Positions 1 through 34,042 of a DNA stretch of 34,042 bases are shown piece by piece. How positions within the stretch are numbered: position 1 is the first letter of the stretch; each line of letters begins with the position of its first letter. Made by a program: the position numbers and the translations under genes. This DNA comes from a virus. The notes beneath the pieces were generated by a model. It searched no databases. It saw only the letters and a list, made by a program, of their open reading frames with translations, and was not told where the DNA came from. The stretch is taken from the IMG/VR virus record IMGVR_UViG_3300037502_001594, positions 1 to 34,042 of that record, one strand, 5' to 3'.

Positions 1-597
1 GTCACAACACTCAGAGGAGAAATGCTTCCAAGGATCGACATTATCTTCGGAGGATTCCCATGTCAGGATCTCAGCGTCGCAAAGCAAAATCGCGAAGGCC
101 TGGACGGAGAGCGCAGTGGCCTTTTCTTTCATATCGTTCGACTTGCCAGAGAGTCCCGACCAGCTTTCGTTTTTCTCGAAAATGTCACTGCCATCAGAAC
201 CGTTGGAGCCGAGAGAGTGGTCAAAGAACTGGCCGGGATCGGGTATGACTGTCGATGGACGACTCTTTCGGCCGCCAGCGTTGGAGCCCCACACAGAAGA
301 GATCGATGGTTTTTACTGGCGCACTCCAAACGCGAACGATGCATCCAGGGGGCCGATGAGTCTGGACGTGGCAAAAAACGGCGGTCATCAGATCAGCCTG
401 GTGACTCAAGTGAAGCACCAAGAGCTGTGGCCGGAATCAGCACAGAAACAAGAAATGAGTGGTCAACTCAGTCCAATGTTTTGCGAATGGCTCATGGGAT
501 ACCGAACCGGATGGACAGAATTAGATGCCTTGGGAACTCAGTGGTTCCATTGCAAGTCCGAACGGCGTTCCAAAAGCTCGCAGGGTTAACGATATGA
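1..597 (+). CDS. C5-cytosine DNA methyltransferase, C-terminal part (cut by window edge)
   Basis: Transfers a methyl group from SAM to C5 of cytosine in a specific DNA site. The frame is open from base 1. It shows the catalytic motif IV (GGFPCQDLS, nucleophilic Cys), motif VI (FVFLENV), motif VIII (GAPHRRDRWF) and near the end the motif IX/X region (LGNSVVPLQ). The N-terminal SAM-binding motif FSGIGG is missing here but is encoded at the right edge of the window, which suggests one gene broken by where the sequence was opened. The target-recognition stretch between motif VIII and the C-terminus is short and rich in Arg, Ser and Glu, and the same DNA is open in another frame with recognisable protein features. 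It ends in an ATGA overlap with the next gene. Family call is firm; the methylated site cannot be read from sequence. A phage role in evading host restriction is inferred. Confidence 0.88.
   Translation, partial: VTTLRGEMLPRIDIIFGGFPCQDLSVAKQNREGLDGERSGLFFHIVRLARESRPAFVFLENVTAIRTVGAERVVKELAGIGYDCRWTTLSAASVGAPHRRDRWFLLAHSKRERCIQGADESGRGKKRRSSDQPGDSSEAPRAVAGISTETRNEWSTQSNVLRMAHGIPNRMDRIRCLGNSVVPLQVRTAFQKLAGLTI
182..589 (+). CDS. Possible overprinted protein inside the cytosine methyltransferase gene
   Basis: A second reading frame on the same strand encodes about 135 residues if started at the ATG at 182; a GTG at 116 would give 157. The product contains PSEPLEPREW, WPGSGMTVDGRLF, WRTPNANDAS and a C-terminal EWLMGYRTGWTEL. 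From memory, such stretches recur in short phage proteins annotated next to or as parts of cytosine methyltransferases; I could not search for this. The last part lies over the DNA that encodes the methyltransferase GIPNRMDRIRCLGNSVV segment, so both frames carry family-like sequence. No Shine-Dalgarno sequence is visible before 182, so translation may be coupled, frameshifted or absent. It could instead be a passive by-product of the conserved methyltransferase codons. Confidence 0.45.
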   Translation: MSLPSEPLEPREWSKNWPGSGMTVDGRLFRPPALEPHTEEIDGFYWRTPNANDASRGPMSLDVAKNGGHQISLVTQVKHQELWPESAQKQEMSGQLSPMFCEWLMGYRTGWTELDALGTQWFHCKSERRSKSSQG

Positions 598-869
598 TGC
601 GGATCCAGTACGAGAAGCTGGTGGTCAGGATTCACAAGCTGATCGACGACGAGCTGGAGATGGACACCGACGAAGGGCGTGAAGCGTTCCGCGCCATGAC
701 GCAAGCTCTATTCGATGTTTACGCGAGCAATAGGAAAGCGAGGCTAGACCATGTGCAAGCGACTAATGACCGGAGCGCTGGCGCTCGCCATGGTGATCCT
801 TCTCGACGTCGCCCTTCAGTGGTGGGCATGGTTCTATCACGCCAAGCGCCTGGATCTGCTCGAGCTTGA
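594..869 (+). CDS. Small hypothetical protein, helical and acidic
   Basis: About 91 residues of unknown function. The start is the ATG of an ATGATG that overlaps the methyltransferase stop (ATGA), the usual sign of translational coupling. Residues 1-50 look like one or two charged helices (RIQYEKLVVRIHKLIDDELE followed by a GREAFRAMTQALFDVY stretch). The last 40 residues are Arg/Ser/Ala-rich and overlap the next small gene, so only the first half looks like well-shaped coding sequence. A frameshift near 750 or a genuine long overlap are both possible. No domain recognised. Confidence 0.55.
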   Translation: MMRIQYEKLVVRIHKLIDDELEMDTDEGREAFRAMTQALFDVYASNRKARLDHVQATNDRSAGARHGDPSRRRPSVVGMVLSRQAPGSARA

Positions 870-900
870 AGTGGTGGCGTTTATCACAGGGCACAAATAA
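751..900 (+). CDS. Small single-span membrane protein
   Basis: A 49-residue reading frame with N-terminal MCKRLM followed by a hydrophobic segment (residues 7-30, ending in an aromatic WWAWF cluster) and a short polar tail. It would insert once in the inner membrane with the positive end inside. A GAGG about 8 bases upstream could be the ribosome binding site. It overlaps the end of the preceding frame and stops just before a hairpin. Function unknown; small early phage membrane proteins often alter host membrane processes, but nothing here shows which. Confidence 0.5.
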   Translation: MCKRLMTGALALAMVILLDVALQWWAWFYHAKRLDLLELEVVAFITGHK

Positions 901-930
901 AAAAAGGCCCGAGCCGAAGCCCGAGCCTTT
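896..930 (-). terminator. Rho-independent terminator, leftward
   Basis: Read on the minus strand, a 12-bp stem with a UUCG tetraloop (two G-U wobbles) is followed by seven T. On the plus strand the same wobbles become A-C mismatches, so it works best for the leftward gene whose stop codon is 14 bases upstream of it. Confidence 0.85.
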
Positions 931-943
931 GTCATGTTTCAAA

Positions 944-1153
944 TCATTCCACTTCAACGATCTCAGCCCACTGATAACGATTTCCGCAACGCTGGTCTGA
1001 ATTCCAGCGCGACACGATGTCTTCTATTTCGATCTTTCCGTCCACCCAGTCGAAGTATGTGTAATCTCCGCAGGAGTTAACGAAGTCGAGATCTGTCATC
1101 TCGTTCACGATGCGACCGTCGATTTTAATCAGGATCAGCTTTTCGTTTTCCAT
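944..1153 (-). CDS. Small acidic hypothetical protein (leftward)
   Basis: A 69-residue protein, rich in Asp/Glu, starting MENEKLILIKIDG and ending in WAEIVEVE. A longer frame upstream exists, but the ATG at 1153 is chosen because a perfect TATAAT box ends six bases before it and would be inside the longer version. The gene is a monocistronic leftward unit closed by a strong intrinsic terminator. Its charge pattern and alternating hydrophobic residues suggest a small beta-rich fold; no family is recognised. Acidic small phage proteins include DNA mimics, but that is only a possibility. It stands alone against the rightward early genes. Confidence 0.65.
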   Translation of the reverse strand: MENEKLILIKIDGRIVNEMTDLDFVNSCGDYTYFDWVDGKIEIEDIVSRWNSDQRCGNRYQWAEIVEVE

Positions 1154-1159
1154 GTCTCC

Positions 1160-1165
1160 ATTATA
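1160..1165 (-). promoter_or_regulatory. -10 box (TATAAT) of the leftward gene
   Basis: A perfect TATAAT on the minus strand ends six bases before the start codon, so transcription would begin at or beside the ATG. The -35 is poor (best TTCCAT, 16-bp spacing). A GGAG lies only two bases before the ATG, too close for a normal ribosome binding site, so a leaderless mRNA is possible. Confidence 0.5.
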
Positions 1166-1181
1166 CGACGCCAAGCGCCGG

Positions 1182-1520
1182 ATGGAAGGGGGGTGCAAAA
1201 ATAATTTTGCTAAACGGACTCCGTTGATTCACGCTCTATCCGTGGCCAAGCGCAAGAAGCCAGAAGCACCTAAAAGCGATACGATCATCAAGGGATTGCA
1301 GGAAGCGGTCTCTCGGGATCTAATCGCTCGCGTCAGGCGCGAGGCTTACGACCAGGGGAAGGCCGACGGATACCAGCTCGCGATCGCCATCATCGACGAA
1401 GAAGTAGGAGAATGCGCCTGCCGGATGCAAGACTCAATGCTGGTTATATGCGCCTCATGCCAGAGCGAACCGATTTTAACCTTCTTGATTGAGATGCGGA
1501 AACACGTCTTCGAGGCGTGA
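1182..1520 (+). CDS. Hypothetical protein with two Cys pairs
   Basis: About 112 residues if started at the ATG at 1182; a GTG at 1242 would give 92. Neither has a good ribosome binding site, so the start is uncertain. The N-terminus is very basic (AKRKKPEAPK). A helical centre (LIARVRREAYDQGKADGYQL) precedes a Cys-rich patch, CACR followed 13 residues later by CASC, which could bind a zinc ion. The end is hydrophobic and helical. No family recognised. It lies just upstream of the recombination genes and could be transcribed with them, but about 90 bases separate it from the next gene. Confidence 0.6.
   Translation: MEGGCKNNFAKRTPLIHALSVAKRKKPEAPKSDTIIKGLQEAVSRDLIARVRREAYDQGKADGYQLAIAIIDEEVGECACRMQDSMLVICASCQSEPILTFLIEMRKHVFEA
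1195..1210. promoter_or_regulatory. Dyad-symmetric operator candidate
   Basis: GCAAAA and TTTTGC flank a four-base centre, a 16-bp perfect dyad between the leftward promoter and the following rightward gene. It is the AT-richest spot locally and sits where a regulator could control both directions. Confidence 0.35.
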
Positions 1521-1609
1521 GCCTATAAGAACCAATAATAAGCCAGCAACCCGGCTCTGTGGTATGGTCTCGCAATCAAACAACACAGCCGAAGCGAGGC
1601 GGCTATTCT

Positions 1610-2395
1610 ATGCAAAACGTACCATTCAACGACTATCGAGCCATGAGTGGCCTGAACGCGAGCCTTCTAAAGGCCTGTGCAAACGGACTCTACCACGGCT
1701 ATCGGGCTCTCAACGTGCCGACTGAGCCATCGGATGCGATGCGATTCGGGACGGCTCTCCACGCCTATTTCCTCGAGTTCGATAGGTTCAACGATCTGGT
1801 CGCGGTCAGGCCGAACGTCGATCGCCGAACCAAGGCCGGGAAGGAAATAGCCGAAGCATTCGAGGCAAGCGCCGGAGCGAAAACCATCATCAGCCAGGAC
1901 GATCTCGATCTCATCAAGCGGATGCGCCTTAAGGCAATGAGCCTAAACGACTACACAGCCGTCGAGGTCGACGGGCTCAAGGAGTACACGATCCAGGGCA
2001 TGGCCAACTTCGCCGAGATCAAGGGACGCCTTGATCTGGTGGCGAAAGACGGCTCCGTGATAGTCGACGTGAAGACCACGAAAAGCGCCGATCCTTCGCA
2101 GTTCGCCCGGGACTTCGTAAACCTCCACTACGACATCCAGTTCCTGCACTATGCGAATCTGGCCAGGCTCGAGTGGCCCGATCTCAGCGACGTGCCGAGG
2201 ATGCTGGTTCTCGCCTGCGAGACTACCTCGGGCGAGGTGGCGCTGTACGACGTGACCGAGATCGCGACCAGGGAGCGAGCGGTCGAGAAATACTGGCGAG
2301 CCGTGGACACGTTCTACCAGCTCGAGAAGACGACCGAACAGCCAGACAAGTTTCCACAGTACGCAATCAAGCTCGAAGCCCCAGCGTGGGCATAA
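1610..2395 (+). CDS. RecE-like PD-(D/E)XK exonuclease
   Basis: Probable 5'-3' double-strand DNA exonuclease that makes single-stranded tails for phage recombination. The 261-residue protein has the features of the PD-(D/E)XK nucleases related to exonuclease VIII/RecE (DUF3799 type): GTALH near residue 47, GRLDLV near 139 (motif Asp), VDVKTTK at 152-158 (D-x-K core) and YDIQ near 174, in the usual order. The ATG at 1610 is chosen because it has a GAGG 10 bases upstream; a longer reading frame begins earlier without support. It is followed after 13 bases by an ERF annealing protein, the classic nuclease plus annealase pair. Function from family knowledge; fold assignment from visible motifs. 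Alternative: a Cas4-like nuclease, less likely because no iron-sulphur cysteines are present. Confidence 0.85.
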   Translation: MQNVPFNDYRAMSGLNASLLKACANGLYHGYRALNVPTEPSDAMRFGTALHAYFLEFDRFNDLVAVRPNVDRRTKAGKEIAEAFEASAGAKTIISQDDLDLIKRMRLKAMSLNDYTAVEVDGLKEYTIQGMANFAEIKGRLDLVAKDGSVIVDVKTTKSADPSQFARDFVNLHYDIQFLHYANLARLEWPDLSDVPRMLVLACETTSGEVALYDVTEIATRERAVEKYWRAVDTFYQLEKTTEQPDKFPQYAIKLEAPAWA

Positions 2396-2408
2396 AGGAG
2401 AGAAGACC

Positions 2409-2870
2409 ATGAAGAACATCGTGCAGGCATTACTGAAAGCTCAGAAAGAAATCCAGAACGCTAGGAAGGACGCGAGCAATCCCCATTTCCGCTCGAAGTA
2501 CGCGACGCTTGAGAACGTACTTGAGGCCGTGAAGTCTCCGCTGAATGACAACGGGATTGCCATCGCCCAGACCTGTGGCAAGGATCCAGAAGGTCACTTC
2601 GTCGAGACGAGGCTCATCCATGAGTCGGGCGAAACGCTCGAGAGCCGGATCTACCTCGTACTCGAGAAGCAGTCCATGCAGGGCTACGGCTCGGCGCTCA
2701 CCTACGGGCGCAGGCTGTCCCTGGCTTCGCTCGTGGCGATCGGAGCCGAGGAGGATGACGACGCAAACAGAGCAGAGCGCGAAGCTCCTAGACCGCAAGC
2801 TAGACCAGCACAGGCATCGAAGCCGATCCAGGGCAAGGGAGGCCCGAGCTGGGACGACTTCAACAGATAA
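2409..2870 (+). CDS. ERF-family single-strand annealing protein
   Basis: Anneals complementary single strands exposed by the neighbouring nuclease, giving phage homologous recombination. The 153-residue sequence shows the ERF family pattern: an N-terminal helix rich in Lys/Gln, then ARKDASNPHFRSKYATLENV, a GI.I.Q core and QGYGSALTYGRRLSL near residues 90-105. The last 35 residues are Pro/Ala/Gln-rich and end in WDDFNR, an acidic-aromatic tip similar in style to tails that contact SSB. The ribosome binding site AAAGGAGAGAAG lies directly before the ATG. It closes the recombination unit and is followed by hairpins and an intrinsic terminator. Confidence 0.88.
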   Translation: MKNIVQALLKAQKEIQNARKDASNPHFRSKYATLENVLEAVKSPLNDNGIAIAQTCGKDPEGHFVETRLIHESGETLESRIYLVLEKQSMQGYGSALTYGRRLSLASLVAIGAEEDDDANRAEREAPRPQARPAQASKPIQGKGGPSWDDFNR

Positions 2871-2875
2871 CCGCC

Positions 2876-2895
2876 AGCCCGACCGCACTCGGGCT
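2876..2895 (+). other. Hairpin after the annealing-protein gene
   Basis: AGCCCGA and TCGGGCT form a 7-bp stem with a six-base loop, starting five bases after the stop codon. No T-run follows, so it may protect the 3' end or pause polymerase ahead of the true terminator 20 bases on. Confidence 0.5.
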
Positions 2896-2913
2896 CCACT
2901 CGCAGGCGGGGAG

Positions 2914-2952
2914 CAGGGCGATTGACTTCGGTCGGTCGCCCTGTTTTACTTT
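2914..2952 (+). terminator. Intrinsic terminator or attenuator before the VRR-NUC gene
   Basis: A 13-bp stem (CAGGGCGA outer arm, two G-U wobbles, TTCG tetraloop) is followed by TTTTACTTT. It should stop transcription from the recombination operon. It ends only four bases before the next start codon, so that gene needs read-through or its own promoter. Confidence 0.85.
2922..2950 (+). promoter_or_regulatory. Promoter candidate overlapping the terminator
   Basis: TTGACT (2922-2927), 17-bp spacing and TTTACT (2945-2950) resemble a sigma-70 promoter. The hexamers sit in the stem and in the T-run of the terminator. Predicted transcription start is about base 2957, the A of the next ATG. Confidence 0.4.
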
Positions 2953-2956
2953 GTCC

Positions 2957-3316
2957 ATGGCATCACAACCCGAGAAGCTGATCGAGAACCAGATCCTCCA
3001 CTACCTTTTCAAGCGCGGGATCTTCGCGTGGAAAAACCAGAGCGTCGGAGTCTTCGATCCGGTGAAACGGATCTACCGGAAGTCTAACAACCCATTCCAC
3101 ATCAAGGGCGTTTCAGACATCCTCGGGATCCTAAACGACGGGCGACTCCTAGCGATCGAGGTGAAGACCGAGAAGGGGCGACCATCTCCAGAGCAACAGC
3201 TATTTATTCAGAAAATAAAAGATCGAGGGGGGATTGCATTCGTAGCTCGGTCGGTGTACGAAGTGGAAAAGGAACTCAATCATGACACAACTAATCCGCC
3301 AGGTTCTGGAGACTAA
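2957..3316 (+). CDS. VRR-NUC domain nuclease
   Basis: Small stand-alone nuclease of the PD-(D/E)XK superfamily. The 119 residues fit a minimal VRR-NUC domain: an N-terminal helix (EKLIENQILHYL), GVSDILGIL at 51-59 (motif Asp54), LAIEVKTEKG at 65-74 (E68 and K70) and the SPEQQLFI helix that packs on the active site. Such proteins occur in many phages and are thought to cut branched DNA such as recombination or replication intermediates; the viral ones commonly dimerise. The ATG is preferred to an upstream TTG. No Shine-Dalgarno sequence is present, and a terminator/promoter composite abuts the start, so leaderless translation is possible. The end overlaps the next small membrane gene by 35 bases. 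Confidence 0.85.
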   Translation: MASQPEKLIENQILHYLFKRGIFAWKNQSVGVFDPVKRIYRKSNNPFHIKGVSDILGILNDGRLLAIEVKTEKGRPSPEQQLFIQKIKDRGGIAFVARSVYEVEKELNHDTTNPPGSGD

Positions 3317-3437
3317 CGATCCTTTCGTCATCGTGGGCCTGCTAATCGGCTCATTCGTCGCCATCGTCTTCGGGCTTCTGTTCATCCTGTCCGTGTTCCT
3401 AACCTTGACCGATCGGGAGCGCCGGAATGGCCGCTAA
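3282..3437 (+). CDS. Small single-span membrane protein
   Basis: A 51-residue protein: polar start MTQLIRQVLETNDP, a strongly hydrophobic segment of about 26 residues (15-41) and a basic end RERRNGR, so one membrane span with the C-terminus inside. It overlaps the nuclease gene upstream and the Lys-rich gene downstream, an arrangement typical of packed phage operons. A possible ribosome binding site is AAAAGGA some 8 bases before the ATG. Function unknown; a role at the host membrane is inferred only from the segment. Confidence 0.6.
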   Translation: MTQLIRQVLETNDPFVIVGLLIGSFVAIVFGLLFILSVFLTLTDRERRNGR

Positions 3438-3666
3438 GATCGCTCTAAAACTCATCAACTTCCTAGACAGCCTACTGTCTCGGTTCCTCCTCGCAGTCGC
3501 CGGAATCCCCCAAAATATCCCGGCTTCGGCGAGGGGGAAAACTAACAAACCAAAACGAAAGGGTATCGAAATGAAATCAAAGAAAATCGCAACCAAGAAG
3601 CCAGTCGCTAAAGCTAAGAAGATCACCGTGAAGGCGAAGAAGGCCGCGACTAAAAAGAAGAAATAA
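3427..3666 (+). CDS. Lys-rich histone H1-like tail protein, possibly two start sites
   Basis: The 79-residue frame has two parts. Residues 1-48 are amphipathic/hydrophobic (AKIALKLINFLDSLLSRFLLA) and then basic. From Met49 (base 3571) on it is built from Lys, Ala, Thr and Val in AKK and TKK units, like the C-terminal tail of histone H1 or bacterial AlgP-type proteins, and should bind nucleic acid without sequence specificity. An internal ribosome binding site GAAAGGG lies before Met49, so a 31-residue basic peptide could be made on its own. The first ATG has GGGAG nine bases upstream. The fusion or two-product question is open. Confidence 0.55.
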   Translation: MAAKIALKLINFLDSLLSRFLLAVAGIPQNIPASARGKTNKPKRKGIEMKSKKIATKKPVAKAKKITVKAKKAATKKKK

Positions 3667-3695
3667 AGTTTCGTCGGCTCCCATCCGACAAAGCT

Positions 3696-3749
3696 AAGGC
3701 CAGAGTCTCTCCATGCGTGTTCCTTTCAATGCGATGGCTCTGGCCTTTT
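3696..3749 (+). terminator. Intrinsic terminator with a long loop
   Basis: AAGGCCAGAG and CTCTGGCCTT form a perfect 10-bp stem around a 32-base loop, followed by TTTTCTATTT. It would end the transcript of the Lys-rich gene. A shorter hairpin GTCGG/CCGAC stands just before it (3673-3689). Confidence 0.7.
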
Positions 3750-3794
3750 CTATTTCCGGGCGTATCATCGAGTCAGGGATGGGAGGGACGCGCC

Positions 3795-3932
3795 GTGGTA
3801 TTCTATTGCGAGACTTGCGAGATGATGAAGACACGCGACCAAGTAATTCGAAAGATTTACACATGGGTATGCGCCGATTGCCGGACGATCCTCATGGTGG
3901 TGAACAGTGAACCAGATCGCAAACTTAACTAG
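3795..3932 (+). CDS. Small zinc-ribbon protein
   Basis: A 45-residue protein with CETC at residues 5-8 and CADC at 26-29, the spacing of a compact four-Cys zinc ribbon. The GTG at 3795 is chosen because GGGAGGG lies seven bases upstream; a longer frame starting near 3717 would run through the preceding terminator. The residues between the Cys pairs are basic (KTRDQVIRKIY), so nucleic-acid or RNA-polymerase binding is conceivable. Its stop codon directly abuts the stop of the convergent leftward cassette, leaving no terminator between them. Confidence 0.6.
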   Translation: MVFYCETCEMMKTRDQVIRKIYTWVCADCRTILMVVNSEPDRKLN

Positions 3933-4208
3933 TCACTCCCACGGGAGCTTGAAGTCCTCGCTCGGAAAGCTCATCGGCACGTTGAAGACGCTTTTCCTGA
4001 CCTTACTGATCTTCTTCGGCGCCATGATCTTCTTCTCCGACAACCTCTCCTGATCCATCAGATCGCCGCACCAGCACCGTTTTTGCTTCACGATCCACAT
4101 CCCGGAGTCGTAGCCAGCCGACGTCCGGCAATAGATCTTACACTCGGCGTCCCTGAGCTGGTCGAGACTGAAGCATAGCGCGATCAGAGCCAGGATCCCG
4201 GCTCTCAC
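3933..4208 (-). CDS. Exported Cys-rich small protein
   Basis: A 91-residue protein with a short signal-peptide-like start (MRAGILALIALCFSL) and several cysteines afterwards (EC, IYC, RCWC), suggesting a disulphide-bonded exported domain of about 35 residues followed by a basic, Lys-rich tail. No lipobox is obvious. The ATG overlaps the stop of the metallopeptidase gene upstream (ATGA), so it is translated last in the leftward cassette. No known family. Export into the periplasm is inferred from the hydrophobic N-terminus. Confidence 0.6.
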   Translation of the reverse strand: MRAGILALIALCFSLDQLRDAECKIYCRTSAGYDSGMWIVKQKRCWCGDLMDQERLSEKKIMAPKKISKVRKSVFNVPMSFPSEDFKLPWE

Positions 4209-4528
4209 TTCTTCGCGCTCCGGTCGCGATAGTACGCGAGCAACCGATCGGCGTCCTTAATCATCGTCCGACCGTATTTCCCAAACAGCTCGGCGAACCA
4301 TTCCTCGACCTGGTCGTCGTCTAGCTGAAGCTCATGGAACGAGAGTTCGTGCTGATAGGCGTGAATCAGTTCGTGGAGGATCGTCTCCGAGTTCATGCTC
4401 GAGCGCCGGATATGGATCTTTCTATCCTCGAGCATGGCGATCCCGTGAGTCTCACCAAAGCGAGCGTTATGCACCTTATCGGAGCGGACAGTGATCTTCC
4501 ATTTCTTATTCACAACTTTAACGATCAT
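4205..4528 (-). CDS. Zinc metallopeptidase-like protein (HExxH)
   Basis: A 107-residue protein with HELIHAYQHE at residues 52-61, the HExxH zinc site, and EEWFAELFG at 76-84, which supplies a downstream acidic ligand as in SprT-like or ImmA-like minimal gluzincins. The fold before it is a short beta-hairpin (VKVVNKKWKITV, then IHIRRS). The ATG at 4528 is chosen because GAGGAG lies seven bases upstream; further upstream residues are out-of-frame shadow of the phosphoesterase. Substrate unknown. Middle gene of a three-gene leftward operon, ATGA-coupled to the next. Catalytic residues appear intact. Confidence 0.75.
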   Translation of the reverse strand: MIVKVVNKKWKITVRSDKVHNARFGETHGIAMLEDRKIHIRRSSMNSETILHELIHAYQHELSFHELQLDDDQVEEWFAELFGKYGRTMIKDADRLLAYYRDRSAKK

Positions 4529-4544
4529 CTCAGTCTCCTCGGTG

Positions 4545-5495
4545 TTAGAAGCTAATGAAGCGCGGGCCGTATTCGTCGATGAGTCCGATCCCCGTCGTCC
4601 AGTTATGGATCCGCTGGGGTCGGTAGGAGAGTGCTTTTGAGTAGGGGTCGCCGATGAAGCCTGCGTTAAGCTCCCAGAAGGTTTCGCCATTATAGCTCCG
4701 ATAGTTAACCCCACCACGGTGAGAGTGACCGCACACGACGTTGCAGTTGTTAAAATCACGGTGTGCGCCCAGCTTCGAATAGTGGCCGTGGATGAACAGG
4801 ATTCCGTTGATGTAGAGTTCCTCTGTCGGGTCATGGATGGTTGTCACTCCTTCGAAAGTCATTCGGGATCGAATAGCCTGGGCGATCAGATGTTCTCCCT
4901 CTGGGCACTTCTCGACGATGCGCTTGAGGATCCTGGCGTCATGGTTGCCCATTAGCTGAAAGCATTTAGCCTTGGGCGCTACCTGCTGGAGCGTCTTCCA
5001 GAAGTCCTCGGCCATCTCCCTGGACAGATCATCCTCAGCCTTCGGCGTGTAGGTATTCAGCGACCTGGCAAACTTCGAGGCCGAATACTGGTCGGTCAGA
5101 TCACCCACCTGGACGATCACGTCCGGCTGTTCCTTCTGAGCGAAGGCGTAGACCATCGAGAGCGCGTTCAGATTTACGAAAGGCAGGTGCATGTCGCCCA
5201 CGACCATGATCTTCTCGGCGTGGTTAAGCCTGACGACGTTCCTGTGCTCCTGAGAGCAGACGATCTCCTTGATCTTCTCCGGATCGTCGATCGCCGGGAA
5301 TGGATCCTTTTTCTTCGGCTCTTCCTTTTCTTTCTCTACTAGGCCAGCCGCCCGGAGAGCGTTGTCCCAGGTCCCGAACAGGATCCCTACCGGGATGCGC
5401 GGAAAGATGGCCTGAAAGTCCGAGATCATTGGGACGCGGCCTAACTCGTGCGCCAGCTCTTTGAGCTTTACGACCACATAGTGCTTTTGATCCAT
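4545..5495 (-). CDS. Metallophosphoesterase with an N-terminal HNH-associated repeat
   Basis: Calcineurin-like phosphoesterase; hydrolyses phosphodiester or phosphomonoester bonds with two metal ions. All five motifs are seen in its 316 residues: GDMH (D101, H103), GDLTD (D132), GNHD (N184, H185), HGHY (H236, H238) and GHSH (H257, H259). Before the catalytic domain, residues 12-52 (LAHELGRVPMISDF... TWDNALRAAGL) look like the small DNA-binding repeat found beside HNH and homing nucleases, then a Lys/Glu/Pro linker. The combination suggests a nuclease or phosphatase brought to DNA; substrate not predictable. First gene of the leftward cassette, with GGGGGAA upstream of its ATG. It lies divergent to the methyltransferase fusion across a 165-base control region. 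Confidence 0.85.
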   Translation of the reverse strand: MDQKHYVVVKLKELAHELGRVPMISDFQAIFPRIPVGILFGTWDNALRAAGLVEKEKEEPKKKDPFPAIDDPEKIKEIVCSQEHRNVVRLNHAEKIMVVGDMHLPFVNLNALSMVYAFAQKEQPDVIVQVGDLTDQYSASKFARSLNTYTPKAEDDLSREMAEDFWKTLQQVAPKAKCFQLMGNHDARILKRIVEKCPEGEHLIAQAIRSRMTFEGVTTIHDPTEELYINGILFIHGHYSKLGAHRDFNNCNVVCGHSHRGGVNYRSYNGETFWELNAGFIGDPYSKALSYRPQRIHNWTTGIGLIDEYGPRFISF

Positions 5496-5579
5496 GCGTG
5501 TTCCCCCGCTCTTAGGGTAAGGGGATCACTAGGAAAAAAAAGCCTACTCTCACGGCGCGGTGCAGTAATGCGTTAGCCT

Positions 5580-5607
5580 TTGATTCCTGACGACGATGGT
5601 CTAACAC
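5580..5607 (+). promoter_or_regulatory. Promoter candidate for the methyltransferase and head genes
   Basis: TTGATT (5580-5585), 16-bp spacing and TAACAC (5602-5607). The -35 is good and the -10 weak. It would start transcription near 5614, directly before two hairpins. No clear promoter for the divergent leftward cassette was found in this 165-base gap. Confidence 0.35.
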
Positions 5608-5616
5608 TGGAGAGAG

Positions 5617-5647
5617 AGCCCCGGTGGGGCTAACTGGACCGTCCAGT
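5617..5647 (+). promoter_or_regulatory. Two tandem palindromes next to the ribosome binding site
   Basis: AGCCCC-GGT-GGGGCT (5617-5631) and ACTGGAC-C-GTCCAGT (5633-5647) stand one base apart, both perfect. The ribosome binding site GGAGG (5648-5652) begins right after the second. They could be operators for autoregulation or RNA hairpins controlling translation of the methyltransferase fusion. Confidence 0.55.
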
Positions 5648-5660
5648 GGAGGAACAGAGC

Positions 5661-6836
5661 ATGACCAACATTCCCGAGATCCATTGTCGATATGACCGGA
5701 TGATTCCCATCCATGAGCTGAAGGATCATCCGAAGAACCGGAACAAGCACTCCGACGAGCAGATCGAGCGTCTGGCGAAGCTGTACGAGTACCACGGGAT
5801 CAGGCACCCGATCATCGTATCCGAGCTCTCTGGCTGTATCGTGGCAGGCCACGGACGAAAGCTAGCAGGGAAGAAGGCAGGCTTCGATTCAATGCCTGTG
5901 GTGTTCCAAAAGTTCGCGGACGATACCGCAGAGTATGCGTTTATCCAAGCCGATAATGCGATCGCCGCTTGGTCCGAGCTCGACCTAGCCGGGATCAATG
6001 CGGACCTGCCAGAACTGGGCCCGGACTTTGATTTAGAGATGTTAGGCCTAAAAGACTTCACGCTGGATCTGTCGGAGAAGCTCGAGCCCGAGTGCGACGA
6101 AGACGAAGTGCCAGACGCCAGGCCAGAGCCGAAGGTAGTTCAAGGCGAGGTTTACATTCTCGGGAATCATCGCCTGATGTGCGGAGATTCTACTGCGATC
6201 ACCAATGTCGAGCGGCTGATGAACGGAGAGAAGGCAGACCTGGTTTATACGGATCCACCGTATGGAATTTCTTACAAGTCTCCATCTGGAAAAGGACTCA
6301 CCAACCGAGGTGATTACGCAATAATCAAAGGAGATGATAAGCCTTTTGATCCTTCATGTTTATTTTCATATTCAGAAAAGATTATTACTTGGGGAGCGAA
6401 TCATTACGCCAATCAACTTCCAAACTCTGCTTCTTGGTTGGTATGGGATAAACGAGATGGCGATGCCATAAACAACAACTCAGACTGTGAGCTTGCGTGG
6501 TGCAGTGATGGAGGATCTGCTAGATTGTTTCATCATAAATGGAATGGAATGATAAAAGCATCTGAGAAAAAAGAAAAAAGAGTTCATCCAACACAGAAAC
6601 CAATAGCTCTACACGAATGGGTTTTTGAGGTTTCAGAAGCAGAAAAAAACATTTTAGACCTATTTGGTGGCTCCGGATCAACGCTTATCGCCTGCGAAAA
6701 AACAGATCGAAAGTGCTTCATGATGGAACTTGATCCGCATTATTGCGGAGTCATCCTCGACAGATGGCAGAAGTTCACAGGCAAGAAGGCGCACCGGGAA
6801 GACGGAGTCGCCTGGGATGAGATCAGAGGTGCGTGA
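5661..6836 (+). CDS. ParB-like N-terminal domain fused to an N6/N4 DNA methyltransferase
   Basis: Methylates the exocyclic amino group of adenine (or cytosine) in DNA. Of 391 residues, 15-90 form a ParB/sulfiredoxin-like domain (LKDHPKNRNKH, then VAGHGRKLAGKKAG), a region of acidic linker follows, and the methyltransferase has DPPY at 198-201 (motif IV), the VHPTQKP segment at 308-314 and FGGSGS at 335-340 (motif I). Catalytic motif before SAM motif marks the beta class. Such ParB-methylase fusions often stand just before phage terminases. Bases 6265-6680, coding for the part from the catalytic motif to the SAM motif, are clearly AT-richer than both flanks, suggesting a recombined domain. Start chosen at the ATG with GGAGG eight bases upstream. 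Ends in a TGATG overlap with the small terminase gene. Confidence 0.88.
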   Translation: MTNIPEIHCRYDRMIPIHELKDHPKNRNKHSDEQIERLAKLYEYHGIRHPIIVSELSGCIVAGHGRKLAGKKAGFDSMPVVFQKFADDTAEYAFIQADNAIAAWSELDLAGINADLPELGPDFDLEMLGLKDFTLDLSEKLEPECDEDEVPDARPEPKVVQGEVYILGNHRLMCGDSTAITNVERLMNGEKADLVYTDPPYGISYKSPSGKGLTNRGDYAIIKGDDKPFDPSCLFSYSEKIITWGANHYANQLPNSASWLVWDKRDGDAINNNSDCELAWCSDGGSARLFHHKWNGMIKASEKKEKRVHPTQKPIALHEWVFEVSEAEKNILDLFGGSGSTLIACEKTDRKCFMMELDPHYCGVILDRWQKFTGKKAHREDGVAWDEIRGA

Positions 6837-7177
6837 TGGCGGTTGAAATTGACAAGAAGAAGCTAGAAGCCTTCATGCGACAGAAGCCGACTCTCCTCGA
6901 TACGGCGGCGTTCTTCGACTGCTCGGATCGTACAATCGAGCGCTTTATCCGCGACGAGTACGGAGTGAGCTTTGTCGAGTTTCGGCAACAAAAGATGGTC
7001 CACACTAGACACGCGCTAATTCGTAAGGCGATCGAGAAGGCCATGGGCGGGGATAACACCATGCTGATCTTTTGCCTAAAGAACCTATGCGGTTGGGCAG
7101 ATAAGCAAGAAGTGGCTGTCGAGAACGAGGGCGCGATCAAAATCAATATGAACTACGAGCGCAAGAAGAAGGAATGA
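6836..7177 (+). CDS. Small terminase subunit candidate
   Basis: A 113-residue protein directly before the large terminase and overlapping both neighbours by a few bases. It has a helix-turn-helix-like N-terminal part (TLLDTAAFFDCSDRTIERFI, residues about 18-37) for recognising the packaging site, a helical middle (HALIRKAIEKAMGGD) and a basic C-terminus (NYERKKKE), the plan of small terminases that form rings and feed DNA to the motor. The assignment rests on position, size and this layout rather than on a family signature. GAGGTG precedes the ATG. Confidence 0.72.
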   Translation: MAVEIDKKKLEAFMRQKPTLLDTAAFFDCSDRTIERFIRDEYGVSFVEFRQQKMVHTRHALIRKAIEKAMGGDNTMLIFCLKNLCGWADKQEVAVENEGAIKINMNYERKKKE

Positions 7178-8538
7178 GTGAAGCAGTCGAACAATACTCA
7201 AAGCCATACTTCAGCGACTTTAACCCGCGAGTTATTCCGTATCAGTCTGATGTCGTCGATTTTCTTGATGACTGGGATTTCGGACGAGGTACGCCAGAGA
7301 TTCTCCTTTCTGGCAGTTATGGATCCGCAAAGTCTATCCTTATGGCTCATCTGGCAGTCCGTCATTGTGTCGAGAATCCTGGAGCGAGAGTCTGTCTAGC
7401 GCGTAAGGCGTTACCGGACCTGAAGGACACGATCTTCAAGGAGATCCTGGAGCACATCACGGAAGACTTCGTCGAGGGAAGGCACTACAGAGTAAACCAC
7501 TCGATCGCTAAGGTTACCTGGTGGAACGGATCCGAGATCATCTCGAGAAGCTGGTCGGATAAGAAATACAAGAAGGCCCGGTCGCTCAAGCTGTCCATGG
7601 TTGTGTTCGAAGAGCTCACCGAAAACAACGAGGATGACAAGGCCGCCTTCGATACGCTGAAGGCCCGTCTTCGCCGGATCCCAGAGGTGAAGGAGAATAT
7701 CCTGATCGCCGCCACGAACCCGGACGGGCCAGGCCACTGGGTTTATAAATACTTCTTCGACAGCGAGGCCAGGACTCGAAAGGTGTTCAAGTCGGTCACA
7801 ACTGACAACCCATTCCTAGATCCGGTTTACATCGAGCAACTGAAGCAGGACCTAGCTCCTCGCGAGGCCCAGCGGTATATATACGGCGAGTGGGTCGAGA
7901 TCGACCAGGACCGGATCTACTCGGCCTATGACGCCGATAAGAACCACATGAACACCGCCTACCAGGTAAGGCCCCACCTTCCGATCGTGCTCGCGTTCGA
8001 CTTTAACATCGGCCACGGGAAGCCTATGTCATCGGCGGCTGGCCAGTGGGACGGGCGCGCCTGGCACTGGTTCGATGAGGTGGTGATCCAAGGAGCTCGG
8101 ACTCAGGACGCTATCGACGCATGGATCGAGAAGGGCATCCTGACGCACCGGGCGAAGATCATCGTCAGGGGCGACGCTTCCGGGCAGGCTCGGGACACGC
8201 GCTCCATCGTGTCGGATTATGACATCATCAGGAAAACCCTGGCCAACTCAGGCGCCACCTTCGAGATGCAGGTCCCTCGGGAGAATCCTCCGGTAAGGAA
8301 GCGCCACAATATCGTAAACGCCTATTGCCAGAACGAGGCAGGCGAACGGCGCTTGTTCGTTTACAAAACGGCTCCCGTGACGCACGATGGGCTAAGGCTG
8401 ACAGCTCTGAAGAAGTCCGGCGATTACATCGAAGACGACTCAAAGCCTTACCAGCACATTACCACCGCGATCGGCTACGCTGTGGTTTACGAGCACAACT
8501 TGCTCGGGACCGTAATGGTCGGAAGCTCAAGGAGATAA
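7174..8538 (+). CDS. Large terminase subunit (packaging ATPase and nuclease)
   Basis: Packages phage DNA into the prohead and cuts it. The 454-residue protein has a Walker A-like loop SGSYGSAKS at 46-54 (Ser-Ala where many ATPases have Gly-x-Gly, as in several phage terminases), Walker B SMVVFEE at 141-147 with the catalytic Glu, a coupling motif AATNPDG near 179-185, and an RNase H-type nuclease with FDFN at 275-278 and GDASG at 333-337. Length and motif order are normal for the family. It overlaps the small subunit by an ATGA and is followed at once by the portal gene. The packaging strategy (cos or headful) cannot be decided from the motifs. Confidence 0.92.
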   Translation: MSEAVEQYSKPYFSDFNPRVIPYQSDVVDFLDDWDFGRGTPEILLSGSYGSAKSILMAHLAVRHCVENPGARVCLARKALPDLKDTIFKEILEHITEDFVEGRHYRVNHSIAKVTWWNGSEIISRSWSDKKYKKARSLKLSMVVFEELTENNEDDKAAFDTLKARLRRIPEVKENILIAATNPDGPGHWVYKYFFDSEARTRKVFKSVTTDNPFLDPVYIEQLKQDLAPREAQRYIYGEWVEIDQDRIYSAYDADKNHMNTAYQVRPHLPIVLAFDFNIGHGKPMSSAAGQWDGRAWHWFDEVVIQGARTQDAIDAWIEKGILTHRAKIIVRGDASGQARDTRSIVSDYDIIRKTLANSGATFEMQVPRENPPVRKRHNIVNAYCQNEAGERRLFVYKTAPVTHDGLRLTALKKSGDYIEDDSKPYQHITTAIGYAVVYEHNLLGTVMVGSSRR

Positions 8539-8539
8539 A

Positions 8540-10045
8540 ATGCTGAACCTTTTGAACCCTAACGTCCGTAGACAGATCATCGACGAATCCAAAGCAAGCG
8601 AGAACGTCGAGCGCAAGAAGGTGAGCTTCGGCCAGTTCGAGATTTTTAAGGACCGGATCCTCCAACAGGTGAAGGCCTACCTCGAGGGGTTCTACTCGAA
8701 GGACACCATCCAGAACACGCCGATCGTTAGCTCGGTAAACCTGGCTCGCCGGATCGTGAAGAAGGAAGCAAGCCTCTACCGTAAGGCTCCAGTCCGTGAG
8801 TTCTACGGCCTCAGCGAGGAGCAGGAAATGGTCGTCCGTCAGGTATACGCGGACCTAAAGATCGACACGGTCATGATGAAGGCGAACGAATACTTCAAGC
8901 TCCAGGATCAGACGCACCTATACCTGATCCCTCGCGCCGGGAAGCTGAAGCTCCAGGCCTTGCTCGCCCATAACATCGACGTAGTCCCATCGTCTCAGGA
9001 TCAGGAGGAAGGCGAGGTTTACTGTATCAACGGCTTTGACCGTAACCTGGCTAACGTCAAGGTGACCGAAGATGGCGACAGCATGAACGAGATGATCGCT
9101 GACGAAGACGACTACCAGGCAGGCATGAAGGCCATCGCGGTATGGTCGCCTGTGTTCAATTTCGTCATGGATGAGAATGGAAACATCATGCCATCTGAGA
9201 GCTACGAGAACCCGATCGGTGGGATCGTGCCATTCGTGGACATCAACGGTGGTAAGGATGGCGAGTACTGGGTCCGCTCTGGCGCTGCCCTTACCGACTT
9301 CACGATCCAGTTTAACGCAGGCCTGACCGACCTCGGGAACGTGGTACGGATGCAGGGATTCGGCCAGGCATGGCTCAAGGCTCCGTCGAACCTGATCCCG
9401 AATAACATCCAGATCGGGACTAACTTCGTCCTGCGCTTGCCCATTGATCCGAACAACCCTGTCGAGACCGACTTCGGCTACGCTAACGCGAACCCTGATC
9501 TGCAAGGCTCGCTCTCCTACCTCGAGGGACTCCTGTCTAGCTTTCTGACCAGCCGTGGCGTTGATCCGAAGGTGGTCAATGCGAAGATGGACTCGGTGAA
9601 GTACAGCTCTGGATTCGAGCGCCTGCTGGCTATGGTCGAGCAGTTCGAGGCCAGTGAGTCCGACATCGCAGCCTTCAAGGATGCCGAGCAGAAGCTCTTT
9701 AAGATCATCGTGGCCTACCTTAACACCTACGGCGGGACAAGCGTTCTCCCGGGCTACCGGGTCGCTCCTATCTCCGAAGACGCCTTCATGAGCATCACCT
9801 TTAAGAAGCCTTCCAGCGTGGTCTCTGAAGCCGAGAAGCTCCAGAACATCCAGCAACGGAAGGAGATGGGCCTGATCACTCAGGTCGAAGCCATCGCCCT
9901 AGACCGCGAGATCGAGCTCGAAGACGCGCAGGAAGTCTATCAGCGAATCCAGGAAGAGTCTGGTCGGGAGATCGAAAGAATCATGCCAACTCAAGCCCCA
10001 CCTGCGGCCGATGTTGAGGACGATGAAGAAGAAATAAATGGCTGA
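8540..10045 (+). CDS. Portal protein
   Basis: Forms the dodecameric ring at one capsid vertex through which DNA enters and leaves. The 501-residue size, position directly after the large terminase and the pattern NLARRIVKKEASLYRKAPVR near residues 68-87 fit the portal families of siphoviruses. The centre is mixed alpha/beta and residues 300-400 form the helical part (MDSVKYSSGFERLLAMVEQF). The C-terminus is acidic (DVEDDEEE), commonly seen in portals. It overlaps the next gene by eight bases. No frameshift or truncation seen. Confidence 0.82.
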   Translation: MLNLLNPNVRRQIIDESKASENVERKKVSFGQFEIFKDRILQQVKAYLEGFYSKDTIQNTPIVSSVNLARRIVKKEASLYRKAPVREFYGLSEEQEMVVRQVYADLKIDTVMMKANEYFKLQDQTHLYLIPRAGKLKLQALLAHNIDVVPSSQDQEEGEVYCINGFDRNLANVKVTEDGDSMNEMIADEDDYQAGMKAIAVWSPVFNFVMDENGNIMPSESYENPIGGIVPFVDINGGKDGEYWVRSGAALTDFTIQFNAGLTDLGNVVRMQGFGQAWLKAPSNLIPNNIQIGTNFVLRLPIDPNNPVETDFGYANANPDLQGSLSYLEGLLSSFLTSRGVDPKVVNAKMDSVKYSSGFERLLAMVEQFEASESDIAAFKDAEQKLFKIIVAYLNTYGGTSVLPGYRVAPISEDAFMSITFKKPSSVVSEAEKLQNIQQRKEMGLITQVEAIALDREIELEDAQEVYQRIQEESGREIERIMPTQAPPAADVEDDEEEING

Positions 10046-10631
10046 ACCCGGGATCAAGCTCACGAAAAGCCGAGTCTCTCAGAAGCTCGACTTAAACGAG
10101 CTTACTGGCCGGGACATCTCATCCGATCCGGTGCTAGTCCGTAAGATCGCCCAGGGCGTGATAGACTACATGGTCGACCGGGCCAAGGAAGGGCGAGGCC
10201 TGGGGCGTAAGGATTTGAAGAGTCCCTACTCGAAAGCCTACGCGAACAGCCTGGCGTTTAAGGCCGCAGGCAAGAGCCGTAACCAGGTGAACATGACGCT
10301 CACAGGGGACATGCTCCGCTCGATCGACATTATCGAGGAAGACGGAGCCTCAGTCGTGATCGGTATCGACGACGAGACGGACGCACCGAAGGCATATGGC
10401 CACCAGACCGGATTCGAGGGCCATCCGACGATCCCGAACGGGAAGTACAAGCGCCCCTTCTTCGGCGTTACCAGCGACGAGGTAAAGCGCGAGGTCTTGC
10501 CGAAGTTCAAGGCCGAGATCGACGCGAGCGCAGGAGCCAGGACCATCAGCTCACTCGAGAGCCAGGAGACCGCGATCTCGTTCATCCAAGGACTTCGCAG
10601 GCTGGGCCAGCTATTCGAGGTCATCGAGTGA
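10038..10631 (+). CDS. Virion morphogenesis-like protein (gpG/tail completion type)
   Basis: A 197-residue protein with MTLTGDMLRSIDI near 96-108 followed by a beta-rich stretch and PFFGVTSDE near 140-148. The sequence L-T-G-x-M-L-x-S-I, then alternating strands and R/K-P-F-F-G, resembles the phage virion-morphogenesis and tail-completion families that act at the head or neck. Position between portal and scaffold fits a head-completion or adaptor role. The following gene has the same core layout, suggesting a tandem duplication. Exact role unknown. Confidence 0.6.
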   Translation: MAEPGIKLTKSRVSQKLDLNELTGRDISSDPVLVRKIAQGVIDYMVDRAKEGRGLGRKDLKSPYSKAYANSLAFKAAGKSRNQVNMTLTGDMLRSIDIIEEDGASVVIGIDDETDAPKAYGHQTGFEGHPTIPNGKYKRPFFGVTSDEVKREVLPKFKAEIDASAGARTISSLESQETAISFIQGLRRLGQLFEVIE

Positions 10632-11161
10632 AGCTGAAGGTGAACCAGAAAAGCATCGACAGGCTGGAGCAGGAAACGAAGGACCGTCTCAATCGAGTTC
10701 TATCGAATCGCGAGATGCTGAACGAGGTCGGGACTCTGGCAACTGAATTGCTCAAGTTCACATCGCGTAAGGGCACATCGCCTGAGACCGGAGAGAAGTT
10801 CAAGCCATTATCGAAGGGCTGGATCAAGAAGCGAGATAAGATCTCCGAGTCCACACGCACTCACCAGGCCTATTCGAAGCGCAGGTCGAACCTGACTCTG
10901 ACCGGGCAACTGATGGACTCGATCAACCATTCCGTGATCGGTAGAACGATCAGGATCACCATCGACGGGATCCACGAGCCATACAAGGTGAAGACGCGCA
11001 ACGGACTCTCAACCGTTGGAAAGCGCATAAGAAACTCAGACCTAGCGCGCTATGTCGCCGAGGCTGGTCGATCTTTTTTCGGCTTCAGCAAAGCTCTCGA
11101 GGAAAAGCTCCTGACTCAGGCTAAAAAGATTGTAATCCGCTATATTCGTCGTAATCTCTGA
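10628..11161 (+). CDS. Second virion morphogenesis-like protein
   Basis: A 177-residue basic protein that starts with GTG in a GTGA overlap with its predecessor. It carries LTLTGQLMDSINHSV in the middle and RSFFGFSKALEEKL near the C-terminus, the same two landmarks as the upstream protein (L-T-G-x-M-x-x-S-I and F-F-G). The N-terminal half is helical and charged. It likely belongs to the same broad neck or tail-completion group. Whether the two form one hetero-oligomeric ring or act at different stages is unknown. Confidence 0.58.
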   Translation: MKLKVNQKSIDRLEQETKDRLNRVLSNREMLNEVGTLATELLKFTSRKGTSPETGEKFKPLSKGWIKKRDKISESTRTHQAYSKRRSNLTLTGQLMDSINHSVIGRTIRITIDGIHEPYKVKTRNGLSTVGKRIRNSDLARYVAEAGRSFFGFSKALEEKLLTQAKKIVIRYIRRNL

Positions 11162-11195
11162 CTAATACTTGAAAACCATAGGAGGATAATCAAGA

Positions 11196-11780
11196 ATGGA
11201 TGAAATGAACGGGGCCAGTGGCCACCAAGTAGAAGGCAGTGCCGGAAACAAGGACAGTTCAGGCGATAGCGTGAAGTATGAAACCTATTCGCGCGCGATC
11301 GGGGAAATCAAAGCCCTGAAAGCAAAGCTGAATGAGTTTCAGGCTAAGGAACACGAGCGCGAGCAGACGGTGTTAGCAGAGCAGGGCAAGTATAAGGAAG
11401 CCCTGGAGGGTGCTTTGAAATCCAAGCGGGAAATCGAAGAGGCTCTCAAGGCCAAGGATGCAGCCTACGCTAGGACCATCTTCCAGAAGGAGGTTAAGCA
11501 ATTAGCCCTCACCATGGGAGCGCGCAAGGAAGCCTTGGAGGACATCGTCAAGGTGGGCGACTGGTCCAGTGTAGAGATCGACGAAAGTTTCAATCTTAAC
11601 ACTGAACAGCTAAAGACTCAGCTTGCGAATCTGGCGAAGTCAAAGCCTTACTTCTTCACGACTGGAGCACAGAAGCCGGGTGATGTTCACTTATCGGCTG
11701 GGACGTTCTCTGGGGAGAAGCCTGTGAAGGAACTCACCAAGGACGAATTGATTGAGAAACTGAAAACCCTAAAACCATAA
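11196..11780 (+). CDS. Capsid scaffolding protein
   Basis: A 194-residue helical protein directly before the major capsid gene, the standard place for the scaffold that guides prohead assembly and then leaves. Residues 1-25 are Gly/Ser/Asn-rich, 30-95 are a coiled coil (EIKALKAKLNEFQAKEHERE and on), and the C-terminal helix ELTKDELIEKLKTLKP is a likely capsid-contact end. Ser/Gly-rich linkers separate these parts. A strong AGGAGG stands upstream, fitting high expression. No protease gene or cleavage site is seen nearby, so the scaffold may exit intact. Confidence 0.78.
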   Translation: MDEMNGASGHQVEGSAGNKDSSGDSVKYETYSRAIGEIKALKAKLNEFQAKEHEREQTVLAEQGKYKEALEGALKSKREIEEALKAKDAAYARTIFQKEVKQLALTMGARKEALEDIVKVGDWSSVEIDESFNLNTEQLKTQLANLAKSKPYFFTTGAQKPGDVHLSAGTFSGEKPVKELTKDELIEKLKTLKP

Positions 11781-11789
11781 AGGAACTAT

Positions 11790-12632
11790 ATGCCTGACGT
11801 CATTACTGGGAATACCCAACTTCTCGCAACCAAGAACGATCTAATCACTAGCCTCGTCCAGAAGGAACTCAAGTTCCGGGCGAAGCTCCTCGCAACTGTA
11901 ACCGACCTCTCCAGCTATGCTGGCAAGGGCATGAAGTCGATCAGCTTCCCCAAGCTGACTAGCTTCACCGTTGAGAACCGCGTATCTGCTGCCCCTGGTA
12001 GCGCACAGGCTCTCAGCGCTTCCGTCGACAAGCTCGACCTCAACCTGAATGCTTATGTGTCCTGGTTGATCGACAGCTCTGACGAGATCCAGTCCTCTAT
12101 CGACGTGCAGATCGAGAACGCTCTCCGCGCAGCTTCCGCTCACGGTCGCTACGTGGACGAACAGATCATCGCTGTCCTCGAAGCAGGTGCTGGCCTCGAT
12201 GTTGGAACTGCTCCGTTGACTGCTGACTTGATCCTCGATGCTCGCGAACAGCTCCTGAAGTCTTTCGCTGATCCTGCCGCTTGTGCGATGGTGATCGGTC
12301 CAGACCAGGAGAAGGTGATGCTCAAAATCGCTGAGTTCGTGCGCGCCGATTACTACGGCTCGTCCAACATCCCGAGCGGTCAGATCGGAACTGTGTACGG
12401 TATGCCTGTCATGGTTCACCAAGGAGTGGGCGCTGGCAAGGCTTACTGGTACTCCAAGGACGCTGTCGGTATTGCTTTCCAGAAGGCTCCGTCCATGGCT
12501 GAGCAGTCTGAAATCGCTTACGGAACTGCTGCTAAGCGCGTGGCAATCGACCAGCTCTTCGGTGTTAAGGCTCTCCAGACTGGTGAGCTCGGCGCCGCCT
12601 CTGGCAAGTCGCCTCTCATCGTAAAGATCTAA
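11790..12632 (+). CDS. Major capsid protein
   Basis: A 280-residue protein following the scaffold, with low Cys and an even mix of strand and helix as in HK97-fold shells. Recognisable stretches include KGMKSISFPKLTSF near 49-62, the long middle helix with SDEIQSSIDVQIENALRAAS near 95-114 and PSGQIGTVYGMPVMVH near 192-207, typical of small phage coat proteins. AAAGGA stands six bases before the ATG. Codon use turns to preferred codons (many GCT, CTC), consistent with high expression. The next gene is separated by a hairpin-rich gap. Confidence 0.8.
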   Translation: MPDVITGNTQLLATKNDLITSLVQKELKFRAKLLATVTDLSSYAGKGMKSISFPKLTSFTVENRVSAAPGSAQALSASVDKLDLNLNAYVSWLIDSSDEIQSSIDVQIENALRAASAHGRYVDEQIIAVLEAGAGLDVGTAPLTADLILDAREQLLKSFADPAACAMVIGPDQEKVMLKIAEFVRADYYGSSNIPSGQIGTVYGMPVMVHQGVGAGKAYWYSKDAVGIAFQKAPSMAEQSEIAYGTAAKRVAIDQLFGVKALQTGELGAASGKSPLIVKI

Positions 12633-12640
12633 TAAGCTAA

Positions 12641-12716
12641 CGGAATGGGACGGGATACGCTTCCGACAGCCATTCCGAATTTCATCACCGCCGGGAGTCC
12701 ACTGGGCCTCCGGCGG
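12641..12716 (+). promoter_or_regulatory. Two consecutive hairpins after the capsid gene
   Basis: CGGAATGG pairs with CCATTCCG (12641-12648 with 12670-12677), then CCGCCGG pairs with CCGGCGG (12688-12694 with 12710-12716). There is no T-run, so a 3' end stabiliser, an RNA processing site or a partial terminator that sets coat-protein dose is more likely than a full stop. Confidence 0.5.
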
Positions 12717-12719
12717 TCG

Positions 12720-12866
12720 ATGCTTGTTAACAACGCCAGGATGGGAGCCCATGTTAGATACTTCGACATCGGGCAGGTAACGCTAAACGGACGCCTAGTC
12801 TGGATCGCGTGGTTCTACGAGGACTTCGATCCTCAGAAGATTAAGGAACTGGAGGGCGCGAAATGA
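12720..12866 (+). CDS. Small hypothetical head-region protein
   Basis: A 48-residue protein whose frame is open from 12645; starts at 12645, 12720 and 12741 are possible. The first would run through both hairpins and has no ribosome binding site; 12720 has GGCGG nearby and is preferred. The conserved-looking part is GAHVRYFDIGQVTLNGRLVWIAWFYEDFD, a small beta-rich aromatic sheet. It overlaps the next gene by ATGA and so belongs to the head operon. Function unknown; minor head or connector component is plausible from position. Confidence 0.55.
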   Translation: MLVNNARMGAHVRYFDIGQVTLNGRLVWIAWFYEDFDPQKIKELEGAK

Positions 12867-13135
12867 GTCTCCCTGGCTCTCAACAGGATAGGGAATACCA
12901 AAAGTTCCGCGCAGGCTCGGATGGTGGCTCGGCTGTCGCAGTTGTACCAGACGGTGGGACTCTTAACGTCGAAACAGCAGGCGTTCAATGGGACGAGATC
13001 GTGACCACGTTCCCAAGTTCTCATATCGAGGTTTTTACTTACAAGCTGGCCGGAGTGGTGGTTCAAGTCATAACCGTTACCTATGAAAGCTCGACGAAAA
13101 AAGTACCCATCAGCGTCCTGAAGGTGAGGCCCTGA
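12863..13135 (+). CDS. Small beta-rich structural protein
   Basis: A 90-residue protein, mostly predicted strands (GVQWDEIVTTFPSSHIEVFT, then VVQVITVTYESS), low in Cys and aromatic at the ends. It is translated by an ATGA overlap with the gene before and a TGATG overlap with the gene after. The fold pattern resembles small virion proteins that mediate head decoration or fibre attachment, but I do not recognise a family. Confidence 0.6.
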   Translation: MSLPGSQQDREYQKFRAGSDGGSAVAVVPDGGTLNVETAGVQWDEIVTTFPSSHIEVFTYKLAGVVVQVITVTYESSTKKVPISVLKVRP

Positions 13136-13323
13136 TGCCTTGGAAGTTCGACGCTCAGATTGCAGATCTGGTCTTCGTGCTGAAGCCTGACGATGTGTCG
13201 GATCCGGCGAACATCACGCTAGGAGAGTCTGGAATCTCTGATCTGGCTATCGACACGGGCGATCGGACGAATGATTCTTCGATTTTAGACCAAGGCCAGC
13301 GCGTGATAGAGGTAGGAGTATAA
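13135..13323 (+). CDS. Small hypothetical protein of the head module
   Basis: A 62-residue acidic protein (MPWKFDAQIADLVFV, then repeated Asp-rich turns). It is packed with no gap between its neighbours, beginning one base into the previous stop and ending two bases before the next ATG. No domain recognised. Position suggests a minor structural or assembly protein. Confidence 0.6.
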   Translation: MPWKFDAQIADLVFVLKPDDVSDPANITLGESGISDLAIDTGDRTNDSSILDQGQRVIEVGV

Positions 13324-13324
13324 G

Positions 13325-13798
13325 ATGGCTATCCTACGAGTTCCAAGAATCACAACGGCTCAACGGGTGGGGCTACTGCTCCTCGACGGCGAGATCGTTT
13401 ACGATACAGACAAGTTCAAGTTCTATGGTGGCGACGGAGCAACGCTCGGCGGTGTTCCTATCGGTGTCGGCATTCCAGACGGAGGCGATCAAGGCGATCT
13501 TCTCGCGAAGGCTTCTTCCGTTGATTTTGACACGGAGTGGATCAGCCAAGACTCGCTCTCTCAAGACTGGCAGACCGAAGCGTTCACGCTGACGGAAGCC
13601 CATATTTTAGAAAAGAAAATCGCCCTTCAGTATCAGCCAAAATCAGCTCAAGCTGTGAGGTTTTTACCTGATGGTGGACCTGAGCAGAGGTTAGGTGTTG
13701 ACTACAATGTCTCCGGTTCTGAGATACTCTGGAATGGTCTGACGCTTGATGGATTCCTCGAGATCGGTGAAACGATCCGGGTGATCTATCCGGCATAA
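13325..13798 (+). CDS. Fibre-like virion protein with a trimeric-fibre N-terminal motif
   Basis: A 157-residue protein. The first 45 residues (RITTAQRVGLLLLDGEIVYD, then KFKFYGGDGATLGG) match the small N-terminal module common to phage tail-fibre and tropism proteins, where it makes a compact trimer joint. The last 70 residues (LQYQPKSAQAVRFL, then LGVDYNVSG, ILWNG, ETIRVIYP) form a beta domain that reappears in the C-terminus of the next, much larger gene. This suggests both bind the same partner or receptor. The gene sits in the head module, so it may be a head fibre or neck whisker rather than a tail fibre. Confidence 0.62.
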   Translation: MAILRVPRITTAQRVGLLLLDGEIVYDTDKFKFYGGDGATLGGVPIGVGIPDGGDQGDLLAKASSVDFDTEWISQDSLSQDWQTEAFTLTEAHILEKKIALQYQPKSAQAVRFLPDGGPEQRLGVDYNVSGSEILWNGLTLDGFLEIGETIRVIYPA

Positions 13799-13821
13799 CA
13801 AACAAACAGGATGGGAAATAA

Positions 13822-16047
13822 ATGAGCGAACCAAATCAAATCAAAAAGAAGTATCTGGCGCCAGAGGTAATTGATTACTTTGACAACCAGATCGATGCAG
13901 AAAAGGCGAGAATCGATCAAGAGATTCTTGACCGCATAGCTGGCGATGCCGCTTCAGTTCAAAGCGCTAACGCCTACACCGACACAAAGATCGCACAGAT
14001 TCCGTCTGTTGATCTGTCGAACTACTACAATAAATCAGAAGTTGATTCAAAAGACCTTGAGCTGTCTGTTAGAATTGCAGCGCTTGAGCAATATGACCAA
14101 GAATCGGTCTTCGTTGATGCAGTAAATGGCGTTGACGAGCCGGGGCGCGGAACGATGCTTCGTCCGTTCAAGACGATCAACTATGCTTACTCTCAAGTGC
14201 CTTCTCTCGGCAACCCTTCTAACACCTCTTACAATGCAAACGTCGGTAAGTTTATTACCGAAAAGCTGGTGTTTAGACTTGCTCCTGGAACTTACAACGA
14301 GAACGTTGTTCTCGGATTCAAGCGCGCTCGCGTTGCCCTTCTCGGTAATGGAGTCACCATTACTGGCGATGTTCGTATGGAAGCAAAAATGGCCGATTTC
14401 CCTGCAAGCTCTTTGCGCGGATCGACCATGGCGGCGTCTTTCCCTGCTCCGTGGACTGGATGGACCTCTGGGGTTCAACAGTGCTTTGAGATCGCTGGCG
14501 AGGCTGGAGGCGGTCTTGAGTCTGATCCTACCTCGAACACGGTCCAGATCACTGGGCTGACTTCTTTGGTGTTTGCAGAAGCGTCCATGACCGGACCTCA
14601 GTGGGATTCGGCTTTCGGTACATTCTTTTGCAACGTCAGAAGCGCGTCCTTGAATCGTGGTGTGGTTGCTGCTACTCAGCACTCTGCCGCTACTCCTAGC
14701 ATGACGGAAGTGCTTTTCGAGATCGACTCGGCTCGGATTGGTTCTGAGCTTTCGGTTCGCAATTACTTCGGCGGCGTTCCTCATGGGTACATTGCCAACT
14801 ATGCGACCTGGTCGTCTGCAAACAATGGAACAACCAATAAGGCTCCTACTGGTGCTGTTACGGTCAAAATGCATAATTCGACCATGGCTTCGGTGCTTGG
14901 CCCTCGCCTCACCATCGGAGAGATGGACGGTTGCCGGGTGTACGACATTGACCGCACCATGGGCGGCACTGTTGACAACGGCGCAATCGGTGGGAGCGCA
15001 TCCTCTAGCTATGTCGGGATCGTAAACACTCAGTTCCGCGCATACAGTGGGACGAACGCGCTTCAGCTTGGAGCCTCCTCGGGGACTTCCAGGCTGAAAA
15101 TCGACTCGGTTTCCTACACTACGCTCGCGTTTAGCCGAAACAGCTCTGGCGTTTTGTCTGCTCGCAGCTTGGTACTGGGTGGAACCGTTTTCGATTTCCT
15201 CGATGACGCTCGGAGCATTTTCGTAAATGATCCGGCCACTAATTACTCGAGAACAGATTCAAGCGTCAATGCCGCCCTTGAAGGAATTGATGCCGCTCTC
15301 GGACTCAAGGCGAATCAGTCGTCTATTTCGGCGATCGAGTCCAATGTGTCCTCGCTTCAGTCTGGTCTGGCTCAAGAGATCCTTGATCGTCAGGCTGGCG
15401 ATGTTTCCTCTCTGAACGCTGCAAAGGCTCACGCTGACGCGGCTGTTCTGGTGGAGAAGAACAGGGCAGAAGGTATCGAGGCTGGGCTTCAGTCTGCAAT
15501 CAACACCGAGAAGGGCCGGATCGACGCGATCCTTAGCGCTTCTCAGGCAGACAAGGACTCGTTCGCTGAGATCGTTGCGCTGATCAACTCGGTTGATCTC
15601 GAAAACGATAACGCGCTTGCCTATGTTGTGGCAAGTCTTCAAGGTGCTGATGCAGCTCTCGATGGACGCCTTGATACTGCCGAGGGAGAGATCGACGCGC
15701 TTCAGTCTGGCCTTGCTCAGGAGCTCATCGACCGCGCTGCTGGTGATTCTGCTCTTGATGCTAGGATCGTAGCTCTCGAGACCGCGCCTCCTGGAATGAT
15801 CGCCCACAAAATGAGCGCGATCACCGTTAGCGCATCCGAGCTCTCTTACATCGACTGCGAACATCAGGCAAAGCCGATGAGCCTTCATGTGTTCGTCGGT
15901 CGTCTGGCCGTTCATGAAGGGGTGGATTATACCGTCTCTGTTGTGGGTGGAAAGACTCGTATCACCTGGGCCGGAAGCCTTGTTAATCCGTCCGGGGTCG
16001 AGTCGATCGAACTCGGAGACCGGGTTTACATCTCTTACATGAGATAA
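13822..16047 (+). CDS. Large head/neck fibre-like protein
   Basis: A 741-residue fibrous protein. Residues 10-90 are coiled coil with QEILDRIAGD; 95-190 contain FVDAVNGVDEPGRGTML and FRLAPGTYNENVVL, the start of a pectate-lyase-like beta-helix; residues 190-480 are rich in Ser, Thr, Asn and Gly as in the helix body. From 480 on come Ala/Gln/Asp-rich coiled-coil repeats (LQSGLAQEILDRQAGD and LQSGLAQELIDRAAGD) and a terminal beta domain (EGVDYTVSV, VYISYMR) shared with the previous gene. The plan, shaft plus receptor-like tip, is that of a virion fibre. Its place between the capsid genes and the neck is unusual. Carbohydrate binding or cleavage is possible but no catalytic residues can be assigned. 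Confidence 0.68.
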   Translation: MSEPNQIKKKYLAPEVIDYFDNQIDAEKARIDQEILDRIAGDAASVQSANAYTDTKIAQIPSVDLSNYYNKSEVDSKDLELSVRIAALEQYDQESVFVDAVNGVDEPGRGTMLRPFKTINYAYSQVPSLGNPSNTSYNANVGKFITEKLVFRLAPGTYNENVVLGFKRARVALLGNGVTITGDVRMEAKMADFPASSLRGSTMAASFPAPWTGWTSGVQQCFEIAGEAGGGLESDPTSNTVQITGLTSLVFAEASMTGPQWDSAFGTFFCNVRSASLNRGVVAATQHSAATPSMTEVLFEIDSARIGSELSVRNYFGGVPHGYIANYATWSSANNGTTNKAPTGAVTVKMHNSTMASVLGPRLTIGEMDGCRVYDIDRTMGGTVDNGAIGGSASSSYVGIVNTQFRAYSGTNALQLGASSGTSRLKIDSVSYTTLAFSRNSSGVLSARSLVLGGTVFDFLDDARSIFVNDPATNYSRTDSSVNAALEGIDAALGLKANQSSISAIESNVSSLQSGLAQEILDRQAGDVSSLNAAKAHADAAVLVEKNRAEGIEAGLQSAINTEKGRIDAILSASQADKDSFAEIVALINSVDLENDNALAYVVASLQGADAALDGRLDTAEGEIDALQSGLAQELIDRAAGDSALDARIVALETAPPGMIAHKMSAITVSASELSYIDCEHQAKPMSLHVFVGRLAVHEGVDYTVSVVGGKTRITWAGSLVNPSGVESIELGDRVYISYMR
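15355..15402 (+). repeat. Coiled-coil repeat, copy 1
   Basis: 48 bases coding for LQSGLAQEILDRQAGD, matched by a second copy 345 bases downstream (15700-15747, LQSGLAQELIDRAAGD). A third, partial copy lies near the gene start (13918-13947, QEILDRIAGD). The copies differ at many third bases, so the repeat is old and kept at protein level. Confidence 0.75.
15700..15747 (+). repeat. Coiled-coil repeat, copy 2
   Basis: Second copy of the 16-residue shaft repeat of the fibre gene, in the same frame as copy 1 and before the C-terminal beta domain. Confidence 0.75.
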
Positions 16048-16051
16048 ACTG

Positions 16052-16091
16052 TTGAAACTGGTGGCCCCTCCGCTACGATGTGGTGGAGGGG
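16052..16091 (+). promoter_or_regulatory. Promoter candidate inside a GC-rich hairpin
   Basis: TTGAAA (16052-16057), 16-bp spacing and TACGAT (16074-16079) resemble a sigma-70 promoter. CCCCTCC (16065-16071) and GGAGGGG (16085-16091) form a hairpin whose loop holds the -10. The hairpin lacks a T-run. This could start a separate neck and tail transcript after the fibre gene. Confidence 0.45.
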
Positions 16092-16112
16092 TTCACTTCA
16101 AAAGGGGAAAGA

Positions 16113-16823
16113 ATGGCTAACATTTTCGGAAATCTCGAGCTAGAAGCGGTAGTCCAGACCAAGGATAAAACCAGACTAAACGCTTCCAAGTCATTCTCTC
16201 CTAAGGGCGAACAGCCTATCGACCAGGTAAAGATTAGCCCGGAGACAGGTGTGGCCCTGATCGCGGTCCATGGCGCAGGCAACCCGAAGGACTGGTTCCT
16301 CGATTGGGAATACGCTACCGCAGGCACGAAGACCGTGACTCTCGAGATCAAGGCCGGGCCTCACACTGTAACTTTTACACGGACAATCGAGGTCGTGACT
16401 CCAGAGCAGGATAAGCTGTTCTCGAAGGACTCGGACCTGATCCAGTTCGAGCCTGATATTCTCAAGTGGCTTCCGGCTGGAAAGAGCACGTATAACAATA
16501 TCCACCGCAACGCTCAATACCTGATCATCGACTGGCTGGATTCGATCCGGGTCTGGCGCACGGACGGGACGAAGCTCACGAAGGCCGACCTTTCCCTCAC
16601 AGATGACTTGAAACAGCTCTCGATTTACATGACACTCGAACTCATCTTTATGAGCATTTCAAATCAAGTCGACGATGTGTTTCTGAACAAGGCTAGAATG
16701 TACGGACAGAAGGCGCTCTTGGTACAGGGCCGTGGCAGGATCCAGGCTGATTTAAACGGCAACGGTACGCTGGACACTGGTGAAGCTGCTGACCTGCGCT
16801 CCTTCACACTGGTGCGTCGATGA
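16113..16823 (+). CDS. Neck or head-tail connector candidate with an EF-hand-like loop
   Basis: A 236-residue protein. The ATG at 16113 is chosen because AAAAGGGGAAAG lies just upstream; the open frame extends earlier without support. Residues 1-95 look like an immunoglobulin-type beta sandwich (ALIAVHGAG, TKTVTLEIKAG), 110-195 are helical (DLIQFEPDILKWL, YLIIDWLDSIRVW) as in phage head-tail connector adaptors. Residues 213-224, DLNGNGTLDTGE, match the 12-residue EF-hand/dockerin calcium loop with Asp1, Asn3, Asn5, Asp9 and Glu12. It overlaps the next gene by ATGA. Connector role is inferred from position between head and tail genes. Confidence 0.55.
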   Translation: MANIFGNLELEAVVQTKDKTRLNASKSFSPKGEQPIDQVKISPETGVALIAVHGAGNPKDWFLDWEYATAGTKTVTLEIKAGPHTVTFTRTIEVVTPEQDKLFSKDSDLIQFEPDILKWLPAGKSTYNNIHRNAQYLIIDWLDSIRVWRTDGTKLTKADLSLTDDLKQLSIYMTLELIFMSISNQVDDVFLNKARMYGQKALLVQGRGRIQADLNGNGTLDTGEAADLRSFTLVRR

Positions 16824-17254
16824 GTCTCACGGCGGTTCGTCCCTACGTAACTGCCAGGATGACCGAGCTCGGATACGTCGAGCACACGGATCCATTCAAC
16901 GATCAGAACATCCCATCAGCTATTATCGACGGGGCTTTCCACCAAGCCATGCTCGAGATCAGTGGCGTGGAAAAGAACAATGAGGCGCAGGGTGTCGAGG
17001 TTCCGGTCAGGATCAAGGCCTTCTTCAAAGGCTACCGGACGCCAGAGGAGGCGCTGGACCAGTCGATCATCAAGTCCGAGGAGATCGTGGTAGGGATGCT
17101 CCGGGCCGAGAACTTCTTCAATTTTAGCCCAGCCATCACGGGGGTCTTCCTTGACTCACTGAGCTTTGAACCCTACGATGAGGAAAGCAACGATAACACG
17201 ATCCAAGTGGTTTTCGTGTTTCGGTTCAAGGTTTGGATCTGCGTCCAGAACTAA
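16820..17254 (+). CDS. Tail terminator/neck protein candidate
   Basis: A 144-residue alpha/beta protein directly before the major tail protein gene, the usual place of the tail terminator that caps the tube and joins it to the head. It starts with a helix (VRPYVTARMTELGY) and shows four strands, with VPVRIKAFFKGYRTP in the middle and IQVVFVFRFKVWI at the end, the alternating pattern of tail-terminator folds. It is translated by ATGA overlap with the connector candidate. Assignment rests on size, order and pattern. Confidence 0.58.
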   Translation: MSLTAVRPYVTARMTELGYVEHTDPFNDQNIPSAIIDGAFHQAMLEISGVEKNNEAQGVEVPVRIKAFFKGYRTPEEALDQSIIKSEEIVVGMLRAENFFNFSPAITGVFLDSLSFEPYDEESNDNTIQVVFVFRFKVWICVQN

Positions 17255-17281
17255 AAACGAAAGCCCAAAGGAGGGGTAATC

Positions 17282-18214
17282 ATGGCCTGCAATTCTAATA
17301 AGTATAACCTCGGGATCCGGAATATCATTCTCGGATCTGATCGTCCTCAAAAGTTCTGCGTCTTCACAAAGGCTGACGAGTCGGACTCCCTCGATGGGAA
17401 GTTCTTCGTCGTTCACGAGCCAGTGAGCCAGGCAAAGCACTATTTCTGGTTTAACACCTCCGGCGGCTCTGCTGTCGATCCTGCTGTTCCGAATGCAACT
17501 GGGCACGCTGTTGCTATTGCTACCGGAGCTCCGAAGAACACCGTGGCGACCGCCCTCCAGCTTGTCATGGACGCGCTCGCATGGATGACCGCTTCTGTTT
17601 CTGGAAACGAAGTAGAGTGTTACATGACCGCAGACGGCTACGCTTATGAAGCTCGGGACGCTCTAGATCCTCTCAAGAAGACTGGCTTCTCGATCACCGT
17701 CGCTCAGTTCGGCTCTGTCGCTACTGACCTCGGTGGAACTAACGGCGATATCACCTTCACCGTTACAGAGCAGACCAAGGAGATCAAGGCTCCTCAGACT
17801 GGCGACTTCGTCCTGGCTGAGATTCGCCGTGGCGCTTCTGTGTCTGCTTCGTTCGAGCTGAAAGACTCCTCGGTTGAGTCCATCCGTCGGGCGCTTAACT
17901 TCTACGGAAGCACCGTTGTTACCGACGACGCCGCTTCTGAGGTGATCTCTGGCTACGGCTCTTCGAACCTGTTCAAGTCGACCGACGACGTGGCTGATAA
18001 GCTCGTATTCCGTCCGACTGACAAGGCCGCAGACGCTGACGCTTCCGAAGACTTCACTATCCACAAGTGCAAGCTGAAGCTGGGCGAGCAGACCTTCTCG
18101 GCTGAGAACGAGTACATCCTGCCTATCGAAGCTATCGGCTACCTCGACAGCTCGAAGTCTGGATTCGCTAACCTGTTCTCCTACGGAGACGCGTCGGCTC
18201 TTCCTGAAGCATAA
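17282..18214 (+). CDS. Major tail (tube) protein
   Basis: Stacks in hexameric rings to build the tail tube. The 310-residue protein follows the terminator candidate and precedes the tail-assembly chaperones and tape measure, exactly where the tube gene lies in siphoviruses. A near-perfect Shine-Dalgarno (AAAGGAGGGG) and optimised codons indicate high expression. It is beta-rich with GTNGDITFTVTEQT near 153-166 and SFELKDSSVESIRRALNF near 194-211. Residues 45-125 (HYFWFNTSGGSAVDP and on) look like an inserted domain of the kind seen in many tail proteins. No sheath gene is present, which supports a non-contractile tail. Confidence 0.78.
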   Translation: MACNSNKYNLGIRNIILGSDRPQKFCVFTKADESDSLDGKFFVVHEPVSQAKHYFWFNTSGGSAVDPAVPNATGHAVAIATGAPKNTVATALQLVMDALAWMTASVSGNEVECYMTADGYAYEARDALDPLKKTGFSITVAQFGSVATDLGGTNGDITFTVTEQTKEIKAPQTGDFVLAEIRRGASVSASFELKDSSVESIRRALNFYGSTVVTDDAASEVISGYGSSNLFKSTDDVADKLVFRPTDKAADADASEDFTIHKCKLKLGEQTFSAENEYILPIEAIGYLDSSKSGFANLFSYGDASALPEA

Positions 18215-18228
18215 TCTAAGGGGATCTA

Positions 18229-18495
18229 ATGGAGTTCGTTGCTAAGAAGAAAATGCTCAAGGTTACCATCGGAGGGGTGTCTCACGAGATGAGATGCCCC
18301 ACCATTGGGGAGCGCCAGGAGTTCTTGGAAAAGCTCAAGGCCGTGAAGCCAGAAGACGCGATCAGCGCTTACGCAGACTGGTATTCCGGCCTGGGCCTTC
18401 CGAAAGAGGCGCTCTATTCCTTCGACGCTGACGACTTCTTCGAGTTCCTGGACTTCGTCTCGAATCCAAAAAAAAAGCCTCTGAACTCGACCTGA
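18229..18495 (+). CDS. Tail assembly chaperone, short form (lambda G-like)
   Basis: An 88-residue protein between the tube and tape-measure genes; such chaperones coat the tape measure during tail assembly. It begins with a small beta sheet (KMLKVTIGGVSHEMRCPT) followed by helices and ends with NPKKKPLNST just after a run of nine A. The run holds A AAA AAG in phase, so part of the ribosomes would slip back one base and continue into the next frame to make a longer fusion, as in lambda G/GT. AAGGGG precedes the ATG. Confidence 0.8.
   Translation: MEFVAKKKMLKVTIGGVSHEMRCPTIGERQEFLEKLKAVKPEDAISAYADWYSGLGLPKEALYSFDADDFFEFLDFVSNPKKKPLNST
18471..18477 (+). other. Programmed -1 ribosomal frameshift site (A AAA AAG)
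   Basis: The heptamer sits in the correct phase (codons AAA AAG in the zero frame) within nine consecutive A. After a -1 slip the reading continues as KASELDLMKAKL into the downstream frame with no stop, giving a 179-residue fusion. Position and gene order match the tail-chaperone frameshift known from many phages. Confidence 0.85.
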
Positions 18496-18767
18496 TGAAG
18501 GCGAAGCTGGCGCGATTCTACGGATGGTCGCCAGATCAGATTGACTCCCTCGACGTGGTAAGTGCGAATGCTTACTGGCAGTGTATCGACCAGATCGAGG
18601 CTGGCGAGGTTCTGATGTCGTTCACAGTGCAGGACTACCCGAACTTGACGCAGGACAAAAGGGAAGCGCTGTTCAAAAAGTTTGAAAAGCGTCTCAATCC
18701 CGTGAGAAAATCCGAAGGAAAGAAGCTCACGAACAAAGAGCTCATGGACATTCTTAGCCGACGATAA
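18495..18767 (+). CDS. Tail assembly chaperone, T part (made by -1 frameshift)
   Basis: A 90-codon frame that starts with an ATG in a poor initiation context inside the end of the short chaperone frame, and is open upstream as far as the slippery site. It is therefore best read as the C-terminal extension of the fusion product, which would bind the tube protein while the N-terminal part coats the tape measure. The segment is helical (LARFYGWSPDQIDSLD, EALFKKFEKRL) and ends basic (NKELMDILSRR). Independent translation is possible but not needed. Confidence 0.8.
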   Translation: MKAKLARFYGWSPDQIDSLDVVSANAYWQCIDQIEAGEVLMSFTVQDYPNLTQDKREALFKKFEKRLNPVRKSEGKKLTNKELMDILSRR

Positions 18768-18775
18768 GGAAATCA

Positions 18776-20485
18776 ATGGCAGACCAGAAGATCGAACTCG
18801 AATTAGTGTTAGACGACGGCTCAGTGAAACGGGCCTTCGCGACCGTCCGCAAGGAGGCCGAGGACACTGGTTCCGCGTTTGGTAACGCCTTTTCTGTAAA
18901 GGGACTGGCTGACTTCTCGGCTGGAATCAACCTAGCAACTCGGGCAGTTACGCTTCTAAAAGAAACAGCACAGGCCTTGTTTAATGAAGTATTGGCTGGC
19001 GAGAAAATCGACGCCATCAATAGGCGTTTCGAGATCCTGGCTCAACAGCAGAACGCGAACGCTGAGGCCCTTGCTTTTGGCATCTCTCGAGCCGTTGGTG
19101 GAACGGTTGATCTTGAGGAGGCTTTACAGGCCACCAGCCGAAGCCTGATTAACCTTCAGACCGGGGTGGGCCAGCTTCCAGCATTGTTCGAGGTCGCTCG
19201 TAAGTCTGCCGCGGCTTTCGGTGGCGATACCATCTCGAACTTCGAGCGGATCCAGCAGGCTGTCATTACCGGAAACACTCGGGCGCTTCGCGAGGTTGGT
19301 CTGGTTGTAAATGCAGATGTTGCCTATCAGCGCCTTGCCGACTCGCTTGGTGTAACGGTTAAGGAGTTGACCGAGGCCGGAAAACAGCAGGCGATCTTAA
19401 ACGAGGTTCTCCGATTCGGTGAGCAGAACCTAAAGAACATCACATCGAGCATTGAGCCCGTGAACCAGTCGATCAAGCGCCTCGGCGTATCGTTTGGCGA
19501 GGTGGCAGACACTGTCGCGGTAGCATCGAACAAGGCGTTCGGACCAACACTCAAGGGCTTCCTTGATAACGTCACAAGCGGACTAGAGAGCTTCAACGTC
19601 AGGATCAAACAGGCCTTCGGATTCGAGACGCTGTCGGCTGCCGAGAATGTCCGGCTTCTGACCGATGAACTCGCGAGGCTCGAAGCTCTCAGGGCTCAGG
19701 AGGCGGGCCTTGCCAATAGTGCCGAGACTGTCGCCGCGCTTGATATCCAGATCGCAAAGCTGAAAGAAAAGCTCGTTGTCGATCAAGAGCTCGCGATGGA
19801 GCAGGAGAAGAAGAACCAGGCCGATCTTCTCGATATCCAGAACACTGCCAGCAAAGTCGCTTTAACTAACCAGCTCACTCAAGCTCAGATCGAAGGCAGA
19901 GCAGCTCTCGATGAATACACGAAGCTACAAGTTCAAGCGGCTAACCAGGCCAAGCAAAGCGCCGATCAGTTAAATGGAGCCATCAAATCTGCTCTCGTGA
20001 ACGCTATCGCACAGGGTGTCCAGGGTATGGCGATGGCCCTCGTAAAGGGTGAGAACGTCCTTTCGTCATTTGGTAAGACCATTCTCGGCATCTTTGCTGA
20101 CCTCGCAATTCAGACCGGTACGATCTTGATCGGTATCGGCTTGGGTCTCGATGCGCTCAAAACCCTAAGCGGATTCGCTGCTGTCGCAGCTGGTATCGGC
20201 TTGGTCGCAATCGGTGGAGTCTTGAAGGCCTTGGCTGGTAGCGGTGGTCCATCTGGAACTAATGAAGGCGTGACTGCCACTGGCGGTGGCGTGGCCTTTA
20301 CTGGAGACACTCAGACGCTGATCCAACAGAACCAACAGGAAGACCTGGTCCGCACTCCTGGGACCGTGGTCAACTTCCAGGTGATGGGCGACATCCTGGA
20401 CAGCTCGGACACTCAGAATCGGATCGTCGCGCTTCTCAATGACGCCATCGACTCGAAGGGCGCAGTCGTTAGGGGGATGGCTTAA
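18776..20485 (+). CDS. Tape measure protein
   Basis: Sets tail length and leaves through the tube at infection. The 569 residues begin with a polar helical part, continue with long Ala/Gln/Glu-rich helices (LTDELARLEALRAQEAG, then ALDIQIAKLKEKLV), and carry hydrophobic segments at about 445-485 (ILGIFADLAIQTGTILIGIG and the following Gly/Ala-rich span) that could cross the host membrane. It ends with Gly/Ser/Thr linkers and a short beta part. At roughly 0.15 nm per residue this predicts a short tail of about 80-90 nm (rule of thumb, not measured). It lies directly after the chaperones, with AAGGA before the ATG. Confidence 0.85.
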   Translation: MADQKIELELVLDDGSVKRAFATVRKEAEDTGSAFGNAFSVKGLADFSAGINLATRAVTLLKETAQALFNEVLAGEKIDAINRRFEILAQQQNANAEALAFGISRAVGGTVDLEEALQATSRSLINLQTGVGQLPALFEVARKSAAAFGGDTISNFERIQQAVITGNTRALREVGLVVNADVAYQRLADSLGVTVKELTEAGKQQAILNEVLRFGEQNLKNITSSIEPVNQSIKRLGVSFGEVADTVAVASNKAFGPTLKGFLDNVTSGLESFNVRIKQAFGFETLSAAENVRLLTDELARLEALRAQEAGLANSAETVAALDIQIAKLKEKLVVDQELAMEQEKKNQADLLDIQNTASKVALTNQLTQAQIEGRAALDEYTKLQVQAANQAKQSADQLNGAIKSALVNAIAQGVQGMAMALVKGENVLSSFGKTILGIFADLAIQTGTILIGIGLGLDALKTLSGFAAVAAGIGLVAIGGVLKALAGSGGPSGTNEGVTATGGGVAFTGDTQTLIQQNQQEDLVRTPGTVVNFQVMGDILDSSDTQNRIVALLNDAIDSKGAVVRGMA

Positions 20486-21262
20486 ATGGCTTTGCTTACT
20501 CGCTCGAAGTTTTATTTTGGGGTCCAGATCGATTCAGACAACAACATCCTTGATATCGACGAAGGAACGGGGGTCGTATCTGTCGCTCTTGCTGTTAAGG
20601 CTTACTCGCCCAGTGAGATCGCAGTCGCTCTCTCTTCGGCGCTGAACTCATCTGGATCCCTAACCTATACAGTCACCCTGAACCGCACCACACGGCTCTT
20701 GAGGATAACGGCCAGTGGGACATTCTCGATCCTTCGATCGTCTGGACCGAATAGCGCCTCCAATATCTATTCGCGCCTGGGCTTTGCCGGGTCTGGAGAT
20801 CTCACTGGCTTCAGTCAATACGACGGGACCACGGCTATCGGCTTCTCATACGAGCCTCAGTTCTATCTGCTCGATTACGTTCCACTTGAGCATAACGTCA
20901 AGAGCGTAAAGGCCTCGATCAATGAGACAGGATCCGGGGCGGTCGAGGTAATCCGGTTCGGCACTAAGCGGTATATGGAGTGCTCGATGGATTTCATCAC
21001 TGACCGGAAGTTCATCGGGGACGACATCTGGACCAGTAACCTGACCGGGATCGCGGACGCGCTTCGGTTCATGGGTTTTGCTATTGAGAAATCGACCATC
21101 GAGTTCATGCCTAACGGATTAGACGTTGCGAACTATTCGAAGCTGGTTTTAGAATCCACGGAAAGCGACTCTCAGGGGACGGGCTTCAAGCTGTTGGAAA
21201 TGATCGACTACGGCGAAGGACTCTACCGGACGGGACGCCTGGTCTTTAGGGAGGTTCTGTGA
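20486..21262 (+). CDS. Distal tail or tail-tip protein candidate
   Basis: A 258-residue beta-rich protein right after the tape measure, where the distal tail protein or tail-tip ring lies in siphoviruses. It contains strand-rich stretches (TGVVSVALAVKAYSP, LTYTVTLNRTTRLLRIT) and FGTKRYMECSMDFITDRKF near 160-178. No exact family is recognised. It abuts the tape measure with no spacer and overlaps the following GTG start (GTGA), so the three are translationally linked. Confidence 0.55.
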   Translation: MALLTRSKFYFGVQIDSDNNILDIDEGTGVVSVALAVKAYSPSEIAVALSSALNSSGSLTYTVTLNRTTRLLRITASGTFSILRSSGPNSASNIYSRLGFAGSGDLTGFSQYDGTTAIGFSYEPQFYLLDYVPLEHNVKSVKASINETGSGAVEVIRFGTKRYMECSMDFITDRKFIGDDIWTSNLTGIADALRFMGFAIEKSTIEFMPNGLDVANYSKLVLESTESDSQGTGFKLLEMIDYGEGLYRTGRLVFREVL

Positions 21263-22512
21263 GCGTAATAAACGGACAGAAAGCGGACGCGGCGACATTT
21301 AACGCGGCCTTCGCATCGAAACAAGACGATAACACCATGTTCGGCGTCCAGACGCTCAGTGAGGCCGGAAGCGGTGCTACCGTTTCGAACGTCCAGCAGG
21401 CGATCAATGACGTGATCGCGTCCGACGCTCTTAAGATTCCATTATCCGAGAAGGGCCAGCCTAACGGAGTGGCAGAACTCGGGGTTGACGGGAAGGTTCC
21501 GTCGGCTCAGCTTCCGTCATACGTGGACGACGTGGTCGAGGTGGCCACCTTCGCGGCTCTCCCAGTGACTGGCGAGACCGGAAAGATTTACGTCACGCTT
21601 GATACTAATTACTCCTATCGGTGGTCTGGATCCACCTACGTCTTTATCGGTCGCCCGATCGTCAACACTGACGAGCTCGCGGAAGGGACCACGAATCTGT
21701 ACTTTACCGATGGTCGGGCCCAGAGCGCGGTCGTCACTCAGGTGATCACTGACGGGGTCATGAACAAGGCTCCATCTGAGGATGCGGTTTTCGATGCCCT
21801 GGCTCTCAAGCTGAACACGGCTGACTTCTCGACCAGCTTCGATACAGCCTTCGGGCTCAAGGATACGGACGACCTAGACGAAGGAACCGCTAACCTCTAT
21901 TTCACTGACGGACGCGCGCAGTCTGCCACGATCACTCAGACCATCACGAACGGGGTGGTGGATAAAGCTCCGTCATCCGATGCGGTTTTCGATGCCCTGA
22001 CTCCGCTGATCTCTGGCCTGTCAGGCAAACAGCCTTCGATCCAGTTCAAGGACGAGGGTGTTAACCTTGGCTCGGCTGGTGTGGTGAACTCGATCGACTT
22101 CGTCGGTCCTGGCATTGAGGCCACGTTGGTCGGATCTGCCTTAACCGTGACGGTTAACGCCACTGGGACGGGTGGTGGATGGCAGGCCTACTCGAGCCTG
22201 GCGCTGACTGGCGGTGGCTCGATCGTGATCGTCCCGGCTGATGGACAGCAGAAGTGGCTAGTCCAGGCTTCGACCAGCGCAGGCGCACAGCTTTCTGCCA
22301 CTCCATTCGGCGCGACTCCTCCGACGGCTGACGGGTCCATGATCCGACTGATCGGGAACTCGGACGATAACTGGATCGAGGTAGTGAATAACGACGCCGC
22401 TAATGGCTGTATTTTGAACGGGAGCCCGGCAAGGCTTCTCAAATATCACGTGATGGATTTTGTTTACGATGCGACTCTGGCTCGATATATCGAAGTGAAC
22501 AGGAACTTTTAA
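21259..22512 (+). CDS. Tail fibre-like protein with a 44-residue tandem repeat
   Basis: A 417-residue protein from a GTG start overlapping the previous stop. An N-terminal KQDDNTMFGVQTLSEAG part is followed by the short GVAELGVDGKVPSAQLPSYV signature widely seen in phage fibres. Residues 138-181 and 204-247 are two copies of one repeat (ELAEGTTNLYFTDGRAQSAV and its variant). The C-terminal third is a beta-sandwich-like domain. These features fit a trimeric tail-tip fibre or side fibre. AAGGGG follows it for the next fibre gene. Confidence 0.7.
   Translation: MSVINGQKADAATFNAAFASKQDDNTMFGVQTLSEAGSGATVSNVQQAINDVIASDALKIPLSEKGQPNGVAELGVDGKVPSAQLPSYVDDVVEVATFAALPVTGETGKIYVTLDTNYSYRWSGSTYVFIGRPIVNTDELAEGTTNLYFTDGRAQSAVVTQVITDGVMNKAPSEDAVFDALALKLNTADFSTSFDTAFGLKDTDDLDEGTANLYFTDGRAQSATITQTITNGVVDKAPSSDAVFDALTPLISGLSGKQPSIQFKDEGVNLGSAGVVNSIDFVGPGIEATLVGSALTVTVNATGTGGGWQAYSSLALTGGGSIVIVPADGQQKWLVQASTSAGAQLSATPFGATPPTADGSMIRLIGNSDDNWIEVVNNDAANGCILNGSPARLLKYHVMDFVYDATLARYIEVNRNF
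21670..21801 (+). repeat. 132-bp fibre repeat, copy 1
   Basis: Encodes a 44-residue unit containing NLYFTDGRAQSA and AVFDAL. The second copy (21868-21999) has exactly the same length, 66 bases further on. Confidence 0.8.
21868..21999 (+). repeat. 132-bp fibre repeat, copy 2
   Basis: Second copy of the 44-residue unit; last 20 bases are nearly identical to copy 1 (ATGCGGTTTTCGATGCCCTG), suggesting gene conversion or a recent duplication. Confidence 0.8.
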
Positions 22513-22522
22513 GGGGTAAAGA

Positions 22523-24514
22523 ATGGCACTGAATAGTAACTTTCGGACACTGACAGCAGACAATATCGAAGGCCTGGTCGATAATCGGAATTATCTGAAA
22601 TCAAGCTTCGAGAACGGAACGATCCAAGGGTGGACCGAGATGTCGGTCGCGCTTACCTCTGGGCTTCCAACCGGAACGCCTACGATCTCATCGACAGCCG
22701 CCGCCTCTATCGCGCTGTCGGCAACTTCGACTACTCCGCTCTCTGGCGCTCGCTCGCTTCTCGTGACTGGAGCGGCTGGGTGGACCGCAGGGCAGGGCTT
22801 TATCTCGGACGAGTTCACGCTCGATCGGATGGACCTCGGGAAGGTGCTGACGGTATCGTTCGACTACGAGCGCGTGACCGGCACGCTGAACTTCTCTGGC
22901 ACTCTCGGATCTCAGACCTTGATGGTCTACATTTACGACGCTACCGCAGGCGGCGCTAACTGGATCCAGCCTGCTGGGTTCCTTGGAATGAACCAGTCGA
23001 GCGGTCCGGGCCGTGTGACTGCGACCTTCCAGTCTAGCGTGGTGGCTGGCCAGAAGTACCGTGTGGCCGTGATCGCTTCTCAGGCTGTCGGCTCCGCTTG
23101 CTCGCTTGAGTTCGATAACTTCACCTGCTCTCGAGTGACCGCTCCCATCGGTCCTGTCGTGACGGATTGGGTGAACTATACGCCGACCGTTACAACTTCA
23201 TCTGGTAGCGTAACAAACGCAACTCACACCGGAAGATGGCGCAGGGTTGGTGACAGCATTGAAGTAAGAGTAACGACACAATTTAGTGCAGCATCTGCAG
23301 CATTTACAAACATACTTTACTCACTTCCAAGTGGTTTAAGTTTTGATACTTCAAAATTCGCAGGTACAACTGAAACTCAAATTGGTGTTAGCAGGTGTCT
23401 TGATTCTGGAATCCTGATGTATGCTGTTGGAAATTCAGTCTATGTTGACTCAACTAGATTCAGACCGCAAGTTTCGGTTTCAGCCCCATCGTCATCGCCG
23501 GTGACATCTACTGTTGTAACAAACACCTATCCATTCACGTTTGGAGCAACTGGGACTCAAGACACGATTGAAACTGAAATCATGGCCCCCATCCAAGGCT
23601 GGTCGAGCGCAACTCAGCTTTCAAGTGACAGCGACACTCGGGTGGTGGCGGCTGCTTATTTGCGCTCTACTGCCCAAACGATTCCTGCGGCAACTGACAC
23701 AACAGTAATTTATGACACTCGACGCATTGACACGCATGGCGCAATGAATACTTCAACCGGAAGATTCACGGCTCCGGTGAGTGGAGTCTATCGCATATCT
23801 GGAAGCGTTTTTTACAACTTTTTTACTCCTGCGGCGGGAAATCCTTTGCAGATGAGATTTGTGAAAAGAAGTGTTGCTGGTGTTGCCTTGGAAGACACAT
23901 ACAAGGACAACTTCACGGCAAATGCAGCGGTTGGGCAGGAAATTGCTTTGAGAACTACTGCATTATTTTATTGCAACGCTGGAGAAACTCTAGAGGTTAT
24001 TTTGTGGCAAAACACAGGAGCATCCAGAACTACAATCGCAAACATTAACTATGTCGAGATCGAACGACTCTCCGGCCCGTCCGTGGTGGCGGCCAGTGAG
24101 ACGGTGGCGTATTCAGGACACAGAACAGCTGGAAATTATGCGATTAACAATTCAAACGTGACAATCGTTTTCAACGCTACTGGTGTTGATACACACAATG
24201 CTATGAACACATCAACAGGAACATATACCGTCCCGGTGTCTGGCCTGTATGAAGTAATAGGAAAAGCAACTTTCACGTCAGGATCTATTCAGCTTTACAC
24301 TGTTAATTTATTCATGGCCGGACAGCTAACTTCACAGTCTTTCATGACTCAGGACAGTTCTAATGGAAATTATAGATCGGCTCACGTAACAAATGTGAGA
24401 AGAATGAATGCAGGAGATCAAATTTCAATGACGGCGTTTTCTTCACTTGGATCTACTGTTGTTTGTGATTCTGCTGTGACAAATTGCCTTCACATTAAGA
24501 GGATCGGTAACTAA
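22523..24514 (+). CDS. Receptor-binding fibre with two C1q-like domains
   Basis: A 663-residue protein. Residues 1-210 are a beta-rich particle-binding part with normal phage base composition, including a carbohydrate-binding-module-like stretch (VSFDYERVTGTLNF). At 213-360 comes a fibre module (DWVNYTPTVTTSSG, GRWRRVGDSIEVRV). Then two C1q/TNF-like jelly rolls follow at about 380-515 and 530-663, each with the same landmark (DTHGAMNTSTGRFTAPVSGVY and DTHNAMNTSTGTYTVPVSGLY). C1q-like heads form trimers and bind receptors. The distal modules are clearly AT-rich, with a GC-rich seam between the two heads near base 24060-24115, a sign of module exchange. Likely decides host range. Confidence 0.75.
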   Translation: MALNSNFRTLTADNIEGLVDNRNYLKSSFENGTIQGWTEMSVALTSGLPTGTPTISSTAAASIALSATSTTPLSGARSLLVTGAAGWTAGQGFISDEFTLDRMDLGKVLTVSFDYERVTGTLNFSGTLGSQTLMVYIYDATAGGANWIQPAGFLGMNQSSGPGRVTATFQSSVVAGQKYRVAVIASQAVGSACSLEFDNFTCSRVTAPIGPVVTDWVNYTPTVTTSSGSVTNATHTGRWRRVGDSIEVRVTTQFSAASAAFTNILYSLPSGLSFDTSKFAGTTETQIGVSRCLDSGILMYAVGNSVYVDSTRFRPQVSVSAPSSSPVTSTVVTNTYPFTFGATGTQDTIETEIMAPIQGWSSATQLSSDSDTRVVAAAYLRSTAQTIPAATDTTVIYDTRRIDTHGAMNTSTGRFTAPVSGVYRISGSVFYNFFTPAAGNPLQMRFVKRSVAGVALEDTYKDNFTANAAVGQEIALRTTALFYCNAGETLEVILWQNTGASRTTIANINYVEIERLSGPSVVAASETVAYSGHRTAGNYAINNSNVTIVFNATGVDTHNAMNTSTGTYTVPVSGLYEVIGKATFTSGSIQLYTVNLFMAGQLTSQSFMTQDSSNGNYRSAHVTNVRRMNAGDQISMTAFSSLGSTVVCDSAVTNCLHIKRIGN

Positions 24515-25053
24515 TGAAACGCGTCAATATAATTCAAAGCAACGGACAACACACCTTTAACGAACTTCTTGATCCCTCCCAGTGGATCGCTGACTGCATC
24601 GCTTCAAACGCATGGGGCAAGCCCGAGCGTTGGGTTCTGCACAATGACGAGCCGATGGCCGAAGCCTACGACGAGGCCGATGTTCTCGAAGAGCGCATCG
24701 TCGAGGATATGCCTGCGGTCGATCCTGTCCTGATCTCTGAAGCCATCCCCGGAAGCCCTGCCGTAATGGACGAGGCGGGGAATATCGTTCAGGCCGAGAT
24801 CCCAGAAACTCCCGCCGTTTACAGCGAGGCGATCCCAGCTCGGACGCACAAGGAAGTAAAGATCCGCGCGGAATATGTGGTAGAAATTTCCGATATAACT
24901 CAGATGCTCGAGCTTCAGAAGCTATCGACCGAGGCTCTCCGCTATCTTGAAAGCACTGACTGGATGGTTCTGAGAAGCATAGACACAGGGATTCCGTATC
25001 CAGAAGAAATCAAACAGGCACGGGCAGAAGCTCGGACGAAGGTGGTGAAGTGA
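24514..25053 (+). CDS. Tail fibre assembly-like protein
   Basis: A 179-residue acidic protein right after the fibre gene (the start codon shares a base with the fibre stop). The C-terminal YLESTDWMVLRSIDTGIPYP followed by EEIKQARAEAR resembles the end of phage fibre-assembly chaperones, where a Trp/Asp stretch precedes a Pro and an Arg-rich helix. The middle has repeated SEAIPGSPAV and SEAIPA. It may help trimerise the C1q-like fibre or become part of it. Family fit is partial. Confidence 0.6.
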   Translation: MKRVNIIQSNGQHTFNELLDPSQWIADCIASNAWGKPERWVLHNDEPMAEAYDEADVLEERIVEDMPAVDPVLISEAIPGSPAVMDEAGNIVQAEIPETPAVYSEAIPARTHKEVKIRAEYVVEISDITQMLELQKLSTEALRYLESTDWMVLRSIDTGIPYPEEIKQARAEARTKVVK

Positions 25054-25083
25054 TGATCCACACAAGGAAGGAAGGGTAACCAT

Positions 25084-25419
25084 ATCGCAACGTACTCAAA
25101 CAACACGACGATCAAAATCGGGAGCATGGTGACGTTTTACAACGGCACAGTGTCTGGAACCGTTTCAAATTCTTACACCGTTCCTTCGGGATCTTATATT
25201 CTTGTTCATACCGCAAAAGTAAATTTCAGTTTTGGTGGATCGGCTTATATAAGAGCGCAAAGACCAAGTGAACCAGCAACTTTTAACTTGCATGATATTG
25301 ATCTTGGAGATGGGTATCGTCTTCCCAGCGGAACAATTATCACTATGCAGGCGACTGGCTTCGGTGGATTCGGTGGAAACTATAATCTAGTGGGGCAACT
25401 CTTCTCGAACACGCCATGA
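25084..25419 (+). CDS. Small beta-rich tail-tip protein, probable ATC start
   Basis: An AT-rich gene for a beta-sandwich-like protein. The first ATG (25126) leaves 97 residues and only a crowded ribosome binding site. GGAAGGG stands seven bases before an in-frame ATC at 25084, and the extra 14 residues (ATYSNNTTIKIGS after the first) read like genuine protein. So the start may be a rare ATC codon, or an original ATG has been lost by mutation or sequencing error. The body is rich in Gly, Ser, Thr and aromatic residues (YTVPSGSYILVHTAKVNFSF). Likely a fibre tip or virion decoration. It overlaps the next gene by ATGA. Confidence 0.6.
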   Translation: MATYSNNTTIKIGSMVTFYNGTVSGTVSNSYTVPSGSYILVHTAKVNFSFGGSAYIRAQRPSEPATFNLHDIDLGDGYRLPSGTIITMQATGFGGFGGNYNLVGQLFSNTP

Positions 25420-25655
25420 ACAAGCTAGACGGAAAGACCACCATTCCAATCTTCGTTATAGGTGCGGCGGTTCCGTCGTTCGTCGGCTTCGTTCTCTGGC
25501 TTTCCTCGATCAGCTATTCCGCGACAGGAGCAGAAACCAAGGTAAAGGAACTCGAGAAGAAGCAGGAAGCTATGGGAGCCCTGCTCGTTGAGATAAAAGA
25601 AGACCTAACGCTCATCAAGTATAAGCTAGAAATCGGAGGCAAGGATGGAAAGTAA
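25416..25655 (+). CDS. Holin/lysis-associated membrane protein candidate
   Basis: A 79-residue protein with a polar start, one hydrophobic span (residues about 10-30, IPIFVIGAAVPSFVGFVLWL) and a coiled-coil tail (ETKVKELEKKQEAMGALLVE) that ends in KDGK. Size and design are those of one-span phage holins or their accessory proteins. It lies upstream of the peptidase gene, with three further small genes between. The coil suggests oligomerisation inside the cell. Not a firm holin, since many phage membrane proteins share this plan. Confidence 0.5.
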   Translation: MNKLDGKTTIPIFVIGAAVPSFVGFVLWLSSISYSATGAETKVKELEKKQEAMGALLVEIKEDLTLIKYKLEIGGKDGK

Positions 25656-25929
25656 AGGCATAAAGGAAACAAACGAGGCGCTGGTAGGGTTCATCAAGCT
25701 CGCGGCTATGCTGGCCCATGAGTTCAAAGACGGTATCCAGGCGACCGACATCGGGCCAATCATCGTGAAGATGCAGAGCGAGCCTCTGAAGTCTGCGCTC
25801 CTCGATGCTTACAACGGGATTGAAGAAGTCCCGAGCGAGCTTCGTGACGTGTCGCTGGTCGAGGCCATGACTCTGATCCCTAACCTGATCGACGCTCTCG
25901 GTGATCTTGTCCAGGCGGTGAAGAAGTGA
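25645..25929 (+). CDS. Small helical hypothetical protein
   Basis: A 94-residue all-helical, acidic protein (KETNEALVGFIKLAAMLAHE, then EVPSELRDVSLVEAM). It overlaps the membrane gene upstream by 11 bases, with GGAGG before its ATG, and the GTG of the following gene. Hydrophobic faces are moderate, so it is probably soluble or peripheral. No family recognised; located in the lysis-region cluster. Confidence 0.6.
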   Translation: MESKGIKETNEALVGFIKLAAMLAHEFKDGIQATDIGPIIVKMQSEPLKSALLDAYNGIEEVPSELRDVSLVEAMTLIPNLIDALGDLVQAVKK

Positions 25930-26108
25930 ACGCCATTCTGTCGATCATCAAGGCGATTCCGACCGCGCTCTCGATCATCCATGCGCTTGTTAGCCTGGTG
26001 AAACAGCTTCGAGAAATGGCTCATAAGAAAGCCATGGAAGACATGGCGAAGGCTGAGACTGTCGAAGAGGTGAAGGAAGCGCTCGACGATGTGGCCAAAA
26101 ATCCTTGA
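25926..26108 (+). CDS. Small amphipathic protein
   Basis: A 60-residue protein started by GTG in a GTGA overlap. Residues 1-27 are a hydrophobic helix (AILSIIKAIPTALSIIHALV) and the rest is Lys/Glu-rich and helical. It could insert or associate with membranes and pairs with the neighbouring one-span protein in a holin/antiholin-like way, but this is only suggested by position. The last 20 bases overlap the lipoprotein gene. Confidence 0.5.
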   Translation: MNAILSIIKAIPTALSIIHALVSLVKQLREMAHKKAMEDMAKAETVEEVKEALDDVAKNP

Positions 26109-26343
26109 GCGTGTGCCGTTCCCTGGTCTCCTGCTCTTGCTCGGCTGTAGGGAGAACCCGGACGCGAGTCTCTGCGTGATTTACTCGGAAGGCCCGAAGC
26201 CCACGCTGTTCTGCCAGAACATGAAGACCGGGGCGACGAGTGAGGTTAGCCTGAAGGACGCGCACAAGTTCTATTCGATGAGCGCGAAGGATTACGAGGC
26301 TGTTAGGGAATGGCATCGGAAGGAGTGTCTGACTAATGAGTGA
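26089..26343 (+). CDS. Small lipoprotein, o-spanin-like candidate
   Basis: An 84-residue protein with a lipoprotein signal: basic start (WPKILERV), hydrophobic FPGLLLLLGC and the lipobox LLGC at residues 17-20. The mature part is about 65 residues, with two more cysteines and a charged helix (AKDYEAVREWHRKE). Such small lipoproteins beside a peptidase gene are often outer-membrane spanins or lysis accessories. No partner i-spanin is clear; the one-span coiled-coil protein upstream could be it. This supports a Gram-negative host but does not prove one. Confidence 0.6.
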   Translation: MWPKILERVPFPGLLLLLGCRENPDASLCVIYSEGPKPTLFCQNMKTGATSEVSLKDAHKFYSMSAKDYEAVREWHRKECLTNE

Positions 26344-26776
26344 CGAGCCGAAATGGTTACAGATCGCACGGGCCGAGCTCGGCCAGGCCGAGGTTAAAGG
26401 GTCGAAGCATAACCCGAGAATCATTGACTACCACTTCGCCACCTCTCTAAAGGCCACGGCTGACGAGGTTCCATGGTGTTCGAGCTTCGCGAACTGGTGC
26501 ATGAAGCAGTCGATGATTAAAGGAACCGGATCCGCGGCGGCTCGGTCATGGCTTAACTGGGGCCACAAGGTCGAGAAGCCTGTCCCTGGCACGATCTGCA
26601 TCTTCCGCAGAGGTAACGATCCTGCATCGGGTCATGTCGCTTTCTATCTCGAGGAGGATGACCACACGATCAGCGTCCTCGGTGGTAACCAGGGCGACAA
26701 GGTCTCGGTGGCGAAATACAAGAAGGCCGACCTTTTAGGTTATCGCTGGCCGTTTCCGGTGCTACCATCGGCGTAA
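26336..26776 (+). CDS. Peptidoglycan hydrolase, CHAP/NlpC-like (endolysin candidate)
   Basis: Cuts amide or peptide bonds in the cell wall. The 146-residue protein has EVPWCSSFANWCM at 44-56 with the probable catalytic Cys48, SGHVAFYLE at 98-106 with His100 and GGNQGDKVS at 116-124 with Asn118, the Cys-His-Asn triad of the TIGR02594 group of small phage hydrolases. The N-terminal KWLQIARAELGQAEVKG is the typical lead-in. It overlaps the lipoprotein gene and is followed after three bases by the large tail hub gene. It could be the lysis endolysin or a tail-tip peptidase used at entry; size and the lysis-type neighbours favour lysis. Confidence 0.8.
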   Translation: MSDEPKWLQIARAELGQAEVKGSKHNPRIIDYHFATSLKATADEVPWCSSFANWCMKQSMIKGTGSAAARSWLNWGHKVEKPVPGTICIFRRGNDPASGHVAFYLEEDDHTISVLGGNQGDKVSVAKYKKADLLGYRWPFPVLPSA

Positions 26777-26779
26777 GGT

Positions 26780-29518
26780 ATGGCCTATCAACTGACGCCA
26801 CGGGCGAAGCAACTTCTGAACAGAACGAACATCGAGCCGAATGTGGTGCTTTGCATCGACGGCTATGAGTTCTGTTTCGGCGCTCAGATTACTGGCGTCT
26901 ATGCTTTCATCGGCCAGCCAGGTCTCGAGATCGGCGGTGGCTGGAATATCGGCGGGATCTTTCGGGACGAAAGCGTTCTGGATTACATCTCTCTAGACGG
27001 TACGACCACAAACATCACGCAACAGCTCGACACTGACAAGGGTGGGGCTAGCTCGACTCAGACCATGAAGATCAGGGTCGTGGACTTCGAGGGCCAGGTG
27101 ACGCGCTTGATCTCTCCAGGCTTCGACGTTGATGACATTCTTTATCGGGACTGTACAGTCTATCTCGGATTCCGCGAAGGGGCTTTCCCTGATGATTACG
27201 TCGATCTGTTCGTCGGAAAGATCCAGCTAATCGAGTCCGGTGCTGGCTTTGTTGAGTTCACGATCGCCCATCCAGAGGATCTGAAACGCTCCGAGGTATT
27301 CCCGAAGATAGAGACCGAGGTCGGGCCGTATCTGGTGAATTACAAATCGCTGACGATCCAGAGTCTTTTCTATCAGCAACGTGGCGACGTGGTCGGGACT
27401 GTCCAGATCCGCTATCTAAACTCGCCTTTTATCGGCGACACTGCCACAGTTTCCACTTCTGGGAATCTCATCACAGTCGAGATCGAGGCAGGCGTCACGA
27501 AGCAGAAAACCATCAAGAAGGCCATCGAGGCCAACATCGATTCAGCCCAGCTCGTGACTGTGAAGGGCGTCGGTGATATTAACGCTGTCGCTAACGCTGT
27601 TCCAATCTCGGACTTGACCGTCGATTCCGTGATTTATCTGGAGTCGGTGCAAGGGTTTCTCGAGTCCAACACTCCGCTTGTCCGTACCTTCTGCCGAATC
27701 GATGACGAAATCATCGAATATGCATCGATCGATTACGATCTCAACACTCTCGAAGGCTGTACCAGGGCGGCGCTTAACTCCTTCGGATCGACTCACGAGA
27801 TCGGCGCTCAGGCGTCTAGCTTCTACGTGATCGGCGACGGAACGGGCGACTCTAACGCCATTGACCTAGCTCTGAGAATCATGCTCTCAGGCGTGGGCGA
27901 ATACGTGTCCGGCCAGGGCGATATTCAATTCTACAACTGGGACGGGATCACTAACCATCCGCAGGGGCTCCTTGTGACTGGCCTTGATCTGGTACGCGAG
28001 AAGAACATCCGCGAGGGCGACACTATCACGGTCTCTGGTTCGCTGATTCCCGGGAATAACATCACGGGCGAGATCATCTGGATCGAGGTCGAAGACCTTG
28101 GAACGGTGATTTACGTTGACGGAGCTTCGTTCGCGGTCGAGGCGTCTAGTCCGGCTGTGATCTCGATTACCTCTCAGTACGACGTTCTTCCTGACGGGAT
28201 CGGAATGAGCCCGAAACAGGTGGACATCGACAGGTTCCTTGAGATCAAGCGGAAGTTCCCGTCGAGCTTGCCGACCTTCCAGATTTACTTGAAAGAGTCG
28301 ATGAACGTGAAGGACTTCATCCAGAAGGAGCTTTTCGTTCCGTCGGCCATGTACGCTCTGCCGAGAAAAGGGAAATCCTCGGTTGGGATCCTGGCCCCAC
28401 CGCTTTACGAATCCGACTCAAAGGTTCTCACGCTCGATAATCTGAAGGATCCGCAGAAGATCAAGACCAGCCGGAGCGCGAATAAGTATTTCTACAACTC
28501 GGTGGTCACGAAGTACAACCAGGACTCAGTCGATGACAAGTATCTGAACCAGTCGATCCTGCTCTCCGCAACCTCGACAAATCGAGTGAAGGCTCCGAAT
28601 CGTCCGCTGGTGGTCGAGGCTAAGGGCGTAAGACCTGGCGCTCTGAACGAGGCCATCATCGAGCGGAACGCGAAACGCTACCTTGACCGATACCAATTCG
28701 GCGCTGAGTGGATCCCTGTCGAGCCTGATTTCAAGACTGGATTCAGTGTTGAGATCGGTGACTCGATCGTATTCGGTGAGCCTGCGCTTCAGGTATCGGA
28801 TACGACCGGAGGCGATCGTAACTTCAGGCCTCGGGTGTTCGAGGTCGTTAACAAAGACTTCGACTGGCGGGCTGGTAAGGTTCGCCTTCAGATCGTTGAT
28901 ACTAATTACTCGACAGGCGTCCGCTATGGGACGTGGAGCCCGGCTTCTCAGATCGTCGAGAAGGTGGGGCCGAACCAGCTTCGCGTCCAGAACTCATTCG
29001 GTTCCGACTCCGAATCTGACAAATGGCTACCGTACACAAACCGAACAGTGAGACTCCGCGCTCCAGACTACAGCGCAAGTGAGCTCGTGAAGTTCGTGCA
29101 GTTCGATCCGGCCGATCCGTTCCTGGTCACGGTCTCGCCAGCGATCACGGCTCCTGATCTAACGGGCTGGATCATGGACGTTCCACCTTACGATTCGCTT
29201 AACGCTTCGAATGATTCGCTCTACAAGGCCGTCCATGTGTTCTGGAATCCGACTGTCTCGGTGGTCTCGCTGGCTCCGTCTGCTGACCAGTTCGAGGTCG
29301 CATCGGGCGACGTGGCGAAGTTCTGGGTTGGCGCTCCGCTTCGGATCAGAAATGCGGACTATTCGAAAGACACGAAGGGCGAACTCTTGAGAGTGGCGTC
29401 CGTTGCGGGTAACGTGGTCACCATGAACAGCGCGGCGAGCTTTACGCCGGACACTGACTGCGTGGTCGATCTTATCGGGTTTAGCTCCGACAACGGGGCT
29501 CCCTATGTTTGGGTTTGA
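26780..29518 (+). CDS. Large tail hub/tip protein
   Basis: A 912-residue virion protein. The first 270 residues have the strand pattern of baseplate or tail-hub domains (VDDILYRDCTVYLGFREGAF, YVDLFVGKIQLIESG and FTIAHPEDLKRSEVFPKI). The middle contains FIQKELFVPSAMYALPRKGK, and the rest is a chain of beta domains ending in FSSDNGAPYVWV. Large hubs of this type close the tail and carry fibres. It follows the peptidase gene by only three bases. Domain names beyond 'hub-like' cannot be supported from reading alone. Confidence 0.65.
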   Translation: MAYQLTPRAKQLLNRTNIEPNVVLCIDGYEFCFGAQITGVYAFIGQPGLEIGGGWNIGGIFRDESVLDYISLDGTTTNITQQLDTDKGGASSTQTMKIRVVDFEGQVTRLISPGFDVDDILYRDCTVYLGFREGAFPDDYVDLFVGKIQLIESGAGFVEFTIAHPEDLKRSEVFPKIETEVGPYLVNYKSLTIQSLFYQQRGDVVGTVQIRYLNSPFIGDTATVSTSGNLITVEIEAGVTKQKTIKKAIEANIDSAQLVTVKGVGDINAVANAVPISDLTVDSVIYLESVQGFLESNTPLVRTFCRIDDEIIEYASIDYDLNTLEGCTRAALNSFGSTHEIGAQASSFYVIGDGTGDSNAIDLALRIMLSGVGEYVSGQGDIQFYNWDGITNHPQGLLVTGLDLVREKNIREGDTITVSGSLIPGNNITGEIIWIEVEDLGTVIYVDGASFAVEASSPAVISITSQYDVLPDGIGMSPKQVDIDRFLEIKRKFPSSLPTFQIYLKESMNVKDFIQKELFVPSAMYALPRKGKSSVGILAPPLYESDSKVLTLDNLKDPQKIKTSRSANKYFYNSVVTKYNQDSVDDKYLNQSILLSATSTNRVKAPNRPLVVEAKGVRPGALNEAIIERNAKRYLDRYQFGAEWIPVEPDFKTGFSVEIGDSIVFGEPALQVSDTTGGDRNFRPRVFEVVNKDFDWRAGKVRLQIVDTNYSTGVRYGTWSPASQIVEKVGPNQLRVQNSFGSDSESDKWLPYTNRTVRLRAPDYSASELVKFVQFDPADPFLVTVSPAITAPDLTGWIMDVPPYDSLNASNDSLYKAVHVFWNPTVSVVSLAPSADQFEVASGDVAKFWVGAPLRIRNADYSKDTKGELLRVASVAGNVVTMNSAASFTPDTDCVVDLIGFSSDNGAPYVWV

Positions 29519-29528
29519 GGGGTAACTT

Positions 29529-30077
29529 ATGGCTGAAGTGACAGGTTTGAAACAACTGATTCTCTCTGAGGACGTCGAGACCGGGGCGAGCGCATCGGAA
29601 GCGACCATGACTAAGATCGCCGGGACGCTGAACCATGTCGCGGAAAAGCAGTTCCTCTATTGCGCTTTTAACCTGCACGGCTCCTATTGGATCACGCCAG
29701 TCCCTGACGCGAACGTCGACATCGAGTTCCTGGTTCCCTGCGACTGCGAGATCGTAAAAATCCAGATGTACCATAAAGACGCCGGAGCCTCTGGCACTTG
29801 TGAGATGGACGTCCTTCGGTTCCCTTTGGCTGGTGGCTCTAGCTCGATCTTCTCGACCAGGCCAGCGATCCCGTCTAGCTCTGGCGCGAACGCTCGGATC
29901 CTGACCGACTACTCGACCGGAACGCCGAACGACCTGAGCCTTCCAGCTGGCGCTACCGCTCCACGGCTGGCGATTTCTACCATTTCCGAGAACGACGTCT
30001 TGAAGGTGAGCTTCATCCAGAAACAGGCCTCCCCTGCCGAGGGCGTGGGCGTCCACATCATTCTTCAGCCTATCTGA
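29529..30077 (+). CDS. Last virion protein of the tail operon, beta-rich
   Basis: A 182-residue protein, ten bases after the hub gene, with GGGGTAACTT upstream of its ATG. It is rich in strands and Ser/Gly loops (FNLHGSYWITPVPD, VHIILQPI at the end) and has a few Cys (LVPCDCEIV). The late transcript probably ends after it, since a 299-base control region follows. A tail-tip accessory or fibre-like protein is likely from position and composition; the family is not recognised. Confidence 0.6.
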   Translation: MAEVTGLKQLILSEDVETGASASEATMTKIAGTLNHVAEKQFLYCAFNLHGSYWITPVPDANVDIEFLVPCDCEIVKIQMYHKDAGASGTCEMDVLRFPLAGGSSSIFSTRPAIPSSSGANARILTDYSTGTPNDLSLPAGATAPRLAISTISENDVLKVSFIQKQASPAEGVGVHIILQPI

Positions 30078-30143
30078 GCGATCTCAACCGGACTCGTTTA
30101 GCCAGTTTGCCATTAGACGCTCCAGGATTCGATTTAAGCGCAT

Positions 30144-30171
30144 TTGATACCTTGAGCTAGTCCTAGATAGT
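30144..30171 (+). promoter_or_regulatory. Early promoter candidate 1
   Basis: TTGATA (30144-30149), 16-bp spacing and GATAGT (30166-30171). It lies between the two inverted CGATTTAAGCG-like elements, the expected place for a repressible early promoter. Confidence 0.45.
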
Positions 30172-30184
30172 GTTCCGCTGGAAT

Positions 30185-30207
30185 CGCTTAAAATCGATTT
30201 TAGAGCG
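30185..30207. promoter_or_regulatory. Operator candidate: extended palindrome
   Basis: TAAAATCGATTTTA (30189-30202) is a perfect 14-bp palindrome, extended by CGCT on the left and, after one unpaired G, AGCG on the right. A related element in opposite orientation, CGATTTAAGCG, stands at 30130-30140. They flank promoter 1. Confidence 0.5.
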
Positions 30208-30222
30208 TTTCGGGTTCTGGCC

Positions 30223-30251
30223 TTTACAACGGGATCGGGCTTGGGTATGAA
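30223..30251 (+). promoter_or_regulatory. Early promoter candidate 2
   Basis: TTTACA (30223-30228), 17-bp spacing and TATGAA (30246-30251), the best promoter match in this region. Transcription would start near 30258, so the RNA would begin in the hairpin that follows and lead into the initiator gene. Confidence 0.55.
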
Positions 30252-30256
30252 AGCAA

Positions 30257-30284
30257 ACGGCCCGACTCGCGAAAGTCAGGCCGT
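30257..30284 (+). terminator. Hairpin/attenuator in the initiator leader
   Basis: ACGGCC-C-GACT pairs with AGTC-A-GGCCGT around CGCGAA, followed by CTTT. The single mismatch on this strand is a G-U pair on the other, where TTTGCTTT follows. It could terminate late transcripts weakly in both directions or act as an attenuator. Confidence 0.5.
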
Positions 30285-30308
30285 CTTTGGCAATCGTGCC
30301 GGAGAGTA

Positions 30309-30358
30309 AGCAAAGAAGTAGGCTTTGCTGGTGGAGACCGTACCACCGAGCTAGGCTC
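30309..30358 (+). ncRNA. Three abutting hairpins in the leader of the initiator gene
   Basis: AGCAAAG/CTTTGCT (30309-30329), GGTGG/CCACC (30330-30347) and GAGC/GCTC (30348-30358) follow each other with no unpaired base between, then seven bases lead to GGGGG, the ribosome binding site. AAGC (30308-30311) could alternatively pair with GCTT (30359-30362), giving a switch between two folds. It matches no riboswitch I know. Candidate cis-acting regulatory RNA; it could also be a chance cluster. Confidence 0.4.
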
Positions 30359-30376
30359 GCTTCAAGGGGGAACATC

Positions 30377-31132
30377 TTGAGCGACAGCGTCACTATTAAA
30401 TTCTGCAACTGGGAACAGTACAACAAGCGGGCGAAGGAGTATAAAAATCCGGTCTGGTTTTCCTTCCAGAACGACTTCGCCACAAATCGGAACTTCTACG
30501 ATTTCACAGATCAGCAAAGGCTGATTTTCATTTATCTGCTTTGCGAAGCGAGCCAGCAAAACAAGGCCGGATCGTTGACCATCGAGGTCGAGCATTTCTG
30601 CTACCATACCAGGCAAAAGCCGAAGGACGTTCACGCAACGATTCAAAAGCTGATGCAAAAACAAATACTTGAAGCTCGGGATCGTGACGGGATCGTGACG
30701 GGATCGTGTGGGGATCGTGATCTGGCCGTTACAGAACAGAACAGAACAGGACAGGACAGGACAGAACAGGACAGAACACTATATGGCGCGATCGAAAAAA
30801 ATTCGATCTCGCACCCCGAGGCCTACGGCGCTGTGGTTCATGTCTTCGAGTCTCGTGATGTGACGCCTGAGATCACGGCCACCTGGGTCGATGCCTTCCC
30901 AGATCCTGGCTGGGTTGTCGCAGAGGTTCACAAGGCTCTAGCTTGGGAGGGGGCTAACTCCACTCGGAAGAAAAAAAACTTCGGGCGGTTCATGACGAAC
31001 TGGCTGACAAGAGGCTGGGATCGGCGTATCACCACAGCCCCGACTAAGAACTACGCAGAACGACGCTACGAGGCGAATAAGAACGCGCTCGAGATTGCAC
31101 TGGCGAGGGAGGCCGCGAAAAATGAAAAGTGA
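30377..31132 (+). CDS. Replication initiator (lambda O-like) with internal origin
   Basis: Binds the phage origin and starts replication. The 251-residue protein begins at TTG, chosen because AAGGGGG lies just upstream and a typical SVTIKFCNWEQYNKR start follows. Residues 1-98 look like a winged-helix DNA-binding domain (DQQRLIFIYLLCEASQ, then HATIQKLMQKQIL). Residues 99-140 are encoded by tandem DNA repeats and read as a charged linker (DRDGIVTG, QNRTGQDRTEQ). The C-terminal part has NFGRFMTNWLTRGWDRR, a motif common in phage replication proteins. As in lambda O, the repeats in the centre probably are the binding sites. The next gene, overlapping by 11 bases, is a loader candidate. Confidence 0.78.
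   Translation: MSDSVTIKFCNWEQYNKRAKEYKNPVWFSFQNDFATNRNFYDFTDQQRLIFIYLLCEASQQNKAGSLTIEVEHFCYHTRQKPKDVHATIQKLMQKQILEARDRDGIVTGSCGDRDLAVTEQNRTGQDRTEQDRTLYGAIEKNSISHPEAYGAVVHVFESRDVTPEITATWVDAFPDPGWVVAEVHKALAWEGANSTRKKKNFGRFMTNWLTRGWDRRITTAPTKNYAERRYEANKNALEIALAREAAKNEK
30678..30721 (+). repeat. Four 11-bp iterons, candidate replication origin
   Basis: GGGATCGTGAC, GGGATCGTGAC, GGGATCGTGTG and GGGATCGTGAT stand head to tail with an 11-bp period, one helical turn, so a protein would bind on one face. They lie inside the initiator gene, as in lambdoid origins. Each contains GATC. Confidence 0.75.
30731..30775 (+). repeat. Nine tandem pentamers (ACAGR)
   Basis: ACAGA or ACAGG is repeated nine times without a break, followed by ACACT. 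All purine-rich on one strand except the C. It is in frame as codons for Gln, Asn, Arg, Thr, Gly and Asp. Together with the iterons and the downstream A-rich inverted repeat it makes a composite origin structure. Confidence 0.75.
30790..30808. promoter_or_regulatory. A-rich inverted repeat beside the origin
   Basis: GATCGAA and TTCGATC flank AAAAA. Right after the pentamer repeats, it is the AT-rich part where strands could open or a second protein could bind. Confidence 0.5.
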
Positions 31133-31697
31133 AATCATGAAACTGATTTTTGGCCTTGGCGAATACTACGACAAGAAGCTCACCCCGGAGCAACTCGAGA
31201 TGTACTCGCAGGATCTCGCCCAACTCTCGCCAGAGGAACTCCGCTTTGCGATTCTCAAGTATCGGTCTGACGGAAGGAACGAACGCTTTCCGCTTCCTGC
31301 AAAGCTCCTCGAGATCGTAAAGCCTACAGAGACCGAGCTTGATCTCGGCCAGGAAGTCGCCTCGAAGGTGATCGGCGCGGTTTCCAAGTTCGGTTCATAC
31401 CGGGGCGCTGAGGCCAGGACATGGATCGGAGAGATCGGCTGGGAATGTGTTGCGCGAATGGGTGGCTGGCCCACGATCTGCGCCGAGCTCACCGAGGAAA
31501 ATAAGGGCACGTTCTTCGCCCAGATCAGGGGCCTGGCTCAGACGCTGAACAAGCAATCGAAAGCCGGAACGCTCGACCAGCCTCGAGACTTTGCGCCAGC
31601 GATCGAGGCGAATCAGATCCGCGAGCTTATAAGCGATTTCTCGAAAAAAACAGCTACGCCTATTAGTTCTAATAATACGCAAGAATCAGACTTCTGA
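31122..31697 (+). CDS. Helicase loader-like replication protein (lambda P/G39P type candidate)
   Basis: A 191-residue protein directly downstream of the initiator, overlapping its end. The N-terminal 65 residues (LIFGLGEYYDKKLTPEQLEM, then AQLSPEELRFAILKYRSD and FPLPAKLLEIVKP) match the helical domain of phage helicase loaders that bind host or phage DnaB. The C-terminal half has W, G and E clusters (ARTWIGEIGWECVARMGGWP) and ends in a Ser/Asn-rich tail. The ATG at 31122 has GGGAGG nine bases upstream, better than an earlier in-frame ATG. Role inferred from domain and order. Confidence 0.7.
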   Translation: MKSEIMKLIFGLGEYYDKKLTPEQLEMYSQDLAQLSPEELRFAILKYRSDGRNERFPLPAKLLEIVKPTETELDLGQEVASKVIGAVSKFGSYRGAEARTWIGEIGWECVARMGGWPTICAELTEENKGTFFAQIRGLAQTLNKQSKAGTLDQPRDFAPAIEANQIRELISDFSKKTATPISSNNTQESDF

Positions 31698-31711
31698 GGT
31701 ATTGTCCGGCC

Positions 31712-31936
31712 ATGAACAACAAAGATGACGCTGAACAAATTGCAAAGGTGAAAGCCATGCTTCGTGATCCGCTGGTCGCGCAAGCGTGGAGCATTTACGC
31801 CGCGATGGAATATAACAAGGGCTGGAACTCGAAATCGTTCTTGATTGCCAGGGAGAGAGCGTGGAAGACGTACTGTCACTACCGCGATCAATTCATGGGC
31901 TTCAAGGCTTTCGAAGACAGCCAGTCAATCAACTGA
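31712..31936 (+). CDS. Small helical hypothetical protein
   Basis: A 74-residue helical protein (DDAEQIAKVKAMLRD, AAMEYNKGWNSKSF, ERAWKTYCHYRDQF) with four Trp/Tyr-rich turns. No Shine-Dalgarno sequence is visible; TATTGT ends six bases before the ATG, a possible but weak -10 without a good -35. It lies between the loader candidate and the SSB-like gene, 14 bases before the latter. Family unknown. Confidence 0.6.
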   Translation: MNNKDDAEQIAKVKAMLRDPLVAQAWSIYAAMEYNKGWNSKSFLIARERAWKTYCHYRDQFMGFKAFEDSQSIN

Positions 31937-31950
31937 AAGGAAGCGAAACA

Positions 31951-32250
31951 ATGGAAAACAAAATCAAGCTAAGCGGTAAAGCGCTGTACGTGAAAGAGCG
32001 CACAGCAAAGACCGGGATGATCATCACGAACTTCATGGTCGAGTGTCAGAACGCAGAGGGTTACACCTCGAAGATTCCGGTGACTGGCTTTGGCATCAAC
32101 ACGAAGATCGTCGACGGAGATCAAGTCACTGTCTTCGGAAGCCTTCGGAACGCCATGATCAAGAATCCAGATCCAGCCGCGAAAAAGGATTTTAGGCTCG
32201 AGGCGATCGCTGACCGGATCGACGTCCTGACTGCGGACGTTCCTTTTTAA
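31951..32250 (+). CDS. OB-fold SSB-like protein
   Basis: A 99-residue protein that probably binds single-stranded DNA. Five strands can be traced (KIKLSGKALYVKE, GMIITNFMVECQNA, SKIPVTGFGI, GDQVTVFGSLR, FRLEAIADRIDVL), the OB-fold order of SSB proteins. It ends in TADVPF, close to the acidic-Pro-Phe tip by which SSBs recruit partner proteins. The frame is open earlier, but the ATG at 31951 with AAAGGA upstream gives the natural SSB-like start. It is shorter than typical SSB (about 100-180) and lacks a long linker. Works with the initiator and the ERF annealing protein. Confidence 0.65.
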   Translation: MENKIKLSGKALYVKERTAKTGMIITNFMVECQNAEGYTSKIPVTGFGINTKIVDGDQVTVFGSLRNAMIKNPDPAAKKDFRLEAIADRIDVLTADVPF

Positions 32251-32321
32251 TCTTCTCCAGCACCGTGTGAGCCGAGCGGTTAATGATCGGCCAACTTTTA
32301 CAACAGGATGGGAGGCTCCTC

Positions 32322-32690
32322 ATGTTCGACGAATACACCGAAGGATTTAATGCAGGCTTTGATTTTGCTCACACTGGCCCGGCTTTGAAGAAGATCGAGG
32401 CCGAGGCCGAGGAACGCGGATTCCGCAAGGCCGTGACCGATCGCGATTATCTCAGGATCCACCGCCAGAGGATGGAGATCATCCTGGACCAGATTGAGGA
32501 TCAGACTTTCGACGTGGTTCTGAAGGCCTTCTCCGAGTTCGGGCTTTTCAATACCAGCGCAACGGCTCCGGGCCATGACGTGCTGAACCGTGGAGGCGCT
32601 ATACATGAATGGCTCAAGGTGAACCGCGACCGGATCCTATCAGGCGGGCTTCCTATTCGTGGCGACGTTACGACTGGAGGCGCGGAATGA
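32322..32690 (+). CDS. Hypothetical early protein
   Basis: A 122-residue acidic, helical protein. The ATG at 32322 is preferred to one at 32283 because GGGAGG lies nine bases upstream. It shows FDEYTEGFNAGFDFAH near the start and QRMEIILDQIEDQTFDVVLK in the middle. The first part resembles the start of the next protein (ESAYLEGMKSGFNIA-like pattern), suggesting related small early proteins. ATGA overlap with the next gene. Function unknown. Confidence 0.6.
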   Translation: MFDEYTEGFNAGFDFAHTGPALKKIEAEAEERGFRKAVTDRDYLRIHRQRMEIILDQIEDQTFDVVLKAFSEFGLFNTSATAPGHDVLNRGGAIHEWLKVNRDRILSGGLPIRGDVTTGGAE

Positions 32691-32902
32691 CTGACAAGGA
32701 ACTAGCGCAAAGCGCATACCTGGAAGGCATGAAGTCTGGATTTAATATCGCCATCACAGAGCTTTATCGGGTCAGGTCTGACGATAATAACGGCGACGTC
32801 ACGAACTGCATCCACGCCTACGAGTGGGCACAATATCTCGACCGGATCATGGATCGGTCACTCGAAGAAGCGAAGACGAAATACGTGGAGATAAACAAAT
32901 GA
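32687..32902 (+). CDS. Small hypothetical early protein
   Basis: A 71-residue helical protein (QSAYLEGMKSGFNIAITELY, then QYLDRIMDRSLEEAKTK). Starts in an ATGA overlap and ends in one with the next gene. The A-Y-x-x-G-x-x-x-G-F-N pattern near the N-terminus also occurs in the gene before, so the pair may be related. No known domain. Confidence 0.6.
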   Translation: MTDKELAQSAYLEGMKSGFNIAITELYRVRSDDNNGDVTNCIHAYEWAQYLDRIMDRSLEEAKTKYVEINK

Positions 32903-33075
32903 GTGACCGCCAGCTCTGCGTGTTCATGATGAAGCGGAACGGCGAGCCCTACCGCTGGATGGTGCGGGTCACTGTGCAGAAAGAACGGCGCTACGTCGGA
33001 TGTTACAAGACGAAGCCGGAAGCTGTGAGCGCTCTCCAGGCTTTCATGGCGAAGCATGGTAGACAGACAGCATGA
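32899..33075 (+). CDS. Small AP2-like DNA-binding protein candidate
   Basis: A 58-residue basic protein: MKRNGEPYRWMVRVTVQKER, then YVGCYKTKPEAVSALQAF and a basic end. Three strands followed by a helix with the G-x-Y/F-x-T-x-x-E-A signature recall AP2-type or integrase arm-binding domains, which contact the DNA major groove. The start is the ATG in an ATGA overlap; a longer upstream frame is shadow of the previous gene. DNA binding is likely but the site is unknown. Confidence 0.55.
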   Translation: MSDRQLCVFMMKRNGEPYRWMVRVTVQKERRYVGCYKTKPEAVSALQAFMAKHGRQTA

Positions 33076-33272
33076 CACCTACGGAAATGCACATTGATGC
33101 ACTGATGGAAAAAATTGAGAAGCTACAAGCCGAAAACGCCCGTTTGCGTGAGGCTTTAGAATTTTATGCAGATAAAACAAATTATTCTTATTACTGTTAT
33201 GAATATAATTTGAAGACTTGCGGAGATGACGAGCTTGGTTCTCATGCCCGCAAAGCGTTGAGGGGGGAGTGA
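33072..33272 (+). CDS. Small coiled-coil protein
   Basis: A 66-residue protein: leucine-zipper-like helix at residues 6-30 (DALMEKIEKLQAENARLREA) followed by ALEFYADKTNY and SHARKALR near the end. This combination is frequent in unassigned phage early proteins. The end half of the gene is AT-rich. It overlaps the genes on both sides by a few bases. Probably dimeric; function unknown. Confidence 0.65.
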   Translation: MTPTEMHIDALMEKIEKLQAENARLREALEFYADKTNYSYYCYEYNLKTCGDDELGSHARKALRGE

Positions 33273-33391
33273 TGGAAACGATCGTCGAACTCGGCTGGAT
33301 GTTCTTCTTCTCGGGATTCGCCTTCGTGACCGGGGCGATGTTAGCCTGGGCGAGCCTGTCGTGGCTGAAGGAGGTTCTGTGGAAAAGGTGA
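33272..33391 (+). CDS. Very small membrane protein
   Basis: A 39-residue protein (METIVELGWMFFFSGFAFVT and so on) with one hydrophobic span and a basic end (LKEVLWKR). GGGGGGAG stands directly upstream. It fills the gap between the coiled-coil gene and the HNH gene and overlaps the latter's GTG start by 13 bases. Function unknown. Confidence 0.5.
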   Translation: METIVELGWMFFFSGFAFVTGAMLAWASLSWLKEVLWKR

Positions 33392-33894
33392 AATTAGAAA
33401 AAAAACTTGAAAAATTTTTTTCTAAAATCGTAACCACAAAATCAGGATGTTGGGAATGGATTGGATGCACATCAAAGGGCTATGGTCTGTTTAGAGGTTT
33501 TGACAGTGAAAAAACATCATCTCACAGATTTAGTTATTTAATTTTTAATGGCGAATTAAAAAACAAAATGCACATTGACCATTTATGCAAAAATACTAAA
33601 TGCTGCAATCCAAGACACCTTGAGCAAGTAACGCCAAAAGAAAACGTAATTAGAGCAAAAACCCAAATTACACATTGCCCGTCTGGCCATCAGTACAGCC
33701 AAAAAAACACAAGATTATATAAAAATGCAAGAAACTGCAAAGAGTGCAATAAGCTCAGATCAAGAAAAACTAGAGGATTCAAAAATGGGTATAGAAATTT
33801 TTGTGAAAAATGCAAAAAATACTCCAAAACAGAGCCTTGTTGGAGATGTAAAAATGAAACAAAAAGAATCAGATACTCAAGAAACTATACATAA
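33379..33894 (+). CDS. HNH endonuclease with extra zinc-binding Cys pairs
   Basis: A 171-residue HNH nuclease. The zinc-beta-beta-alpha core spans CWEWIGC (24-30), HIDHLC (65-70), CCNPRHLE (75-82) with the catalytic His and the N-x-x-H end. Residues 100-157 add CPSGH, CKEC (120-123), CEKC (142-145) and CWRC (154-157), likely two zinc ribbons for DNA binding. The GTG start has GGAGG five bases upstream. The gene is far AT-richer (many AAA/AAT codons) than the genes around it, a sign of recent arrival. It lies directly before the cytosine methyltransferase gene, as free-standing homing nucleases often do beside their target. Confidence 0.82.
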   Translation: MEKVKLEKKLEKFFSKIVTTKSGCWEWIGCTSKGYGLFRGFDSEKTSSHRFSYLIFNGELKNKMHIDHLCKNTKCCNPRHLEQVTPKENVIRAKTQITHCPSGHQYSQKNTRLYKNARNCKECNKLRSRKTRGFKNGYRNFCEKCKKYSKTEPCWRCKNETKRIRYSRNYT

Positions 33895-33942
33895 GTTTTC
33901 CTGTCTTTTGTTTTTTGGCTGCACCTGTGGGAAGGGGAGAAA

Positions 33943-34042
33943 ATGAATGGCCTGGATTTATTTTCAGGCATCGGTGGAATCGGAATCGCTCTCGGGCCTT
34001 GGGTCAGAACCGTCGCCTATTGTGAGCGTGACCGATATGCTC
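33943..34042 (+). CDS. C5-cytosine DNA methyltransferase, N-terminal part (cut by window edge)
   Basis: The first 33 codons read MNGLDLFSGIGGIGIALGPW and continue to CERDRYA: the SAM-binding motif I (FSGIGG) and the second strand of the family. GGGGAG lies upstream of the ATG. The remainder is most likely the frame that opens at base 1 of the window. The last base is a single leftover of a codon, so direct joining shifts the frame; a piece of 3n+2 bases must be missing if both belong to one gene. Confidence 0.85.
   Translation, partial: MNGLDLFSGIGGIGIALGPWVRTVAYCERDRYA

Follow-up and report, generated by a model that had tools for sequence, protein, structure and literature searches.

A probable replication origin of iterons and T-free pentamers inside a phage initiator gene

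The repeat block at positions 30677-30808 of the window (the whole stretch of DNA analysed, 34,042 nt, positions 1 to 34,042 of IMG/VR record IMGVR_UViG_3300037502_001594) is very probably a theta-type origin of replication that lies within the gene encoding its initiator. This reading draws on the observed anatomy of the block, its conservation, constraint at the DNA level, an iteron sequence tied to the N-terminal domain (N-domain) of the initiator, and a pentamer that recurs in other initiators. An earlier sequence-only reading had placed an origin inside this gene. Its proposal was supported by the replication gene family, by the block being the only strong tandem-repeat site of the genome, by a layout like that of lambda gene O and by the retention of this layout in homologues. 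The features of the region are given below.

30364-30370, + strand: ribosome-binding site AAGGGGG, before the TTG at 30377
30377-31132, + strand: initiator / DnaD-like helicase-loader gene, 251 aa, TTG start, profile match to phrog_186
30377-30676 (aa 1-100), + strand: N-terminal domain, predicted winged-helix-like, proposed iteron reader (AlphaFold2 pLDDT 64-90 per block)
30677-30687, + strand: iteron 1, CGGGATCGTGA
30688-30698, + strand: iteron 2, CGGGATCGTGA
30699-30709, + strand: iteron 3, CGGGATCGTGT
30710-30720, + strand: iteron 4, GGGGATCGTGA
30731-30779, + strand: T-free run with nine ACAGR pentamers at 30731-30775, proposed opening / helicase-loading tract
30790-30808, no strand assigned: inverted repeat GATCGAA-AAAAA-TTCGATC (7-5-7)
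30815-31129 (aa 147-251), + strand: C-terminal helical domain, proposed helicase-loading domain (AlphaFold2 and homologue comparison)
31122-31697, + strand: next gene, phrog_10105, unknown function, overlapping the initiator stop
31951-32250, + strand: SSB-like gene of the same module (PF00436, E 0.0026, below the Pfam cut-off)

The four iterons abut with a period of exactly 11, and all of them carry the core GGGATCGTG without mismatch. The earlier description of four 11-bp direct repeats was correct for the period (30677-30720) but not for the whole unit, since the last two bases vary in units 3 and 4. The units are direct, without dyad, and are thus distinct from 18-19 bp dyads, while their spacing near one helical turn is that of helically phased iterons. 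The nine ACAGR pentamers that had been reported were found in the order ACAGA x3, ACAGG x3, ACAGA, ACAGG, ACAGA, followed by ACA. The 49-nt T-free run that holds them exceeds all others on the window's + strand (34 kb). Together, the block spans 40-57% of the gene, and the reading frame (30377-31132) is uninterrupted across it.

No tandem repeat in the window scored higher than the iterons and pentamers (TRF 74 and 82; next best 42). The lag-11 match was 30/33 and the lag-5 match 39/43, compared to maxima of 23 and 26 when the window was resampled 200 times under a first-order Markov model. The inverted repeat was also present as described, but taken alone it is not beyond chance, with 22 such repeats in the window against 20.7 expected. 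Its support is comparative. The pentamers have 48% G+C and the stretch 30731-30790 is mildly unstable (78th percentile of the window); an AT-rich unwinding element at the tract was ruled out on these two grounds. The GC skew of the contig showed no turning point at 30677-30808 and was uninformative.

The gene product was examined by profile and structure comparison. The TTG start at 30377 is backed by the homologues L003 and L004, and a homologue has ATG at the same place. PHROG 186 (DnaD-like helicase loader) was the sole PHROG below 0.001 (E 7.7e-7), matching residues 44-162 of a 281-aa reading, so that the N-domain and linker are covered and the C-terminal domain (C-domain) lies outside. 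No family was matched in a Pfam search of the protein, none of the O-like PHROG or Pfam families matched it, and tblastn of the whole protein against 50,697 phage records gave no match. From its profile match, the initiator is a distant relative of the DnaD-like helicase loaders and not of lambda O. Because no O-like family was matched, the label 'O-like' given previously is true of function and layout only.

An AlphaFold2 model built with 16 homologues predicted a folded N-domain (1-102), a disordered linker (105-143) and a helical C-domain (147-248); its mean pLDDT was 67, so its fine detail is untrustworthy. The origin block corresponds to codons 101-144 and coincides with the predicted linker, which in this model places it between two folded domains. 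Comparison with the PDB by sequence and by fold gave weak winged-helix matches (best fold E 1.0), which were not taken as evidence of family. For the C-domain, compared with a view to the DnaD-type helicase-loading fold, helices were predicted and no PDB match reached significance.

In the same genome, genes for an Erf-type annealing protein and an exonuclease were found. Just 5' of the initiator gene, at 30258-30290, a terminator-like hairpin is followed by TCTTT; the homologue L002 keeps its stem with changed bases. Two fused gene products were also observed in the window. A calcineurin-like phosphoesterase (4545-5495, - strand) carries an N-terminal HNH_repeat (homing-endonuclease-associated repeat) in an unusual fusion, and a ParB-like domain is fused to a DNA methyltransferase at 5646-6836.

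The coincidence of block and linker raises the alternative that the repeats are a feature of the protein only, namely a linker of low complexity and hydrophilic character (TEQNRTGQDRT) that joins two domains and tolerates repeats. The block does encode a predicted disordered linker, and the cyclic peptide encoded by a pentamer repeat is the same in every frame, so that such a tract would be tolerated there. However, the periodicities were destroyed when the same protein was recoded: across 500 recodings with phage codon usage, matches reached at most 23/33 at lag 11 and 34/43 at lag 5. The 11-bp unit is also not a whole number of codons. Together with the scarcity of differences between relatives and the protein-preserving shuffles presented below, these data make the linker explanation unlikely.

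A second alternative is that the protein binds the repeats as an operator to repress its own operon, with replication starting elsewhere. Iteron binding by initiators, as in iteron plasmids, is often also autoregulatory, but here the block lies ~300 bp inside the gene and no second repeat-rich origin candidate was found in the window. An operator in place of an origin is thus very improbable, and an operator role would in any case be compatible with the origin role.

Comparison with related phages, which had been suggested as a check, showed the layout to be retained in homologues, with the iteron sequence tracking the N-domain. The L002 protein is 95% identical to that of the window and those of L003 and L004 are 54% identical, and all three loci retain iterons, pentamers and inverted repeat. 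In L003 the inverted-repeat arms are GAGCGAA / TTCGCTC, a two-sided compensatory change that keeps the pairing. Between the window and L002, the origin block has 2 differences against 9.2 expected (p 0.006), and an unbroken identity of 122 nt extends from the last iteron to beyond the inverted repeat. A scarcity of differences in the block was also seen for L003 versus L004 (p 0.03). Such constraint between relatives argues against the linker explanation.

Three natural domain swaps were found. L047 and the window share 73% identity in the N-domain and the iteron core GGATCGT, while their C-domains could not be aligned (z 0.5); L047 has a different hairpin at the position of the window's inverted repeat. 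Similarly, L221 and L003 have N-domains that are 83% identical and the iteron CGGCAGGATC in common, with C-domains that could not be aligned. Conversely, L003 and the window are closer in the C-domain (62%) than in the N-domain (44%), and the iteron differs, the L003-type units being given as CGGCAGGATCC against the window's CGGGATCGTGA. From these three comparisons, the iteron sequence tracks the N-domain and the C-domain is freely exchanged. This pairing is as expected if the N-domain reads the iterons. The ACARR pentamers were kept in all swap comparisons (window, L003, L047 and L221).

Origins inside initiator genes have been established experimentally for lambda and SPP1 (PMC5043065, PMC7466680, PMC6316719). 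In lambda, O binding opens a neighbouring 40-bp A+T-rich region and P brings the helicase (PMC5043065, PMC7466680). In the sequence of lambda gene O, the iterons lie at 39-48% of the gene, followed by a T-poor tract and then an inverted repeat, and the window resembles it in this order and in the location near the middle of the initiator gene (PMC7466680, PMC5043065). It differs in three respects. The lambda iterons are 18-19 bp dyads with starts 20-24 bp apart, compared to abutting 11-bp direct units, a difference that had been correctly anticipated; the lambda tract is A+T rich, compared to T-free pentamers of 48% G+C; and the lambda initiator belongs to the O family, to which the window's protein does not. 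SPP1 oriL in gene 38 is alike in having direct repeats, bound by gene 38's own product, and an adjoining unwinding element inside the initiator gene; the description used for this comparison gives the element as AT-rich and mentions no pentamer array (PMC6316719). Origins of iteron plasmids likewise have helically phased direct repeats beside an opening region (PMC5043065), whereas the window's block is intragenic and without an A+T-rich opening region.

By analogy with these systems, the best reading is that the block would work as a lambda-type intragenic origin outside the lambda O family, using the T-free pentamer tract for opening or loading. Binding, opening, helicase loading and direction are proposed as follows. 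The N-terminal winged-helix domain would bind the four 11-bp iterons. Since the units abut at about one helical turn, they would all lie on one face of the helix and the DNA would be bent or wrapped. Strain from this binding, together with negative supercoiling by transcription of the gene, may open the adjoining pentamer tract, and either the initiator or a host factor would prevent the T-free ACAGR strand from re-pairing. The C-terminal domain would then bring the host replicative helicase to the opened tract, with the inverted repeat serving as a putative mark of the far end of the opened region. With 48% G+C and mild instability, the tract is better accounted for by a rule of sequence on its T-free strand than by low stability, and we infer that opening follows such a rule. 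The DnaA-trio of bacterial oriC also consists of short strand-specific units beside initiator boxes, read by DnaA. The window's tract is alike in this respect, with a period of 5 in place of 3.

The pentamer block had been considered different from that of lambda. This was correct in that the lambda tract is A+T rich, but the block is not peculiar to this phage and is seen again in the initiators of many others. When IMG/VR was scanned for (ACARR)5, at least 120 stretches were found, which form neither a complete nor a random sample. Among the matches listed, the tract was at 40-60% of the gene in 39/58 same-strand viral ORFs (150-460 aa, near-duplicates removed), compared to 2/17 for the control pentamer CRARG. 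The PHROG names of the 43 mid-gene proteins among these matches were replication initiation protein, DnaD-like helicase loader, primosomal protein and O-like. As the shared tract could help those PHROG matches, later sets were picked by N-domain only.

The dozens of mid-gene (ACARR)n initiators among the matches listed fell into at least 8 N-domain and ~32 C-domain clusters by BLAST single linkage, where E was computed on a tiny database and linking was therefore generous. Each family has its own iterons of period 11-12 upstream of the tract. Among the matches listed, the mean autocorrelation of the 80 bp before the tract in 42 distinct initiators had peaks at lags 11 and 22 (z 5.3 and 4.7, respectively). 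Within 60 bp downstream of the tract, 31% of these initiators had a hairpin whose arms were 7 bp or longer, compared to 4.2% of control stretches.

Pentamer tracts expand and contract, and they could be neutral microsatellites arising by replication slippage at an unconstrained spot. Consistent with this, the (ACARR)6 matches listed for bacterial genome contigs were scattered microsatellites. None of these, however, fell in the 40-60% bins, in contrast to the position of the viral tracts (39/58, with 2/17 for CRARG), and family-specific iterons lie upstream of the viral tracts. The unit is also confined to ACNRR among 64 degenerate pentamers, as detailed below, and a neutral origin is accordingly very unlikely. 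Separately, long (ACARR)n microsatellites that were not mid-gene in initiators were observed in bacterial genome contigs L235-L354, largely MAGs.

Three N-domain-only searches gave 109 distinct full-length initiators, in which tract frequencies are biased upward because the N-domains used as seeds were for the most part those of loci with the tract. Iterons of period 12 were evident mid-gene, with a lag-12 match of 0.419 compared to ~0.25-0.30 near the ends. Three tandem ACARR units were found mid-gene in 23/109 and elsewhere in 1; for ACNRR x3 the numbers were 57/109 and 2. ACNRR ranked first of the 64 degenerate pentamers; ACARR had been set beforehand, while the wider ACNRR was formulated after viewing these genes. 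Shuffling the composition of the mid-region gave ~0.5 genes with ACNRR x3, and shuffling synonymous codons with the protein kept gave 15 (maximum 21), against the 57 observed. Since protein-preserving shuffles fall this far short, selection acts on the DNA, which again speaks against the linker explanation. The families A8 and A9 are unlike in unit, with ACAGA, ACCAG and 6-mers in the one and ACTAA/ACGAA in the other.

That many otherwise unrelated phages have the pentamer at this position of their initiator genes points to an origin-opening element which they share and which has not been described so far. The literature search found no description of the pentamer, its peptide or an intragenic pentamer origin; subscription papers were mostly outside it, and a prior description is possible. 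The recurrence of the pentamer across unrelated initiators and the evidence for selection on DNA go beyond the sequence-only reading. A strict ACARR was rejected as the universal unit: several named phages found by protein similarity have iterons followed by other short T-poor units (ATACAG, AAGACT, ACTAA, GATAAA). The stretch with fewest T was also rejected as a general marker, as it was often off mid-gene in unselected initiators; ACNRR periodicity performed better.

More tentatively, and at somewhat less than an even chance, ACNRR arrays may serve generally to open origins in tailed phages whose initiators are of the winged-helix kind. They would form a strand-specific, T-poor code of period 5, comparable to the DnaA-trio, that follows family-specific iterons, is independent of AT-richness and, after strand separation, is read by a factor conserved between hosts (helicase, primase, SSB or a shared loader feature), with the tract also acting as the joint for C-domain swaps. 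The possibility that primase reads the tract through its start sites (CTG / TTA in the complementary strand) was considered and set aside as speculative, since ACAAR units are not explained by it.

Annotation of phage origins is rare, and searches for the opening element normally look for AT-rich DNA. Should the pentamer tract be this element, the origins of many uncultivated phages could be found from sequence alone, GC-rich genomes included, and it would become testable which factor reads ACNRR on single-stranded DNA. The pairs of iteron and N-domain are natural swaps ready for specificity tests, and a linker doubling as an origin would explain the recombination of initiator genes at that place.

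Two further observations concern methylation-related sequences. GATC occurs 393 times in the window against ~131 expected from base composition, and is present in every iteron and both inverted-repeat arms (7 in the block), with similar densities elsewhere in the window. The same phage has methyltransferase-like genes at 22-597 and 5646-6836, and origin control may have a Dam-like component. In a family of DNA-methyltransferase-like phage genes from nine other loci (L020, L042, L055, L061, L072, L075, L085, L089 and L112), (ACAAG)n was found near the start in 7, 8, 9 or 11 copies with varying reading-frame length, possibly reflecting phase variation by pentamer slippage.
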